Shown here one piece after another: positions 1 to 64,000 of a stretch of 64,000 nt of DNA. The DNA comes from Verrucomicrobiota bacterium (GTDB taxonomy: Bacteria > Verrucomicrobiota > Verrucomicrobiia > Limisphaerales > JADLHS01), in contig JAKQDQ010000018.1 of assembly GCA_029573725.1 (NCBI GenBank), positions 1-64,000 of the forward strand, read 5' to 3'. The translations under genes were made by a program, and so were the position numbers. The notes under the pieces were generated by a model that was not told the origin of the DNA, did no database searches, and saw nothing but the letters and a program-made list of their open reading frames with translations. Within the stretch, counting starts at the first letter, position 1; each line of letters opens with the position of its first letter.

Positions 1-1
1 C

Positions 2-145
2 GTGCAGCGCGCCGGGGAACTGGTCGGGGCACACTGGTCGTTGGCAATCTCCAACCTCGCGGGCAACGGCGGCCTGCTCGAAGCGACCGACTCGAATGTG
101 GTGGATCGGCCAAGCCAATTCTACCGCGTTAGTCTCTCACCCTGA
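2..145 (+). CDS. C-terminal end of a secreted or surface protein (5' partial)
   Basis: The open frame enters from the left edge and stops at the TGA at 143-145. The 47 visible residues include HWSLAISNLAGNGGLLEATD and end in FYRVSLSP. A tail of the type 'W..l..l.G.....D......FYRV' is common at the C-terminus of large secreted verrucomicrobial proteins, and the protein at 60685-62568 ends in a similar way (GGFYRIGRVR). No catalytic domain is visible, so function cannot be given. The frame and stop are clear; the family link is by resemblance only. Confidence 0.6.
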   Translation: MQRAGELVGAHWSLAISNLAGNGGLLEATDSNVVDRPSQFYRVSLSP

Positions 146-800
146 GACCACTTCAATCCAACGCCGGGCCGTCCGTCACCCTGCAGCACCGCCTTGCCGG
201 CACGCAGGTGAACTGGTAACGCAACTCCACCAGCACCGCGAACCACGCGCTCCGTCTCTCTTTCCGTCCCGTATCCTCCACCTCTTCATTCAGTTGCGGC
301 CCCTCCATTTCCGCTCTCAGGACTTCCGCCCGCTGCAGGGTCGCGTCGGCCGGGGCGTCCCGTCCCATGCGTGCCGAATCCTCGATGAAGCGAGCGTCCC
401 CGCGACCCGCGCCCTGCTCCGCGCCGTCTCGACTGTCACTGCAATCGAACCACCCCCTCGCCAAAGCCGCATGATGCGTCAAGCCGCTGACAACCCGCAT
501 TGCAACCGTGCGAGCGGATCAAAGGAATCGACGCGATCCTCGTCCGTTGTTTCGGGTGGCCTGGCAGGTGTTTTTTGTTCATCATCAGCGCCATGCCGCG
601 TATCGCGTCCCGGAAATTTGAGATTTGCAGCACGTTGAGGTCCCCAAACCACCCGACAACTCCGAATAGATTCATGCCCCGCGCACCCAGGACCCGCCCC
701 CACCGCCGCTTCATCCACAAGGAGCTCGTTGCCTGCTTCGACCGGCGCCGCAAAAGGATGACCGCCAAAATCCAGACCCGCTTCCAGCCCCTTTGATTTC
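146..800. other. Gene-poor stretch upstream of hsdM
   Basis: About 650 bases with no convincing gene. Several overlapping open frames exist on both strands, but they are rich in Arg, Trp and Pro and show no domain I recognise. A 15-base block near 162-176 is shared with the palindrome inside hsdM (2822-2846), so part of this stretch is probably repeat-derived. No clear Shine-Dalgarno or sigma-70 promoter is visible before hsdM. Confidence 0.5.
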
Positions 801-3131
801 ATGGATTCCGCCCAACTCAACCGGCTCACCAACTTTATCTGGAACATCGCCGATGATATCCTCCGCGACGTTTATGTGCGCGGCAAATATCGCGACGTCA
901 TCCTGCCCATGACGGTCCTGCGTCGCCTCGACGCCGTTCTCGAACCAACCAAGCAGGCGGTGTTGGAAATGAAGGCTCATCTCGACAAGGAGGGCGTCAC
1001 CAACCAGGACGACGCCCTCCGCGCCGCCTCCGGCCAGGCGTTCTACAACACCTCGCCCTTCCTCCTGCGCGACCTCAAGTCCCGCGCCACCCAGCAGAAG
1101 CTCAAGGACGACTTCGAGGCCTACCTCGACGGCTTCTCGCCCAACGTGCAGGACATCCTGAACAACTTCGCCTTCCGCAACCAGATCCCCAAGCTCTCCA
1201 AGGCCGACGCCCTCGGCCTGCTCATCGAGAAGTTCCTCGACAAGGACATCAACCTCAGCCCGCACCCTGTCGGCGACCTGCCCGCGCTCGACAATCACAG
1301 CATGGGCACGATGTTCGAGGAGCTCGTCCGCCGCTTCAACGAGGAGAACAACGAGGAGGCCGGTGAACACTGGACGCCCCGAGACGCCGTCCGGCTCATG
1401 GCCAACCTCATGTTCCTGCCCGTGGCCGACCGCATCGAGAGCGGCACGTATCTCCTCTACGACTGCGCCTGCGGCACGGGCGGCATGCTCACCGTGGCCG
1501 AGGAAACCCTCCAGCACATCGCCAGGCAGCGCGGCAAACAGATCGCCACCCACCTCTACGGCCAGGAAATCAGCGACGAGACCTACGCCATCTGCAAGGC
1601 CGACATGCTGCTGAAGGGCGACGGCGAAGCCGCGGACAACATTGTCGGCGGTTCGGAGCACAGCACCCTGTCCAACGACGCCTTCCGCGGCCGCGAGTTC
1701 GATTTCATGCTTGCCAATCCGCCCTACGGCAAGAGCTGGAAGGCCGACCTCGAACGCATGGGCGGCAAGGGCGCGATCAAAGACCCGCGCTTCGTCATCT
1801 CGCACGCCGACGACCCCGAGTATTCCCTCTTCACCCGCAGCAGCGACGGCCAGATGCTCTTCCTCGCCAACATGCTGGCGAAGATGAAGCACGACACGCC
1901 CCTCGGCAGCCGCATCGCCGAGGTCCACAACGGCTCGTCCCTCTTCACCGGCGATGCCGGTCAGGGCGAGAGCAACATCCGCCGCTGGATCATCGAGAGC
2001 GACTGGCTGGAGGCCATCGTCGCGCTGCCCCTGAACCTTTTCTACAACACCGGCATCGCCACCTACATCTGGGTGCTCACGAATCGCAAACCGGAGCACC
2101 GGAAAGGCAAGGTCCAGCTCATCGACGCCACCCAATGGTTTCGCCCGCTGCGCAAGAACATGGGCAAGAAAAACTGCGAACTCGCCCCGGAGGACATCCA
2201 GCGCATCTGCGACACCTTCCTCGCCTTCGAGGAAACGCCGCAGTCCAAAATCTTCCCCAACGCCGCCTTCGGCTACTGGAAGGTGAAGGTCGAGCGCCCG
2301 CTCCGCCTCCACAGCCAGCTCACCCTTCCACGCATCGAAACCCTGCGCTACGCCAGCGGCGACGAAGACATCCGCGCCAAACTCCACGAGGAACTCGGCG
2401 ACGCCCTCTTTGATAACTTCGCCTCCGTGCGCCAGGACCTCGAAAAACTCCTCGAAGACTGGGGCAAAGGCGACGACGACGAAGCAGACGGCGAAACCAG
2501 CGGCGGCAAGTCCGGCCTGCCCGAAAAGAAGAAAAAGAAGCTGCTCGATCCCGCCACCTGGCAGCGCGACGCCGCGCTCGTCGAGACCGCCACCAAGCTC
2601 CGCGACACGCTCGGCGGCGACCTCTACCCGGACCACAACGTCTTCCTGGAAAAAGTGGACGCCGCCCTGAGGCAGCTCGGCCTCAAGCCCGGCGCCTCCG
2701 ACCTCAAGCAAATCATCGCCGCCGTGAGCTGGCGCGATGAATCCGCTCCGCCCGTCATCAAGAAAATCCACAAACCCGGCAAAGTGCAGCCCGACCCGCT
2801 GCGCGGCCTGTTTGAAGGTAGGGACGGACCGCCGGGCCGTCCGTCCGTGGTCGAATACGAGTCTGACCCCGAACTCCGCGACTTCGAGCAGATCCCGCTG
2901 CTGGAGGAAGGCGGCATTGAAGCCTTCATCCGCCGCGAGGTCCTGCCCTACACCTCCGACGCCTGGATCGTCGAGGCCGACACCAAGATCGGCTACGAAA
3001 TCAGCTTCACCCGCCACTTCTACCAACCGCCCCAGCTCCGCACCCTCGCCGAGATCAGCGCCGACATCCTCAAGCTGGAACAGGAAACCGAGGGACTGCT
3101 CAGCGAGATCACGAAAGGAGCGGCAACATGA
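801..3131 (+). CDS. hsdM: Type I restriction-modification system, DNA methyltransferase subunit HsdM
   Basis: Adenine-N6 methyltransferase subunit of a type I restriction-modification complex. With HsdS it methylates the host's recognition sites; with HsdR added it restricts unmodified DNA. The 776-residue protein has an N-terminal HsdM helical domain (LTNFIWNIADDILRDVYVRG) and the N6-methylase core. The SAM-binding motif DCACGTGGM starts near residue 221 and the catalytic NPPYG near residue 306. A Lys-rich linker (about 560-580) and a C-terminal helical region follow. It is longer than the usual 500-550 residues but matches the long HsdM class. A palindromic repeat is read through in frame near residues 674-682. 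The stop overlaps the next start (ATGA). I chose the ATG at 801 because the conserved N-terminus begins there, although no Shine-Dalgarno is obvious. Confidence 0.95.
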   Translation: MDSAQLNRLTNFIWNIADDILRDVYVRGKYRDVILPMTVLRRLDAVLEPTKQAVLEMKAHLDKEGVTNQDDALRAASGQAFYNTSPFLLRDLKSRATQQKLKDDFEAYLDGFSPNVQDILNNFAFRNQIPKLSKADALGLLIEKFLDKDINLSPHPVGDLPALDNHSMGTMFEELVRRFNEENNEEAGEHWTPRDAVRLMANLMFLPVADRIESGTYLLYDCACGTGGMLTVAEETLQHIARQRGKQIATHLYGQEISDETYAICKADMLLKGDGEAADNIVGGSEHSTLSNDAFRGREFDFMLANPPYGKSWKADLERMGGKGAIKDPRFVISHADDPEYSLFTRSSDGQMLFLANMLAKMKHDTPLGSRIAEVHNGSSLFTGDAGQGESNIRRWIIESDWLEAIVALPLNLFYNTGIATYIWVLTNRKPEHRKGKVQLIDATQWFRPLRKNMGKKNCELAPEDIQRICDTFLAFEETPQSKIFPNAAFGYWKVKVERPLRLHSQLTLPRIETLRYASGDEDIRAKLHEELGDALFDNFASVRQDLEKLLEDWGKGDDDEADGETSGGKSGLPEKKKKKLLDPATWQRDAALVETATKLRDTLGGDLYPDHNVFLEKVDAALRQLGLKPGASDLKQIIAAVSWRDESAPPVIKKIHKPGKVQPDPLRGLFEGRDGPPGRPSVVEYESDPELRDFEQIPLLEEGGIEAFIRREVLPYTSDAWIVEADTKIGYEISFTRHFYQPPQLRTLAEISADILKLEQETEGLLSEITKGAAT
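2822..2846. repeat. Palindromic repeat translated within hsdM
   Basis: A perfect 8-bp inverted repeat, GGACGGAC at 2822-2829 and GTCCGTCC at 2839-2846, with a 9-base loop. It encodes a Gly/Pro/Arg-rich bit (GRDGPPGRPS) between the conserved segments DPLRGLFE and VVEYESD. A 15-base part of it recurs in the non-coding stretch near 162-176, which suggests an intergenic repeat inserted in frame. Confidence 0.7.
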
Positions 3132-4171
3132 GCGAGACCACGCCACCGTCCTCCAGTCTCATCCTCTACCAGACCGAGGACGGCCGCACCCGCATCCAGT
3201 GCCGGTTCGAAAACGAGACCGTCTGGCTCACGCAAAAACTGATGGCGGAGCTGTTCCAAAAAGACGTGCGCACGATCAACGAGCACATCCAGAACGTCTT
3301 TGCCGAGGGGGAATTGCAGGCCGATTCAGTTATCCGGAAATTCCGGATAACTGCCGCCGACGGCAAACTCTACGACACGCAGCACTACAACCTCGATGTC
3401 ATCATCTCCGTCGGCTACCGGGTGAAATCGCCGCGCGGCACCCAGTTCCGCATCTGGGCCACGCAACGGCTGCGGGAATTCCTCGTCAAGGGCTTCACCA
3501 TGGACGACGAGCGGCTCAAAAACCCGCCGGGCAAGGGGCACATTGACTACTTCGACGAACTCCTCGAACGCATTCGCGACATCCGCGCCAGCGAGCGCCG
3601 GGTCTATCTCCGCGTGCGGGAAATCCTCGCCCTGGCCGCCGACTACGAGGCCAGCGAGGCCGAGACGCAGGTGTTCTTCCAGACCATCCAGAACAAGCTC
3701 CACTTTGCCGCCACGGGGAAGACGGCGGCGGAACTCATCGCGGAACGCGCCGATGCCTCGCAGCCTAACATGGGCCTCACCACCTGGCACGGCGGCGTGG
3801 TGCGAAAGGGTGATGTCTCCGTGGCCAAAAACTACCTGCGCGAGGACGAGATCGGGGAGCTGAACCGCCTCGTGGTCATGTTCCTGGACTTCGCGGAGGA
3901 TCAGGCCCGACGGCGGAAACAAATCTTCCTCCAGAACTGGCTCACCCGCCTGCACGACTTCCTGACCCTGAACGAACGCGCCATCCTGCCCGATGCCGGC
4001 AAGGTCAGCCGCGAAGAGGCCCGCCAGCAGGCGGAGGCGGAGTATGAACGCTTCGCCGCCCGCCGCCGCGCCGCGCTCGAAGCCCAGGGCGAGGCCGACT
4101 TGCTCGGCCTGCTGGACGCCGAGGTGAAAAAGTTGCCCAAACGCCGCAAACCGAAAGGAGGCCAGCCATGA
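3128..4171 (+). CDS. RhuM family protein encoded inside the hsd operon
   Basis: A 347-residue RhuM-type protein (COG3943, named after a Salmonella pathogenicity-island gene). Its biochemical role is not established; RhuM-like genes are often found between hsdM and hsdS. The N-terminal part carries the family signature VWLTQKLMAELFQKDVRTIN, resembling a winged-helix or Bro-N-like DNA-binding region, followed by RFRITAADGKLYDTQHYNLD-like blocks and YRVKSPRGTQFRIWATQRLR. The C-terminus is Lys/Arg-rich. Its ATG overlaps the hsdM stop by 4 bp and its stop overlaps the hsdS start by 4 bp, so it is probably translationally coupled to both. The family call is firm; a function in restriction control is only inferred from position. 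Confidence 0.9.
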   Translation: MSETTPPSSSLILYQTEDGRTRIQCRFENETVWLTQKLMAELFQKDVRTINEHIQNVFAEGELQADSVIRKFRITAADGKLYDTQHYNLDVIISVGYRVKSPRGTQFRIWATQRLREFLVKGFTMDDERLKNPPGKGHIDYFDELLERIRDIRASERRVYLRVREILALAADYEASEAETQVFFQTIQNKLHFAATGKTAAELIAERADASQPNMGLTTWHGGVVRKGDVSVAKNYLREDEIGELNRLVVMFLDFAEDQARRRKQIFLQNWLTRLHDFLTLNERAILPDAGKVSREEARQQAEAEYERFAARRRAALEAQGEADLLGLLDAEVKKLPKRRKPKGGQP

Positions 4172-5637
4172 TCGAGGGTTTGAAACCGTATCCGGAATAC
4201 AGGGATTCCATTGCGCCTTGGTTTGGTGATGTTCCTTCGCATTGGGCAGTGAATCGCCTTGGGGCGCTGTTTGGAGAACGGGGCGAGACTAACGAGCGAC
4301 GAGAAGTCACAAACATCCTTTCGGTTCTCAAGGATCGTGGAGTCATTCCGTATACGGAGAAAGGTCGCATAGGAAACAAAGCCTCCGACGATATTGGCAG
4401 ATATAAGATCGTTCAGCCCGACGATCTCGTCGTGAACTGTATGAACGTCATCATCGGCTCGTTGGGACGCTCTCGCTACACCGGCTGCTTGAGTCCGGTT
4501 TATTACGTGCTTCGCCGTCGTGACCCAAAGAATGACCCGCGCTATCTCGAATTACTTTTCCAACATAGGCCGTTTCACCAAAGCCTGATTCGGATTGGGA
4601 ACGGCATTCTTGCTCACCGAATGCGGATTCCGATGGAGAAGCTGAAAGCGGAATTACTCCCACTCCCTCCCCCCGACGAACAAGCGGCCATCGTGCGGTT
4701 TCTGGACCATGCGAACCGGAAGATCGACGGGTTCATCCGGGCGAAGCGGAAGCTCATCGGGCTGCTGAATGAGCAGAAGCAGGCCATCATCCACCGCGCC
4801 GTCACTCGCGGCTTGGATCGTCCGCAGATTTCGCAGATTTCCGCAGAGGAAGCAGGTACTGCCCATCGGCACCCATCGGCGCAATCTGTGGATAAACCCC
4901 TCAAACCCTCCGGCATCCCCTGGCTCGGCGAGATTCCGGCGCATTGGGAGGTGTGTTTTCTCAGAATGCGCTACTCCGTCGAGTTGGGGAAAATGCTTGA
5001 TGCGAAACGCATCACTGGCAACCACCTTGTCCCGTATCTGCGCAATCGGGATGTTCAATGGGATCGAATCTTGGTGGAGGAGCTTCCACGAATGGACATC
5101 CTGCCTTCTGAGCATGACAGATACACGGTGAGGAAGGGCGACCTTCTCGTCTGTGAAGGTGGACAGGTAGGCCGGTGCGCGTTTTGGAACGATGAGTTGC
5201 CAGTCTGCGGTTTTCAAAAGGCACTTCACCGAGTCCGCGCCCAATCTCCAGATCGCGACTGTCCACGCTTCCTTTTCTATCAGCTCTTTCTTTGTGTGGC
5301 GTTTGGCATTTTCGCTGCCGATGGCAATGAGAACACCATCGCCCACCTCACTTGTGAAAAGCTACGGCGACACCGCTTCGTTTTCCCGACACGCGACGAG
5401 CAAGAACAAATCGCCAGTTACTTGGATGACGAGTTGAAGAGCCTCAACACCGCCATCGCCCGCACCGAGCGCGAGATCGCGCTGATGCAGGAATACCGCA
5501 CACGGCTGACGGCGGACGTGGTGACGGGCAAACTGGATGTGCGTGAAGCCGCCGCCAAACTGCCAGACCTCACGCCTTCCACCCCCGAACCCGCTGCCGA
5601 CGAACCACCGGAGGAACCCGGAGAGGAGGCCGAATGA
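4168..5637 (+). CDS. hsdS: Type I restriction-modification system, specificity subunit HsdS
   Basis: DNA-recognition subunit that sets the bipartite target sequence for methylation and cleavage. The 489-residue protein has two target-recognition domains, each opened by a conserved block (WFGDVPSHWAV near residue 13; WLGEIPAHWEV near residue 252) and closed by a helical spacer (PPPDEQAAIVRFLDHANRKI; PTRDEQEQIASYLDDELKSL). The two recognition domains differ, as expected for an asymmetric target. The central linker contains an unusual stretch (QISQISAEEAGTAHRHPSAQ) encoded by tandem CGCAGATTT repeats. The C-terminus is Pro/Glu-rich. The start overlaps the RhuM stop (ATGA). The stop overlaps another ATG at 5634 that now opens only a repeat-derived frame. 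Confidence 0.95.
   Translation: MIEGLKPYPEYRDSIAPWFGDVPSHWAVNRLGALFGERGETNERREVTNILSVLKDRGVIPYTEKGRIGNKASDDIGRYKIVQPDDLVVNCMNVIIGSLGRSRYTGCLSPVYYVLRRRDPKNDPRYLELLFQHRPFHQSLIRIGNGILAHRMRIPMEKLKAELLPLPPPDEQAAIVRFLDHANRKIDGFIRAKRKLIGLLNEQKQAIIHRAVTRGLDRPQISQISAEEAGTAHRHPSAQSVDKPLKPSGIPWLGEIPAHWEVCFLRMRYSVELGKMLDAKRITGNHLVPYLRNRDVQWDRILVEELPRMDILPSEHDRYTVRKGDLLVCEGGQVGRCAFWNDELPVCGFQKALHRVRAQSPDRDCPRFLFYQLFLCVAFGIFAADGNENTIAHLTCEKLRRHRFVFPTRDEQEQIASYLDDELKSLNTAIARTEREIALMQEYRTRLTADVVTGKLDVREAAAKLPDLTPSTPEPAADEPPEEPGEEAE
4822..4895. repeat. CGCAGATTT-type repeat inside the HsdS central linker
   Basis: Tandem copies of CGCAGATTT (4822-4846), then a block ending in AATCTGTGGATAA. This composition is typical of intergenic repeats rather than of HsdS genes. 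It falls exactly in the flexible linker between the first helical spacer and the second recognition domain and keeps the frame open. Confidence 0.6.
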
Positions 5638-5639
5638 CC

Positions 5640-5960
5640 ACGACCCACATGCGCCCCAACGGGGCACCCCATGCCAGCTTGGGATGGCGCTGGTTCCAAA
5701 TCAGGCCCGAAGCCCCAACGGGGCGACACCATATCAGCCTGGGGCATCGCCTCAGGTCACGATCCGCCGAAGATTCCCCAGCCCTGAAAGGGCGGCTCAA
5801 CCGGAACATTTTCGTGCGCCGAATCCGCGCCGTTCGCACGCCCCTTCAGGGCTTGATCCATGGGGTTCCACAACCCAGGGCGTTGCCCTGGGCAGGAATG
5901 GCCCTGCCCCTTTGGGGCGTGCGGCAGCTATCGCCCACACCGAGGCAGAAATGCCAGAAA
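5640..5960. repeat. Palindromic repeat cluster between hsdS and the toxin-antitoxin pair
   Basis: Several short perfect inverted repeats: GCCCC-AAC-GGGGC at 5653-5665 and again at 5712-5724, and CCCAGGGC-GTT-GCCCTGGG at 5874-5892. The degenerate units CCCTGAAAGGGC and CCCCTTCAGGGC lie between them. Such clusters are common between genes in planctomycetes and verrucomicrobia. An open frame from 5634 to 6047 runs through it, but its translation is only palindrome-derived Arg/Pro/Leu text, so I do not call a gene. Confidence 0.75.
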
Positions 5961-6043
5961 CCGGGGAAGAAGAGGAGTTGCGGATATGGCGGTTATTGCG
6001 GTTATAGCGTTGATTTAATCCGGAAGTTGCCGATATTTGAGGG

Positions 6044-6505
6044 ATGAATATGACTGAAAACCGGGTGGATGCCTCGTTGTTGACTGAAGCGGAACGGGCG
6101 TTGTTGCAGCCGTTGCTGGATCTGGCGCAACGCAACCAACATCCCAGCCTGAAAGGTGCGGATGGCACGGAGATTCCGCTGCCGCAGCCGATCTTCGAAG
6201 TGCTGGTGAAGGTGATTCAGGATATGCGACACGGCAAAGCCGTGGTGCTGATGCCGGAAGATGAGGCGTTCACGACGCAGGCGGGGGCGAATTTTCTCGG
6301 CATGTCGCGGCAGCATTTTGTGACGTTGCTGGAGTCGGGGCAGATTCCGTTTCACCGGGTGGGCTCGCATCGGCGGGTGTATTTCAAGGATTTGCGGGAC
6401 TACGCGAAGAAGCGGGATGCGGAGCGGCGGACGGGGTTGAAGCAGTTGTTTGACGAGGTCAACAAGGCCGGACTCTACGACACCGATTACACCGGGGAGG
6501 AATGA
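6044..6505 (+). CDS. HTH (excisionase-type) antitoxin of a PIN-domain toxin-antitoxin pair
   Basis: A 153-residue DNA-binding protein. Its middle and C-terminal part (EDEAFTTQAGANFLGMSRQH, then LLESGQIPFHRVGSHRRVYF) is a MerR/excisionase-type helix-turn-helix with the 'SRQHFVTLLESGQIPFHRVG' recognition segment; the N-terminal half is helical. In this class of pair the HTH protein neutralises the PIN nuclease and represses the operon. Its stop overlaps the toxin start by 4 bp (ATGA at 6502), which strongly supports pairing. Translation may start at 6044 or at the in-frame ATG at 6050. Family and pairing are inferred from motifs and gene order. Confidence 0.85.
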   Translation: MNMTENRVDASLLTEAERALLQPLLDLAQRNQHPSLKGADGTEIPLPQPIFEVLVKVIQDMRHGKAVVLMPEDEAFTTQAGANFLGMSRQHFVTLLESGQIPFHRVGSHRRVYFKDLRDYAKKRDAERRTGLKQLFDEVNKAGLYDTDYTGEE

Positions 6506-7101
6506 CCGCCGATTTCCCCATTCTGCTGGATGCCTGCGTGCTCGCCAATTTTGGCGTAGGCGACTTGTTCCTGCGTCTGGCAGAGCCGCCGCGGCTGATC
6601 GTGCCGCGATGGTCGGAAGCCATTCTTGACGAAGTCCGCCGCGCGCAATTGGAGAAGTTGAAGCCAGCCTGGCCGGTGGCGGTCGCCGATTCCTGGAGGC
6701 AGGCGGTAACCCGGTTTTTCCCCGATGCGGCCGTCACCGGCTATGAAGAACTCTTTCCGTCGCTCACCAACGATGAAGGCGATCGCCATGTGCTGGCCGC
6801 AGCGATCAAGTCGGGAGTCACCGTAATCGTGACGTTCAATCTGCGGCACTTCCCGGCAGCTGTGTTGCAACCGTGGAAAATCGAGGCGGTGCATCCGCAA
6901 GACTACTTGCTGACGCTCTATTCCATGAACCCGGCCGTGGTCATGGCCAAATTAAGTGCCATCAGTCGTGACCGTAAGACGGAGCTGGAAGATGTCATCA
7001 TCCATCTGGGCAGAAGTCTGCCCAGGTTTGCCGGACAGATTCTCAATGACATGGGGCAGCCAGGCGGACCGCTCGGGCGTCTGCCCAATCCACCACAATG
7101 A
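6502..7101 (+). CDS. PIN-domain ribonuclease toxin
   Basis: A 199-residue PIN-domain protein, presumably a VapC-like RNase that cuts RNA when not bound by its antitoxin. The N-terminus has the first acidic residue of the fold (ILLDACVLANFGVGDLFLRL). A second acidic cluster lies mid-protein (SEAILDEVRR) and the conserved NDEGDRHVLAAAIKSGVTVI block carries the metal-binding Asp. The C-terminal 60 residues extend beyond a minimal VapC. It overlaps the antitoxin stop upstream and the hsdR start downstream by 4 bp each, so toxin and restriction endonuclease are probably co-translated. The GPLGRLPNPPQ tail may owe something to nearby insertions. Confidence 0.85.
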   Translation: MTADFPILLDACVLANFGVGDLFLRLAEPPRLIVPRWSEAILDEVRRAQLEKLKPAWPVAVADSWRQAVTRFFPDAAVTGYEELFPSLTNDEGDRHVLAAAIKSGVTVIVTFNLRHFPAAVLQPWKIEAVHPQDYLLTLYSMNPAVVMAKLSAISRDRKTELEDVIIHLGRSLPRFAGQILNDMGQPGGPLGRLPNPPQ

Positions 7102-10100
7102 CAACCGACACCTCCGAAAAAGGCCTCGAAACGCTGATCATGCGCCATCTGACCGGAGTGGCCGGCTTTGCCGCGGGTGAATCCGAAACGCTGGCGGAGG
7201 CGAAGCCGTTCAAGGGCGGCAATGGGTGGCTCGCCGGTCGCCCGGAGAGCTACGACCGCGAGTTCGCGGTGGATGTGGAACAGCTTTTCGCCTTTCTCCA
7301 AGCCACCCAACCCGAAGAGACGGCCAAGCTCGGCATTGGCAATTACAAGGACAAGAAGGCCATCGCCCGGCAGAAATTTCTCGCGCGGTTGCAGGGCGAG
7401 ATTTCCCGGCGCGGCACGATTGATGTGCTGCGCAAGGGCATCAAGCACGGCGCGTTGAGTTTCGATTTGTTTTACGGCACGCCGTCGCCAGAAAACGTGA
7501 AAGCGGTCGAACGTCACGCGCAGAACCGGTTCAGCATTACTCGTCAACTCCACTACAGCCGCGAGGAGACCAGGCGGGCGCTGGATTTGTGCGCGTTTGT
7601 CAACGGCCTGCCGGTGATGACGTTCGAGCTGAAGAACAGCCTCACCAAGCAGACGGTCGAGGATGCCATCGAGCAATACAAACGCGACCGTGGTCCCCGC
7701 GAGACGCTCTTTCAGTTTGGCCGCTGCGTGGTGCATTTCGCGGTGGATGACCAGAAAGTGGCGATGTGCACGGCACTCCGGGGAACGAAGGGCATGGCGA
7801 AGGCATCCTGGTTCCTTCCGTTTGATCAGGGCTGGAACGACGGCGCGGGCAATCCTCCGAATCCCGATGGCCTGAAGACGGACTATCTTTGGAAGCGCAT
7901 TCTCACCCCGGCGAGCCTCACCGATATTCTGGAAAACTACGCCCAGGTGGTGGAGGAGGAGAATCCGAAAACCGGGAAGAAAAATCAGGTGCAAATTTTT
8001 CCGCGCTACCATCAGCTTGATGTGGTGCGAAACCTTCTGGCCGATGTGCGCCAGAACGGTGCCGGGAAACGCTACCTTGTCCAGCACTCGGCGGGCAGCG
8101 GCAAATCCAATTCCATTGCCTGGCTGGCACACCAGCTCATCAGTGCCCGGAAGGACGGCAAAGAAGTATTCGACTCGATCATCGTGGTCACAGACCGGCG
8201 CATTCTCGACAAACAGATCCGCGAGACGATCAAGGGCTTCGCCCAGGTCAGCAGCATCATCGGCGCGGTGAAGGAGGGCGCCGGAACGTCGAAGACCGAA
8301 CAGCTCGCGAAGTTCCTTAAGGAGGGGAAGAAGATCATCATTTCCACCGTGCAGACGTTTCCGTTCGTGCTCGACGCCATCGGCGCGGAGCATCGCGGCG
8401 GGAAGTTTGCCATCCTCATTGACGAGGCGCATAGCAGCCAGGGCGGGCGCACGGCCGCCGCCATGAGCGCGGCCTTGAACGAGAACGCGGGTGACGACGA
8501 GGAAACGACCGAGGACAAGATCAACGCGGAGTTGGAGAAGCGCATCAAAGCCAAGAAGCTGCTGGGCAACGCCAGCTACTTCGCCTTCACCGCCACGCCG
8601 AAGAACAAGACGCTGGAAATGTTCGGCGCGCCTTCCCCCGAGGGCGGCGAGGTGAAGCACCGGCCGTTCCACACCTACACGATGAAGCAGGCCATTCAGG
8701 AAGGCTTCATCCTCGATGTGCTCAAGTATTACACGCCGGTCGAAAGCTATTACCGGCTGGCCAAGACCATTCCGGGCGACCCGGAGTTCGACGTGAAGAA
8801 GGCGCGCAAGAAACTGCGCCTCTACGTTGAGAGCCACAGCAAGGCCATCCGCGACAAGGCGGAGATCATGGTGGATCATTTCATCGAGCAGGTGATCGGC
8901 CAGAACAAGATCGGCGGGCAGGCGCGGGCGATGGTGGTGACCGGCAGCATCCAGCGCGCGATCCAGTATTTCTTCGCGTTCCGTGATTACCTCGCGGAGA
9001 TCAAGAGCCCGCACAAGGCCATCGTCGCCTTCTCCGGCGAGCCGGAGTTCAAGGGCGAGAAAGTCAGCGAGGCCAGGCTCAACGGCTTTCCCAGCGGTGA
9101 GATCGCCGACCGGATTCAGGAAGACCCGTATCGTTTCCTCATCTGCGCGGACAAGTTCCAGACCGGTTACGACGAGCCGCTGCTGCACACGATGTATGTG
9201 GACAAGATGTTGAGCGGCATCAAGGCCGTGCAGACGCTCTCCCGCCTGAACCGCGCCCACCCCAAGAAGCACGACGTGTTCGTGCTCGATTTCCAGAACG
9301 ACACCAAGGCCATCGAGGAGGCGTTCGCCGCGTATTATCGCACGACGATTCTCAGCAAAGAAACCGACCCGAACAAGCTCCACACGCTGAAGAGCGAGCT
9401 GGATGGGTATCAGGTGTATGCGCCCAAACAGGTCGACGAATTGGTGGCGCTGTATCTCAGCGGCGCTGAACGGGGAAAGCTCGACCCCGTTCTCGACGCC
9501 TGCGTGGCTGCCTATCGGGATGAACTGGATGAGGACGGACAGGTGGATTTCAAGGGCAAGGCGAAGGCGTTCTGCCGCACCTACGATTTTCTCGCCGCCA
9601 TTCTCCCGTATGGGGTGCAGGAATGGGAAAAGCTTTCGATCTTCCTGAACTTCCTGATCTCGAGGCTGCCCGCGCCGAAGGAAGAGGATCTTTCCAAGGG
9701 CATTCTGGAGGCGATTGACATGGACAGTTATCGCGCCGAGAAGAAAGCAACGATGGCCATCGCCTTGCCGGACGCGAATGCCGAGATTGAACCTGTCCCC
9801 ACCGGCAACGGTGGCCACAAACCCGAGCCGGAAATGGACAGGCTCTCCAACATCATCAAGGCGTTCAACGATCAATTTGGAGGGCTTTTCAACGATCCCA
9901 AGGCCGTCGAAAAGCGCATCATCGAAGTGATCCCGCCGAAAGTGCTGGCTGACGCGAAATATCAGAACGCCCGGAAAAACTCGGACCGCCAGAACGCGCG
10001 TATCGAACACGACCAGGCGCTCAAACGCGTCATCACCGCGATGTTCAAGGACGACGCGCAGCTCTTCAAACAATTCCAAGACAACGAAAGCTTCCGCCGC

Positions 10101-10142
10101 TGGCTCACGGATACGATTTTCGGCCTGACCTACGAGGAGTAG
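7098..10142 (+). CDS. hsdR: Type I restriction endonuclease subunit HsdR
   Basis: ATP-dependent translocase and endonuclease subunit, 1014 residues, the usual size. The N-terminal PD-(D/E)xK nuclease region is visible as ALDLCAFVNGLPVMTFELKN, with Asp near 163 and E-x-K near 177-179. The SF2 motor follows: Walker A AGSGKS near residue 332, DEAH near 442 and the motif III region FTATPKN near 497, then the second RecA lobe (CADKFQTGYDEPLLHTMYVD) and a helical C-terminus that docks on HsdM. The ATG at 7098 overlaps the PIN toxin stop. All motor and nuclease motifs look intact, so the system is probably active. Confidence 0.95.
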   Translation: MTTDTSEKGLETLIMRHLTGVAGFAAGESETLAEAKPFKGGNGWLAGRPESYDREFAVDVEQLFAFLQATQPEETAKLGIGNYKDKKAIARQKFLARLQGEISRRGTIDVLRKGIKHGALSFDLFYGTPSPENVKAVERHAQNRFSITRQLHYSREETRRALDLCAFVNGLPVMTFELKNSLTKQTVEDAIEQYKRDRGPRETLFQFGRCVVHFAVDDQKVAMCTALRGTKGMAKASWFLPFDQGWNDGAGNPPNPDGLKTDYLWKRILTPASLTDILENYAQVVEEENPKTGKKNQVQIFPRYHQLDVVRNLLADVRQNGAGKRYLVQHSAGSGKSNSIAWLAHQLISARKDGKEVFDSIIVVTDRRILDKQIRETIKGFAQVSSIIGAVKEGAGTSKTEQLAKFLKEGKKIIISTVQTFPFVLDAIGAEHRGGKFAILIDEAHSSQGGRTAAAMSAALNENAGDDEETTEDKINAELEKRIKAKKLLGNASYFAFTATPKNKTLEMFGAPSPEGGEVKHRPFHTYTMKQAIQEGFILDVLKYYTPVESYYRLAKTIPGDPEFDVKKARKKLRLYVESHSKAIRDKAEIMVDHFIEQVIGQNKIGGQARAMVVTGSIQRAIQYFFAFRDYLAEIKSPHKAIVAFSGEPEFKGEKVSEARLNGFPSGEIADRIQEDPYRFLICADKFQTGYDEPLLHTMYVDKMLSGIKAVQTLSRLNRAHPKKHDVFVLDFQNDTKAIEEAFAAYYRTTILSKETDPNKLHTLKSELDGYQVYAPKQVDELVALYLSGAERGKLDPVLDACVAAYRDELDEDGQVDFKGKAKAFCRTYDFLAAILPYGVQEWEKLSIFLNFLISRLPAPKEEDLSKGILEAIDMDSYRAEKKATMAIALPDANAEIEPVPTGNGGHKPEPEMDRLSNIIKAFNDQFGGLFNDPKAVEKRIIEVIPPKVLADAKYQNARKNSDRQNARIEHDQALKRVITAMFKDDAQLFKQFQDNESFRRWLTDTIFGLTYEE

Positions 10143-10405
10143 AGCAAGCCTCGGTGTTGCTCGGCGAATCGGCAATGACGATGGGGAAGTCGGCCTGGTT
10201 GTCCGGCTGCGCCGACGCGCTCTTGGGGTTGTGACCTGCGCGCGACTGCGGCCCAGTTGTTCCAGCGCACGGTGATTCATAAAGCCGCAGTCGGGAGCGA
10301 TGCCTGCGAGAAATCACGCCAGCACTTCGCAGGCGATTGGCGCGAAACATTCCACCCGCGGTCATGGAAATCTCGCCCCAAGCTCGGTGTTCAGGTTGCA
10401 TTTCT
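10143..10405. other. Spacer between hsdR and the aldo/keto reductase unit
   Basis: About 260 bases with no gene or clear terminator. The only notable structure is the regulatory element that follows it at 10406. Confidence 0.5.
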
Positions 10406-10490
10406 CCGCAGAATCGCGACAGGCACTGTAGAATCGCGATAGCAGGCTTCCTCCATAAAAGGCAGGATGTGGGTGTTATGAAAACCAACG
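10406..10490 (+). promoter_or_regulatory. Repeated promoter-like element, copy A
   Basis: Half-sites CGCAGAATCGCGACAG at 10407-10422 and TGTAGAATCGCGATAG at 10427-10442, period 20 bp. GG-N10-GT (GG at 10461) starts 34 bp after the start of the second half-site. ATG at 10478 lies 17 bp after the GG and is the start codon of the aldo/keto reductase. This copy departs from the others at the last base of the GC pair. Confidence 0.7.
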
Positions 10491-11380
10491 CGACTTCGAT
10501 TCGAGACATCAAATTGAACAACGGCGTCCACCTGCCAGCGCTGGGACTCGGCGTTTTCCAGTCGCCGCCCGAGCAGACGGTGGATGCCGTCACCACGGCG
10601 ATCGCCGGCGGTTACCGCCTCATTGATACGGCGGCGGCTTACTACAACGAGCAACAGGTCGGCGAGGGCCTCAGACGCAGCGGCGTCGCGCGCGCCGAAC
10701 TCTTCGTGACGACCAAGTTGTGGATGAGTGACTATGGCTATGACACGGCCTTGCACGCGTTTGACCGGAGTCTGCGCAAACTCGGCCTGGAGTATCTGGA
10801 TCTGTATCTCCTGCATTGGCCGGCGCCGTCCTCCTGGGAACGCACCGTCCAATCCTGGAAGGCGGCGGAAAAGCTGCTGGCCGACGGCCGCGTGCGCGCC
10901 ATCGGCGTGAGCAATTTCACCGAGCAGAACCTGGACGCGCTGGCAAAGGAAAGCCGGATCACGCCGGCTGTGAATCAGGTGGAGCTGCACCCCTTCTTCA
11001 ATCAGAAGGCGCTGCGCGCGGTCGATGCCAGGCGCGGCATCGTCACCCAGTCGTGGTCGCCCATCGGCGGCATCAACCGCTACTTCAAGGACAAGCCGGC
11101 CACTCAGGACCCGCTGGCCCATCCGGTCATCACCGACCTGGCAACGAAATACGGCAAGACCGCGGCGCAAGTCGTTTTGCGCTGGCACCTGGAACACGGC
11201 CTCTGCGCCATTCCGAAATCGGTGCGGCCGGCGCGCATCGCCGAGAACTTTGACGTTTTCGATTTCACGCTGACTGCCGCTGAAGTTGCAGCCATTGACG
11301 CTCTGGATACCGGCGTGCGCGGCGGGCCCGATCCTACTCTGGTAGATACCAAGATGTTCACCAACACCATCGAGGACTGA
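10478..11380 (+). CDS. Aldo/keto reductase (2,5-diketo-D-gluconate reductase type)
   Basis: NADPH-dependent reductase of the AKR superfamily, 300 residues, acting on aldehydes or ketones in the cytoplasm; the true substrate is unknown. The start of the barrel (IKLNNGVHLPALGLGVFQ), the catalytic Asp/Tyr region (GYRLIDTAAAYYNEQQVGEG), the Lys (FVTTKLWM), the His (LYLLHWPAP) and the NADP-binding end (IPKSVRPARIAENFDVFDF) are all present. The ATG at 10478 is the one built into regulatory element A, and no Shine-Dalgarno precedes it; a longer open frame upstream is not protein-like. Another AKR gene follows after 3 bp, so the two form an operon. The protein at 14056-14964 is a close paralog. Confidence 0.9.
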   Translation: MKTNATSIRDIKLNNGVHLPALGLGVFQSPPEQTVDAVTTAIAGGYRLIDTAAAYYNEQQVGEGLRRSGVARAELFVTTKLWMSDYGYDTALHAFDRSLRKLGLEYLDLYLLHWPAPSSWERTVQSWKAAEKLLADGRVRAIGVSNFTEQNLDALAKESRITPAVNQVELHPFFNQKALRAVDARRGIVTQSWSPIGGINRYFKDKPATQDPLAHPVITDLATKYGKTAAQVVLRWHLEHGLCAIPKSVRPARIAENFDVFDFTLTAAEVAAIDALDTGVRGGPDPTLVDTKMFTNTIED

Positions 11381-12388
<1,008 letters not shown>

Positions 12389-12406
12389 ACAGCGGCGTAA
12401 GGATGC

Positions 12407-12595
12407 AAGCCCCGTCAGGGGCGACATCGTTGCAGAACCGAAAGCGAAACGATTCCCAAGCCCCGTCAGGAGCGACATCAGCGAGGCGCAGAATGTTCGG
12501 GTGAGCCAAAGCATCATCCCAGACGATGCCGCCGCTGACGAGGCTTGAGATTTGGCGGTGCTGGTTGCTACAAAGATGTCGCGCCTACGGCGCTG
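12407..12595. repeat. Long interspersed repeat, copy R1
   Basis: First copy of a repeat of about 190 bp. It opens with a CCCCGTCAGGGGCGACATC unit, contains an inverted unit (TGACGAGGCTT), and ends in CTACAAAGATGTCGCGCC followed by TACGGCGCTG. The internal palindromes GCCCC...GGGGC and GCGCC...GGCGC suggest folded single-stranded DNA. R1 is more divergent than R2 and R3. Confidence 0.8.
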
Positions 12596-12668
12596 CGGTC
12601 TCCACCGTTTCGAGTTCCCGGAAATATCTGTGCAAGCGACAAAGCTCGAAATCATCCGCGATGCCGCA

Positions 12669-12865
12669 GTCCAGCCCCGTCAGGGGCGACATCGTTGTAG
12701 AACCGAAGGCAAAACGATCCCGAAGCTCCTTCAGGAGCGACCTCATCAGACCGCAACCGCTGGATCAGTTGAACGAGCGCGTCATCGCAGACAATGGCGC
12801 CCCCTGACGGGGCTTGTGATTTGCCGATCGGGGGTTGCTACAAAGATGTCGCGCCTGCGGCGCTG
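12669..12865. repeat. Long interspersed repeat, copy R2
   Basis: A 197-bp copy that nearly matches R3 (13649-13844): only scattered substitutions and one extra C in the GCGCCCC run. It lies upstream of the Y1 transposase in direct orientation to R3. Confidence 0.85.
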
Positions 12866-12895
12866 TCCGGTATTACGCCCTCGCGCGTTGGCGGG

Positions 12896-13018
12896 AGCGC
12901 CGCAGGTGCATGATTCTTGTCCTGCACGCGTCGTCGGGAGCACCGTAGGTGCGTCATCTTTGTAGATCCCGACCAAAAGAAGATTCCCAAGCTCCGTCAG
13001 GAGCGGCATCTTCCGCGC
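12896..13018. repeat. Partial repeat units just upstream of the transposase
   Basis: Half-units of the same repeat family (GGGAGCACCGTAGGTGCGTC, then CTCCGTCAGGAGCGGCATC) run up to the transposase start codon. A related half-unit follows copy R4 near 27340-27420. They could form the left end recognised by the transposase. Confidence 0.6.
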
Positions 13019-13483
13019 ATGGCCAACACCTATACCCAAATCTACATCCAGGTCGTGTTCGCCGTCGAAGGCCGCCAAAGCCTTATTGCGTCCGAGCACA
13101 ATGACGAGCTCCAGAAATACATCACCGGCATCGTCTCGGGTCAGAGGCACAAGCTGATTGCGATAAATAACCTGCCGGATCATTTGCATCTGCTCGTTGG
13201 CATGCGGCCCGATGCCGCGCTCTCGGAACTCGTGCGCGACATCAAGGCGAACTCCTCTCGCTTCATCAATGACAAGCGCTGGGTGATGGGACGGTTTTCA
13301 TGGCAGGAAGGATTCGGTGCGTTTTCCTATTCACGTTCTCAACTCGGCGCGGTGATTCGTTACATCGAGAACCAGCAGAAGCACCACGCGAAGAAATCGT
13401 TTCTCGACGAATATACCGCGCTGCTGAACAAGTTCGAGGTGTCATACGACCAGCGCTATATCTTCAAGCCAATTGAAGGGTGA
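13019..13483 (+). CDS. Y1-type (IS200/IS605, REP-associated) transposase
   Basis: A 154-residue HUH single-strand transposase (Y1_Tnp), which cuts and joins DNA at hairpins using a 5'-phosphotyrosine link. The HUH motif is NLPDHLHLLVGM and the catalytic Tyr lies in the helix RYIENQQKHHAKK. The start (ANTYTQIYIQVVFAVEGRQS) is typical of the family. Full length suggests it is intact. I chose the ATG at 13019, since residues encoded further upstream are repeat-derived. It is flanked by two near-identical copies of a palindromic repeat, the arrangement of REP-associated transposases (RAYTs). Confidence 0.9.
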   Translation: MANTYTQIYIQVVFAVEGRQSLIASEHNDELQKYITGIVSGQRHKLIAINNLPDHLHLLVGMRPDAALSELVRDIKANSSRFINDKRWVMGRFSWQEGFGAFSYSRSQLGAVIRYIENQQKHHAKKSFLDEYTALLNKFEVSYDQRYIFKPIEG

Positions 13484-13542
13484 TTACGAGTCCGACACGC
13501 TAGAGCATTTCCATTAACCATGTAGCGCTGTTTCACCCGCCG

Positions 13543-13605
13543 CCCCTCACCCCGTCCCTCTCCCCATCTGATGGGGAGAGGGTGGCCGATAGGCCGGGTG
13601 AGGGG
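13543..13605. repeat. Nested palindrome (CTCTCCCC/GGGGAGAG type)
   Basis: A perfect 13-bp inverted repeat, CCCTCTCCCCATC at 13556-13568 and GATGGGGAGAGGG at 13570-13582, with a single-base centre. It sits inside an outer 10-bp inverted repeat, CCCCTCACCC at 13543-13552 and GGGTGAGGGG at 13596-13605. It resembles a REP or ERIC-like element found in many genomes and lies downstream of the transposase; it may act as a terminator-like hairpin. Confidence 0.8.
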
Positions 13606-13648
13606 GCGACGAATGGTTTGGAGCTACATCATTCCTGGAAACGTTCTA

Positions 13649-13844
13649 GTCCAGCCCCATCAGGGGCGACATCGTTGTAGAACGGGAGCCAAAATGATCC
13701 CGAAGCTCCGTCAGGAGCGACATCATCAGACCGGAACCGCTGGATCAGTTGAACGAGCGCGTCATCGCAGACAATGGCGCCCCTGACGGGGCTTGTGATT
13801 TGCCGATCGGGGGTTGCTACAAAGATGTCGCGCCTACGGCGCTG
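13649..13844. repeat. Long interspersed repeat, copy R3
   Basis: A 196-bp copy in direct orientation to R2, downstream of the transposase. Near identity over the full length, including the unstructured middle (CTGGATCAGTTGAACGAGCG), shows a recent duplication or a recombination target flanking the transposase gene. Confidence 0.85.
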
Positions 13845-13910
13845 CCTGATTCTTTGCGGCTTGGCGGCTTTGCGTTGAATTCCGTTCGGCTCTGGCGGAC
13901 GATTCCTTCC

Positions 13911-13930
13911 GCCGGGCTGGGAAGCCCGGC
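13911..13930. repeat. Short perfect hairpin
   Basis: GCCGGGCT at 13911-13918 pairs with AGCCCGGC at 13923-13930 around a GGGA loop. No T-run follows, so an intrinsic terminator is not supported; it is more likely another intergenic repeat. Confidence 0.5.
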
Positions 13931-13981
13931 TCGACGGCAAGTCGGGAGGCTCGCCGCTACTCCGGATTGCGGGTTTGTGTT

Positions 13982-14068
13982 TCCCGCAGGATTACGACAG
14001 GCATCGCAGAATTGCGAGAGCAGTCCAACTCAATCGGTGGCAATATGCTTGCGTTATGACAACGAACT
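13982..14068 (+). promoter_or_regulatory. Repeated promoter-like element, copy B
   Basis: Half-sites CGCAGGATTACGACAG at 13985-14000 and CGCAGAATTGCGAGAG at 14005-14020, period 20 bp. TGGCAATATGCTTGC at 14038-14052 (GG-N10-GC, GG at 14039) lies 34 bp from the second half-site start. ATG at 14056, 17 bp after the GG, is the aldo/keto reductase start. The bases after the ATG (ACAACGAACTC) match copy E. Confidence 0.75.
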
Positions 14069-14964
14069 CTACTGCCACTCGACACATCAAATTGAACAAC
14101 GGTGTCGCCATGCCCGCTCTGGGGCTGGGTGTTTTTCTGGCTTCCCCGGAGCAAACCGCGGACGCGGTCGCTTGTGCCATCGCGGAAGGCTACCGGCTCA
14201 TTGACACGGCGGTGGCTTACAACAACGAGCGTCAGGTCGGCGAAGGCATCCGGCGCTCCGGCATCAAGCGGGACGAGATATTCATCACCACGAAACTGTG
14301 GGTCGCCAATTACGGACACGATTCGGCGCGGCGTGCGTTCGACGCAAGCCTGCGGCGGCTCGGACTGGACTACCTTGACTTGTATCTGCTGCATTGGCCG
14401 GTCCCCACGGATTTCGCGGCGACCATCGCGTCCTATCAAGTGGCTGAAAAACTCCTGGCCGAGGGCCGCGCTCGCGCGATCGGCGTCTCCAACTTCCAAC
14501 CCCAGCACCTGGAAAACCTCATCGCCCAAACCGACACCGTCCCGGCGGTGAATCAGGTCGAGCTGAACCCCTACTTTACCGGGCGGGCCGTGCGCGAGGC
14601 GAACCAGCGTCACGGCATCGTCACCCAGTCGTGGTCGCCCATTGGCGGCACCTACCTGCGCAACAAGAACGCCGTCACCAGCGGAGCCGACAGTCCGCTG
14701 ACGCACCCGCTGATCACCGGACTCGCCCGGAAATACGGCAAGACACCCGCACAGGTCGTGATCCGCTGGCATCTCGAGCACGGTTTCTCGGCGATCCCCA
14801 AGTCGGTGCGTCCGGAACGCATTGCCGAGAATTTCAACGTCTTCGATTTCACGCTCGCACCCGAGGAAATCGCGGCGATTGATGCGCTGGACACCGGAGT
14901 CCGCGCCGGCGGCAATCCGGAAACGTTCGACCGGAACTCGTACCGGATCACGATTGATGAGTGA
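14056..14964 (+). CDS. Aldo/keto reductase (2,5-diketo-D-gluconate reductase type), paralog
   Basis: A 302-residue NADPH-dependent AKR, closely related to the 10478-11380 protein throughout (HIKLNNGVAMPALGLGVFLA; GIVTQSWSPIGG; IPKSVRPERIAENFNVFDF). The catalytic Asp/Tyr (YRLIDTAVAYNNERQ), Lys (FITTKLWV) and His (LYLLHWPVP) are present. It starts at the ATG built into element B. The two paralogs share the coding region and the upstream element, so the pair probably arose by duplication of the whole unit. It is followed by a fragment of an MFS gene and then by genes on the other strand. Confidence 0.9.
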   Translation: MTTNSTATRHIKLNNGVAMPALGLGVFLASPEQTADAVACAIAEGYRLIDTAVAYNNERQVGEGIRRSGIKRDEIFITTKLWVANYGHDSARRAFDASLRRLGLDYLDLYLLHWPVPTDFAATIASYQVAEKLLAEGRARAIGVSNFQPQHLENLIAQTDTVPAVNQVELNPYFTGRAVREANQRHGIVTQSWSPIGGTYLRNKNAVTSGADSPLTHPLITGLARKYGKTPAQVVIRWHLEHGFSAIPKSVRPERIAENFNVFDFTLAPEEIAAIDALDTGVRAGGNPETFDRNSYRITIDE

Positions 14965-15048
14965 GGAAACCGACCGCCATGCCCACGCAAACCAGTCCGC
15001 GGCCCTGGTACACGGTGCAGTGAGAGTGGTTTTGAGAGGAAATGAAAC

Positions 15049-15180
15049 ATGACCAGCAACGAGTTAATGATGAATGAACTTGCCGGAGTCGCGCCGCGGG
15101 ACGCCGGCAATGGTGGTCGCATTGGCACTCTGGCGCGTAAGATTACTTCTTCCTGGCGCTGGCGGACAGGTAGCTGTTGA
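15049..15180 (+). pseudogene. Remnant of an MFS transporter 5' end
   Basis: An open frame of 43 codons starting ATGACCAGCAACGAG. Residues 9-20 (MNELAGVAPRDAG region) match the start of the MFS protein at 17758 (VNELAGVAPQDAG), after which similarity ends. A purine-rich stretch (GAGAGGAAATG) precedes the start. The frame then runs into the 3' end of the opposite-strand ycaC gene. It looks like the stump of a duplicated transporter gene cut when ycaC arrived. Confidence 0.65.
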
Positions 15181-15775
15181 TGAGACAGCGGTAGTTCGGC
15201 AGGTGATTGGAGAACAGCGCGCCCAAGCCCTCGATGTCGTTGCGCCAGTCGCGGTGCAGTTCGCAGGCGACGCCGAACCATGTCATCAACTGCGCGCCCG
15301 CCTGCTGCATCCGAAACCATGCCGCGTCACGCGTGGTCTTGTTGAACGTGCCCGAGGCGTCCGTGACGACGAACACCTCGAAGCCTTCCTCCAGCGCCGA
15401 CAGCACCGGAAACGCCACGCACACCTCGGTGACGATGCCCGCGACGAGCAGTTGCTTCTTCCCCGTCGCCTTGACCGCTTTCACAAAGTCAGGGTTGTCC
15501 CAGGCGTTGATATTGCCGGGGCGCGCAATGTAGGGCGCGTCGGGAAACAGCGCCTTCAATTCCGGCACGAGCGGACCATTCGGACCGTCCTCGAAACTCG
15601 TGGTAAGGATCGTCGGCAACTTGAAGTATTTGGCCGAGTCAGCCAGCGCCAGCACGTTGTTCTTGAAATCGTCCGGCGAAAAATCCTGGACGAGATTGGT
15701 AAGGCCGGTTTGATGGTCCACCAGCAACACAGCGACATTATTTTTGTCCAAGCGGTTGTATTTGAATGCACTCAT
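15143..15775 (-). CDS. ycaC: YcaC-type isochorismatase-family hydrolase
   Basis: A 210-residue cysteine hydrolase of the isochorismatase superfamily, very close to Escherichia coli YcaC, an octameric enzyme of unknown physiological substrate. Motifs: RLDKNNVAVLLVDHQTGL with the catalytic Asp near 20, the YIARPGNINAWDNPDFVKAV block and VAGIVTEVCVAF with the nucleophilic Cys near 119. AGAQLMTWFGVACELHRDWR is typical of this subfamily. It points back towards the AKR gene and sits beside pirin on the same strand (54-bp gap), so the two may be co-transcribed under LysR control. Confidence 0.93.
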   Translation of the reverse strand: MSAFKYNRLDKNNVAVLLVDHQTGLTNLVQDFSPDDFKNNVLALADSAKYFKLPTILTTSFEDGPNGPLVPELKALFPDAPYIARPGNINAWDNPDFVKAVKATGKKQLLVAGIVTEVCVAFPVLSALEEGFEVFVVTDASGTFNKTTRDAAWFRMQQAGAQLMTWFGVACELHRDWRNDIEGLGALFSNHLPNYRCLINSYLSASARKK

Positions 15776-15829
15776 GGTTTTGTCTTTTCGTTTGTTGTGT
15801 GTGTTAGTTCGTGTTTACGGGGAATGGGT

Positions 15830-16546
15830 TCAGGCGAGATCAAACAATAACGCCTCAGTTGCTTTGGAAGCGGTGAGTGTGAGTGTTCCGGGGTCTTCCG
15901 TGCTTGCGCCGTCACCGGTCGTCAGCGTGACGCCGTTGAGCATCAAAGCGCCTTCGGCGATTTGCAGCCACGCGCCGCGTCCGGGTTTGAGTTCGTGCGT
16001 CACTGCCTGGCCAGGCTGGAGGCGGATGCGATAGATCTCCGCGTCCTGATGAATTGTAGCCGAGCCGTCACGTCCGTCCGGCGAGATGACGAGCACCTTC
16101 GGCTCTTCTGCGTGACCCGGCTGTGGATGCCACTCGGTGTAGCTCGGCGTGAGGCCGCGCTGCCGGGGTTGAATCCAGATTTGCAGCAGCCGCATCGGCT
16201 CGCTGGGGCTGGGATTGAACTCGCTGTGCGTGACGCCGCGACCGGCGCTCATCAGTTGAATCTGCCCCGGCTTGAGCACACGGCCGTTGCCCATGCTGTC
16301 CTTGTGCTGCAACGCCCCTTCCAGCACGTAGCTGAAAATCTCCATGTCGCGGTGCGGATGCGTGCCGAAACCCTGTCCCGGCGCGATGCGATCATCGTTG
16401 ATGACCCGCAACGAGCGGAAGCCCATGTGCGCCGGGTCGTAGTAGTCCGCGAAGGAGAACGTGTGATGCGAATCCAGCCAGCCGTGGTCGGCGTGGCCGC
16501 GCTCGTTCGCCAGCCTGATCGTCAAAGTCGTTTCTGTCGTTTTCAT
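15830..16546 (-). CDS. Pirin family protein (YhhW-like bicupin)
   Basis: A 238-residue bicupin of the pirin family; some members oxidise quercetin or sense redox state. The N-terminal cupin carries the metal ligands in FGTHPHRDMEIFSYVLEGAL (two His of HPH) and further downstream in GRGVTHSEFN. The family start ANERGHADHGWLDSHHTFSF is intact. I chose the ATG at 16546 (MKTTETTLTIRL), where family similarity begins; an upstream in-frame ATG would overlap the presumed LysR control region. It is divergent from the LysR gene, the classic arrangement for a regulator and its target. Confidence 0.9.
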   Translation of the reverse strand: MKTTETTLTIRLANERGHADHGWLDSHHTFSFADYYDPAHMGFRSLRVINDDRIAPGQGFGTHPHRDMEIFSYVLEGALQHKDSMGNGRVLKPGQIQLMSAGRGVTHSEFNPSPSEPMRLLQIWIQPRQRGLTPSYTEWHPQPGHAEEPKVLVISPDGRDGSATIHQDAEIYRIRLQPGQAVTHELKPGRGAWLQIAEGALMLNGVTLTTGDGASTEDPGTLTLTASKATEALLFDLA

Positions 16547-16606
16547 GCAGACAGAATGCTCCCCTTGGCCGCTGCCGACCAATGCTACTTTCTTGGCCTG
16601 AGCCTG

Positions 16607-16622
16607 CCTTCTGGTTATGCTG
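16607..16622. promoter_or_regulatory. Probable LysR operator in the pirin-lysR intergenic region
   Basis: CCTTCTGGTTATGCTG matches the motif CCTTCAGGTTATGCTG at 29173-29188 in the other LysR divergon in 15 of 16 positions. It lies just before the LysR start codon at 16629, where an autorepressing LysR site is expected. Confidence 0.55.
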
Positions 16623-16628
16623 GCGCGT

Positions 16629-17519
16629 ATGGAACTCCGCCAACTGCGTTACTTCGTGGCCGTGGCCGAGACAGGCAACATCAGTCGCGCGGCGCGGAAA
16701 TTATTTCTGACGCAGCCCGCGTTGAGCCGGCAAATCAAGGCGCTCGAAGATGAGATCGGTCAATGCCTGCTCGAACGTCAGGCACATTCCATCCGCCTGA
16801 CCCCGGCAGGCGAAGCGCTCCTGCACGAAGGGCGTGCGCTCCTTCAACGCGCCGACGAGATGCTGGATCGGGTGCGCTCCGCCGGACGAGCCGTGCGGAT
16901 GCGCGTCGGCTACGCGCCTTCGCTCGCCAGCGGTTTCTTGTCGGGCGCGGTGGCGAATTTTTCCCAAAAACACCCGAAGGCCCGTGTGGAATTGTTCGAC
17001 CTTTCCACCAAGGAAATGCTGGCCGGACTGGAGAACGACACGCTGGATGTCGCGATCACGGTTGGGCAAAATCGGAACAGCCACGGATTGAAATGGACGC
17101 CGCTCGTGCGCGCCCCGTGGCAACTGGCAGTGCCTCGCCATCATCCGCTGACCCGGCGCTCCCGCGTGACGCCGCAGGAAGTGGCGCGCGAACCGTTGCT
17201 CGTTTTCTGTCAGCGCGACTACCCGGAGTATTGGGGCGTCATCACCGCCTGGCTGCGCGCACACCGGCAGCGCCCCGCCATCGCAGGCGAATACGACGGC
17301 GTGAACAGCCTGCTCGCAGCGGTAGAGTCCGGGCTCGGCGTCGCTCTGGTCGCCGCGAACTCGGCCCGGCTCATCCCGGAGCGCGTGCGTTTGAAAATGC
17401 TGTCCGCCCCGCCGCAGCCTTTGTGCATCGCCGCCGGCCATCGTGCCACTCGCGTTGCTGAAATGCCGCTCGCCGTCTTCGTCGAGGAACTGCGCCACGC
17501 CGCCGAAACCTTTGTGTGA
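16629..17519 (+). CDS. LysR-family transcriptional regulator
   Basis: A 296-residue LTTR. The N-terminal winged HTH is clear (MELRQLRYFVAVAETGNISR, then LTQPALSRQIKALEDEIGQC) and is followed by the LysR substrate-binding domain (VGYAPSLASGFLSGAVANFS; LLAAVESGLGVALVAANSAR). It should sense a small ligand and control the divergent pirin-ycaC genes. I chose the ATG at 16629 because MELRQLRYF is the canonical LTTR start; an in-frame ATG 12 bp upstream is possible. It resembles the LysR at 28256-29158 along its length. Confidence 0.93.
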   Translation: MELRQLRYFVAVAETGNISRAARKLFLTQPALSRQIKALEDEIGQCLLERQAHSIRLTPAGEALLHEGRALLQRADEMLDRVRSAGRAVRMRVGYAPSLASGFLSGAVANFSQKHPKARVELFDLSTKEMLAGLENDTLDVAITVGQNRNSHGLKWTPLVRAPWQLAVPRHHPLTRRSRVTPQEVAREPLLVFCQRDYPEYWGVITAWLRAHRQRPAIAGEYDGVNSLLAAVESGLGVALVAANSARLIPERVRLKMLSAPPQPLCIAAGHRATRVAEMPLAVFVEELRHAAETFV

Positions 17520-17574
17520 GCCGACTCACCCGGCAGGCCGATCCCTCCGGGTGGACATTCGTGGATTGTGATTT

Positions 17575-17661
17575 CACCGCAGAATCGCGACAGGCGGCGC
17601 AGGATCGCGAGAGCAGGCGTCCTCCATCCGTGGCAGCATGGGTGCATGATGACAACAACCC
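17575..17661 (+). promoter_or_regulatory. Repeated promoter-like element, copy C
   Basis: Half-sites CGCAGAATCGCGACAG at 17578-17593 and CGCAGGATCGCGAGAG at 17598-17613, period 20 bp. TGGCAGCATGGGTGC at 17631-17645 (GG-N10-GC, GG at 17632) is again 34 bp from the second half-site start. ATG at 17649 is 17 bp after the GG but opens a short ORF, not the MFS gene, which begins at 17758. Confidence 0.75.
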
Positions 17662-17768
17662 CGGCGCCAACCCGACAAAATGGATTGAGCAGTCCTGAGA
17701 CCGTTCATTCCAAGACCTTCGGAATCGAAATAGAAAACGAAGCAAAGGAGATTCACGATGAACAGTAA
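17649..17768 (+). CDS. Possible leader ORF ahead of the MFS gene
   Basis: A 39-codon frame opened by the ATG of element C (MTTTPAPTRQNGL...). It stops at 17766-17768, 11 bases into the MFS gene in another frame. The MFS gene also has its own Shine-Dalgarno, so the leader could couple translation. There is no homology and codon use gives no support; the case rests on position and on the parallel at 25897-26022. Confidence 0.35.
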   Translation: MTTTPAPTRQNGLSSPETVHSKTFGIEIENEAKEIHDEQ

Positions 17769-18957
17769 CGCCGCAACGGTGAATGAACTTGCCGGAGTCG
17801 CGCCGCAGGACGCCGGACTGCGCCCGGCGATACCGGTGATGGCGGTCGTCTTCCTCTCGTTCATGATCAGCGGCATGGCGCTGCCGGTGCTGCCGCTGCA
17901 CATCCACGACGTGCTGGGTTTCGGCCCGTTCATCGTCGGCTTGGTGGCGGGTGGTCAATTCACCGCCGCCCTGGCTTCCCGACTGAGGGCGGGGTGTCTC
18001 TCGGACTCGCGGGGCGCGAAACACGCCGTGTTTCTCGGGCTGATCGCGACGATCCTCGGCGGAATCCTTTATCTGGCTTCGCTGCTCGTATTGAAGTGGC
18101 CCGTCCTGTCGGTCACGTTGATCCTGATTGCGCGCGCCCTGCTGGGCGGCGCGGAGAGTTTGCTGATCACCGGCGGAATGACGTGGGGCCTCCGCCTTGT
18201 GTCGTCGGACAAATCCGCGCAAGTGATCGCGTGGGTGGGGATGGCGCTGTTTGCCGCTCTGGCCGTCGGCGCACCCATCGGCAGCTATGTCTTTGCGAAA
18301 TGGACCTTCCTCGGAATCGCGCTCGTTACGACGGTCGCGCCCATCGCTGCGCTCGTCTTGATCCGCAAGCTGCCGGCCATCGTCCCGGAGGTTGCCCGCA
18401 AGGTGAGTCTCTCGGCCGTGCTCGACGCCGTGGCCTGGCCCGGCATTGGGTTCGCCTTGAGCGGCATCACGTTTGGGGCCATCACTTCCTTCCTGACGCT
18501 CTATTTCGCCGTGAGCGGTTGGGCGCATGGAACGCTGGCCTTCTCCACGTTTGCCATCGCGTTGATCGTCGCGCGGGTGTTGTGGGGTCATCTCCCTGAC
18601 CGGTTCGGAGGTGCCAGGGTCGCGCTCTATTGCCTCGTGATCCAGTCTGCTGGTCTGGCGATGATCGGTTTTGCCGGCTCGGGAACGCTGGCGATTGCTG
18701 GCGCGGCCATCTGCGGAGGCGGATTCTCGCTGGTATTTCCGAGCCTCGGTTTGGAAGCCGTCAAACGCACGCCGCCAGGAACTCAGGGCCTCGCGATGGG
18801 CACCTACAACGCCTTTCTTGATGTCACGCTCGGGCTTGGAAGTCCGGCGCTTGGCTGGCTGGGCGGCGCGGCTGGATTGCGCTCCATTTTCATCGCGAGC
18901 GCGGTGGCGGCCGGTCTCGCGGTGCCGATTGCGCTCCGACTTCGAAAGGTAAAATAA
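17758..18957 (+). CDS. Major facilitator superfamily efflux transporter
   Basis: A 399-residue inner-membrane permease with about 12 hydrophobic segments, similar to the YfcJ/YhhS 'arabinose efflux' group; the substrate is unknown. The first segment starts at IPVMAVVFLSFMISGMALPV. The inter-helix motif A of MFS proteins appears as RAGCLSDSRGAKHAVFLG, close to GxxxDRxGxR/K. A good Shine-Dalgarno (AAAGGAG) precedes the ATG. Regulatory element C lies about 110 bp upstream. A truncated copy of its 5' end sits at 15049, so an earlier duplicate has been lost. Confidence 0.92.
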   Translation: MNSNAATVNELAGVAPQDAGLRPAIPVMAVVFLSFMISGMALPVLPLHIHDVLGFGPFIVGLVAGGQFTAALASRLRAGCLSDSRGAKHAVFLGLIATILGGILYLASLLVLKWPVLSVTLILIARALLGGAESLLITGGMTWGLRLVSSDKSAQVIAWVGMALFAALAVGAPIGSYVFAKWTFLGIALVTTVAPIAALVLIRKLPAIVPEVARKVSLSAVLDAVAWPGIGFALSGITFGAITSFLTLYFAVSGWAHGTLAFSTFAIALIVARVLWGHLPDRFGGARVALYCLVIQSAGLAMIGFAGSGTLAIAGAAICGGGFSLVFPSLGLEAVKRTPPGTQGLAMGTYNAFLDVTLGLGSPALGWLGGAAGLRSIFIASAVAAGLAVPIALRLRKVK

Positions 18958-19287
18958 ACAAGATTCCACGCCGTGGTTTCCAGAAAACCACCAGAGCCGC
19001 CATGACGACTGGCCTGGCGGCAAAATCCCCGGATTCGGGCATATGTTCTTACGGCTCAAGAATCAAAAGAAGGGAGCGCGACGAGTTGATTCACAACCAT
19101 CCGTGAATTGGAGGTTGCCGCGATCATCTGGTTTTGCGCGATGGCGCGATGGCGGGTTTGGCAGATGGATTGGCGCGTTTGGCGAGTGACACGGTCTTCG
19201 CGTGGTCTAAGCTGAAACCATGATGACGACTAGAATCCAACCGGGTTCGCCAGCCGTTCAGTTCTTAAAACGTGAACCCCGCAAACC
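18958..19287. other. Intergenic region between the MFS gene and the AraC gene
   Basis: Begins with a weak hairpin (GTGGTTT at 18973-18979, AAACCAC at 18985-18991) without a T-run. Around 19139-19190 there are irregular repeats of GATGGCG and TTTGGC ahead of the AraC gene that might hold its operator. No gene seen. Confidence 0.4.
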
Positions 19288-20289
19288 ATGAGTGATCGCT
19301 TGCGCATCTCAAACACGTGGGGCAAACGCTTCGCTGACCAGAAGCTGTCGGTCCCGGCACTGCTCCGCCGGGCCGGATTACCTGTCACGCTTTTTCAGCA
19401 GGACAAAGTGTACCTCACCACGGCGGAACTCTTTTCCCTCTGGCGGAGCGTGAGTGAACTCAGTTCTGATCCCGGAATTGGATTAAAGCTTGGCTCGGAA
19501 ACGCGGTTCGCCCGGACGCACCCGGCGGGCATCGCCGTCCTGTGCAGCCGGACTTTTGGCGATGCGCTGCAACGACTGGGTCGCTACAAGCAACTCACCT
19601 GTCCCGAGGAAATTCGCATTCATCGAGCGGGTGAGGAAGCTGCAGTCGAATTCTTCTACGTGGAAGCCGAGGAAACCCAACCCGAGTTGCTCGTGGATAT
19701 GTTGCTGTCGTGGATTTTGAGCGTGGGTCGGCAAGGGACGGATGATCAAATCACACCGCTTCGCCTGGAATTGTGCCGCGCCGCGAAACATCGCGCCTTG
19801 CTTGAAAGCCACTTTGGTTGTCGCGTCCGTTTCAAGGCCGATCGGAATGCACTGGTGTTTCGCAGCAGTGATCTCGACCGCCCCTTTGTGACGCACAACG
19901 AGGAATTGCTCAACGTGATTGGGGCGCAGTTGGAATCCGAGCTGCAAGCCCGGCGCACCGGCAGGACGGTGGGCGAACAGGTGAAGCAAACGCTCCGGCA
20001 GTTATTGGCCGGGAAGCGTCCGACGCTGGACGATGTCGCGAAAGAGCTTGGCCTGAGCACACGCACGCTCCAGCGCCGGCTGACGGACTCGGGTCTCACC
20101 TTTCAACAGGTGGTTGAAGAAACGCGCCGCGAACTGGCCCGGCATTACCTGAAACAACGCGCTGTGGAACTGAACGAAGCCGCGTTCCTGCTTGGCTTTG
20201 AGGACGCCAATTCGTTCTTCCGCGCTTTTCAGCATTGGGAAGGAACTTCGCCAGGCGAATGGCGAACTCGCGAAGGAGTGACATCATGA
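19288..20289 (+). CDS. AraC-family transcriptional regulator
   Basis: A 333-residue regulator of the OruR/ArgR-like AraC group, with an N-terminal arabinose-binding-like domain ([20 protein letters not shown]) and a C-terminal double HTH. The first helix pair is in [20 protein letters not shown]. The second contains the signature [20 protein letters not shown] followed by EGTSPGEWR. Its stop overlaps the start of the next gene (ATGA at 20286), and three exported hydrolase genes follow closely, so it probably regulates its own operon. AraC proteins bind direct repeats of about 20-21 bp, the period of elements A-E, which makes it one candidate regulator of them; this is speculative. Confidence 0.92.
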
Positions 20290-21140
20290 ATCTGAAACTG
20301 CTCATCGCAACGATCATCACACTTGCCCTGCCTGGTTTGGTGTCTGCCCAGACCAACCGGGCGGCGGCGACGCCTGGTGGCGGAGTCGCCGGGGCGGCGG
20401 ACTCGCAACCCATCAGAATCACTCGCAGCGGCGCGCAAACGTCGCGGCAGGGGCCAGCCGAACACTTCAAAGGCAGCGTGCGCGTTGACCCTTTGTTTCA
20501 GGCGAAAGCGCCGGCACGCGCCTCCGGTGGCCGGGTCACATTCGAGGCGGGCGCACGCACCGCGTGGCACACTCATCCGTTGGGGCAAACATTGATCATC
20601 ACCGCGGGTGTCGGTCGCGTGCAACGTTGGGGCGATCCAGCGGAGGAAATCCGGCCCGGAGACGTGGTCTGGATTCCGCCCGGTCAGAAGCACTGGCACG
20701 GGGCGGCGCCGAACAGTTCGATGACGCACATCGCCATCTCCGAGGCGCTCGACGGCAAGTCGGCCGAATGGATGGAGCAGGTTGACGATTCGCAATACAA
20801 CGCGCCGGCAGCCGGGCCGGCCCCGACCGGCCCCAGCCGCGCGCAACAACTCATGGGCGATGTCGCGCCCAAGCTGGCGGAGCTGACCGACAACGTGCTT
20901 TACGCAGACGTTTGGGAACGTCCCGAGCTGTCGAAGCGTGATCGCAGTCTCGTCACTCTGAGCGCATTGATCGCGATGAATCGTCCCGACCAGCTCCGGT
21001 CGCATCTCGCGCTGGCGCGGCGGAATGGAGTTACCGAGCGGGAGATAAGCGAAGCGATCACGCATCTGGCGTTCTACGCGGGATGGCCCAGCGCCGTGAC
21101 CGCAGCGGGTGTGGCCAAGGAGGTTTTCGGGAAGAAATGA
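20286..21140 (+). CDS. Exported cupin-carboxymuconolactone decarboxylase fusion protein
   Basis: A 284-residue protein with a signal peptide ([20 protein letters not shown], cut after SAQ). The N-terminal cupin ([35 protein letters not shown]) has His metal ligands, and a C-terminal CMD/AhpD-like domain follows ([39 protein letters not shown]). The CMD half lacks the CxxC of AhpD peroxidases, so it is a decarboxylase-like relative. Such cupin-CMD fusions are annotated as carboxymuconolactone decarboxylases or mandelonitrile-lyase-like proteins; the substrate is unknown. The start at 20286 overlaps the AraC stop; an in-frame upstream ATG would lie inside araC. Confidence 0.88.
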
Positions 21141-21162
21141 CAAGCAATCGGACGAAAGAGAA

Positions 21163-22800
21163 ATGATGAAAAGAAAACAGCGTCAAATCACTGCCCGTTG
21201 GTTACTGGCAGCCATGTTCTTAACGGCGGCGAGCGCACAAGAAATGAAGGAGAACAAGGTCGAACCCAAGACTCACCCAACGGTTCGCACCGCATCCGGC
21301 ATCTTGCGCGGAGTAACCGAAGGTGATGTTTCCAGTTTCAAAGGAATTCCCTACGCGGCCGCCCCGGTTGGCCCCAACCGCTGGCGACCACCTCAACCTG
21401 TGGTGCCGTGGGAAGGCGAGCGCGATGCGAGCAAGTTCGGCGCGGATTGTCCGCAGCGAGGTTTCGGGCGCGAAGGTCGCGGGGATTCCTCCGAAGATTG
21501 CCTGTTTCTCAATGTGTGGAAGCCTGCCGATGCCGTCGCGACGGCGCGGTTGCCGGTCATGGTGTGGATTCATGGCGGCGCGTTTGTGGGCGGAAGCGGT
21601 TCCTCGCCGGACTTTTCCCGCGCCCAGTTCGCCAGGCAGGGAGTCATTCTGGTCACATTCAACTACCGCCTGGGGCGTCTCGGCTTTTTCGCCTTCCCAG
21701 CGTTAAGCCAGGAGCATCCGGAAGAGCCCAAGGGAAACTACGCTTACATGGATCAGATTGCCGCGCTCAAATGGGTGCAACAGAACATCGCCGCGTTTGG
21801 AGGCGATCCCCAAAACGTCACCATCTTCGGCGAGTCGGCGGGTGGGGTCTCGGTGCATTCACTCCTGACCATACCGGCGGCCCGCGGCCTTTTTCACAAG
21901 GCGATCAGTCAGTCGGGCGGAGGCCGGGATGGCGTTCTGACCGGCAGACCGATCCGCCAGGAAAAGGCGGATCCGTTCTACCCCGTTTCGGCGGAGACCA
22001 TCGGAGTGAACTTTGCGCGCAAACATGGGATCCAGGGCACGGACGCCGACGCCTTGGCCAGGCTCCGCGCCTTGACCGCTGCGGAGATCGTGGATGGCGG
22101 GCAGGAAAGTGATGGCCCCGGCGGGCCGCCCATCTACTCGGGGCCGATCCTCGACGGGAAACTTGTTGTCGAAACGGCGGAACACGCCTACGCGGCCGGC
22201 AGACAGGCGGAGGTTCCGCTCATCATCGGATCGAACAGTGCGGAGGTGCCGGGTGGATTCGTCAATGCCCGCTCCAAGCAGGAATTGCTTTCGCTGTTCG
22301 CCAAGTTGAGCGACGAAGCGGCGGCGGTTTACGACCCTCACGGCACCAATGATTTTGCCGAGATGCTCACCATGGTCAATACTGACAAGGTCTGGGCCGA
22401 GCCAGCCCGGATGACCGCACGGGCCTTTGCCGCGAAAGGCACACCGGCCTACGTCTATTTGTTCTCCTACGTCTCCCCCTCCGCCCGCCAGTGGATGCGG
22501 TTCGGCGCGGGGCACGGATCTGAAATCCCGTATGTGTTCAACAATCTGAGAGGCCGCAACGGGGCCGCTGTGGCCTCCGAAGACCAGGCGGTCGCCAAGT
22601 TGATGAACACCTACTGGGCGAACTTCGCCAAGACGGGCGATCCGAACGGTCCGGGTTTGCCCAAATGGCCGCGCTACGATTCAGGCAAGGATGAACTTCT
22701 CGAAGTCCAGCTCGATGGTTCGGCGGTCGGCAAACCCGATCCCAAGAAGGCAAGACTGGATGTGATTGAAAAGGCCGTTGAAGTCATGAAGCCGCGTTAG
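21163..22800 (+). CDS. Exported type B carboxylesterase
   Basis: A 545-residue serine esterase with a signal peptide ([14 protein letters not shown]). The oxyanion hole HGGAFVGG lies near 137, the nucleophile GESAGG has Ser near 225, and the His lies in [12 protein letters not shown]. The N-terminal block [20 protein letters not shown] is canonical. It probably hydrolyses carboxylic esters in the periplasm or outside the cell. It lies 22 bp after the cupin-CMD gene and 21 bp before the next hydrolase, in one operon. I chose the ATG at 21163 (double Met) after a purine-rich site (AAAGAGAA). A second, different carboxylesterase is at 31387. Confidence 0.92.
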
Positions 22801-22821
22801 ACCATTGAAAGGCGGACCCAA

Positions 22822-23880
22822 ATGAAACGAACTGCGATGACCGCGACCCTTCTGGCCGCAATGACCACGGCTCCGACCACGCCAGCCGTGGCCGACGACT
22901 ACAGGAAAAACCCGTTCACGTTGACCTACGCTGGTGCGATCACAAAAAACGAGCCGGGAAAGGTCAACCTTCACACGGTCAAGTACGAGCTCAACGGCCT
23001 GGCCATTGCCGCCAACGTGTACACCCCGGCGAACTACGATCCGAAGCAGAAATACGCCACGCTCGTCGTGGCGCATCCCAATGGCGGGGTGAAGGAACAG
23101 GTCGCGGGTCTGTATGCCCAGCGCCTGGCCGAGCAAGGCTACATTACGATCACGATGGACGCGGCGTATCAGGGCGCGAGTGGCGGCACACCGCGCAACG
23201 TGGACAAACCCGCCCACCGCATTGAGGACATTCACGGCGCGGCAGACTTCATCACTCAGTACGCGGGCGTGGACCCCGAGCGTCTGGGGCTACTCGGCAT
23301 CTGCGGCGGCGGCGGTTACTCGCTGGCGGCGGCGAAAACCGACAAGCGATTCAAGGCGATTGCAACGGTGAGCATGTTCAACTCTGGACGAGTCCGTCGC
23401 AATGGCTATGTGGATTCGCAACTGGACACCATCCAGCAACGCCTGCGTCAGGCTTCGGCGGCCCGCGCCCAGGAAGCTGCCGGTGGAGAAGTGCTTTATT
23501 CCGGCGATGCCAACCTGACCGACGAACAGATCGCCAAGCTGCCGTTCGATCTGTATCGGCAGGGTTATGAGTATTACTGGAAGACCCACGCGCACCCGGG
23601 TTCGACGTTCAAATACACCACGAGCAGCCTGCTGGACCTGATGCGCTGGGACGCCACCGATCAGATTGAACTGATCAACCAACCACTGCTGCTGATTGCG
23701 GGGAGCAAGGCGGACAGTCTCTATATGTCCGCGGATGCGTTCGCCAAGGCCACTGGCACGAAGGACAAGGAATTGTTCAAGGTCGAAGGCGCCACCCACA
23801 TTGACCTGTACCACAAACCGCAGTTCGTGACGCCGGTAGTCGCCAAGCTCAAAGAGTTCTTTGACTGGAATTTGAAATGA
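22822..23880 (+). CDS. Exported dienelactone-hydrolase-like alpha/beta hydrolase
   Basis: A 352-residue alpha/beta hydrolase with an N-terminal signal (MKRTAMTATLLAAMTTAPTT to AVADD). The nucleophile elbow is GICGGGGY, giving a Cys near residue 161 where most esterases have Ser; this matches the dienelactone hydrolase/YcjY group. The acid and His are plausibly in LLLIAGSKADSLYMSADAF and VEGATHIDLYHKP. A Shine-Dalgarno-like AAAGGCGG precedes the start. It is the third structural gene of the AraC-led operon. The substrate is unknown. Confidence 0.88.
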   Translation: MKRTAMTATLLAAMTTAPTTPAVADDYRKNPFTLTYAGAITKNEPGKVNLHTVKYELNGLAIAANVYTPANYDPKQKYATLVVAHPNGGVKEQVAGLYAQRLAEQGYITITMDAAYQGASGGTPRNVDKPAHRIEDIHGAADFITQYAGVDPERLGLLGICGGGGYSLAAAKTDKRFKAIATVSMFNSGRVRRNGYVDSQLDTIQQRLRQASAARAQEAAGGEVLYSGDANLTDEQIAKLPFDLYRQGYEYYWKTHAHPGSTFKYTTSSLLDLMRWDATDQIELINQPLLLIAGSKADSLYMSADAFAKATGTKDKELFKVEGATHIDLYHKPQFVTPVVAKLKEFFDWNLK

Positions 23881-23889
23881 GGAGTGAAC

Positions 23890-24984
23890 ATGAAATCGCT
23901 GCCAAGATTTTCGATGAAGATCAACGTGGTCGCTCTGGCAATGCTGGTCAGTGCCGGCGTTTCCGCCAAGGCGCAAGACGCGACCAGAAAAACCGAACCG
24001 CTGATGATCCAGGAGCAAGGGAGCTTCGCCGTCGGCGGGACGGTGATGACCAATTCCGGCACCTATGACGCCATCAAGCGAAGCTCTACCGGGCAGACAT
24101 TGCACGGTGATCACGCGTATGTGTTTTATCAAATCCCGGTAAAAGCCAGAAAACTACCGCTGGTGCTGTGGCACGGCTTTGGGCAGTTCGGTAAAACCTG
24201 GGAAACGACCCCTGATGGACGCGAGGGATTTCAAAACATCTTCTTGCGCCGCGGCTACCCGGTTTACGTGCTCGACCAACCGCGCCGGGGCCGGGCGGGC
24301 CGAAGCACGTTGCCACTGACGATCGCGCCGAAGCCCGATGAGCAAGACTGGTTCGGCACATTCCGCCTGGGCATCTGGCCCGACTTCTTTCCGGGCGTAC
24401 AATTCTCCCGCGACCCGGAAGCGTTGAACCAATACTTTCGCCAGGTAACGCCCGACACCGGACCACTCGATCCTGCGGTGAATGTCGCGGCAGTCACCGC
24501 GCTTTTCAAAAAGATCGGTCCGGGCATTCTCGTCACCCACTCGCACGCCGGCGGCATGGGGTGGGATGTCGCTGTTAAAAACTCGAACGTCCGCGCCATT
24601 GTCTCCTATGAGCCCGGGAGCGGGTTCATTTTCCCGGAAAACGAAGTGCCGCCCGCGATGCCCAGCGCCGGGGGCGAACTGCAAGCGGTGGGCGTGCCGT
24701 TGTCGGAGTTCATGGCGCTGACGAAAATTCCCATCGTCATCTATTACGGCGATAACATTCCCTCGCAACCGGTGGCGAATCCGGGCCAGGACGGATGGCG
24801 GGTTCGTCTGGCGATGGCCAGGCTGTGGCGGGATGCGGTGAACCGCCGGGGCGGTGATGTTACCGTCGTCCATCTCCCGGAGATTGGCATTCGCGGCAAC
24901 ACGCATTTCCCGTTTTCAGACCTCAACAATCTTCAAATTGCTGACCTCATGTCCCAATTTCTCAAAAAGAAGCATTTGGATTGA
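23890..24984 (+). CDS. Exported alpha/beta hydrolase
   Basis: A 364-residue secreted alpha/beta hydrolase with a signal peptide (INVVALAMLVSAGVSAKAQ). Oxyanion region LVLWHGFGQFGKTWETTPDG; the nucleophile elbow is THSHAGGMGW (Ser near 218), a His-x-Ser-x-Ala variant of GxSxG; the likely catalytic His is in RGNTHFPFSDLNN. The ATG at 23890 has a strong Shine-Dalgarno (GAGGAG) at the right distance; an in-frame GTG at 23884 is less likely. It ends the operon of four exported enzymes. The function is unknown; ester or lactone hydrolysis is the default guess. Confidence 0.85.
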   Translation: MKSLPRFSMKINVVALAMLVSAGVSAKAQDATRKTEPLMIQEQGSFAVGGTVMTNSGTYDAIKRSSTGQTLHGDHAYVFYQIPVKARKLPLVLWHGFGQFGKTWETTPDGREGFQNIFLRRGYPVYVLDQPRRGRAGRSTLPLTIAPKPDEQDWFGTFRLGIWPDFFPGVQFSRDPEALNQYFRQVTPDTGPLDPAVNVAAVTALFKKIGPGILVTHSHAGGMGWDVAVKNSNVRAIVSYEPGSGFIFPENEVPPAMPSAGGELQAVGVPLSEFMALTKIPIVIYYGDNIPSQPVANPGQDGWRVRLAMARLWRDAVNRRGGDVTVVHLPEIGIRGNTHFPFSDLNNLQIADLMSQFLKKKHLD

Positions 24985-25192
24985 TCACCACGCGGACGCA
25001 GCCAGCAGAAACCGGAAAGACACTCTGAAGAGCCTTTCCCACAGACAAGCCAGCTTTCATTCCTTCTCGAGGCGGAGATATTTAATCAGCGCGCAAGTTT
25101 GGCGGGAGAAAGTTTTCCAGCCGGACATCCTGGATCATCCCTGGAAACTTTACAAAACCGGCGGGTTCACAGGCAGGCGCATTTCACCAGCC
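24985..25192. other. Short convergent intergenic region
   Basis: About 200 bases between the hydrolase operon and the convergent toxin gene. I see no gene and no T-tract hairpin. Confidence 0.4.
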
Positions 25193-25528
25193 TTACGCGC
25201 TCAGATGGCGGCAGAGGTTGGCGAGCAGACGACGATGAAGGTCGCGCGAAATCACGCCGATTGTCCCGAGTAGAGCGGTTTCGGGCAGGGCAGCGAGAAA
25301 TCCTAAACGAATAATGGAGGCGGCTTTCAGGCCGGTTCTGGCAAACTCTGAGTCGCTGGAGGCGATCAGTTCGTCGAAATCGGCAACGCGTTGCTGAAGT
25401 TGGGTGCTGATCCCGCAGATGAGCCAATCGCCAAACGGCGGGAGACGACGGAGTAGCACGACCGGCCGATTTTTGATGCGGCCATCGGCTTGGGGAAGCG
25501 GAGCGAGGGCGATTTCGCCTTCGTTCAT
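25193..25528 (-). CDS. PemK/MazF-family toxin
   Basis: An 111-residue toxin resembling PemK/MazF endoribonucleases. The core IALAPLPQADGRIKNRPVVL matches the 'G.IkpRPvvV' pattern of the first strands, and GISTQLQQRVADFDEL and IGVISRDLHRRLLANLCRH follow. Such proteins cut mRNA or rRNA when the antitoxin is lost. I chose the ATG at 25528, which overlaps the antitoxin stop by 4 bp. The pair runs on the minus strand between two plus-strand units and probably has its own promoter in the 25735-25820 gap. Confidence 0.8.
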   Translation of the reverse strand: MNEGEIALAPLPQADGRIKNRPVVLLRRLPPFGDWLICGISTQLQQRVADFDELIASSDSEFARTGLKAASIIRLGFLAALPETALLGTIGVISRDLHRRLLANLCRHLSA

Positions 25529-25734
25529 GGACGGAGGTCGGCCTGGGTGTATTCCGGCTCGTCCTCGCCGTAGGCCCGCGCCAGTTGGTGGAGCGACAAC
25601 CGTGACCAATCCTGCCGCTCGTCATTTTGAGGAAGCACCACGACCATCAACCGGGCGTTCTCGGCAAGTTTGTAATCCTCGTCGAGTTGAATCTTCTCGC
25701 CATCGAAGTGGGCGCTGAGAGCCACCGTTGTCAT
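25525..25734 (-). CDS. Antitoxin partner of the PemK/MazF-type toxin
   Basis: A 69-residue acidic protein (MTTVALSAHFDGEKIQLDED, then YKLAENARLMVVVLP). This N-terminal part, followed by an acidic tail (AYGEDEPEYTQADLRP), is typical of small antitoxins beside MazF-like toxins. It probably wraps the toxin with its C-terminus; no clear DNA-binding fold can be seen. The stop overlaps the toxin start. The start at 25734 is where the family-like sequence begins; a longer frame upstream is the reverse of regulatory element D. Confidence 0.78.
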   Translation of the reverse strand: MTTVALSAHFDGEKIQLDEDYKLAENARLMVVVLPQNDERQDWSRLSLHQLARAYGEDEPEYTQADLRP

Positions 25735-25822
25735 TGCCGGGCATCTTAACCTCGAAGCGCCTTTTGCACAAGCCGCCGTTACATTCTCCGACGACTTTTC
25801 GTTGCGCCGGCATTTCACATTC

Positions 25823-25909
25823 TCCCGCAGAATTGCAACAGTGATCGCAGGATCGCGAGAGCAGGATTCTCCTTCATGGGGCATTGTAGAGGCGTTATGG
25901 AAACGAAGC
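25823..25909 (+). promoter_or_regulatory. Repeated promoter-like element, copy D
   Basis: Half-sites CGCAGAATTGCAACAG at 25826-25841 and CGCAGGATCGCGAGAG at 25846-25861, period 20 bp. GGGCATTGTAGAGGC at 25879-25893 (GG-N10-GC, GG at 25880) is 34 bp from the second half-site start. ATG at 25897 is 17 bp after the GG and opens a leader ORF that ends on the alcohol dehydrogenase start. Confidence 0.7.
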
Positions 25910-26022
25910 TTATTCGCAGGCAATGCATGCAAGGCATCGCAAGGCTGCGGCTGAGCACGTCCCCTTCGACAAGCTCGACTGCTCCTTCACTGAAGGTTTA
26001 CGAAAGGACAAAACAACCATGA
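25897..26022 (+). CDS. Possible leader ORF overlapping the alcohol dehydrogenase start
   Basis: A 41-codon frame opened by the ATG of element D (METKLIRRQCMQGI...). Its TGA at 26020-26022 overlaps the ATG at 26019 in the classic 4-bp ATGA manner. No homology is recognised. The overlap suggests translational coupling or a regulatory leader, and the same layout occurs at copy C. Confidence 0.4.
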   Translation: METKLIRRQCMQGIARLRLSTSPSTSSTAPSLKVYERTKQP

Positions 26023-27035
26023 AAGCAACAGTTCTCTACGGTCCGCGCGACGTGCGCTTCGAGGAGCGCCCGACGCCGAAGATTGAAAAGCCAACCGACG
26101 CGGTCATCCGCATCGCCGCGACGTGCGTGTGCGGGTCGGATCTGTGGCCGTATCGCGGGTTGCAGCCGGTCAACGAACCCACGCCGATGGGCCACGAGTA
26201 TTGCGGCATCGTCGAGGAAGTCGGCAGCGCCGTGCGGTCGGTCAAGCCCGGCCAGTTCGTCATCGGCTCGTTCGCCGCTTCCGACATCACCTGTCCGCAC
26301 TGCCGGGCCGGTTACCAGACTTCGTGCGCAAATCGCGAGTGGATGCTGCGCGCGCAAGCGCCGGTGTTGCGCGTGCCGCTGGCGGACGGAACGCTCGTGC
26401 CCACGCCGGGCAATCCGCCCGCCGACCTGATCCCGAGCCTGCTGACCACTTCCGACGTGCTCGGCACGGGCTGGTTTGCCGCTGCCGCCGCCGGAGTCCA
26501 ACCGGGCCAGACGGTCGCGGTCGTCGGTGACGGTGCGGTGGGGCTGATGGGTGTGCTCTCCGCCAAGCAAATGGGTGCGGAGCGCATCATCGTCATGAGC
26601 CGGCACGCGACGCGGCAACAGCTCGCCCGCGAATTTGGCGCGACCGACATCGTGACCGAACGCGGCGACGAGGGCGTGGCGCGCATCAAGGATTTGACCC
26701 AAGGCGTGGGCGTTGACTCCGTGCTGGAATGTGTCGGCACGCAGGAATCCATGCTGCAATCCATTCGTTGCACCCGACCGGGCGGCGCGATGGGCTACGT
26801 CGGTGTTCCGCATGGGGTCGAACTGGACGGCGTGGAATTATTCTTCAGCCACGTCCATCTGCACGGTGGACCGGCGCCGGTGCGGCAATACCTGCCGCAT
26901 TTGATTGACCTCGTATGGAACCGAAAAATCAATCCCGGCAAGGTTTTCGATTTGACCCTGCCGCTCGAACAAGTAGCCGAAGGCTACCGTGCGATGGACG
27001 AGCGGCGCGCGATCAAAACCCTGCTGTGGCCCTGA
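26019..27035 (+). CDS. Zinc-dependent alcohol dehydrogenase (MDR superfamily)
   Basis: A 338-residue medium-chain dehydrogenase. The catalytic zinc ligands are visible in CVCGSDLWPY and GHEYCGIVEEVGSAV, with a structural-zinc Cys cluster in ITCPHCRAGYQTSC. The Rossmann fold is VAVVGDGAVGLMGVLSAKQM and RHATRQQLAREFGAT follows. It oxidises an alcohol or reduces an aldehyde with NAD(P); the preference is not evident. It is preceded by an AAAGGA Shine-Dalgarno and by element D, about 120 bp upstream, with the leader ORF overlapping its start. A short purine-led start codon follows it at 27053, suggesting a lost operon partner. Confidence 0.93.
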   Translation: MKATVLYGPRDVRFEERPTPKIEKPTDAVIRIAATCVCGSDLWPYRGLQPVNEPTPMGHEYCGIVEEVGSAVRSVKPGQFVIGSFAASDITCPHCRAGYQTSCANREWMLRAQAPVLRVPLADGTLVPTPGNPPADLIPSLLTTSDVLGTGWFAAAAAGVQPGQTVAVVGDGAVGLMGVLSAKQMGAERIIVMSRHATRQQLAREFGATDIVTERGDEGVARIKDLTQGVGVDSVLECVGTQESMLQSIRCTRPGGAMGYVGVPHGVELDGVELFFSHVHLHGGPAPVRQYLPHLIDLVWNRKINPGKVFDLTLPLEQVAEGYRAMDERRAIKTLLWP

Positions 27036-27052
27036 AGCAAGAGGAGTCAACA

Positions 27053-27151
27053 ATGCGCACATCAGCCTGGCTGAAAAACCTGTCCAGCGAGGCGCATCCC
27101 AATCCCTGGATCGCCGCCAAGCCAGCCCCGTCAGGGGTGGCATCTTTGTAG
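27053..27151 (+). pseudogene. Truncated gene start interrupted by repeat R4
   Basis: An ATG with a good Shine-Dalgarno (GAGGAG, 7-8 bp upstream) lies 17 bp after the alcohol dehydrogenase stop and encodes MRTSAWLKNLSSEAHPNPWI. The frame runs into repeat R4 after about 24 codons and stops soon after. It looks like the second gene of the adh operon, cut by the repeat. The original product cannot be identified. Confidence 0.5.
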
Positions 27152-27315
27152 AATCAGCAGAAGAAGAATCCCAAAGCTCCGTCAGGAGCGACATCATCAG
27201 GCAGTGCAGGCGGATTCACTTGAGCGGGCGCATCATCCCGGACGATGCCGCCCCTGACGGGGCTTGGGATTCGGAGCCCTGGGGTTTCTACAAAGATGCC
27301 GCGCCTACGGCGCTG
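27122..27315. repeat. Long interspersed repeat, copy R4
   Basis: The most distant copy of the repeat around the transposase, with the same order of units (CAGCCCCGTCAGGGG..., inverted CCCCTGACGGGGCTT, then CTACAAAGATGCCGCGCC). A further half-unit lies at about 27340-27420. It sits at the 3' end of a broken reading frame, 14 kb from the other copies, so the repeat can move. Confidence 0.8.
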
Positions 27316-27442
27316 AGCAATGCTGCGCGTCCGCGCGTTTCCAGAAGCATCGTAGGTGCGTCATCGGTGTTGCACCGATCGCAAAATGATTCCGAAGCTC
27401 CGCCAAGAGCAACGTCACCGGGCAGCCGCCGCCGGCTTGGTT

Positions 27443-27529
27443 TCCCGCAGAATCGCGACAGGCATCGCAGAATCGCGAGAGCAGGTCAACTTAATCGGTG
27501 GCAATATGGTTGCGTTATGACAACGAACT
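27443..27529 (+). promoter_or_regulatory. Repeated promoter-like element, copy E
   Basis: The best-conserved copy. Half-sites CGCAGAATCGCGACAG at 27446-27461 and CGCAGAATCGCGAGAG at 27466-27481, period 20 bp. TGGCAATATGGTTGC at 27499-27513 (GG-N10-GC, GG at 27500) is 34 bp from the second half-site start. ATG at 27517, 17 bp after the GG, opens the DUF2255 gene. Confidence 0.78.
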
Positions 27530-27960
27530 CGAATTCCCGCCCAGAATCATCAGTTGATCCCACTCCGCCTGCCGCGTCCCGCGCGGGCTGGCCGGCGATC
27601 GAACTGGGAAAAATCGCCGCAGCGGATGACCTGCACATCGCGCCGTTCCGCGAGGACGGTGTGGCCTACGGCACGCCGACGTGGATTTGGTCCGTCGCAG
27701 TCGCGGGCAATCTCTACGTACGCGCCTACAACGGTCGCAACTCCCGCTGGTATCAAGCCGCGTTGCGCCAGAAAGCGGGCCGGATCATGGCCGCTGGAAT
27801 CACGAAGGAAGTCTCCTTCGAGCCGGTCGCCGGTGCGATCAACGACCAAATTGACAATGCGTACCGGGCAAAATATCGAGGCAGCCCGTATCTCAATCCG
27901 ATGATCAGCGCCGCAGCCCGGGCCGCCACCATCCGGGTCGTGCCGCGCATTGAACCATGA
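27517..27960 (+). CDS. DUF2255 family protein with an element-encoded N-terminus
   Basis: A 147-residue protein. From about residue 28 it matches DUF2255 (ELGKIAAADDLHIAPFREDG, TPTWIWSVAVAGNLYVRAYN, NDQIDNAYRAKYRGSPY). The fold is a small beta-barrel resembling flavin-reductase-like proteins, and the function is unknown. The first 24 or so residues (MTTNSNSRPESSVDPTPPAA) are low in complexity and not typical of the family; they begin with the same ATGACAACGAACTC as the reductase at 14056, so the ATG and first codons come from element E. Confidence 0.85.
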   Translation: MTTNSNSRPESSVDPTPPAASRAGWPAIELGKIAAADDLHIAPFREDGVAYGTPTWIWSVAVAGNLYVRAYNGRNSRWYQAALRQKAGRIMAAGITKEVSFEPVAGAINDQIDNAYRAKYRGSPYLNPMISAAARAATIRVVPRIEP

Positions 27961-28255
27961 TGGCAACCCAAAGCCGGCACGGAGCACAGAGTGAAGTCGC
28001 CGGAACTGGCGGAGGTGTATCCAATTCGCCTCGGCGAGAAATAGAGCGAACGAGTTGAGCAAACTGCGCCAACCAAGAGACGCCGAGTTTAGCCGCAACG
28101 ATGCGGTTGGTTTCGTAGGGGAGCACAGTCGCCCCGGCTGTGGTTCAGTGCGCCCTCGCGCCAAACCCGTGCGCACGAGAAAGCTCCGAACGGTGCAGGC
28201 GTTTCGCCCGCACGAGTGGATCGGGCGAGCGCGCTCCCCAAGCCAAATGCATCGT
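27961..28255. other. Convergent intergenic region
   Basis: About 300 bases between the DUF2255 gene and the convergent lysR. Open frames exist on both strands but none is protein-like to my eye. No hairpin with a T-run is seen. Confidence 0.4.
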
Positions 28256-29158
28256 TTAGTTTCCCTGCCTTCCCTTCGCAGAATCTCGTGTGACCTTCAG
28301 AAATCGTTCGGCGGCGGGCGTTAACCGTTTCGGCAGCCAAGCCGCGCCCACCACCAGCGGCGATGGCGAAGGCGTGATGGGGATGAGTTTGATTCGCGAC
28401 CCCGTCGTTAACTCCAGGCTCTGCGGGAGGATCGCAACGCCTCGGCCGGTTTCCAACGCCGTCACCAGACCGATTCCGTCGTCGCATTCCTCTACGATGC
28501 GCGGGTGCGCTTTTGCCTCGCCAAACAACACCTCAAGGTAGGCGTGATACTCGGGATACTCTTTCCGACTGTACGCCACCAAGGACTGGCTCTTGATTTC
28601 CTTCACTGAAATCGAACGCAGCCTGGCCAACGGATGATCCCGGCCGACCGCAAGTCGCATGTGATCACGAGCGAACTCCTCGAATTGCAGGCCGCGCAGC
28701 ATGGGGCGGGTCGGACGAACGAGGAAGGCGAGCTGCAATCGGCCTGCGTGCAGGGCGGCCAGCATTGCCTCCGGCGAGAGGTCATGCAACTTCACCCGAA
28801 CGCCCGCGAACTGCTGATGAAACGCGCGCAGAGCCGCCGGCAGGAATCTTACGGTGGGCATCGGAGCGTAACCGACGTTCAGTTCCTCGCGCTGACCCGA
28901 AGCGACGACACGCGCCGCCTGCACCGCTTCGTCTGCCCGCTGCAATACCGCCTGCGACTCGGCGAGAAACGTTCGACCCGCGGCGGTGAGCCGCACCGAT
29001 TTTGCGCTCCGCTCCAGCAGGCGAAAACCAATCTCGTCCTCCAGATCGCGAATCTGCCGGCTCAACGCGGGCTGCGAGACATGAAGCTTCAGCGCCGCGC
29101 GCGAGACGTTTTCGGTCTCGGCCACGGCGACGAAGTATCGGAGGTGGCGCAATTCCAT
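28256..29158 (-). CDS. LysR-family transcriptional regulator
   Basis: A 300-residue LTTR with the HTH MELRHLRYFVAVAETENVSR and VSQPALSRQIRDLEDEIGFR, then a ligand-binding domain (NVGYAPMPTVRFLPAALRAF; GLVTALETGRGVAILPQSLE). It is divergent from the NAD(P)-binding protein at 29245 and should control it, perhaps with doxX and qorB downstream. I chose the ATG at 29158 (MELRHLRYF), the canonical LTTR start. It resembles the LysR at 16629, and the two share an intergenic motif. Confidence 0.93.
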   Translation of the reverse strand: MELRHLRYFVAVAETENVSRAALKLHVSQPALSRQIRDLEDEIGFRLLERSAKSVRLTAAGRTFLAESQAVLQRADEAVQAARVVASGQREELNVGYAPMPTVRFLPAALRAFHQQFAGVRVKLHDLSPEAMLAALHAGRLQLAFLVRPTRPMLRGLQFEEFARDHMRLAVGRDHPLARLRSISVKEIKSQSLVAYSRKEYPEYHAYLEVLFGEAKAHPRIVEECDDGIGLVTALETGRGVAILPQSLELTTGSRIKLIPITPSPSPLVVGAAWLPKRLTPAAERFLKVTRDSAKGRQGN

Positions 29159-29172
29159 CCGCGCCGAGCATA

Positions 29173-29188
29173 CCTTCAGGTTATGCTG
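29173..29188. promoter_or_regulatory. Probable LysR operator in the lysR-F420_oxidored intergenic region
   Basis: CCTTCAGGTTATGCTG contains the palindrome TCAG-N6-CTGA (when extended by one base), a LysR-type dyad. It matches the site at 16607-16622 in 15 of 16 positions. Confidence 0.6.
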
Positions 29189-29244
29189 AGGCAAGAAACA
29201 TGGTCTTTCTCAAAACCCGGCGGGCTGCGGCATACTGCTGGCGT

Positions 29245-29865
29245 ATGAAAAACATCGCTATCCTCGGTTCGGGTAACATCGGCGGCAATCTCGCCCGCCT
29301 CTTTGCCTCCAGACACAACGTCACTCTCGGTTCACGCAATCCCGGGCAAACCCGCGCGAAGTTTCCGGAGCTTAACGTCACGGACTACACTCAGGCCGCC
29401 AAGTCCGCCGACATCGTCATCCTCGCCGTGCCGTTCTCCGAGGTCGCGGCGGTTGCCGCCAGGGTCGGCAGTCTCGCCGGGAAAACTCTCGTTGATGTCA
29501 CCAACCCGCTCACGGCCGACTTCATGGCGCTGACCATTGGCCACACGACATCGGCAGGGGAAGCTGTGCAAGCCGTCTTCCCGCAGGCGCACGTAGTCAA
29601 GGCGTTCAACACGGTCCTCGCGCAGGTTCTCGCGAAGGCGGTTTCCGGCGCGAAGTCGCTGCCGTCGGTGCTGGTCGCCGGCAATCATGCGGCGGCGAAC
29701 GCCGAGGTGGTGCAGTTGGCCAGGGATGCCGGGTTCAGTGCGTTTGACACCGGCCCGCTCACCAATGCGCGTTACCTCGAACCGCTCGCCGAACTGGGCA
29801 TCCAGCTCGCTTACGCGAAAGGGCATGGCGGCGAAGTCGGCTTCACGTTCGCACCGGTCAACTGA
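29245..29865 (+). CDS. NADPH-dependent F420 reductase-like (F420_oxidored family) protein
   Basis: A 206-residue Rossmann protein of the F420_oxidored group (KNIAILGSGNIGGNLARLFA, with the GxGxxG dinucleotide site, then HNVTLGSRNP). Bacteria without F420 carry many such proteins, called 'NADPH-dependent reductase' or 'NAD(P)-binding', and the substrate is unknown. The C-terminal part has FNTVLAQVLAKAVSGAK and LTNARYLEPLAELGIQLAYA, as in this family. The ATG at 29245 starts the conserved sequence; a longer upstream frame crosses the LysR region and is not real. DoxX follows after 20 bp, suggesting an operon. Confidence 0.88.
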   Translation: MKNIAILGSGNIGGNLARLFASRHNVTLGSRNPGQTRAKFPELNVTDYTQAAKSADIVILAVPFSEVAAVAARVGSLAGKTLVDVTNPLTADFMALTIGHTTSAGEAVQAVFPQAHVVKAFNTVLAQVLAKAVSGAKSLPSVLVAGNHAAANAEVVQLARDAGFSAFDTGPLTNARYLEPLAELGIQLAYAKGHGGEVGFTFAPVN

Positions 29866-29885
29866 GTGAATCGCAAATCGAAGTC

Positions 29886-30377
29886 ATGAAAGCACTCCAA
29901 CTCCTGTTCAAAACGAACAACCACACCGCGCCGCTCATTGCCCGGCTCATCCTTGGTCTCGTGATGTTTCCTCACGGCGCGCAGAAGATGCTCGGCTGGT
30001 TCGGCGGTCACGGCTTCGCCGGCACGATGAATTTCTTCACCGGCACCATGCACATCCCCGCCGTGTTTGCGTTCGCCGCCATCCTGGCGGAGTTCGCCGG
30101 TTCGCTTGGTTTGATTGCCGGATTGTTCAGTCGCGTGGCGGCGTTCGGCATCGCCAGCGTGATGACGGTCGCCATCCTGACCTCGCACGCGGCGAATGGC
30201 TTTTTCATGAACTGGTCCGGCAGCCAGAAGGGCGAGGGATTTGAATATCACCTGCTCGCCATCGGCCTCGCGCTCATCGTTCTAATTTACGGCGGTGGCA
30301 AGGCATCGCTTGACTCCGTGGTTCAACGCAAGTTGACTGCGAACGGTGCCAGACCGTTCGCTGACAAACCATTATGA
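29886..30377 (+). CDS. DoxX family membrane protein
   Basis: A 163-residue inner-membrane protein with four hydrophobic segments. The DoxX start is HTAPLIARLILGLVMFPHGA and QKMLGWFGGHGFAGTMNFF; the third segment has FAAILAEFAGSLGLIAGLFS. DoxX-like proteins are linked with quinone or thiosulfate redox stress; the exact activity is not known. It lies between two predicted NAD(P)-binding proteins in the same direction, which fits a quinone-stress unit. Confidence 0.9.
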   Translation: MKALQLLFKTNNHTAPLIARLILGLVMFPHGAQKMLGWFGGHGFAGTMNFFTGTMHIPAVFAFAAILAEFAGSLGLIAGLFSRVAAFGIASVMTVAILTSHAANGFFMNWSGSQKGEGFEYHLLAIGLALIVLIYGGGKASLDSVVQRKLTANGARPFADKPL

Positions 30378-30426
30378 GAACACTCCAATCTCAGTCCCAA
30401 ACCAGCAACAAAGAAAGAGATCACCA

Positions 30427-31281
30427 ATGAAAATCGCAATTACAGGCTCAACGGGGCAGCTCGGGCGCCTCGTGATCAATAGACTCAAAGCAAAGCAACT
30501 CGCCGCTGACACGATTGCTCTGGCGCGTTCGCGCGGGAAGGCGTCCGATCTTGGCGTCGAGGTTCGAGAAGCCGATTATGCCAGGCCGGAAACGCTCGAA
30601 CCGGCACTTGCCGGCGTGGATACGCTCCTGCTGATCTCCAGCAGCGAGGTAGGCCGGCGTGCGCCCCAGCACGCCAACGTCATCGCGGCAGCGAAGAAGG
30701 CCGGCGTCAAGCGGATCGTCTATACCAGCATGCTGCATGCAGACACTTCTCCGTTGAATCTGGCAGGCGAACATAACCAGACTGAAGCAATGCTCAAGGA
30801 ATCGGGCGTTCCCCATACGCTGCTACGCAACGGCTGGTACACGGAGAACTACACCGCGTCCGTTCCAGCGGCGTTGGCCAACAGCGCTTTTTACGGTAGC
30901 GCCGGAGAGGGACGCATTTCCTCTGCGCCGCGCGCCGATTATGCCGAGGCCGCAGCCATTGTCCTGACAAGCACCGGCCACGCAGGCAAGGTTTACGAAC
31001 TGGCCGGCGACCAGGCCTATACCCTGGCTGATCTCGCCGCGGAAATCTCCAGGCAGACTGGCCGGTCCATCCCCTATGTCAATCTGCCCGAGTCCGAATA
31101 TGCCGCCGCGCTCAAACGCGCCGGCCTGCCGGACGGTTTGGCTGCCGCGTTCGCATCCTGGGATGTTGGAGCATCGCAGGGGGGATTGTTCGATGATGGA
31201 CATCAGCTTTCGAGGCTGCTTGGGCGGCCGACCACGCCCTTGTCCACTGTCGTGGCACAAGCGTTGAAAGCGGTGAGTTAG
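30427..31281 (+). CDS. qorB: NAD(P)H:quinone oxidoreductase of the QorB (YtfG) type
   Basis: A 284-residue NmrA-like atypical short-chain dehydrogenase close to QorB/YtfG, which reduces quinones with NADPH. It has the NAD(P)-binding start MKIAITGSTGQLGRLVINRL, then VDTLLLISSSEVGRRAPQHA, GVKRIVYTSMLHADTSPLNL, and YELAGDQAYTLADLAAEISR. I placed the start at 30427, where the Rossmann motif begins, after an AAAGAGA-type site. Together with DoxX and the upstream reductase it probably forms a LysR-controlled quinone or electrophile response unit. Confidence 0.9.
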   Translation: MKIAITGSTGQLGRLVINRLKAKQLAADTIALARSRGKASDLGVEVREADYARPETLEPALAGVDTLLLISSSEVGRRAPQHANVIAAAKKAGVKRIVYTSMLHADTSPLNLAGEHNQTEAMLKESGVPHTLLRNGWYTENYTASVPAALANSAFYGSAGEGRISSAPRADYAEAAAIVLTSTGHAGKVYELAGDQAYTLADLAAEISRQTGRSIPYVNLPESEYAAALKRAGLPDGLAAAFASWDVGASQGGLFDDGHQLSRLLGRPTTPLSTVVAQALKAVS

Positions 31282-31386
31282 CGCAGGTGAGCCTTGCGCC
31301 GCAGATCGGCCGCAAGGCCACAGAATTCATGAACCAGATATGGAGACTCAGGGAAAACCGATGCGGTTCAGTGAGGAGGCAAGGTG

Positions 31387-32946
31387 ATGAATAGGATCGG
31401 ACGCCGCAATTTTATGAAATTGATGGCCGCAATGGGAGCGGTCGTTCTGCCCGGAGGCCGGGCCATTGCGCAGGCGCTCGACGCGCGATCGCCAGCGGAC
31501 GTGATCACCGTTCGCGATGGTCGGATCGCCGGCACGCGGGAGGCCAACGGCACGCGCGTGTGGCGTGGCATCCCCTATGCCCGGCCGCCGGTGGGTCCGC
31601 TGCGCGGGCGCGCGCCACAGGAGGCTACGGCCTGGTCCGGTATCCGCGACGCGACCGCGTTCGGCAGCGAGGCGATCCAGCAATCGCTCGGACCGGACAC
31701 CGGGCCGATGAAGGGATCGGAGGATTGTCTCTACCTCAACGTCTGGGCGCCGGAGCGCCCCGCGTCCGCGCCGCGCGCGGTCATCGTCTGGATCCATGGT
31801 GGCGGCTTCGTATTCGGCGCCGGCTCGGAAGCAAGCTATCATGGGGACGGTTATGCCGAGCGTGGCGATGTGGTGTTCGTCACCTTCAATTACCGGCTGA
31901 ACGGCTTCGGTTATCTCCAGACTTCGCGTGATCCCGGCTCCGCCAACCTCGGCCTGCTCGACCAGATCGCCGCGCTGCGCTGGGTTCGCGACAACATCGC
32001 CGCGTTCGGCGGTGATCCCGACAACGTCACCGTCATGGGCGAGTCCGCCGGCGGCATGTCGATCGGCTGCCTGCTCGGCGCACCCGGGGCGCTCGGGCTG
32101 TTCCACCGCGCGATCATCCAGAGCGGCGGTGCGCGACCCGTCTTTCTGCCCGATGAACCGCGACAGGTCATGTCGCTGGCGCTCCGCGAAGCCGGCCTGC
32201 GCCCCGGCGAGGATGAGAAGCTGCTGGCGCTTCCGGCGTCCGATCTCCACCGCATCTTCAACGCGCTGGCCGCCGCGTCGAACTCGGCGCTGCTGGGTGG
32301 CGAGGCGTTCCACCCTGCGGTTGATGGCGTCGTCCTGCCGAAGCATCCGCTGCTGGCGCTGGCGCCGGTGCCGACGCTCATCGGACATTGCGAGAACGAA
32401 GGTGTGACCTTCGCCAAGGTCACGACCTTGACCGAGGGGCTGCCCAAGAAGGTCCGCTCGCTGGTTGGCGCGGCGCGCTGGGAGGCGTTGACAGCCGCCT
32501 ACACCGGCACACCACGTCCGCAGCGCGACCCGACGGTGGACTTGTTCAGCGACATGTTCACCGGCATTCCCTCACTGCGCCTCGCCGATGGTCTCGTCAC
32601 GGCCGGCGCGCCGGTTTGGAGCTATCGCTTCGACTATGAGAAGGCGTCACCAATTGGCGCGGCGCACGCCAGCGACATCGCGTTCACCTTCGGCCAGCCG
32701 AAAGGCGTGCCGTTCCCGGTGGATTGGACCGCAGAGGCCAGGGCCGTGTCGGACTTGATGCGCGACAGCTTCATTGCGTTTGCCAAGACGGGATCACCGG
32801 AGACCGCCGCGCTGCCCCAGTGGCCGCGGCACGACCCCGACGGACTGCATTATCTGCGCTTCGACGTGAAGCCGTCCGTAGCCCGCGACGTAATCGGCGC
32901 CGCACGGCGCGCTGCCTGGAAGCCCGTTCCGGTCAATGCCGTGTGA
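31387..32946 (+). CDS. Type B carboxylesterase with Tat-like signal
   Basis: A 519-residue esterase. The N-terminus (IGRRNFMKLMAAMGAVVLPG) has a twin-arginine motif, so it is probably exported folded. The oxyanion HGGGFVFG lies near 137 and the nucleophile GESAGG has Ser near 220; the His is probably in GAAHASDIAFTFG. A strong Shine-Dalgarno (GAGGAGG at 31373-31379) favours the ATG at 31387 over the GTG just upstream. Style and context (gene debris downstream) suggest transfer from a proteobacterium; this is an inference. It differs from the esterase at 21163. Confidence 0.9.
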   Translation: MNRIGRRNFMKLMAAMGAVVLPGGRAIAQALDARSPADVITVRDGRIAGTREANGTRVWRGIPYARPPVGPLRGRAPQEATAWSGIRDATAFGSEAIQQSLGPDTGPMKGSEDCLYLNVWAPERPASAPRAVIVWIHGGGFVFGAGSEASYHGDGYAERGDVVFVTFNYRLNGFGYLQTSRDPGSANLGLLDQIAALRWVRDNIAAFGGDPDNVTVMGESAGGMSIGCLLGAPGALGLFHRAIIQSGGARPVFLPDEPRQVMSLALREAGLRPGEDEKLLALPASDLHRIFNALAAASNSALLGGEAFHPAVDGVVLPKHPLLALAPVPTLIGHCENEGVTFAKVTTLTEGLPKKVRSLVGAARWEALTAAYTGTPRPQRDPTVDLFSDMFTGIPSLRLADGLVTAGAPVWSYRFDYEKASPIGAAHASDIAFTFGQPKGVPFPVDWTAEARAVSDLMRDSFIAFAKTGSPETAALPQWPRHDPDGLHYLRFDVKPSVARDVIGAARRAAWKPVPVNAV

Positions 32947-32984
32947 GGATCTACGACGATGCCTGTCATCAGGAGATAAGCGCA

Positions 32985-33230
32985 GGCATCGGTGTGCGAG
33001 ACAAGGTGATCTCACTGGCCCACTTCGGTGGCATCCAGCCCGACACCCAATACCCGATTGCTTCGGCATCGAAGTTTCTGACGGCCGCAACGGTCATGGC
33101 CGTCGTGGATGACGGCAGGTTGCAACTCGATGCGCCCATTTCCACCTGGCTTCCAAAGCTGCCGCCAGCCGCCGGCAAGCTGACCTTGCGTCAACTGCTG
33201 TCGCAAGCCTCTGGACTCGCCGGCTCCAAC
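32985..33230 (+). pseudogene. Fragment of a serine beta-lactamase-like hydrolase
   Basis: About 80 residues from the N-terminal part of a class C beta-lactamase or DD-peptidase family protein, with the SxxK nucleophile motif (YPIASASKFLTAATVM) and LQLDAPISTWLPKLPPAAGK. The rest of the enzyme is missing, and the frame runs straight into a P-type ATPase fragment. Non-functional. Confidence 0.7.
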
Positions 33231-33440
33231 AAACGAAGCGCCTTCCACAGACTCTTTAACAACCAGTGGCTCTGGGGCGCACTGGGCTTGTCGCTGGCGC
33301 TCCATGTGGCCGTGATTTACGTGCCGTTTCTGCAAAACGCCTTTTCGACCGCGAACTGAGTTTGAGCGATTGGCTGCGTTGTGCCGCTGTCGCCAGTTCG
33401 GTTCTGTGGCTTCGTGAGCTGGGTAAGTTCAACACGCGTC
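33231..33440 (+). pseudogene. C-terminal fragment of a cation P-type ATPase, frameshifted
   Basis: About 65 residues of the last membrane helices of a P-type cation ATPase. NNQWLWGALGLSLALHVAVI and YVPFLQNAFST are in one frame; the continuation ELSLSDWLRCAAVASSVLWL is in the next frame, so a frameshift falls near 33350. Catalytic domains are absent. Confidence 0.7.
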
Positions 33441-33465
33441 GAGTGGGGCAAACCTCTAAAACGGT

Positions 33466-33879
33466 ATGACCAGCATCAGCATTGAAATCGTCGCTATTTT
33501 CGTTTTGCCAGCCGTCAAGGGTGTTTTTGCCATGACCGAAATCGCTGTGGTTTCCGCCCGAAGGCTGCGGCTTAAACGATTCGCCGATCAAGGCGACGAA
33601 TGGTCCCAAGTGGCGCTCGAACTCGTTCACTCTCCCAATCGCCTTCTTTCCACCGTGCAAATCGGCATTACCCGGGTCGGCGTCATGGCCGGCGCATTTG
33701 GCGGCGCTACGATTGCGGAGAAGATTCGAGACACATTGCAGTCGCCTCTGACGCTTGCTCGCGACGCTGAGGCCATCGGCCTGGCCATCGTGGTGATTGG
33801 TGCGCATGGAAAACACCAGCCCGAGGGAGTTGTAGCAGCAGATCGAGCGGGCCAGTGTGACCGGTCACAGCTTCCCTAA
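33466..33879 (+). pseudogene. Truncated CNNM/hemolysin (DUF21, HlyC/CorC) protein
   Basis: The first 105-115 residues match the membrane domain of CNNM/hemolysin proteins (IEIVAIFVLPAVKGVFAMTE, VVSARRLRLKRFADQGDEWS, LLSTVQIGITRVGVMAGAFG). After LAIVVIG similarity ends and an unrelated tail follows. Full members have about 430 residues with CBS domains, all missing here. Confidence 0.75.
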
Positions 33880-34015
33880 AACAAAATGGCGAGGTTATTT
33901 GCAGAATTTGCAACACATGTTCAAAGGCAACTCTGCGTCACCAGCAAAGCTCAGCAGCTACAACCCGTTTCGCGTCCTTTTGGGCTCGGTTGACACTGAA
34001 CGGAATTCAACTACG

Positions 34016-35101
34016 ATGCGATTCACCACTATGGCCTCTGCCTTGAAAATGAAGATCGTCGTTGCCGCGAGCGTGCTGACTGTCGCGGTGGGGATCTATT
34101 CCTGGACCAAGCTGCGACCTTCGGGCCCCGGTGCGGGCTTCGTCAGCGGCAACGGTCGTGTCGAAGCCACCGAGATTGACGTCGCGACCAAGCTGGCCGG
34201 TCGAGTGCAGGACATCCTGGTTAACGAAGGTGACTTCGTGCAGGCCGGGCAGCCGTTGGCGAGAATGCAGATCGACGTACTGGAGGCGCAACGGGACGAA
34301 GCGCGGGCGCAGAACCAGCAAGCCAGCAACTCGGTCAGCAGTGCGCAGGCGCAGGTAACGGTGCGCGAAAGCGACAAGGCGGCTGCCCAGGCCGTGGTGG
34401 CCCAGCGCGAGAGCGAATTGGAGCTGGCCCAGCGACGGCTGAAGCGTTCCGAGACCCTGTCGAAAGCGAATGTCAATTCGGCCCAGGCACTCGACGAAGA
34501 CCGGGCCAACGCACGCAGCGCGGAGGCGGCGCTCAGTGCGGCCAAAGCACAGGTGGAGGCGGCGCAGGCTGCAATTGACGCTGCCCGCGCCCAAGTGGTG
34601 GGCGCGCAATCAGCGGTCATCGCAAGCCTCGCCACGATCGCGCGGATCGAGGCCGACATTGCCGACAGCCAGCTCAAATCCCCTCGCGACGGCCGCGTGC
34701 AGTACCGCATCGCCCAGCCCGGCGAAGTGCTCGGCGCCGGGGGCAAGGTGCTCAACTTGATTGACCTCGGCGATGTCTATATGACTTTCTTCCTGCCGGA
34801 AACGGCGGCCGGCAAGGTGGCGATAGACAGCGAAGTACGCGTCGTGCTCGACGCTGCGCCGCAATACGTGATCCCCGCGAAGGTGTCCTACGTCGCCAGC
34901 ACCGCGCAGTTCACCCCGAAGACAGTCGAGACCGCCAACGAGCGCCAGAAACTCATGTTCCGGGTCAAGGCGCAGTTCTCTCGCGAGCTGCTGCAGAAGC
35001 ACCTCAAAATGGTCAAGACGGGCATCCCTGGCGTGGCCTGGGTCAAGCTGGACCCGCAAGCGCAGTGGCCAGAGAGCCTGACGGAGAAGACGCCGGAATG
35101 A
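34016..35101 (+). CDS. yhiI: HlyD-family periplasmic adaptor (YhiI-like)
   Basis: A 361-residue membrane-fusion protein for the ABC exporter encoded next. It has one N-terminal membrane helix ([19 protein letters not shown]), a lipoyl half ([20 protein letters not shown]), a long coiled-coil hairpin rich in Ala, Gln and Glu (about residues 95-225), and a beta-barrel ([35 protein letters not shown]). The end of the protein ([33 protein letters not shown]) closely resembles YhiI. I prefer the ATG at 34016; one at 34031 is also possible. Its stop overlaps the rbbA start (ATGA). Confidence 0.92.
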
Positions 35102-37875
35102 GCATGGACAACGCCGGTTTTCGCTCGCCGGTCGCCCGGCTGGTCGGCGTGAACCTGCGCTACGGCAAAGCGCTGGCGCTGGACCGCATTGACCTGGACA
35201 TCCCCGCCGCTTGCACGGTCGGCCTGCTTGGTCCGGACGGCGTGGGCAAGTCCAGCCTCATGTCGCTGGTGGCGGGCGCGCGTGCGGTGCAGGAGGGACG
35301 GGTCGAAGCGCTGGGAGGTGACATGAGCAGTGCGCGCCACCGCAACACGGTCTGCCCGCACATTGCCTACATGCCTCAAGGCCTGGGGAAGAACCTCTAT
35401 CCCACCCTCTCGGTCGAGGAGAACTTGCAGTTCTTCGGCCGCCTTTTCGGCCATGACGCGACCGAGCGCCGGCGGCGCATTGACCAGCTCACCATCGCAA
35501 CCGGCCTGCGGGCGTTCCTTAACCGTCCAGCGGGCAAGCTTTCGGGAGGCATGAAACAGAAATTGGGACTGTGCTGCGCACTGATCCACGACCCGGACCT
35601 GCTCATCCTGGACGAACCGACCACCGGCGTGGACCCGCTGGCGCGCAGACAGTTCTGGGACCTGATCGCCGGCATTCGGCAACGCCGCCCCGGGATGAGC
35701 GTGATCGTTGCCACCGCCTACATGGAAGAAGCCGACGGTTTTGACTGGCTGGTGGCGATGGATGCCGGCCGGGTGCTGGCCACCGGCACTCCGCACGAGC
35801 TGCGCGAGCGCACCGGCAAGAACTCGCTCGAAGCGGCATTTATCGCGCTACTGCCGGAAGAGAAGAAGCGCGGCCACAGGGCCGTGGTGGTCCCGCCACT
35901 GGCCGCCGATAACCCGGAAGGGATCGCCATCGAAGCGCGTGAGTTGACCATGCGCTTTGGCGATTTCACTGCCGTGGACCACGTCAGCTTCCGCATCCGC
36001 CGTGGTGAAATCTTCGGATTCCTTGGCTCCAACGGCTGCGGCAAATCCACCACGATGAAGATGCTCACGGGCCTGCTTCCCGCTAGCGAAGGTCAGGCGT
36101 GGCTGTTCGGTCACCAGGTGGACGCGCACGATATCGCCACACGTCGGCGGGTCGGTTATATGTCGCAGGCGTTTTCGCTGTACTCCGAACTCACGGTGCA
36201 GCAAAACCTGGTGCTCCATGCGCGCCTCTTCAGCGTGCCGGAGGCAGAAATTCCGTCACGGGTCCGGGAGATGGTGAGCCGTTTCGGCCTGAATGGGGTG
36301 ACCGACGCCTTGCCGGACAGCTTGCCGCTGGGGGTTCGCCAGCGTCTGTCGTTGGCGGTAGCGATGGTGCATGAGCCGGAGATGTTGATTCTCGATGAAC
36401 CGACCTCGGGCGTTGATCCGATCGCGCGCGACAACCTCTGGCGGTTGATGATTGACCTGGCTCGCAAGGATCAGGTTACGATCTTCATCTCGACCCACTT
36501 CATGAACGAAGCCGAGCGTTGCGACCGCATCTCGCTGATGCACGCCGGTCAGGTGCTGGTCAGCGACGCTCCGGCTGAGTTGGTGCGCAAACGCGGCGCG
36601 GCCACGCTGGAGGAGGCGTTCATTAGTTACCTGGAGGACGCCAGGGCCAAACACGAACAGAGCAAGCCGGCCGCGACAGAGGCGGTTGCCCAGCCCGTCA
36701 ATGCTCCCGCCGCCCCCAGGCCCTCCGGACTTCCCCAGACGCCGCGCGCGCGTTTCAGCACCGCCCGGATGTTCAGCTACACCCTGCGCGAGACGCTGGA
36801 ACTGCAACGCGACCCGGTGCGGTTGACACTCGCGCTGCTCGGCAGCCTGATCTTGATGTTCATCATTGGCTACGGCATCAACATGGACGTGGAGCAGCTC
36901 AGTTTCGCAGTGCTCGACCGCGACCAGACCAGCCTGAGCCAGAATTACGCCTTGAACCTCGCCGGTTCGCGCTACTTCGTCGAGCACCCACCGATCACCG
37001 ACTACGCCGAACTCGACCGCCGCCAGCGCAGCGGCGAACTCTCGCTCGCCATCGAGATACCGCCCGGTTTTGCGCGCGACGTGAAACGCGGCACCCCGGT
37101 GCAAATCGGCGCCTGGATTGATGGCGCGATGCCGCAACGGGCCGAGACCGTGCAGGGCTACGTCAACGGCATGCACCAGGGCTGGCTGGTGGACGTGGCG
37201 AAGCACCGGCTCGGCCAGGCTGCCACCGGTTTCGCGACTATTGAGACGCGCTATCGCTACAACCCGGACGTAAAGAGTCTGCCGGCGATTGTGCCCGCAG
37301 TGATCCCGATCCTGTTGCTGCTGATCCCTGCCATGCTGACGGCGCTGTCGGTGGTGCGCGAGAAGGAATTGGGCTCGATCATCAATCTCTACGTCACCCC
37401 GGTCACTCGCATTGAGTTTCTGCTCGGCAAGCAACTGCCGTACATCGCGCTGGGGATGCTCAGCTTCCTGCTCATGACCCTGCTGGCCGCCACTGTGTTC
37501 GGGGTGCCGGTCAAGGGCAGCTTCGCCACCCTGGCGCTGGCGGCGCTCATCTTCATCGTCTTTTCCACCGGAGTGGGCTTGTTCGCCTCCACGTTCACCC
37601 GCAGCCAGATTGCCGCACTGTTCCTGACCCTGATCGGCACGATGGTTCCGGCGATCGAGTTTGCCGGCCTGCTCAACCCGGTGTCCTCGCTGGAAGGCGC
37701 CGGGAAGCTGATTGGCCAGATCTATCCGGCCACCTACATGCTGACCATCAGCCGTGGGGTGTTCGGCAAGGCCCTGGGTCTGTCCGACCTCCACACCCTG
37801 TTTGTGCCGATACTGCTGGCGGTCCCGGTGATTCTCGGGCTGTCAATCGCCCTGCTTAAGAAGCAGGACACCTGA
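35098..37875 (+). CDS. rbbA: RbbA-type ABC exporter: two ATPase domains fused to an ABC-2 permease
   Basis: A 925-residue fusion. ABC domain 1 has a Walker A variant [12 protein letters not shown], signature [13 protein letters not shown] and Walker [17 protein letters not shown] domain 2 has Walker [13 protein letters not shown], signature [12 protein letters not shown] and Walker [15 protein letters not shown] linker follows, then an ABC-2 membrane domain with six hydrophobic segments (from [20 protein letters not shown]). Escherichia coli RbbA has the same architecture and was described as ribosome-associated, but its genetic context (yhiI, yhhJ) is that of an exporter. The substrate is unknown. 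The start at 35098 overlaps the yhiI stop; an ATG at 35104 is possible. Confidence 0.93.
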
Positions 37876-37877
37876 CC

Positions 37878-39002
37878 ATGGACTTCGCCCGCAACATTTA
37901 CCGCCTGGGGGTTAAAGAACTGTGGAGCCTCGCCCGCGATCCGGTCATGCTGGTGCTGATCGCCTACACCTTCACGATCTCGGTTTACACCGCCGCCACC
38001 GCGATGCCGGAAACGCTGCACAACGCGCCGATCGCCATCGTGGACGAGGACGGGTCGCCCTTGTCGGCGCGCATCGGCTCGGCCTTTTACCCACCGTACT
38101 TCCTGCCCCCGCGGATGGCGTCGCTGGCCGAGGTTGATCCAGGCATGGATGCGGGCCAGTTCACCTTCGCCCTGGACATTCCGCCGGACTTCCAGCGCGA
38201 TGTGCTGGCCGGCCGTTCCCCGGCGATCCAGCTCAACGTGGATGCCACCCGCATGAGCCAAGCCTTCATCGGCAGCGGCCAAATCCAGCAGATCGTGCTC
38301 GGCGAAGTCAATGAATTCGCCCAGCGTTACCGCCGCAGCGCCGCGCCGCCGGTGGAACTGGTGCAGCGCGTGCGCTTCAACCCGAACCTCGACCGATTCT
38401 GGTTCGGCGCCCTGATGCAAATCATCAACAATGTCACCATGCTGTCCATCATCCTCGCGGGAGCCGCGCTGATCCGCGAGCGCGAGCACGGCACCGTCGA
38501 GCATCTGCTGGTGATGCCGGTCACTCCTGCCGAGATCATGCTGGCCAAAGTCTGGTCCATGGGCCTGGTCGTGCTGCTGGCGGCGGCGCTCTCGCTGGTC
38601 TTCGTCGTGCAGGGCGCGTTGCGTGTGCCGGTCGAAGGTTCGGCGGCGCTGTTCCTGGCCTGCGCGGCGCTGCACCTGTTCGCCACGACGTCCATGGGCA
38701 TCTTCATGGCCACCGTGGCGCGCTCGATGCCTCAGTTCGGCCTTTTGATGCTGCTGACGCTGCTGCCACTGCAAATGTTGTCGGGCGGCTCCACCCCACG
38801 CGAGAGCATGCCCGCGTTCGTGCAGAACGTGATGCTGGCCGCGCCCACCACTCACTTCGTGTCCGCCGCCCAGGCAATCCTCTACCGGAGCGCCGGGTTG
38901 GATGTGGTCTGGCCGCAGTTCCTCGTCCTGGCGCTGATCGGCGCGGTCCTTTTCTCCCTTTCCCTCAGCCGGTTTCGGAAAACCATAGGAATGATGGCGT
39001 GA
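37878..39002 (+). CDS. yhhJ: ABC-2 type permease (YhhJ-like)
   Basis: A 374-residue permease with an N-terminal helix (DPVMLVLIAYTFTISVYTAA), a large extracytoplasmic domain and a C-terminal set of helices (MLSIILAGAALIREREHGTV; LEHLLVMPVTPAEIMLAKVW region). It is the second membrane subunit of the RbbA exporter and starts 2 bp after rbbA. The three genes are tightly packed and look intact. No outer-membrane TolC partner is in the window. Confidence 0.92.
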   Translation: MDFARNIYRLGVKELWSLARDPVMLVLIAYTFTISVYTAATAMPETLHNAPIAIVDEDGSPLSARIGSAFYPPYFLPPRMASLAEVDPGMDAGQFTFALDIPPDFQRDVLAGRSPAIQLNVDATRMSQAFIGSGQIQQIVLGEVNEFAQRYRRSAAPPVELVQRVRFNPNLDRFWFGALMQIINNVTMLSIILAGAALIREREHGTVEHLLVMPVTPAEIMLAKVWSMGLVVLLAAALSLVFVVQGALRVPVEGSAALFLACAALHLFATTSMGIFMATVARSMPQFGLLMLLTLLPLQMLSGGSTPRESMPAFVQNVMLAAPTTHFVSAAQAILYRSAGLDVVWPQFLVLALIGAVLFSLSLSRFRKTIGMMA

Positions 39003-39101
39003 CTTGAATCGAGAAAAGCCACAAGCGCGCACGGGACATGGGCCATGTCCGCCTCAGCGCGGCCCCGCAACCCGGCGGGATGTTCCTCCGCAAAGGGCCA
39101 A

Positions 39102-40613
39102 TCACTGGACTGGAGCCATCAGCCGCGCCCCACGCACCGCGAATCGAAACCAGAAGCCCCGATCCTTCAATTCCTGTGCTTTCACGGAGTTTGCGTCGGC
39201 GAAATCCTGCTCCAACATCCGGCGCACCTGGCCGGCAAACCCGGCATCGGCGAAAGCCATCGTAATCTCAAAGTTCAGGCGAAAAGAGCGATTGTCGAAG
39301 TTCGCGGTGCCGATGGTGCAGTAGAGGTCGTCAATGAACATCACCTTCTGGTGCATCAACCCCTTTTGGTAGCGATAGACCTTGATGCCGACTTTCTCCA
39401 GTTCATCCAGGTAGGACCAGCCGGACAACTGCACCAGCTGGTTGTCAATTTTGTCCGGCAGCAGGACGCGCACGTCCACGCCGCGCAAGGCGGCAAGCTG
39501 CAGCGCGCTGATGAACTGTTCATCCGGCACGAAGTAGGGACTCGCCAGCCAGAGCCGGTTCGTGGCCGCGTTGATGGCGTTCAGGAAAAACAAGGTGCAG
39601 GTTTCGAGTTCGTCGGCGGGGCCGGTCGGCAAGGCGAGCGCCACGCGCCGGGCGCCGGACGCCGCCGGTTGCGGATTCCAATTGAGCTTGAGGAGTCCCT
39701 GGCTCGCCCAATGCCAGTCCTCAAGGAAGGCCGCCTGCACTCCCTGCACGACCGGGCCGGTGACCTTGACATGAGTGTCGCGCCAGTTGCCGATTGCTGG
39801 ATCGCGCCCCACATACTCGTCGCCCACGTTAAGTCCTCCAACCCACGCGGTCTGGCCGTCCACGACAACGATCTTGCGATGATTGCGGAAGTTCAACTGC
39901 CAGCGGTTGGCGCGACCCTGCGTGGTGTTGAACCTGCGCACCTCCACGCCCGCGTCCCGCAGTTCGGCCAGGAAGTTTTCCTCCAAGTCCGGACTGCCGA
40001 CTTCATCGTAAAGCACATAAACGCGAATGCCCTGCCGGGCCTTCTCCACGAGCCGTCGCTTCAACTCTCCCCCTGTGTTGTCCTTGCGGATGATGTAGAA
40101 CTCGACCAGCACATACTCCTTTGCCTGTTCTATGCCCTCGAAGATCGACTTGAAGGTGGCGTCGCCATCCACCAACAACTCCGCATCATTGCCCGTGGTG
40201 AAGTGCATCCGTGCGAGCCTTTGGACTGCCAGGGAGTGGCCGAGGGCAGGAATTGCAACGAGTCCACGATTGGTGAGATTCACCAAATACTGCTGGTGGA
40301 TTGGAGAGGTGTGCGCGAGATCGTTGCGGCGCGCAAGGACGTAGCCTTGAAATTTGCTGCGCCCGAAAACCCAATAGGCGGGCACACTCACATACGGCAT
40401 GGTATTGAGCGCGACGGTCCAGGCGATGGCGCCCTGCGCCGTGCGAACCTCCATAATCGCGCGCACGGAAGTCAGCGCGCCGGCCAGATGGGCGAAAATG
40501 AAGAACCACGTCACAATCCTTCTTTTCCGTCTGCACAACCAACCCGCCGTTCGCTTTGCCGCAGGATGGCGGTCGAGGTATTTCGACAACAACGAGCGGA
40601 CTTTCTCAAACAT
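39102..40613 (-). CDS. cls: Cardiolipin synthase
   Basis: A 503-residue phospholipase D superfamily enzyme that joins two phosphatidylglycerols to form cardiolipin at the inner membrane. Two hydrophobic N-terminal segments (RIVTWFFIFAHLAGALTSVR; AIAWTVALNTMPYVSVPAYW) precede the catalytic domain. The two HKD motifs are NHRKIVVVDG (His near 245) and MHQKVMFIDD (His near 421), with GTANFDNRSFRLNFE after the second. It converges with yhhJ and is followed on the same strand by the broken nhaA. Intact. Confidence 0.93.
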   Translation of the reverse strand: MFEKVRSLLSKYLDRHPAAKRTAGWLCRRKRRIVTWFFIFAHLAGALTSVRAIMEVRTAQGAIAWTVALNTMPYVSVPAYWVFGRSKFQGYVLARRNDLAHTSPIHQQYLVNLTNRGLVAIPALGHSLAVQRLARMHFTTGNDAELLVDGDATFKSIFEGIEQAKEYVLVEFYIIRKDNTGGELKRRLVEKARQGIRVYVLYDEVGSPDLEENFLAELRDAGVEVRRFNTTQGRANRWQLNFRNHRKIVVVDGQTAWVGGLNVGDEYVGRDPAIGNWRDTHVKVTGPVVQGVQAAFLEDWHWASQGLLKLNWNPQPAASGARRVALALPTGPADELETCTLFFLNAINAATNRLWLASPYFVPDEQFISALQLAALRGVDVRVLLPDKIDNQLVQLSGWSYLDELEKVGIKVYRYQKGLMHQKVMFIDDLYCTIGTANFDNRSFRLNFEITMAFADAGFAGQVRRMLEQDFADANSVKAQELKDRGFWFRFAVRGARLMAPVQ

Positions 40614-40662
40614 AGGAGCATTCTATGGCTGGGAGCGGTCACAGCAAGGCTGCCAGCCGGGT

Positions 40663-41952
40663 TTAGTTGTTCGTCGCGGCAACTTCATTGCCATCCCGGG
40701 CGTCGTCACTTTCTGCCCGCCTCTTCCAGAGAATGGCTGCCCCCAATGTTCCGGCGGTCAGCGAGGCGATAAAGATGGCGATCTTCACGGCAGCGAAATC
40801 TGCCAGATCGGGAAATGCTTCGCCGGCGATGAATAGCGACATCGTGAAACCGATGCCTGCGAGCGCGCCTGCACCCGCAAGCTGGCGCCATGAATACTCC
40901 GCAGGCTTCACCGCAATGCGAAAACGAACTGCCCGCCATGCGGCCGCGAAGATTCCGACCGGTTTGCCGACCACCAGCCCCAGGATGATCCCCGCATCAG
41001 ATGGTCGTGAGTTTCAAAGACACCCAGCGATAGAATCACCCGGCGTTCGCCAGCGCAAAGACAGGTCGCATGACGTAGCTGGACCAGGGTTCCATGGAGC
41101 AAGGCAGTTTGTCCGCCGGCGATTCGATCCGAGCGTGGAGAGCATCAAAGGCGCGCAAGGCAGGCTCGGAAAGGCCATGTCGCATAACGCGCTCTTTGGC
41201 AAATCTGGTTTCGGCCTGCAGGATCGCTTCGGCTTGCGCCATCAGCACCGGAAAATTCGCGGGAGGTAAAGCCGGCGTACCGAGCGCGAGAATCACCCCC
41301 GCCAAAGCGGCATGTAGTCCCGCCTCATGCAGGCAAATCCAGAGGACGACACCAAAAACGATGTGCGGCAACGGGCGGCAAATGCCCCAGCGGTTGAGCG
41401 CCACCAAAAGAGCTGTCACCACCCCGGAGGCGATCAGAAAATTCACATTGACCGCTTCCGTGTAGAATGCCGCGATGACGCCAATCGCCACCAGATCGTC
41501 AATGATGACGGCGGCGGTCAAAAGCACTCGCAGTTCCACCGGCACGCGGTTCCCCAGCAACACAATCAGCGTGACCGCGAAGGCCGCATCGGTTGCGAAC
41601 AGAACTCCCACCCCGCCGCAAGCGGCCCTGCCCGAGCGATCAACAAATAGATGACAATGGGTAAAGCCATGCCGCCGAAGGCAGCAATCACTGGCAGCGC
41701 GCCGGAACGCAGGGTTGAGAGATGGCCGACGGTGAATTCCCGCTTGATTTCCAGCCCCACAACCAGGAAAAAGACGCTTAACAATCCGTGCCTGGCCCGG
41801 TCCAGCAGCGGCGGCACGAATCCGCCCACCACCCCTGTGACAACTGAGCACGTCAATCGTCCCGCCGTTGCGCCCGCGCTTTTTTTTCCGGTGTCTCCTG
41901 CGCAGAACTGTCTCCGAGACGACGTGCCGCCAGGCGGGCCCGCGCGTTGCAA
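40663..41952 (-). pseudogene. nhaA: Na+/H+ antiporter NhaA, frameshifted
   Basis: Pieces of NhaA in three frames on the minus strand. First: GLLSVFFLVVGLEIKREFTV and ALPVIAAFGGMALPIVIYLL. Then a shift to GVLFATDAAFAVTLIVLLGN and VIIDDLVAIGVIAAFYTEAV (the Asp-Asp pair). The frame stops after VFALANAG. Finally [19 protein letters not shown] and [20 protein letters not shown]. The first 60 or so residues of normal NhaA are not recognisable. The changes of frame fall near 41600 and 41036-40990. It is a pseudogene unless these are sequence errors; neighbouring genes are clean. Confidence 0.85.
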
Positions 41953-42003
41953 TGGCTTGATTTAGGTCTTGGGGCGGCACCTGCCCTGTGACAAGCTGGC
42001 GGC

Positions 42004-45000
42004 ATGAAAACATGCCGCTTCCTGCCTTTGGTGTGGTTACTCGGGATGCTGGTGGTGAATCCGTCCCCGATCAGCGCGACAGATTTTGCCCGGGTGAAGG
42101 ATCTCTTTCGCGATCCGCCCCGTGAATACAGCACCGGTCCGCTCTGGGTTTGGAATGATTTGCTCACGGATGAACAAATCCGCTCGACGCTGCGCGATCT
42201 GGCGCGCCAGCAGGTGAAGCAAGTCTGGGTGCATCCGCGCCCCGGTCTCATGACGCCTTATCTCTCGCCCGAATGGTTTCATCTCTGGAGCGTCGCGCTC
42301 AAGGAGGCCCGCCGGCTCGACATGAACGTCTGGATTTACGACGAAAATTCCTACCCGAGCGGTTTTGCCGGCGGATGGGTGCCGGAATTGATGCCCGAAG
42401 CGCGCGGGCGCGGATTGAAGCTCACCGAAACCAAAACCGCGCCCCAATGGAGCGACGGGTTGATCGCGATTCTGCGGGTGACGGGGAATGGCGCGGAAGA
42501 TGTCTCCGCCAAAATCAAAGCCGGTGAAGCGCTGCCCGAAGGCCGTTATTTCGTCGCGACTTTGCTGCGCGCCGAGGATCGCGCCTGGACGGGCGATCAT
42601 GCCTATGTGGATTTGCTGTACCCCGGGGTGACGGAAAAGTTCCTGGAAGTCACGCACGAGGCGTATCGGAAGCACTTCGGCAAGGAATTCGGAAAGCGCA
42701 TTCCGGGTTCGTTCACGGATGAACCGGAATTGCTGCCGGCGGGCGGGATGCCGTGGACCGCGGATTTGCCGGAACAGTTTCAGAAGCGTTGGGGTTATGA
42801 TTTGATCGCGAGCCTGCCGGGTCTGGCGGCCGAGGTGGGCGACTGGCGGCGCGTGCGGCACAATTACTATTCGACGCTGAATGAACTGTTCGTCGAGCGC
42901 TGGGGGCAGCCTTATTTCAATTATTGCGCGTCCAATCACCTGGAGTTCACCGGTCATTATTGGGAGCACGAATGGCCGAATTGCGGCATGGTCCCGGACA
43001 ACATGGCCATCGCCGCGTGGGAACATCGTCCGGGCATTGACATCCTGATGAATCAATATGCCGAGCATACCCATGCGCAGTTCGGCAATGTGCGTTCGTG
43101 CCGCGAGATTTCGAGTCTGGGCAATCAGTTGGGGCGGCGCACGTTCGTGGAGGTGTATGGCGCGGGCGGCTGGGATTTGCGCTTCGAGGACATGAAGCGG
43201 ATCGGCGATTGGCTGCAGGTCCTCGGCGTGGACACGCTCAATCAGCACCTCGATTACATCACGATCCGCGGCGCGCGCAAACGCGATCATCCGCAAAGCT
43301 TTTCCTATCACGAACCGTGGTGGGACGCGTATCACGTCTCCGCCGGGTACTTCGCCCGGCTGACGGCGGCGTTGTGCCAGGGCGAGCAGATCAACCGCAT
43401 CCTTGTGATCGAGCCGACGACAACCGCGTGGATGTATCAGGGCCACGGCGCGAAACTCGGCGTGCTGGGCGATTCGTTTGCCAAACTGCTGATGGCGCTT
43501 GAAGCGGCTCAAATCGAGTACGATCTCGGCTGCGAAGATGTCATCAAGCGCCACGGCCAGGTCCGGGATGGGAAATTTCAGGTGGGCCAACGCGGCTACG
43601 ACGTGGTGGTGCTTCCGCCGCACACCGAGAACCTCGACGAACGTGTCGTGGATCTGGGGGAGGAATTTCTCAATGCCGGCGGCCAGGTGGTTTGTCTGGG
43701 TGAACCGCCATCGCGCGTCAGTGGGCGGGAATCCGGGCGCGTGCGGGAGGGCGTGAGCGAAGCGGGCTGGACGACGGCCACGGCGGAGGCCGCGCCCCAA
43801 CTGTTGCAACGCTGGAATCGGACCAATGAGTTTCAGATCCTCCGCGCCAGTGGCGACCGCGGCATCCTGTTTCACCTGCGCCGCCAGTTGGCCGATGGCG
43901 AGTTGCTCTTCCTCGTCAACACGAGCAGCGAGTTTCCGTCCACCGGGGAATTTGTTTCGGCGCGCAAAGGCGTCGAGCAACTCGATCTTTATTCAGCGGA
44001 GGTCAAGCCTTATCCGTTCGCCAACCTGGGTTTGTTCGTGAAGGCGGGTTTCAAGCTTCCGCCCTGCGGCAGTTTGCTGGTGTTTCTGTCCAACCAACCG
44101 CTGAAACCGGTCGCGGCGCCGAATGAAAGCGTGACCGCCATTCCGCCGTCGGATGCGATCGTCGCCCGGCGGGTGGGGCCCAACGTCCTGACCCTGGATT
44201 ACGTGGACATCACGGCCGGAGGCGAAACCCGGTCGGACCTCTACTTCTATCAGGCCAACCAGTTCGCCTTCCAAAAAAACGGACTGGAGCGCAATCCCTG
44301 GGACAGCGCGGTGCAGTTCAAGGACCGGCTGCTCACCAAGTCCTTTCCGGCGAACAGCGGTTTCACCGCGAGTTACAAATTCACCATCGAAGGCGCGGTG
44401 CCGCCGGACCTGGCGATCGTGATTGAGCGGCCCGATCTCTACACCATCACCTGCAACGGGCAGCCGCTCAAAACCCCGGCGTACACCCCGGCGAAAGTCT
44501 GGCAATCGAAACGCACCACCTATGCCGAAGGCACCGTGCTCCGGCCCAGTCCGGAATTCAAGGATTGGTGGCTCGACAAGGCGTTCGGGAAAATTCCGCT
44601 CGCCAGCGTGGCGCGCACGGGTGAAAACGTGGTCACCCTCACCGCCGCGCCGTTCACCATTTATCACGAGCTCGAATCCGCTTACGTCCTCGGCGAGTTC
44701 ACCCTGAAGCCGGCGCAGCAGGGCTTCGTCATCACGCCGGATCAGCCGCTGCAAATCCAGACGCCCACAACGGTTGTCTCCCGGACGCACGGTGTGAACC
44801 CGGATCAAACCATGTGGTTGAGCGGCGGCATCGGGTTCGCCCCGGGAACGGAGGATCGCGCTCCCTTTGTGGTGTTTGATCTGGGCGGCGCACGCGACTT
44901 GAGCGCCCTGCGCATCTGGAATTACTGCGAAGCCAACGTCCGCGATCTGACGGCGCGCGGCGCGAAGGAAATCCGGTTGAGCGGTGCCACGGATGCGGCC

Positions 45001-45735
45001 ATGCCGCAATTCAATCAGCCGCTTGGTCAATTCACGTTGCTCCGCGGCAGCACCAGCGGCGGCAGGGCGCAAGACCTGCCCGTGGTCGCGCAGGACGTGC
45101 GCTTCGTGCGCGTGGATATTTTGAGCAACCAGGGCGGCGTCAACTTCCCCGCCACCGGCCAGCCGGAAGACAATGGCTTCGTCGGCCTCGCCGAGGTGCA
45201 GTTCCTCGACGCGAATGGCGGGAAGATTGATGGGGTGAAAATTCATCAAGCGTCCAGCGAACTGGGCGCGCGCGAGCGCCTGGCCCGGCACCTGGTGGAT
45301 GACAGCGGCTTCATCCGGAAGCTTTCCGGCGGCTGGGATGCGCAGGGGCATCCGTTCTACGCCGCCGGCGTGGCGTATCAGCAAAAGTTCAGGGTCGCGA
45401 AACGGGAGGGACGTTACGTGGTCGCACTGCCGCAATGGTTGGGCAGCGTGGCGCAGGTGTCGGTGAACGGCAAACTGGCGGGCTACATTGACGCGCCGCC
45501 CTACGAATGCGACGTGACCAAACCGATCAAGCGCGGCGAGAACACGGTTGTCGTCACCGTCATCGGCACACTGAAGAACACCTTGGGACCGCATCACGGC
45601 CATCCGGCGTTGGGCGCGGCATGGCCGGGCATGTTTCAGCGCGGCCCGAATCCCGGACCGCCGCCCGGCGAGACGTATTCCACCGTGGGTTACGGCTTGT
45701 TTGCGCCGTTCGCGTTGAAGCAAATCACCCGATGA
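42004..45735 (+). CDS. Secreted GH106-like alpha-L-rhamnosidase
   Basis: A 1243-residue exported glycoside hydrolase (signal MKTCRFLPLVWLLGMLVVNP). The N-terminal catalytic part resembles GH106 and related large rhamnosidases (GPLWVWNDLLTDEQIRSTLR; VWVHPRPGLMTPYLSPEWF; IYDENSYPSGFAGG; GSFTDEPELL). A Rossmann-like middle region and C-terminal beta-sandwich domains, including galactose-binding-like modules (VRFVRVDILSNQGGVNFP), follow. It would cut rhamnose from plant or bacterial polysaccharide outside the cell. Its stop overlaps the start of the esterase gene (ATGA), so the two form a degradation pair. The GH106 call is by resemblance; the catalytic residues were not verified. Confidence 0.85.
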   Translation: MKTCRFLPLVWLLGMLVVNPSPISATDFARVKDLFRDPPREYSTGPLWVWNDLLTDEQIRSTLRDLARQQVKQVWVHPRPGLMTPYLSPEWFHLWSVALKEARRLDMNVWIYDENSYPSGFAGGWVPELMPEARGRGLKLTETKTAPQWSDGLIAILRVTGNGAEDVSAKIKAGEALPEGRYFVATLLRAEDRAWTGDHAYVDLLYPGVTEKFLEVTHEAYRKHFGKEFGKRIPGSFTDEPELLPAGGMPWTADLPEQFQKRWGYDLIASLPGLAAEVGDWRRVRHNYYSTLNELFVERWGQPYFNYCASNHLEFTGHYWEHEWPNCGMVPDNMAIAAWEHRPGIDILMNQYAEHTHAQFGNVRSCREISSLGNQLGRRTFVEVYGAGGWDLRFEDMKRIGDWLQVLGVDTLNQHLDYITIRGARKRDHPQSFSYHEPWWDAYHVSAGYFARLTAALCQGEQINRILVIEPTTTAWMYQGHGAKLGVLGDSFAKLLMALEAAQIEYDLGCEDVIKRHGQVRDGKFQVGQRGYDVVVLPPHTENLDERVVDLGEEFLNAGGQVVCLGEPPSRVSGRESGRVREGVSEAGWTTATAEAAPQLLQRWNRTNEFQILRASGDRGILFHLRRQLADGELLFLVNTSSEFPSTGEFVSARKGVEQLDLYSAEVKPYPFANLGLFVKAGFKLPPCGSLLVFLSNQPLKPVAAPNESVTAIPPSDAIVARRVGPNVLTLDYVDITAGGETRSDLYFYQANQFAFQKNGLERNPWDSAVQFKDRLLTKSFPANSGFTASYKFTIEGAVPPDLAIVIERPDLYTITCNGQPLKTPAYTPAKVWQSKRTTYAEGTVLRPSPEFKDWWLDKAFGKIPLASVARTGENVVTLTAAPFTIYHELESAYVLGEFTLKPAQQGFVITPDQPLQIQTPTTVVSRTHGVNPDQTMWLSGGIGFAPGTEDRAPFVVFDLGGARDLSALRIWNYCEANVRDLTARGAKEIRLSGATDAAMPQFNQPLGQFTLLRGSTSGGRAQDLPVVAQDVRFVRVDILSNQGGVNFPATGQPEDNGFVGLAEVQFLDANGGKIDGVKIHQASSELGARERLARHLVDDSGFIRKLSGGWDAQGHPFYAAGVAYQQKFRVAKREGRYVVALPQWLGSVAQVSVNGKLAGYIDAPPYECDVTKPIKRGENTVVVTVIGTLKNTLGPHHGHPALGAAWPGMFQRGPNPGPPPGETYSTVGYGLFAPFALKQITR

Positions 45736-47795
45736 GGCGGATGACGGAGGCCTCCACGCGGTTGTTCGTCCGGCGGAAGGGGCGCTGGTTCGCGGCGATG
45801 AGGCGGACGGCCGCGGCGGGCGTCCTCCTCGCCACCGCTGCGACGGCGGCACCGCCGGTTCTCCCCGGGGACCGCATGTTGTCCGCGTACTTCCGCCACG
45901 AGACCGCCGTGCTGGCGGAACGCTGCCTGGCCGATATCCAGTCGCTGGAGGACTGGGTCGCCAGGCGCGCCAAATATCGTCGGCAGTTGCAGGAGATGCT
46001 CGGGTTATGGCCGTTGCCCGAACGCACGGACTTGAAGCCGGTCGTCACCGGCAGGATCGAGCACGCCGAATTCACGGTGGAAAAACTGCATTTTCAGGCA
46101 TCGCCGCAACTTTACGTGACCGCGAATTTGTACCGGCCAAAACAAGTGCCGCAGCCGGTGCCGGCGATTCTCTATGTTTGTGGACATTCCCGGCAGACCG
46201 GCAAGGGGGTCAGTTACGGGAACAAAACCGGATATCAACATCACGGGGCGTGGTTTGCCCGGAACGGTTACGTATGTCTGATGATTGACACGGTGCAACT
46301 GGGCGAGATTGAGGGACTGCACCACGGCACCTATCGCGAAGGCCTGTGGTGGTGGAATTCGCGGGGCTACACGCCGGCGGGCGTGGAGGCGTGGTTCGGC
46401 ATCCGGGCGCTGGATTACCTCTGTACCCGTCCCGAGGTGGACGTCGAACGCATCGGCCTGACCGGGCGTTCGGGCGGCGGTTCGTACACCTGGACGGTGG
46501 CGGCACTGGACGATCGGGTGAAGGTGGCCGCGCCGGTGGCCGGCATCACCGACCTGCACAACCAGGTGGTGGATGGCTGCGTGGCGGGGCATTGCGATTG
46601 CATGTTTTTCGTGAACACGTATCGGTGGGATTTCCCCCAACTGGCCGCGCTCATCGCGCCGCGTCCGTTGCTCATCGGCAACACGGACAAGGACGGCATC
46701 TTTCCGCTGGATGGCGTGGTGCGTTTGCATGAAAAGGTGCGCCGCATTTATCGCCTGCACGGGGCGGAAAACAATCTGGGGCTGCTGATTACCGAAGGGC
46801 CGCATCAAGACACCCAGGATTTGCAGGTGCCGGTCTTCCGCTGGTTCAATCGTTTTTTAAAACATGAACAACCGCTGATCGAGATGGCAGCGAAAAAGTT
46901 TTTCGAGCCGGAACAACTCCGAGTGTTTGATCAACTGCCCGCCGACCAGATCAACACCGGGATCCATTTCCGCTTCGTTCCGAAAGCCCGGCCGCCGGCG
47001 GACGCGGCCGCGGAGCCCCCGCGGGAGGCCCTGCTGGCGACGCTGCAAGCAAAGACGTTTGCAGGCTGGCCGCAGGAGAATCCGCCGCTGGCGGCGGAGG
47101 GCCCCGGTCCGGTGGTGCGTGAGGGTCTGCGCTTCAGCCGGTGGGAGTTCACCAGCCAGCCCGGGGTGCGCCTGCGTTTGTACGTGCTGGAGCCGGAGGG
47201 CGGGGCCGCGGCGGGCGGCGCCGTTCACTTGAACGTGCTGGATGCCGTGGGCTGGTCGAACTGGCTGGGTGCGGTACGGACGGGGTTCGGCGCGCAATTG
47301 GTGGATGAATTATCGCTGCCGCATGCGGCGGCGGCGCAAACGGAAGCCTTCGCGCGGTTGAAGGCGCGCGTGGTGCAGAGCGCCGATCATGGGGGACAGG
47401 CGTACTTCGCGCCGCGTGGCGTGGGTGGATCTGCCTGGTCCGGTGATGCGGGACAGCAAACCCAGATCCGTCGTCGCTTCATGCTCCTGGGACAGACCCT
47501 GGAGGGGATGCGCGTGTGGGACATCCGCCGCGCAGTGCAGGCCCTCCGCGCGGTGAACGGAGATTCTCCCATCCGGGTAACGCTGCAGGCGGATGGGCCG
47601 ATGGCGATGAATGCGGGCTGGGCCGCGCTGTTTGAACCGGAGGTGCGCCTGGCCTCCACCAACGCGATGTCGGCGTTGACGGAGTTTACCGCGCCGGATT
47701 ACTTGAACCTCTACAAGGTGATGGATTTTCCCCGGGTCATGGAATGGCTGGGCGGCGCTCACGCGCCAGACCGGGCCCACGCGACAGCGCCATGA
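45732..47795 (+). CDS. Exported acetylxylan-esterase-like alpha/beta hydrolase
   Basis: A 687-residue protein with an N-terminal hydrophobic segment (TAAAGVLLATAATAAPPVLP). The hydrolase domain has the oxyanion region VPAILYVCGHSRQTGKGVSY, nucleophile GLTGRSGGGSY, a probable Asp in GNTDKDGIFPLD and a His in ITEGPHQDTQD. The C-terminal 300 residues form a second module of unknown role. It probably removes acetyl groups from rhamnose-containing polysaccharide alongside the GH106-like enzyme. The start at 45732 overlaps the rhamnosidase stop; longer upstream frames are not supported. Confidence 0.85.
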   Translation: MRRMTEASTRLFVRRKGRWFAAMRRTAAAGVLLATAATAAPPVLPGDRMLSAYFRHETAVLAERCLADIQSLEDWVARRAKYRRQLQEMLGLWPLPERTDLKPVVTGRIEHAEFTVEKLHFQASPQLYVTANLYRPKQVPQPVPAILYVCGHSRQTGKGVSYGNKTGYQHHGAWFARNGYVCLMIDTVQLGEIEGLHHGTYREGLWWWNSRGYTPAGVEAWFGIRALDYLCTRPEVDVERIGLTGRSGGGSYTWTVAALDDRVKVAAPVAGITDLHNQVVDGCVAGHCDCMFFVNTYRWDFPQLAALIAPRPLLIGNTDKDGIFPLDGVVRLHEKVRRIYRLHGAENNLGLLITEGPHQDTQDLQVPVFRWFNRFLKHEQPLIEMAAKKFFEPEQLRVFDQLPADQINTGIHFRFVPKARPPADAAAEPPREALLATLQAKTFAGWPQENPPLAAEGPGPVVREGLRFSRWEFTSQPGVRLRLYVLEPEGGAAAGGAVHLNVLDAVGWSNWLGAVRTGFGAQLVDELSLPHAAAAQTEAFARLKARVVQSADHGGQAYFAPRGVGGSAWSGDAGQQTQIRRRFMLLGQTLEGMRVWDIRRAVQALRAVNGDSPIRVTLQADGPMAMNAGWAALFEPEVRLASTNAMSALTEFTAPDYLNLYKVMDFPRVMEWLGGAHAPDRAHATAP

Positions 47796-48020
47796 GCGCA
47801 GTGCGGAGGACGCTCCGCCCGGGATGCCGGTTTGCGGGCTCCGGAAACGCGTTTCTTCGCCTGCGATCCGGCCCCGGGTCAGGCGGCATTGGAACCCGGC
47901 CTTGCCGGGATGGTCGCCGGCAGCCGGCGCCGTGCCGGTCCCGGCGCTGCCACCGTTGCGGCCCGGCCCCGGGCGCGTTCTTGCTCTGCGCCAGACGGCT
48001 TGGCAAGATGCGCGCGCAAC

Positions 48021-49193
48021 ATGCGGGAATCTTTGCGCGTTTGGGCGGAAGCCGTTGAAACTTTTGTCCTCGAAGTCATTTTCGAGGAACGCCAGGGTAA
48101 ACGGGCGACGGTGGTGCGCGGTTTGTTGTTCCTCGCGTCCAAACTGTTTGCCGTGGCGGTGAAGTTCCGCCGCCTGCTGTACAACGCGCGCATTTTGCGG
48201 GATACGACCCTGGGGGTGCAGGTGATTGCGGTGGGAAACCTCACGGTGGGGGGCACGGGGAAAACGCCGGTCGTTGAAAAATTTGCGCGTGAACTGCAGG
48301 ATGCCGGCCGCAACGTGGCGATCTTGTCCCGCGGCTATCGATCCAAACCGTCGCCGTTGCACCAGTCGCTGCTGGACCGGATTCTGTTCCGCCGCGATTC
48401 GACTCCGCCACGGGTGGTTTCGGATGGGAAATCGTTGCTGCTCGATTCCGAGATGGCGGGGGACGAGCCGCACATGCTGGCGTCCAATTTGAAGGACGTG
48501 GTGGTGCTGGTGGACAAGGACCGGGTGAAGAGCGGGCGGTACGCGATCGAGCGGTTTGGCTGCGACACGCTGCTGTTGGATGACGGATTCCAGTACTGGC
48601 GGCTGCGGGGGCGGCGGCACGATGTGGTGCTGATTGACGGCCAGCAGCCGTTCGGCAACGAATATCTGCTGCCCCGCGGCACGCTGCGCGAGCCCGCGTC
48701 GCATCTGGCGCGCGCCCACACCATTTTCATCACCAAGAGCGATGGAAAAACGGAGGCACTGCGGCAGCGGATCGAGGTCCTGAATCCCGAAGCGCCCATC
48801 ATCGAGTGCGTACACCGGCCAATGTATCTCGAAGACGTGTTCAGCGGAGAACGCGCCACGCTGGACCTGATCAAGGGGCGCAAGGTGGCTTCGTTGAGCG
48901 GCATCGCGCAACCGGAAAGCTTCGAGCAAAGCCTGACGCGGCTGGGGGCGGAGGTGGTTTACTCGAAACGGTTTGCGGATCATCACCGTTTCACCCAGCA
49001 GGAGGTGCTCAACACCATCAACCGCAGCAAGAAGCGGCAGGCGGAAATCATTGTCACCACCCAAAAGGACGCCGTGCGCTTTCCGAAATTGAACCGCCGG
49101 GACCTGCCCATTTTTTTCATGCGCGTTGAGATTAACATTGTGAGCGGCGCCGATGATTTCCGCGATTGTGTGCGCCGCATCTGCTTCCGGTGA
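48021..49193 (+). CDS. lpxK: Tetraacyldisaccharide 4'-kinase LpxK
   Basis: A 390-residue inner-membrane-associated kinase that phosphorylates lipid A at the 4' position. The P-loop is [20 protein letters not shown], followed by [36 protein letters not shown] and [20 protein letters not shown], all family hallmarks. I chose the ATG at 48021, which leaves the helix [20 protein letters not shown] as the N-terminus; the open frame continues upstream, but the Arg/Pro/Ala-rich extension is not LpxK-like. The stop lies 2 bp before the acyltransferase start. Confidence 0.93.
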
Positions 49194-49195
49194 GC

Positions 49196-50107
49196 ATGGA
49201 CGGGCTGATTTACTGGCTGGCCAGGATTTTCGTGACGCTGGTGCAGGCGCTGCCCTTGCGGGGCGTGGCGCGGCTGGGGCGTTGGGGCGGGGCGGTGGCG
49301 TTTCGTCTGGATGGACGACATCGCGCCGTGGCGATCCGCAACCTGACGCGGTGCTTCCCGGAGAAACCGCCGCTGGAGATTCGTGAACTCGCCCGGGAAA
49401 ACTTCCGGCGTTTGGGGGAAAATTATCTGGGCGCGCTCAAGACGGCTTCGATGACGGCTGGAGAATTGGGACCACATTTCCGTTTCAACGGGGCGGAGAA
49501 ACTGCTCGCTCCCGGCGCGACCAACGCGGGCCCGCCGCGCAGCCGGGTGGTGGCCATCGGGCATTTTGGCAACTTTGAATTGTACGCCCGCTTTGGGCAG
49601 TTTGTGCCGCAGTTCCAATGCGCGACCACCTATCGGGCATTGCGGCAGCCGGGACTGAATCGTTTGCTGCAGGAATTGCGGGAGCGTTCGGGATGCCGGT
49701 TTTTCGAGCGGCGCACCGAGGCGGAGCTGTTGAAAACCAGCATGCGGGAGGCGGGGCTCATTTTGGGGCTGCTGGCGGATCAACATTCCTCGCTGGGTTC
49801 GGTGCGGTTGCCGTTCTTTGGGCACGAATGTTCCACCAACGCGGCGGCAGCGGTGTTTGCCCTGCGTTACGAGTGCCCGCTGCACACGGCCGTCTGCTAC
49901 CGCACGGCATTGGCGGAGTGGCAGGTGGAGATCGGGCCGGAGATCCCCACCCGCCGCAACGGGCAGCCGCGCGCCGTGGCGGAGATCATGGCCGAGGTGA
50001 ACCGCGCTTTTGAGGCGGCCATCCGGCGGGATCCGGCGAACTGGTTCTGGGTGCATAACCGCTGGAAGCCGGTCAAGGGCGCGGGCTTGCGGATGGGGCG
50101 CTCCTGA
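49196..50107 (+). CDS. Lipid A biosynthesis acyltransferase (LpxL/HtrB family)
   Basis: A 303-residue acyltransferase that adds a secondary acyl chain to Kdo-lipid A. It has an N-terminal membrane segment (MDGLIYWLARIFVTLVQALP), then the HX4E catalytic motif in VVAIGHFGNFELYAR, FFERRTEAELL, and GLLADQHSSLGSVRLPFFGH, as in LpxL/LpxM. The C-terminal block WFWVHNRWKP is typical. The start at 49196, just after the lpxK stop, suits an lpxK-lpxL operon. Confidence 0.9.
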   Translation: MDGLIYWLARIFVTLVQALPLRGVARLGRWGGAVAFRLDGRHRAVAIRNLTRCFPEKPPLEIRELARENFRRLGENYLGALKTASMTAGELGPHFRFNGAEKLLAPGATNAGPPRSRVVAIGHFGNFELYARFGQFVPQFQCATTYRALRQPGLNRLLQELRERSGCRFFERRTEAELLKTSMREAGLILGLLADQHSSLGSVRLPFFGHECSTNAAAAVFALRYECPLHTAVCYRTALAEWQVEIGPEIPTRRNGQPRAVAEIMAEVNRAFEAAIRRDPANWFWVHNRWKPVKGAGLRMGRS

Positions 50108-50153
50108 TGTTTTCAACTTTGAACTTCACTTCCGGAATTGATACTTTTGCCGC

Positions 50154-52808
50154 ATGGCACGGAAGGATGCAACGGGAGCGCACAATGGTTGGGCGGATTT
50201 TATCGGCCTGGGTTTGCTGGCCGCCGCGGTGCTGTTGTTGCTGGCGCAATGGTCGTTTGATCGTGGCGACATCAGCGCCCTGGTGAATCCGCCCAACAAG
50301 CCGTTGCACAACTGGATTGGTTCGGCAGGAGCGCATGTGGCGTGGGTGTTCTTTTTGCTGTTTGGCCTCACGGCGTACCTGGTGCCGGCGCTCTTCCTGA
50401 TTTTCGGACTGGGACACCTGTTCAACTTCATGGGGTACCTCCGGGAGCGTTCCAAATGGAGCGCTTTCTGGGCGGTCATGCTGCTGGTCTCGCTGACGGG
50501 GCTGTTGCACATCCTCCATGATTCGGGGATGACTGGACAGGTGCCCGAACGCCTGGGTTCGCAGTGGGCCGGAGGCTGGCTGGGGTGGTTGACCTTTGAA
50601 TACTTGTTTTGGATGGCGGGCAAGGTGGGCGCAATCATCCTGTATCTGACCCTGGCGTTGTTTGGGGTGCTGTTCCTGACCAATTTCCGTCTGGGCGCAT
50701 GGTTGCAGACCTGGGCGGCGGAGCAGACCATGCCGTTTGCCAAAGCCGGCGCCAATTCCGCCGAGGCAGCGTTGGAGCGCCGGGCGCGTGATTTGGAACG
50801 CAAGAAGCGCGACCTCGAGGCGGAGGTGGCCAAAACCATAACCGCCACCAGCGGCGGGACCGAACACGGATTGGGTCCCGACCTGCGCCCGGTGCCGGAA
50901 CCCACGGTGCGGGATCTGAGCGTGCCGCAAGTCAAGGGACGCGGGAAGAAAACCGAAAAAACTGAACCCACTAAGGAAATTGAGCCTGCGGACGAAGGTG
51001 AGGTGATTTCCGCCGCCGAAGTCAAGGCCGCCGCCAGCGCGGCCAATTCCAGCGAGGTCAAGACGGAAGCGAAGCAGGAAGGCGACGGCAGGCCGGGGCC
51101 GGCCGATCCGGCGGATGCAGCCGGCACTCAAGCCACCGAAACAAAACCGGAACCCAAAATCCACATCACCCACGGCCCCCAGGGCCGCGCCCGCGCGCGT
51201 CGCAAACCAATCACCGTCGCCGCAACGCCGTTGATCGGGAATTACCAGCTGCCCTCATTGGATTTTCTGCACCTGCCCGACCTCACGGTCAAGCCGACGG
51301 AATCCAAGGAGGAATTACTGGCCAACGCACGGCTGATGCAGCAAACCCTCGCGCAGTTTGACATCCCGGTTGAACTGGGGGACATCACCAAGGGGCCGAC
51401 CATTACCCGTTACGAACTGCATCCGGCCCCGGGGGTGAAGCTGGAAAAGATCACCGGGTTGGCCAACAATATCGCCGCGGCATTAAAAGCGGAACGGATC
51501 AACATTCTGGCGCCGATTCCCGGCAAAAGCTCGGTGGGCGTGGAAGTGCCGAACACGGTGAAAACCAAGGTCATCGTGCGGGATTTGTTCGAGACCGATG
51601 AATGGCGCAATACCAAGGCGAAAATTCCCGTGGCGCTTGGCAAGGACGTTTACGGGCATCCGATCATCGCGGATCTGGCGGAGATGCCGCATTGTCTCAT
51701 CGCCGGCAGCACGGGCTCCGGCAAATCCGTCTGCATCAATGCGATCATCGCCTCCCTGCTGTACCGCTTCACCCCGGATCAGATGCGTTTCGTGATGATT
51801 GATCCGAAGGTGGTGGAATTGCAGCAATACAACGTGCTGCCGCATCTGGTCGTGCCGGTGGTGACGGATCCCAAGAAGGTGATTCTGGCGCTGCGCTGGG
51901 TGGTGAGCGAGATGGAAAAGCGATACCAGATTTTTGCGCGGGTGGGCGTGCGCAACATTGCCACGTTCAATGCGCGGCCCCGGCACAAACCCCTGCCGGA
52001 ACGGGAGCCGGAGTTGCCGCTGACCAGCAAGAAGGAAAAGGTGGAACCGGGCGCGGAAGGCTTTGCCGTGGAGGTGGACGAGGAAATCGTCGTGCCCCGC
52101 GAGGAGGACATCGTCATTCCCGAGAAGTTAAGCTACATCGTGGTGATCATTGACGAGCTGGCGGATTTGATGCTGGTGGCGCCCGCCGATGTGGAGATGG
52201 CGATTGCGCGCATCACCCAAATGGCGCGCGCGGCGGGCATCCATTGCATTGTGGCGACGCAACGGCCGTCGGTGGACGTCATCACGGGCGTGATCAAGGC
52301 CAACATACCCGCGCGCATTGCGTTTCAAGTCGCGGCCAAGGTGGATTCCCGCACCATTCTCGACGCCATGGGTGCGGACAAGCTGCTCGGCAAGGGGGAC
52401 ATGCTGTACCTGCCTCCGGGTTCGGCCAAATTGATCCGTGCCCAGGGCGCGCTGATCACCGACCAGGAGATTCAGAACGTCGTGGATTTCATCGCCAAAC
52501 AGGCCAAGCCCAGTTATGAGATGGAAATCCACCAACAGCTGTCCCGGCCCACGCCGGCGGCCAGCGAGAGCGGCATTGACGAGGATGAGGAGATCATCCA
52601 GGACTGCATCGAAGTCATCCGCAGCGAACAAAAAGCGAGCGTCTCCCTGTTGCAGCGGCGGTTGCGGCTCGGCTACGGCCGCGCGGCCCGCATCATGGAT
52701 GAACTTGAAAACCGCGGCATCGTGGGGCCGAGCAAGGGTGCGGAGCCGCGGGATATTCTGATTGATCTGGACGTGCCGGCGGAAACGGAAGATCCCGCGC
52801 CTCATTGA
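50154..52808 (+). CDS. ftsK: DNA translocase FtsK/SpoIIIE
   Basis: An 884-residue chromosome-segregation translocase. It has four or more N-terminal membrane segments (FIGLGLLAAAVLLLLAQWSF; HVAWVFFLLFGLTAYLVPAL), a charged linker (about 215-380), and an AAA+ motor. Walker A is GSTGSGKSV (residues 518-526) and Walker B lies in SYIVVIIDELADLM. The motor contains an insertion between the two boxes (about residues 610-655, EREPELPLTSKKEKVEP and EEIVVPREEDIVIP). The C-terminal gamma winged helix (LLQRRLRLGYGRAARIMDEL) reads KOPS-like sites. The protein moves DNA at the septum. Confidence 0.94.
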   Translation: MARKDATGAHNGWADFIGLGLLAAAVLLLLAQWSFDRGDISALVNPPNKPLHNWIGSAGAHVAWVFFLLFGLTAYLVPALFLIFGLGHLFNFMGYLRERSKWSAFWAVMLLVSLTGLLHILHDSGMTGQVPERLGSQWAGGWLGWLTFEYLFWMAGKVGAIILYLTLALFGVLFLTNFRLGAWLQTWAAEQTMPFAKAGANSAEAALERRARDLERKKRDLEAEVAKTITATSGGTEHGLGPDLRPVPEPTVRDLSVPQVKGRGKKTEKTEPTKEIEPADEGEVISAAEVKAAASAANSSEVKTEAKQEGDGRPGPADPADAAGTQATETKPEPKIHITHGPQGRARARRKPITVAATPLIGNYQLPSLDFLHLPDLTVKPTESKEELLANARLMQQTLAQFDIPVELGDITKGPTITRYELHPAPGVKLEKITGLANNIAAALKAERINILAPIPGKSSVGVEVPNTVKTKVIVRDLFETDEWRNTKAKIPVALGKDVYGHPIIADLAEMPHCLIAGSTGSGKSVCINAIIASLLYRFTPDQMRFVMIDPKVVELQQYNVLPHLVVPVVTDPKKVILALRWVVSEMEKRYQIFARVGVRNIATFNARPRHKPLPEREPELPLTSKKEKVEPGAEGFAVEVDEEIVVPREEDIVIPEKLSYIVVIIDELADLMLVAPADVEMAIARITQMARAAGIHCIVATQRPSVDVITGVIKANIPARIAFQVAAKVDSRTILDAMGADKLLGKGDMLYLPPGSAKLIRAQGALITDQEIQNVVDFIAKQAKPSYEMEIHQQLSRPTPAASESGIDEDEEIIQDCIEVIRSEQKASVSLLQRRLRLGYGRAARIMDELENRGIVGPSKGAEPRDILIDLDVPAETEDPAPH

Positions 52809-53021
52809 GGTCCGGCGAACGCCCGCGTCGCGGTTTCGCGGGCCCCGCCCTTCCTGGGCGCGGCCAGGGCGCGGCCGGACGAACCACCCCCCGCTGGCAG
52901 CGGGAAAATCGGGGTTCGGAAAATCTTTTCTGTTTGACCGTGGCCGGGATTTGAATTAACACTCGCCCGCTTCCATGACGTCCCGGAACGGGACGACACG
53001 GAGCACCCAGTAGCGAAACGC
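52809..53021. other. Gap between ftsK and pilM
   Basis: Very GC-rich 210 bases (GGGCGCGGCCAGGGCGCGGC) with several overlapping hairpin possibilities but no T-run. A promoter for the pilM operon is expected here; none is obvious. Confidence 0.35.
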
Positions 53022-54935
53022 ATGGCGAAGAGCACGACATTTTTGGCGGCGGATTTTGGCGCCGGCACGCTGAAGCTGGCTGAGTTCGAAGTGAACGAAG
53101 CCGGCGGGCTGGTCTTCAGGAACTACATCCTGAAACCGCTTGGCCTGCAGGGGGCGCAGGAAACGCGCCGGGAAGAGCTGGTGGTCAAGAAGTTGCAGGA
53201 AGCCATTGCCGAACTGGATCTCAAATCCAAGGAGATCAATGTTTGCGCCCCGGGTTTTCATGTTTTTTCCAAATTCGTGAAGCTGCCCCCGGTGGATGCC
53301 GGCAAAGTCACGCAAATCGTCCAGTACGAGGCGCAGCAAAATGTCCCTTTCCCGCTCGCCGAGGTTGTTTGGGACTATCAGATTTTGGGCGCCACCGCCG
53401 GAGGGGAGTTGGAGGTGTTGCTGGTGGCCATCAAGTCGAACATCGTGGATGGCTTGTTTCGCACCACGGAAGCCAGCGGCCTGAAACTGAATATCTGCGA
53501 TGTTTCGCCCGCGGCGCTGTGCAATGCCTTCCGGTTCAGCTATGGCGAGCCGGAGGAATGCACCATGTTGCTCGATATCGGGGCCAAAACCAGCAACCTG
53601 GTGATGTTTGAGAAGGGGAAGGTGTTTGCGCGCAGCATCAATCTCGGCGCGAACGCCATCACCCAGGATTTTGCCAATGAGTCGAAGCTGAAGTTCGACG
53701 CCGCCGAGAAGATCAAGATCGAGCAGGGCTTCGTCAGCCTGGGGGGGGCGTACGAAGAGCCGGAAAATCCGCATCAGGCCGCCATCTCGAAGATTGCCCG
53801 GCAGTTCATGACCCGGTTGCACATCCAGGTCAATCAGACGCTGCAATTCTATCGCGGCCAACAAGGCGGCGGCGCACCCCAGCGCCTGTATCTGGCGGGA
53901 GGCGCTTCCATCATGCCCTACACGGCGCAGTTTTTCGCGGAAAAGCTCAATGTCCCGGTGGAGTACTTCAATCCGTTCCGCAGCATTCAAATTGATCCGG
54001 CGGTCAACCTGGAGGGGCTTTCCAAGGTGGCGCATGCGTTGGGTGAGGTGGTGGGATTGGGCTTGCGGAATCTCGCCAACTGTCCGGTGGAGTTGAATCT
54101 GATCCCGCAGAGCACCCTGCGGGCGCAGAGTTTCAACGAAAAGAAACCGTACCTGATTGCCACGCTGGGCAGTCTGGCCTTGATGGCGTTGGCGGTGGGC
54201 TTTTTGTTCAACAAACTGGCCAGCATCAAGGAGGAAAAGTTGAATGAACTGCAGCCCAAGCTGGACGTGTTGAAGAACAAGGACCAGTTGTTCAAGCGGG
54301 AATACGGCAAGGTGAAGAAGCTCATGGACGAAGCCACGCAATACGGGGACTGGCTGGCGGAGCGGGCGCTCTGGCCGCAGGTCCTCGAGGAAATTCGTGG
54401 GGCGCTGATCCGAACCGAAAGCATCACCGAACAGGAGTTTGGGACGGACACCGGCGTGTGGGTGGAGAAGATCAATTCCTTCAGCCCCATTGGCGCGGAC
54501 CCCAACGCGGCGGCGAGCGCGTTGAGCGCCATGAACCCGGAGCGACCCACGGGATTTGCCGGGGGAATGGACCCCCGGATGGCCGAGCGTTATCGCCGCT
54601 ATGCGCCGGCGCCGATGGGCGCGGAACGCTTTGCCGAAGGCCCGATGCCCATGCCGGACGCGGCGGCCGGCGGCGCGGTGGACGGGACGGGCGAAGCAAA
54701 GACGAATCAGGTGGGAACGATCAAGCTGGAATGCCGCGGGGTCAGCCTGCGCAACATCAACCCCGCCGCAGATCAACGCATCGTCTTCGAATTCCACAAA
54801 CAACTGGCCAACACCAACAGCACGGTGGTGGATGCGGAAGGCACCAAACTGGACCCGCAAATCATCCAGGATGATGCCACGGGCACGTTCACCTTTGGCC
54901 TGACCCTGTCCTTGAAACGACCGTTGAGTTTGTAA
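53022..54935 (+). CDS. pilM: PilM-PilN fusion protein (Amuc_1101-like)
   Basis: A 637-residue protein. The first 370 residues are an actin-like PilM (FLAADFGAGTLKLAEFEVNE; LLDIGAKTSNLVMFEKGKVF; RLYLAGGASIMPYTAQFFAE). It then has one membrane helix (PYLIATLGSLALMALAVGFL, about residues 382-402), a coiled coil (about 405-445) and a periplasmic region like PilN, including a Pro/Met-rich linker (about 510-560) and a C-terminal beta-rich part. In standard type IV pilus systems PilM is cytoplasmic and binds the tail of separate PilN; here the two are one chain. Akkermansia has a similar protein, Amuc_1101. It starts the operon. Confidence 0.85.
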   Translation: MAKSTTFLAADFGAGTLKLAEFEVNEAGGLVFRNYILKPLGLQGAQETRREELVVKKLQEAIAELDLKSKEINVCAPGFHVFSKFVKLPPVDAGKVTQIVQYEAQQNVPFPLAEVVWDYQILGATAGGELEVLLVAIKSNIVDGLFRTTEASGLKLNICDVSPAALCNAFRFSYGEPEECTMLLDIGAKTSNLVMFEKGKVFARSINLGANAITQDFANESKLKFDAAEKIKIEQGFVSLGGAYEEPENPHQAAISKIARQFMTRLHIQVNQTLQFYRGQQGGGAPQRLYLAGGASIMPYTAQFFAEKLNVPVEYFNPFRSIQIDPAVNLEGLSKVAHALGEVVGLGLRNLANCPVELNLIPQSTLRAQSFNEKKPYLIATLGSLALMALAVGFLFNKLASIKEEKLNELQPKLDVLKNKDQLFKREYGKVKKLMDEATQYGDWLAERALWPQVLEEIRGALIRTESITEQEFGTDTGVWVEKINSFSPIGADPNAAASALSAMNPERPTGFAGGMDPRMAERYRRYAPAPMGAERFAEGPMPMPDAAAGGAVDGTGEAKTNQVGTIKLECRGVSLRNINPAADQRIVFEFHKQLANTNSTVVDAEGTKLDPQIIQDDATGTFTFGLTLSLKRPLSL

Positions 54936-54936
54936 C

Positions 54937-56052
54937 ATGGAGTGGATCAAACGAAATCTGATTTTTGTCGTTAGCGCGGTGGTTGCGTTGATTCTGCTCG
55001 GGGCCGCTGGTTGGTATGGATACTCGGGTTTCAACAACAACTCCGTGAAAAAAGAGGCCATTACCACGGCCTACGGCGAATTAAATGAATTGTACCGCGC
55101 CAAGCCTGCACCCGGAGACGGGAAAAAGGTGGACAACATCAAAATGGCGAAGGAGCAGCAGCAGGAGGCGGACGCCTTTCTCACCAACCTGACCGCTTAC
55201 CTGCAGGAAATCCCCGCCATCCCGGCAAAAACGGGCGTCACGGGCCAGCGTTTCTCGGCCGCCCTGCAGGAAACGATCAGCCAGTTGCAACGTGAAGCCA
55301 CCAACAACAGCGTCATCGTTCCGCCGGGATACAAATTCTCGTTTTCCCAACAGGCATCCCTCGTGCAGTTCGCTCCGGGCACCTTGGACGCCCTGGCGGT
55401 GCAGCTGGGCGAGGTGAAAGCCATCTGCGACATCCTTAACGAGGCCAAGATCAATTCCCTGACCGAAGTCCGCCGGGAACGCGTCCCGGGCAATCCCGAC
55501 GATTTGAAGGGGCCGGTCACGGATTACATTGACAAAAAATCCATCACCAATGATCTGGCGGTTGGCAGCTTTTACGAGATCACTTTCCAAAGCTTCACCC
55601 CGGAACTGGCGGCCGTCCTCACCGGTTTCGCGCGTTCCCCGTACGGTTTGGTGGTCAAAGCAATCAATGTTGAGCCGGCGACGGCCACGTTGCTGAACGA
55701 ACTGATGCCGACCCCGGGGATGCCGGGGTATGCGCTGCCGCCGCAGCCCTACGCGGCCCCGGGGGGGCCGGCCGCACCGGGGTATCAGCCGATGGTCCGT
55801 TCGGAAATGCGGATGGGGATGGGGGTCGGAGGGGGAGGGGCTGAAGGGCGAATGAGCCGGTATGGCGGTGCGGGCCAGATGGCCCCACGCTACGCCCAGG
55901 TGCCGCAAGCCCAGCCGATGCCCGCGCAACCGTATTACGCCAATCCAGCGCTGGTCGCCCCCAAATCGGGGACACAACCGTTTTTAACGGAGAAGCAGTT
56001 GAAGGTGACCTTGTTGGTCGAAGTGCTCAAACTTCTTCCCGCGAAATCGTAA
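54937..56052 (+). CDS. PilO-like inner-membrane protein, Amuc_1100 family
   Basis: A 371-residue protein with a single N-terminal helix (NLIFVVSAVVALILLGAAGW), a helical periplasmic stalk (about residues 30-150) and two small alpha/beta domains (YEITFQSFTPELAAVLTGFA; LKVTLLVEVLKLLPAKS). A Gly/Pro/Met-rich linker lies between them. The layout and the strand-helix pattern resemble Akkermansia Amuc_1100, a pilus-cluster outer-membrane protein; direct residue identity looks low, so the call is by architecture and place. It starts 1 bp after pilM. Confidence 0.75.
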   Translation: MEWIKRNLIFVVSAVVALILLGAAGWYGYSGFNNNSVKKEAITTAYGELNELYRAKPAPGDGKKVDNIKMAKEQQQEADAFLTNLTAYLQEIPAIPAKTGVTGQRFSAALQETISQLQREATNNSVIVPPGYKFSFSQQASLVQFAPGTLDALAVQLGEVKAICDILNEAKINSLTEVRRERVPGNPDDLKGPVTDYIDKKSITNDLAVGSFYEITFQSFTPELAAVLTGFARSPYGLVVKAINVEPATATLLNELMPTPGMPGYALPPQPYAAPGGPAAPGYQPMVRSEMRMGMGVGGGGAEGRMSRYGGAGQMAPRYAQVPQAQPMPAQPYYANPALVAPKSGTQPFLTEKQLKVTLLVEVLKLLPAKS

Positions 56053-56056
56053 CGGC

Positions 56057-56848
56057 ATGGACTTGCTCAAGAAACATTACGAAAAAATCATTCTGGGCGG
56101 GGTGCTGTTGATGCTGGCCCTGGGGGCCGCCTGGTTGCCGCTCAAGATCGGCAGTGAACGGGACGAGCTGCGGCAGGAGGAGGACCGGATCATCAACCAG
56201 CCTGCCAAACCCTTGGAGCCGCTCAATTTTGTCACCCAACAGACGCGCATCACCGATTTGCGGATGGCCACGGTGCTGGATCTGACCTCCTCCAATCACG
56301 TCCTCAATCCGATGCATTGGGAGAAGGGGGCGGATGGGCGCATCGTCAAAATCAAAACCGGTGAAGAAACGGGTCCCAAGGCCCTGGTAGTAACGAAGCA
56401 AACCCCTCTCTATCTGAAAATTGCCCTGGAAGGAGTGAATGCGACTGAAACCCCGCCACGCTACGCGATCAGTGTCGAGCAAGAGGCCGCGCTCGACCGT
56501 CGGAAGCGCGGGCGGAAAACGGTTTTTGCCACCTTGAACAACAAGACGGACGACTTCGTGATCCGTGAAGTTCGCGGGTCCGCCGACAATCCGGAATTGG
56601 TGCTGGAACTGGCGGAGGACGGCGGCACCATCACCCTGTCCAAGGACAAACCGTATCAGCGTGTGGACGGGTATATGGTGGATTTGAAATATCCCCTGGA
56701 GAATCGCGCACCCTGGGTGGGGCAGCGGGTGGGCTCCGCCCTCAAGTTTGGCGGGGAAGATTACATTATCGTTGCGATTACGAAGAATGAAGTTGTAGTC
56801 TCCGCCAAGTCTAACCAGAAAAAGACGCCGATCCCAATCCAGTTGTGA
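56057..56848 (+). CDS. Probable PilP-like pilotin/alignment protein (Amuc_1099-like position)
   Basis: A 263-residue protein with one N-terminal membrane helix (YEKIILGGVLLMLALGAAWL), a variable middle and a C-terminal beta domain (WVGQRVGSALKFGGEDYIIV, then AITKNEVVVSAKSNQKK) that looks like the PilP/GspC homology region, which binds secretin N-domains. No lipobox is seen, unlike classic PilP. It starts 4 bp after the PilO-like gene and precedes the secretin, the order PilM/N-O-P-Q. The name is an inference from fold pattern and order. Confidence 0.65.
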   Translation: MDLLKKHYEKIILGGVLLMLALGAAWLPLKIGSERDELRQEEDRIINQPAKPLEPLNFVTQQTRITDLRMATVLDLTSSNHVLNPMHWEKGADGRIVKIKTGEETGPKALVVTKQTPLYLKIALEGVNATETPPRYAISVEQEAALDRRKRGRKTVFATLNNKTDDFVIREVRGSADNPELVLELAEDGGTITLSKDKPYQRVDGYMVDLKYPLENRAPWVGQRVGSALKFGGEDYIIVAITKNEVVVSAKSNQKKTPIPIQL

Positions 56849-56910
56849 CCAGTTTTGCAAACGTCCGAGTAACAATTTCCGCATTTGTGATTAAAACCAG
56901 AAGTCATCTC

Positions 56911-59604
56911 ATGACAAAAGCCGCTGCCATTAAAATTCTCGCCGCCGTGCTCGTTGCCACCGCATTTTCGGCCACCGTCGTTGTCGGCGCCGAGACGGAT
57001 GCTGCCATTTCGGAAGCCGTCCGCCGGGACGCCAACAAGATTCTGCTTGTGCAGAAACTGGAGGAGGCCAGTCGCGCCGTGGCCAATCGCGATCTGGGCA
57101 ACGCCGCCAAACTGTACGACGCGGCCGTGTCGCTGGTGGATCAGATCGGGGCGGTCAATTGCGAACTGGAAGCGGGCGAAGCCATTCGCGGGTTTGCCGG
57201 CGTGCGGCTGCAGCTGGCGGAACTGGCGCGGAAGCGCGGGGATTTCCGCGAGGTGGACGTGCAGTTGAACCGGATTCTCAAGGTGGACCCCAAAAATTCC
57301 CAGGCGCTGCTGGCCAAACAGCAAAACGACAAAACTTTGCGCGAACTGCGGGGACAAATTCCCACCGATGCGGCGGTGTCCGAGGCCCGGAAGGGGCAGG
57401 AAGCCCTGGTGGAATCCAATACCCACGTGCAAAATGCGCGGGTTCTGTTGGAATCCGGCCGTCTGGATCAGGCGGAGGCGGAATTGGATCAGGCGCTGCA
57501 ACTCGTTCCCGGCAATCCCTCCGCCTTGCGCTACAAGGAGCTGCTGCGCAATCAACGCTACCAGATCAGCTTGTCCCATAAAAACCGGGACAATGGCGAG
57601 AAAATCCTGGAAGTGGTGAATACCTATGCCGACCGTAAAGACCGGGACCGGCTGCCGGTGCCCAATCCGTATAATCGTGTGGATACCGTTCATACCGGCA
57701 AAGGGCGTCAGGCGATTTACGAAAAGTTAAACAGCATCAAATTCGACATATTTCCCCCCGAAGGTTCCCCGGATTCCCTGCCGCTGAGTGAAATTGTGCG
57801 GATCCTCGGTCAGGAGTCGCCAAAGCGCGACCCGAATAAGGAGGGGGTCAACATCATGATTGATCCGACGCGTCCCGCCCAGGCGGCGGCGACGGCCGTG
57901 CCCATGATTGATCCGGCGACCGGTTTGCCCCTGCCGCCTCAACCCAGCAGCGAGGAGGAGGTGGATGTGGGCTCCATTAACGTGCGCTTCGGGTCACCCC
58001 TGCGGCGGGTAACCTTGAATCAAGTGCTGGATGCCATTACCACGGTGGCGGAACGTCCGCTCAAGATTTCCTATCGGGAGTACGCCATTTACCTCTCCTT
58101 GAAGGGCCAGGAAACGACGCCATTGTTCACCCGCCAATTCGATTTGGATCCCAACACGTTTTATCAAGGGCTGGTCAATGTGACTGCTGAATACTTGGAT
58201 ATTGCCTCGCAAAGCAGCGGCGGGGGCGGCGGCGGCGGGGGTGGCGGCGGTGCCAGTGGGCAATCTTCCTACATCATTCCCCGCGTGAGCGTTACCGGAC
58301 AGACCAGCTCCATTGGCGGTCAGGGCGGTGGTGGAGGTGGCGGCTCGCAGCAACAATTGGGAGGGGGAATTCCCGGGATCACGACCACCAACAGCATGGA
58401 GGCCGTTTCCGCGACCGCCCGGCAGTTTTTCTTCAACCTCGGCATCAACCTTGATCCCGCGCTGGGCAAGAGCGTGTTTTTCAATGACCGCAAGGGCATC
58501 TTGCTGGTCCGGGCGACCGCCGAAGAACTGGATCTGATCGAGCAGGTGATCCGGGTGATGAACGTCGCTCCGCCGCTGGTGAACATCAAGACCCGGTTCA
58601 CCGAGATTTCGCAGAACGACAGCAAGGCCCTGGGTTTTGACTGGTTCCTGGGCAATCTCATGGTCGGCAACAAGTCGGCGCTCTCCGGCGGCACCCAGCC
58701 CTCGTTTACCGGCAGTCCGTCGCAGGCGAATCCGGGCGGCTTCTTTCCCGGCACCGGACCGTCCGGCATTATCCCGCCGTCGGCCGGCGACCAGCTTTTG
58801 TCGGGTGGTTTGCGCAACACGTTCGGCACGGATGCCACGGACATCCCCGCCTTGGCCAGCTTTACGGGGATTCTGACGGACCCGCAGTTCCGGGTGGTGC
58901 TGCGGGCCATCGAGCAGCGGGACGGCATTGAGCTGCTGAACGAAGGGCAAATCACCACCTTGAGCGGTCGTCAGGCGCAAATTCAGGTGGTGGAAGTCAA
59001 AACGATCGTTACAGGCGTGGATCAGAGCCAGGGAAACCAGGGCGGCGTGGCGGCCACTTCCGGCAGCGGCACCGTGAATCAGGCGGTGGCAGCGACCTTC
59101 CAAACGCCCAACACGTCGCCGGTGCCGCTCGGGCCAGTGATTGATGTGTTGCCCACGGTTTCTTCCGATGGCGTCACGATTCAAATGGCCATCATTCCCA
59201 CCTACACCGAATTTGTGGGTTATGACCTGACGACGGCGCAGTCGTTTGTGCCGACGGCCATCACCGGGACCGGCGCCACCCTGGCGGGCACCTTGCCGTT
59301 GCCCGTCTTCCGGGTGCGGCAACTGGCGACCAGCTGCATTGTCTGGGATGGTCAGACGGTGGTGCTGGGGGGGTTGATTTCCGATACGGTAACCAAGCAG
59401 AAGGACAAGGTGCCGTTTCTGGCCGACATTCCGCTGATGGGCAAATTGTTCACCAGTGAATCCTCCCAGACCAAGAAGAAGAATCTGGTGATTTTCGTCA
59501 CTCCCCGGATCATTGACCCTGCCGGCAATCCGGCTCATGCGGATAACGAATTACCCTTCGCACAAGGGGCGACGCCGCAGATAAACAGTGCGGCGATGCG
59601 GTAG
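56911..59604 (+). CDS. Secretin of a type IV pilus/type II secretion-like system (Amuc_1098-like)
   Basis: An 897-residue outer-membrane secretin with a signal peptide (MTKAAAIKILAAVLVATAFS). Its N-terminal 190 residues form TPR-like helices (NRDLGNAAKLYDAAVSLVDQ; LESGRLDQAEAELDQALQLV). Secretin N-domains follow (SINVRFGSPLRRVTLNQVLD; ILLVRATAEELDLIEQVIRV), with Gly-rich linkers around residues 440-510. The C-terminal secretin barrel ends in CIVWDGQTVVLGGLISDTV, VPFLADIPLMGKLFTS and KKKNLVIFVTPRIID. It should form the pore for the PilM/N-O-P complex. I chose the ATG at 56911, which starts the signal peptide; an upstream frame exists. Confidence 0.9.
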   Translation: MTKAAAIKILAAVLVATAFSATVVVGAETDAAISEAVRRDANKILLVQKLEEASRAVANRDLGNAAKLYDAAVSLVDQIGAVNCELEAGEAIRGFAGVRLQLAELARKRGDFREVDVQLNRILKVDPKNSQALLAKQQNDKTLRELRGQIPTDAAVSEARKGQEALVESNTHVQNARVLLESGRLDQAEAELDQALQLVPGNPSALRYKELLRNQRYQISLSHKNRDNGEKILEVVNTYADRKDRDRLPVPNPYNRVDTVHTGKGRQAIYEKLNSIKFDIFPPEGSPDSLPLSEIVRILGQESPKRDPNKEGVNIMIDPTRPAQAAATAVPMIDPATGLPLPPQPSSEEEVDVGSINVRFGSPLRRVTLNQVLDAITTVAERPLKISYREYAIYLSLKGQETTPLFTRQFDLDPNTFYQGLVNVTAEYLDIASQSSGGGGGGGGGGGASGQSSYIIPRVSVTGQTSSIGGQGGGGGGGSQQQLGGGIPGITTTNSMEAVSATARQFFFNLGINLDPALGKSVFFNDRKGILLVRATAEELDLIEQVIRVMNVAPPLVNIKTRFTEISQNDSKALGFDWFLGNLMVGNKSALSGGTQPSFTGSPSQANPGGFFPGTGPSGIIPPSAGDQLLSGGLRNTFGTDATDIPALASFTGILTDPQFRVVLRAIEQRDGIELLNEGQITTLSGRQAQIQVVEVKTIVTGVDQSQGNQGGVAATSGSGTVNQAVAATFQTPNTSPVPLGPVIDVLPTVSSDGVTIQMAIIPTYTEFVGYDLTTAQSFVPTAITGTGATLAGTLPLPVFRVRQLATSCIVWDGQTVVLGGLISDTVTKQKDKVPFLADIPLMGKLFTSESSQTKKKNLVIFVTPRIIDPAGNPAHADNELPFAQGATPQINSAAMR

Positions 59605-59660
59605 TGGAACACCGCCGGAAGGGGAGAACCGGTCGGGGGAGGAAATGAGAAAGGCCTTGC

Positions 59661-60542
59661 GTGTCCCGCCTCCTGGTAGTTGACGGTCACGCTTATGCCT
59701 ATCGCGCATTTTACGCGATTCGTTCTTTGAGAATGCCGGACGGCCGGCCCAGCAACGCCATTTACGGCTTTGTGAAGATGCTCGGCAAGATCCGCGCCGC
59801 GCTGCGTCCCAGCCACGCGCTGGTGGCCTGGGATGGTGGACTGAGCCCGGAGCGGCAGCAGACGCTGCCGGGTTACAAGGCGCAGCGGCCGGAAATGCCG
59901 GAGGATCTGCAGGGGCAACTGGATGAAATCACGCGCTATCTGGAGGCGGTGGGGGTGGCCAGTTATTGCGAAACGGATGTGGAGGCGGATGATTACATTG
60001 CGCGAGTGGTCCGTGAGGGGGGCCGCCGGGGAGTGGATGCGGTGATCGCCAGTTCCGACAAGGATTTCATGCAATTGGTGGGCCCGGGAGTCGGCTTGCT
60101 GAATCCCAATGACAAAACGGAAACGATTTGGTCGTCCCAGCAGGTGGAAGCCAAAACCGGCGTGCGTCCGGAGCAGATTGTGGATTGGCTGAGTCTGACG
60201 GGCGATTCGGTGGATAACATTCCCGGAGCGCCGGGGATCGGACCAAAAACTGCCACGGGGCTGTTGCAGCAGTTTCAGAGTGTTGATGAGCTTTACCGGC
60301 GGATCGCGGAAGTGCAGCCACGGCGGGTGCGGGAGGGCTTGCAGGCGGCGGAAGCGGAGGTGCGGCGGAATCAGCGCCTGGTGCGGTTGAATCCCGAAGT
60401 CGGGCAGCCGGTGGACTGGGAAGCATTGCGGGAAAAAGCGGCGGATCGCGGGAAGCTGGCGGAGTTGTATCGTGAGTGGGGTTTCCGTTCCCTGCTGGCG
60501 GAGTTGTTGAAAGCGGGGCCGGCGCAGCCCGAGCTGATTTGA
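59661..60542 (+). CDS. Stand-alone 5'-3' exonuclease (PolA N-domain/ExoIX type)
   Basis: A 293-residue structure-specific nuclease (FEN-like). It starts SRLLVVDGHAYAYRAFYAIR with the first metal-binding Asp, has the acidic cluster in CETDVEADDYIARVV and ASSDKDFMQLV, and the helix-hairpin-helix IPGAPGIGPKTATGLLQQF. It removes RNA primers or flaps. Polymerase domains are absent, so it is either an ExoIX-like protein or a split PolA. The start is GTG at 59661, with AAAGG 6-8 bp upstream; no in-frame ATG lies close. Confidence 0.88.
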   Translation: MSRLLVVDGHAYAYRAFYAIRSLRMPDGRPSNAIYGFVKMLGKIRAALRPSHALVAWDGGLSPERQQTLPGYKAQRPEMPEDLQGQLDEITRYLEAVGVASYCETDVEADDYIARVVREGGRRGVDAVIASSDKDFMQLVGPGVGLLNPNDKTETIWSSQQVEAKTGVRPEQIVDWLSLTGDSVDNIPGAPGIGPKTATGLLQQFQSVDELYRRIAEVQPRRVREGLQAAEAEVRRNQRLVRLNPEVGQPVDWEALREKAADRGKLAELYREWGFRSLLAELLKAGPAQPELI

Positions 60543-60684
60543 GGGTGGCAGTGCCGGCGGGGATTGACCGACTGGTTGTTGGAACGTGGATGGGCGTGAA
60601 GTGATTCAAGTGGTATTCGTTCGAATCCCGTGCGAACGTCGGGACATTGATAAATGCAGAGACGGGTTGGTTTTGAAAATCGTT
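60543..60684. other. Spacer with a small hairpin
   Basis: Contains the inverted repeat CGTTCG...CGAACG around 60615-60640, which resembles a tRNA T-arm by chance. No tRNA can be folded and no promoter is clear. Confidence 0.3.
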
Positions 60685-62568
60685 ATGGCCATTTTGTTTA
60701 AGATACGGCGAGGCGGCATTGCTGCCGGATTGAGCCTGCTGGCCTGGTCGGCCTGGGCGCTGCCCGGGAACTACACCATTGAAGGCGGCGAATACAAGCC
60801 GGCCGGCACTTTGCTGGGCGCCCAAACCCAAGGTGGGATCAGTATCCGGCCTGCGGGCGGCTACCTGGTCTGGCGGGATAACATCACCGATGGCGAGGGC
60901 ACCGGAATCAGCGCGCGCAAACTGGATGGCAGCTTGACCGGGACGTTCAGCACGTTCCGGGTCAACCAACTCGGGGAGGAAGACCAGGAGAACCCGCAAG
61001 TCACCCTGCTGCCCGACGGGGGCGCGGCCTTTGTCTGGCAGGGCGGCAAACAGGGGGATCAGCATATTTACGGTCGCGTCCTGGGGGCGGATGGCTTGTG
61101 GGCGACGGATGATTTCCTCGTGAGCACCACCACCAACGTCCCGCAGCGCGACGCCTCCATCGCCACCTTGACCAATGGCAGTGTCGTGGTGGCCTGGGCC
61201 AGTGCGGGGCAGGTGTCCGCCGGCAGCATGCAGGATGTCTATTTCCAGATTCTGCTCCCCTCCGGCGCGAAATATGGCGGCGAAGTTCTGGTCAATTCCG
61301 AATACACCTCGTTTAATCAGCGCTCGGCCCGCGTGGCGGCACTCAGCGATGGTCGCTTCGTGATCGTCTGGGTCTCCGAATTGCGTCGCTTCGAGAACAG
61401 CGTGGATATTTACGGGCGGATTTTTTCGGCGTCCGGGGCGCCGGCCTCGGGGGAATTTTTGATCAATACCGGCTCGAATGTCTGTGCGAATCCCGCGGTG
61501 GCGGCGGCGCCGGATGGTGGTTTTGCCGTGAGCTGGTCGGAGATGGATTTGCACGGTGCGGACAATCGCTGGGACATTTATGCCCGGCCCTTTGCGGCGA
61601 ACCTCATGGGAGGCACAACCCGTCGCGTGAACACTTACACCGTGGGCGATCAGGTGGACTCCCGGATCGGTGCGTTGCGCGGGGACTATCTGGTGGCCTG
61701 GACCAGTGTGGGCCAAGACGGATCGCGGGAGGGAGTTTACGCCCAGTTCCTGCAGGCGGACGGGACTCTCCACGGGAACGAGTTCCGCGTGAACAGCACA
61801 ACGGTCAACCAGCAGATGATGCCCGTGGTCGCCTCGGACGGGGCCGCCCGCTTCGTGGTGGCCTGGTCCGGTTATGTCGGGGGCGGGGCGAACATGGATT
61901 TACATCTCCAACGTTATGTGAACACGGATCACCCGCTCAATCCGCCGGGCGCACCGATTATCAGCGTCCTGGACACCACCCGACTGGCCCTGTCCTGGCC
62001 GACGGTGGAGGGAATAGCGGTGGCCAGTTACGAGATTTACATGGACGACGGGGCGGAGGCCACCGCGGTGACAACCAACAATTTTTGGACGGCCACCGGG
62101 CTGGCGGCCAACAGCACCCATCGCTTCCGGCTGGCGTATGTGTTGTCGGACGGGCGGCGCTCCCCCCTGTCGGCGGCCGCCACCGGCACCACCTACGTTT
62201 ACCCGTTTGACTGGTACGGGATCCCGGCGGATTGGATGTTCGCCAAATTCGGCGCGAACATGAATGCGTGGCCCACCGCGGATGCGGACAGTGATGGGGA
62301 TGGAGCTTCCAATCTCCTTGAATTCCTGCAAGGGACGGACCCGATGGATCCGCACAGCGTTCTGAAGTACCATTTACGGCTCACCGAACAAGGTGTTTTC
62401 CTTGATTGGAACACGCAACCGGGCCTGCTGTATCAGGTGCAGTCTGCGCCGGCGCTCAATGGAACGTGGGCGGACTTGGGGGGGCCGCGGTTTGCGGCGG
62501 GCACCAATGATTCGCTGTTCGTCGGCCGGAGCAGCGGCGGGTTCTATCGCATTGGACGCGTTCGCTAA
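60685..62568 (+). CDS. Secreted protein with beta-propeller-like repeats, FN3 and Ca-binding motif
   Basis: A 627-residue exported protein with signal AILFKIRRGGIAAGLSLLAW. Residues 40-410 carry repeats with the pattern 'vvaW....g....iygr.f...G' (RFVIVWVSELRRFENSVDIY; GFAVSWSEMDLHGADNRWDI), which suggests a beta-propeller. An FN3-like module (ISVLDTTRLALSWPTVEGIA) and a Ca-binding Asp-rich loop (ADADSDGDGASNLLEF) follow, then the C-terminal tail GGFYRIGRVR. I chose the ATG at 60685, which opens a signal peptide. The function may be adhesion or polysaccharide binding; no catalytic motif is seen. Confidence 0.75.
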   Translation: MAILFKIRRGGIAAGLSLLAWSAWALPGNYTIEGGEYKPAGTLLGAQTQGGISIRPAGGYLVWRDNITDGEGTGISARKLDGSLTGTFSTFRVNQLGEEDQENPQVTLLPDGGAAFVWQGGKQGDQHIYGRVLGADGLWATDDFLVSTTTNVPQRDASIATLTNGSVVVAWASAGQVSAGSMQDVYFQILLPSGAKYGGEVLVNSEYTSFNQRSARVAALSDGRFVIVWVSELRRFENSVDIYGRIFSASGAPASGEFLINTGSNVCANPAVAAAPDGGFAVSWSEMDLHGADNRWDIYARPFAANLMGGTTRRVNTYTVGDQVDSRIGALRGDYLVAWTSVGQDGSREGVYAQFLQADGTLHGNEFRVNSTTVNQQMMPVVASDGAARFVVAWSGYVGGGANMDLHLQRYVNTDHPLNPPGAPIISVLDTTRLALSWPTVEGIAVASYEIYMDDGAEATAVTTNNFWTATGLAANSTHRFRLAYVLSDGRRSPLSAAATGTTYVYPFDWYGIPADWMFAKFGANMNAWPTADADSDGDGASNLLEFLQGTDPMDPHSVLKYHLRLTEQGVFLDWNTQPGLLYQVQSAPALNGTWADLGGPRFAAGTNDSLFVGRSSGGFYRIGRVR

Positions 62569-62579
62569 GGAAAGTTTTT

Positions 62580-64000
62580 ATGGCGCAAAAGTTTCGCAAC
62601 TTCTGGGTGGCAGTCGGATTGATGGTGCCGGTTGGCATGGCCTGCGGTTCGGCCTTTTTGGGGCCCAACAATGAGGCGTACCAAATTACCGAAAACGGGT
62701 ACAATCCCAACGACCTGGACGGACTCCCGACCGGGCCAAAGAACCTGGGCGAGGAATACCGGCGGGTCACACCGGTAATGTTTTATACCTTCGATCAGAA
62801 CTTCATTGATTATTTCGGGACCAACGGCATTGATGCAGTGGATCGGGCCTTTGAAGTGTTCAACGGGTTGACGAATGTTTCGAGTTACACCCCCGGTCTG
62901 TTCGAGTTTCCGATGGAGGCGCAACGGGTCAATTACCAGGCCCAGGCGTTGTTCTTGAGTGATTTGAAATCGGCCACCATGAGCATCATCATGGAACAGT
63001 TGGGGGCTGCCCAACCCGACCGGTACGTGTGGACGTTGCATGCGCGCTGGCATGAGGGCGACGTGGCGTGTCCGGCGGGGCAGAATTACACGGTGGTGAA
63101 ACGGAATTTTGAACCCATCAGCAGCGACTTGAATCAATTGCAGGCCAGCAGTTACGTCAACGGCACGCTGTACAGCTACAAAATCGTTGAATTTTGCCAG
63201 ACCCCGACCCCGTACGGCTGGCTGGCCGACGCCGTGGAGTTCAACGTGGACCCGCTGGCGACACCCTTCACCGCGGTTGCTTCCGGTTTTGGGAGCATGC
63301 CTTATCTGTTGGGGGGCACGGCGCTGACCGCCTTGGGGGGACTGGGCGAGGGATATTATTACACGGGCTTGACCCGGGATGATGTCGGGACGCTGCGGTA
63401 TCTGATGCGTGCGAGCAACGTCAATCTGGAATCCGCCGGGACCAACGTGCTGACCTACGTGACGAACACCACCGCCGAAATTCTGCCGACGGCGGATCTG
63501 GCTACGTTCATTGAAAATGCCCGGGTCAGTGATCCGGCCACCCTCACGGCGTTGTATCCGGGTTTGCAGATCGCCGGCTCATCCTCCTATCTGACCAACG
63601 TGCTCACCACCAATACGGTGTTCTACGTGACCAATGTGCCCTTCGCGCCGGCCGGGATGGCGGTTTTGCGTTCGGCCACTGTGGTGACCACCAATATTCA
63701 ACGGCATTATTTTCACGAATTTCTCAACGCTTATATTACTCCGGAATACCAGCTGACTTCCAATTTCCAGGTGCCTCTCGTGCCGGGACACACCACGACG
63801 AATTACACCATCAATAACGTCATTACGAACATCTCGGCCGAGGGCTGTCCCCCTCTGACTCCGGCGGGCACCGTCTGCACGAACGTCACGATTCAAACGG
63901 AAGTGTTCAACAGTGTCGGAGGGGATTTCTACATCCTGCCGACCAACTGGTGCGCGGTGGGCAACGTGAAAACGCAGTTGATCCAGGTGGTCACCCTGGA
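62580..64000 (+). CDS. Large secreted protein, 3' end outside the window
   Basis: An open frame with no stop up to the right edge (473 complete codons). It starts MAQKFRNFWVAVGLMVPVGM with a hydrophobic segment and a Cys (MACGSAF) that could be a weak lipobox. The chain is rich in Asn, Thr, Val and Tyr, with stretches such as VLTTNTVFYVTNVPFAPAG. Blocks such as GYYYTGLTRDDVGTLRYLMR suggest a conserved domain I cannot name. It starts 11 bp after the previous gene and is probably co-expressed with it. Function unknown. Confidence 0.7.
   Translation, partial: MAQKFRNFWVAVGLMVPVGMACGSAFLGPNNEAYQITENGYNPNDLDGLPTGPKNLGEEYRRVTPVMFYTFDQNFIDYFGTNGIDAVDRAFEVFNGLTNVSSYTPGLFEFPMEAQRVNYQAQALFLSDLKSATMSIIMEQLGAAQPDRYVWTLHARWHEGDVACPAGQNYTVVKRNFEPISSDLNQLQASSYVNGTLYSYKIVEFCQTPTPYGWLADAVEFNVDPLATPFTAVASGFGSMPYLLGGTALTALGGLGEGYYYTGLTRDDVGTLRYLMRASNVNLESAGTNVLTYVTNTTAEILPTADLATFIENARVSDPATLTALYPGLQIAGSSSYLTNVLTTNTVFYVTNVPFAPAGMAVLRSATVVTTNIQRHYFHEFLNAYITPEYQLTSNFQVPLVPGHTTTNYTINNVITNISAEGCPPLTPAGTVCTNVTIQTEVFNSVGGDFYILPTNWCAVGNVKTQLIQVVTL

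Follow-up and report, generated by a model that had tools for sequence, protein, structure and literature searches.

The four genes between positions 53022 and 59604 of the window (the whole stretch of 64,000 nucleotides analysed here) very probably encode the PilMNOPQ half of a conventional, retractable type IVa pilus, comprising its alignment subcomplex and the channel in the outer membrane, and the locus is most likely an ordinary pilus-base operon and not a separate new machine. All four open reading frames (ORFs) run in the same direction on the forward strand, and their coordinates give the intergenic gaps of 1, 4 and 62 bp that the preliminary description had listed (Table 1). Judged by the profile scores of genes 1, 2 and 4, the gene content of the operon lies far beyond chance. 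Start sites were set by inspection; gene 4 has an alternative GTG start at 56845, which would overlap gene 3. The order M/N-O-P-Q proposed earlier holds for M/N, O and Q, while P is assigned by position alone, similarity to PilP being undetectable.

Table 1. Genes of the operon and the parts of their products (positions in the window; residues counted in each protein)
Feature	Position	Strand	Length	Residues	Remarks
Gene 1, PilM-PilN fusion (Amuc_1101-like)	53022-54935	+	637 aa
PilM actin-like domain of gene 1				1-350
PilN motif of gene 1				355-362	PVELNLIP
Single transmembrane (TM) helix of gene 1				376-402	from hydrophobicity; coiled coil after it
Ferredoxin-like periplasmic domain of gene 1				about 450-637	low-confidence insert 491-561
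Gene 2, Amuc_1100/PilO-like	54937-56052	+	371 aa		TM 2-29, long helix, periplasmic core; low-complexity insert about 257-347
Gene 3, protein in the Amuc_1099 position	56057-56848	+	263 aa		TM 9-32 and periplasmic part
Gene 4, Amuc_1098/PilQ-like secretin	56911-59604	+	897 aa		signal sequence, TPR region, N domains and secretin domains

On sequence grounds, PilM and PilN are genuinely fused in gene 1. The protein scored 128 bits against Pfam PilM_2 (PF11104) and 143.6 bits against TIGR01175 pilM, above the cut-off of 133, and its model matched Thermus PilM with a Z score of 35.8 over residues 3-352. The short motif that follows the actin-like domain, which we take to be the PilN N-terminal motif (INLLP type), is conserved as CPIEINLLP in the alignment of fused proteins. 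A family profile built from 18 fused proteins matched M. xanthus PilN (3jc8_Na, E 1.6e-9) over profile positions 356-483, and a profile of the C-terminal part retrieved the separate PilN of the same genome at 30.2 bits, against 6.4 or less for shuffled controls. The secondary structure of the modelled periplasmic domain runs helix-strand-strand-helix-strand-strand, as in PilN. It is the combination of the PilM profiles, the motif, the membrane helix, the PilN profile match, the match to the genome's own PilN and the secondary structure that argues for a real fusion, in agreement with the single chain described before. Whole-model fold searches returned lists filled by PilM, FtsA and actin matches, and so reported on the PilM domain alone. 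Pfam PilN (PF05137) had no match in the genome; we did not take this as absence of PilN because the model is insensitive, having matched 2 of 14 control genomes. Our literature search turned up no published account of a PilM-PilN fusion in the Verrucomicrobiota. A separate pilN, which the preliminary description had regarded as evidence against the fusion, does occur in the genome, but as part of a different set on contig C71 (232.6-237.3 kb), where pilM, pilN, a PilO/GspM-like gene and a secretin are all separate genes; it therefore says nothing against the fusion.

Gene 2 looks like a PilO subunit in its predicted structure, and it links Amuc_1100 to PilO because the model matches Amuc_1100 first and PilO next, in keeping with the Amuc_1100-like layout noted before. 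The AlphaFold2 model is of modest confidence (mean pLDDT 69.5, low across the insert). Foldseek ranked Amuc_1100 (E 3e-9) ahead of P. aeruginosa PilO (2rjz, E 1.5e-3), and the VIA Z scores were 19.2 for Amuc_1100 and 9.8 for 2rjz (rmsd 2.3, 93 aligned), with EpsM (Z 7.5) and PulL (Z 7.3) as weaker fold matches below PilO. By sequence, gene 2 scored 59 bits against NCBIfam Amuc_1100_fam (E 5e-16; curated cut-off 180), and a single-sequence PDB search gave no match. A profile match to Amuc_1100 was left uncounted because the alignment includes Amuc_1100, which makes the match partly one by construction. The inserts of gene 1 (54492-54704) and gene 2 (55705-55977) are both long, low in confidence and rich in Pro, Gly and Met, with similar composition.

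These fold matches indicate that Amuc_1100 belongs to the PilO family. We consider it likely that Amuc_1100, the 'probiotic' protein studied as a TLR2 agonist of the outer membrane or of pili, is the PilO of the standard type IVa base of the phylum, anchored in the inner membrane, periplasmic and paired with the PilM-PilN fusion. According to a review, Amuc_1100 sits on pili as an outer-membrane protein (PMC10688800), a location at odds with a PilO role; if Amuc_1100 is indeed this PilO, both its reported exposure at the surface and the 'protein on pili' model will have to be tested again. Our search, which covered open-access literature, found no paper that brings Amuc_1100, PilO and 'type IV pilus' together.

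The third gene gave no convincing match to Pfam, NCBIfam or PDB profiles, and no similarity to PilP or GspC. Its position is conserved across the phylum and its single TM helix fits PilP; from the position only, we infer that it is the PilP equivalent. Gene 4 matched Pfam Secretin (PF00263) at 106.6 bits, and scored below the cut-offs of both Amuc_1098_fam (296.6 bits; cut-off 750) and the PilQ-specific TIGR02515 (97.1 bits; cut-off 284). Its PDB matches were GspD and PilQ, and its sequence resembles GspD as well as PilQ. Tandem secretin pairs follow gene 3 in some relatives.

The kinship with the Akkermansia-type locus suggested earlier is well founded. Amuc_1101-1100-1099-1098 of Akkermansia muciniphila (MUL2, or 'pili-like') shares with the operon the gene order, the PilM-PilN fusion, the Amuc_1100-type second gene and the TPR-bearing secretin (PMC4960237, PMC13174399). 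Amuc_1101 has 612 aa and the layout of gene 1 (the NCBI Amuc_1101 model has 608 positions), and the 907-aa secretin in the Akkermansia locus fits the published Amuc_1098 (PMC4960237). Gene 1 reached 471.6 bits against Amuc_1101_fam, below the curated cut-off of 650, which only 11 of 145 phylum genomes passed. Because the Amuc_1101, Amuc_1100 and Amuc_1098 scores all fall under the NCBI equivalog cut-offs, we filed the locus as a relative and not as an Amuc equivalog. Unlike the five-gene Amuc_1098-1102 cluster, it is missing Amuc_1102. This gene was found in 83 of the 145 phylum genomes, and many relatives carry it immediately upstream of the fusion; it was absent from the present genome, searched up to an E of 10, and from 80 related loci. 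An FtsK-type gene (50154-52808) stands upstream of the fusion gene in the window, where many relatives have Amuc_1102. After the secretin comes a 5'-3' exonuclease-like gene (59661-60542), in an order conserved across families of the phylum and with no obvious functional link.

Strong matches to the fusion (E 1e-50 or better) were present in about 118 of the 145 sampled phylum genomes, nearly all of them in ORFs roughly 520-700 aa long. The PilM-PilN fusion is thus not unusual; it is phylum-wide. Of 80 relatives, the majority of them assemblies of Limisphaerales or 'Verrucomicrobia subdivision 3', 48 showed the full M-O-P-Q order, and most of the others were cut by contig ends or by simple ORF calling. 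MUL2, given as Amuc_1099-1102, is known in aquatic Akkermansiaceae and other Verrucomicrobiales from a 2026 paper (PMC13174399). The preliminary description had pointed to the fusion and to a free-living relative of the locus; neither is new, the fusion being found in Amuc_1101 and throughout the phylum and free-living relatives having already been reported in that paper.

Inside the window we found no ATPase, pilin, prepilin peptidase or platform gene. The earlier statement that no ATPase, pilin or peptidase is nearby thus stands for the window but fails beyond it, both on the same contig (86474-87631) and genome-wide. The genome holds 10 T2SSE/PilB/PilT-type ATPase matches, five secretins, one prepilin peptidase gene (contig C149) and about 70 N-methyl pilin-like matches. 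This last number far exceeds the need of one pilus, and many of the matches lie outside the pilus clusters that were read. Contig C57 carries pilB1-pilT-pilB2-pilC (25.9-31.8 kb) followed by pilin-like genes to about 37 kb, and the 20 kb that were read there showed neither a base nor a secretin; the Walker A and Walker B motifs of PilB1, PilB2 and PilT are intact. Two different PilB-type ATPases stand beside one PilT (25.9-30.5 kb), an arrangement preserved in four distant genomes, and both PilBs keep the C4 motif in addition to Walker A and Walker B.

In this 187-contig assembly the motors lie on a different contig from the operon. Two relatives have both parts together: G055 carries, on one strand, 1102-MN-O-P-Q-Q-pilB1-pilB2-pilT-pilC, and in G015 pilB1-pilT-pilB2 and pilin-like genes are followed by 1102-MN-O-P-Q. 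When the motor and platform proteins of these relatives were compared with 11 homologues from the present genome (the PilT of contig C73 left out), the C57 copy was the closest each time. The scores against C57 were 666 bits for G015 PilB1 (next ATPase 499), 524 bits for G015 PilT (next 317) and 413 bits for G055 PilC (next 208). Because operon and motors are contiguous in G055 and G015 and the best matches to those motors lie on C57, the most economical explanation is a single type IVa pilus, the two halves of which came apart in this lineage. That fusion and PilT tend to occur together points the same way: the fusion was missing in 6 of the 8 genomes without a strong PilT and in 21 of the 137 with one (Fisher p 5e-4, indicative only, since related genomes were counted as independent). 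Two PilT-less genomes (G116 and G136) keep the fusion, and many genomes with PilT do not have it.

As the base of a type IVa pilus, the operon would work as follows. The PilM domain would bind motor ATPases in the cytoplasm, and its fusion to PilN would keep it anchored to the inner membrane at all times. On the periplasmic side, the PilN domain would pair with the PilO-like protein of Amuc_1100 type, the gene 3 product would probably take the PilP role and bridge to the secretin, and the fibre would pass through the secretin encoded by gene 4. PilB1, PilT, PilB2, PilC and the pilins would presumably be supplied from C57 (25.9-37 kb) and the peptidase from C149. The parts would be expected to assemble physically and to act as a pilus in adhesion, motility or uptake. 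The PilM, PilN, PilO-like and PilQ parts stand in the same order as in the PilMNOPQ systems of Myxococcus, Pseudomonas and Thermus, but here PilM and PilN form one chain and the counterpart of PilP cannot be recognised from its sequence. Read in this way, the operon connects the much-studied Amuc_1098-1102 cluster with a standard pilus base common to the phylum and with one particular motor locus, so that the role and the topology of Amuc_1100 can be tested directly.

The preliminary description had instead raised a stand-alone envelope machine; such a complex would work without motors or pilins, for instance as a channel for uptake or export built around the secretin. The window contains no gene for a motor, a pilin or a peptidase, which agrees with this idea, as do the statement that the Akkermansia MUL2 genes mediate mucin transport and processing (PMC13174399) and the description of MUL genes as needed for the accumulation of mucin products in internal compartments (PMC12418764); neither account has these genes making visible twitching pili. 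We nevertheless regard it as very unlikely: in relatives, pilB-pilT-pilB2 and the operon form one contiguous stretch, matching motors and a platform gene are present in the genome itself together with the many pilin-like genes and the prepilin peptidase, and a strong PilT occurs in all Akkermansia-type genomes sampled (f3/g3). The motors could also be common property, with C57 serving both this operon and the pilM-N-O-secretin set of C71, so that the operon would be one of two bases and not a dedicated one. There are indeed two base-plus-secretin sets without a motor nearby (in the window and at C71 232-237 kb), and C57 is a full pilB-pilT-pilC set without a base; in relatives, however, motors of the C57 type are linked to operons of this type, and sharing seems very unlikely.

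A further alternative is a second type II secretion system (T2SS), with gene 1 as GspL and gene 2 as GspM. In the GspL-GspM-GspD series of the T2SS, GspL shares the architecture of gene 1, a single chain with a PilM-like and a PilN-like portion (PMC10191384). The EpsM and PulL fold matches of gene 2, though below PilO, and the resemblance of the secretin to GspD as well as to PilQ are compatible with such an assignment. Against it, the sequence of gene 1 is of the PilM type and matched no GspL model, the motors linked to the operon in relatives include PilT, which a T2SS does not have, and the genome already contains a separate T2SS cluster on C71 (294-306 kb). Of the alternatives, we give this one the least credence, and the base of a type IVa pilus remains our preferred reading of the operon.

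Two further secretin-containing clusters were noticed in this genome. On the contig of the window (C127), positions 85.9-92.0 kb hold a compact set of ATPase, GspL-like protein, GspM and secretin, with no pilin noticed nearby. Contig C34 (51.9-58.9 kb) encodes, in this order, a secretin, a 590-aa PilM-like protein with a membrane segment, a PilO-like protein and an ATPase; the PilM similarity of the 590-aa protein is weak, and it is possibly an independent fusion of the PilM-PilN type.
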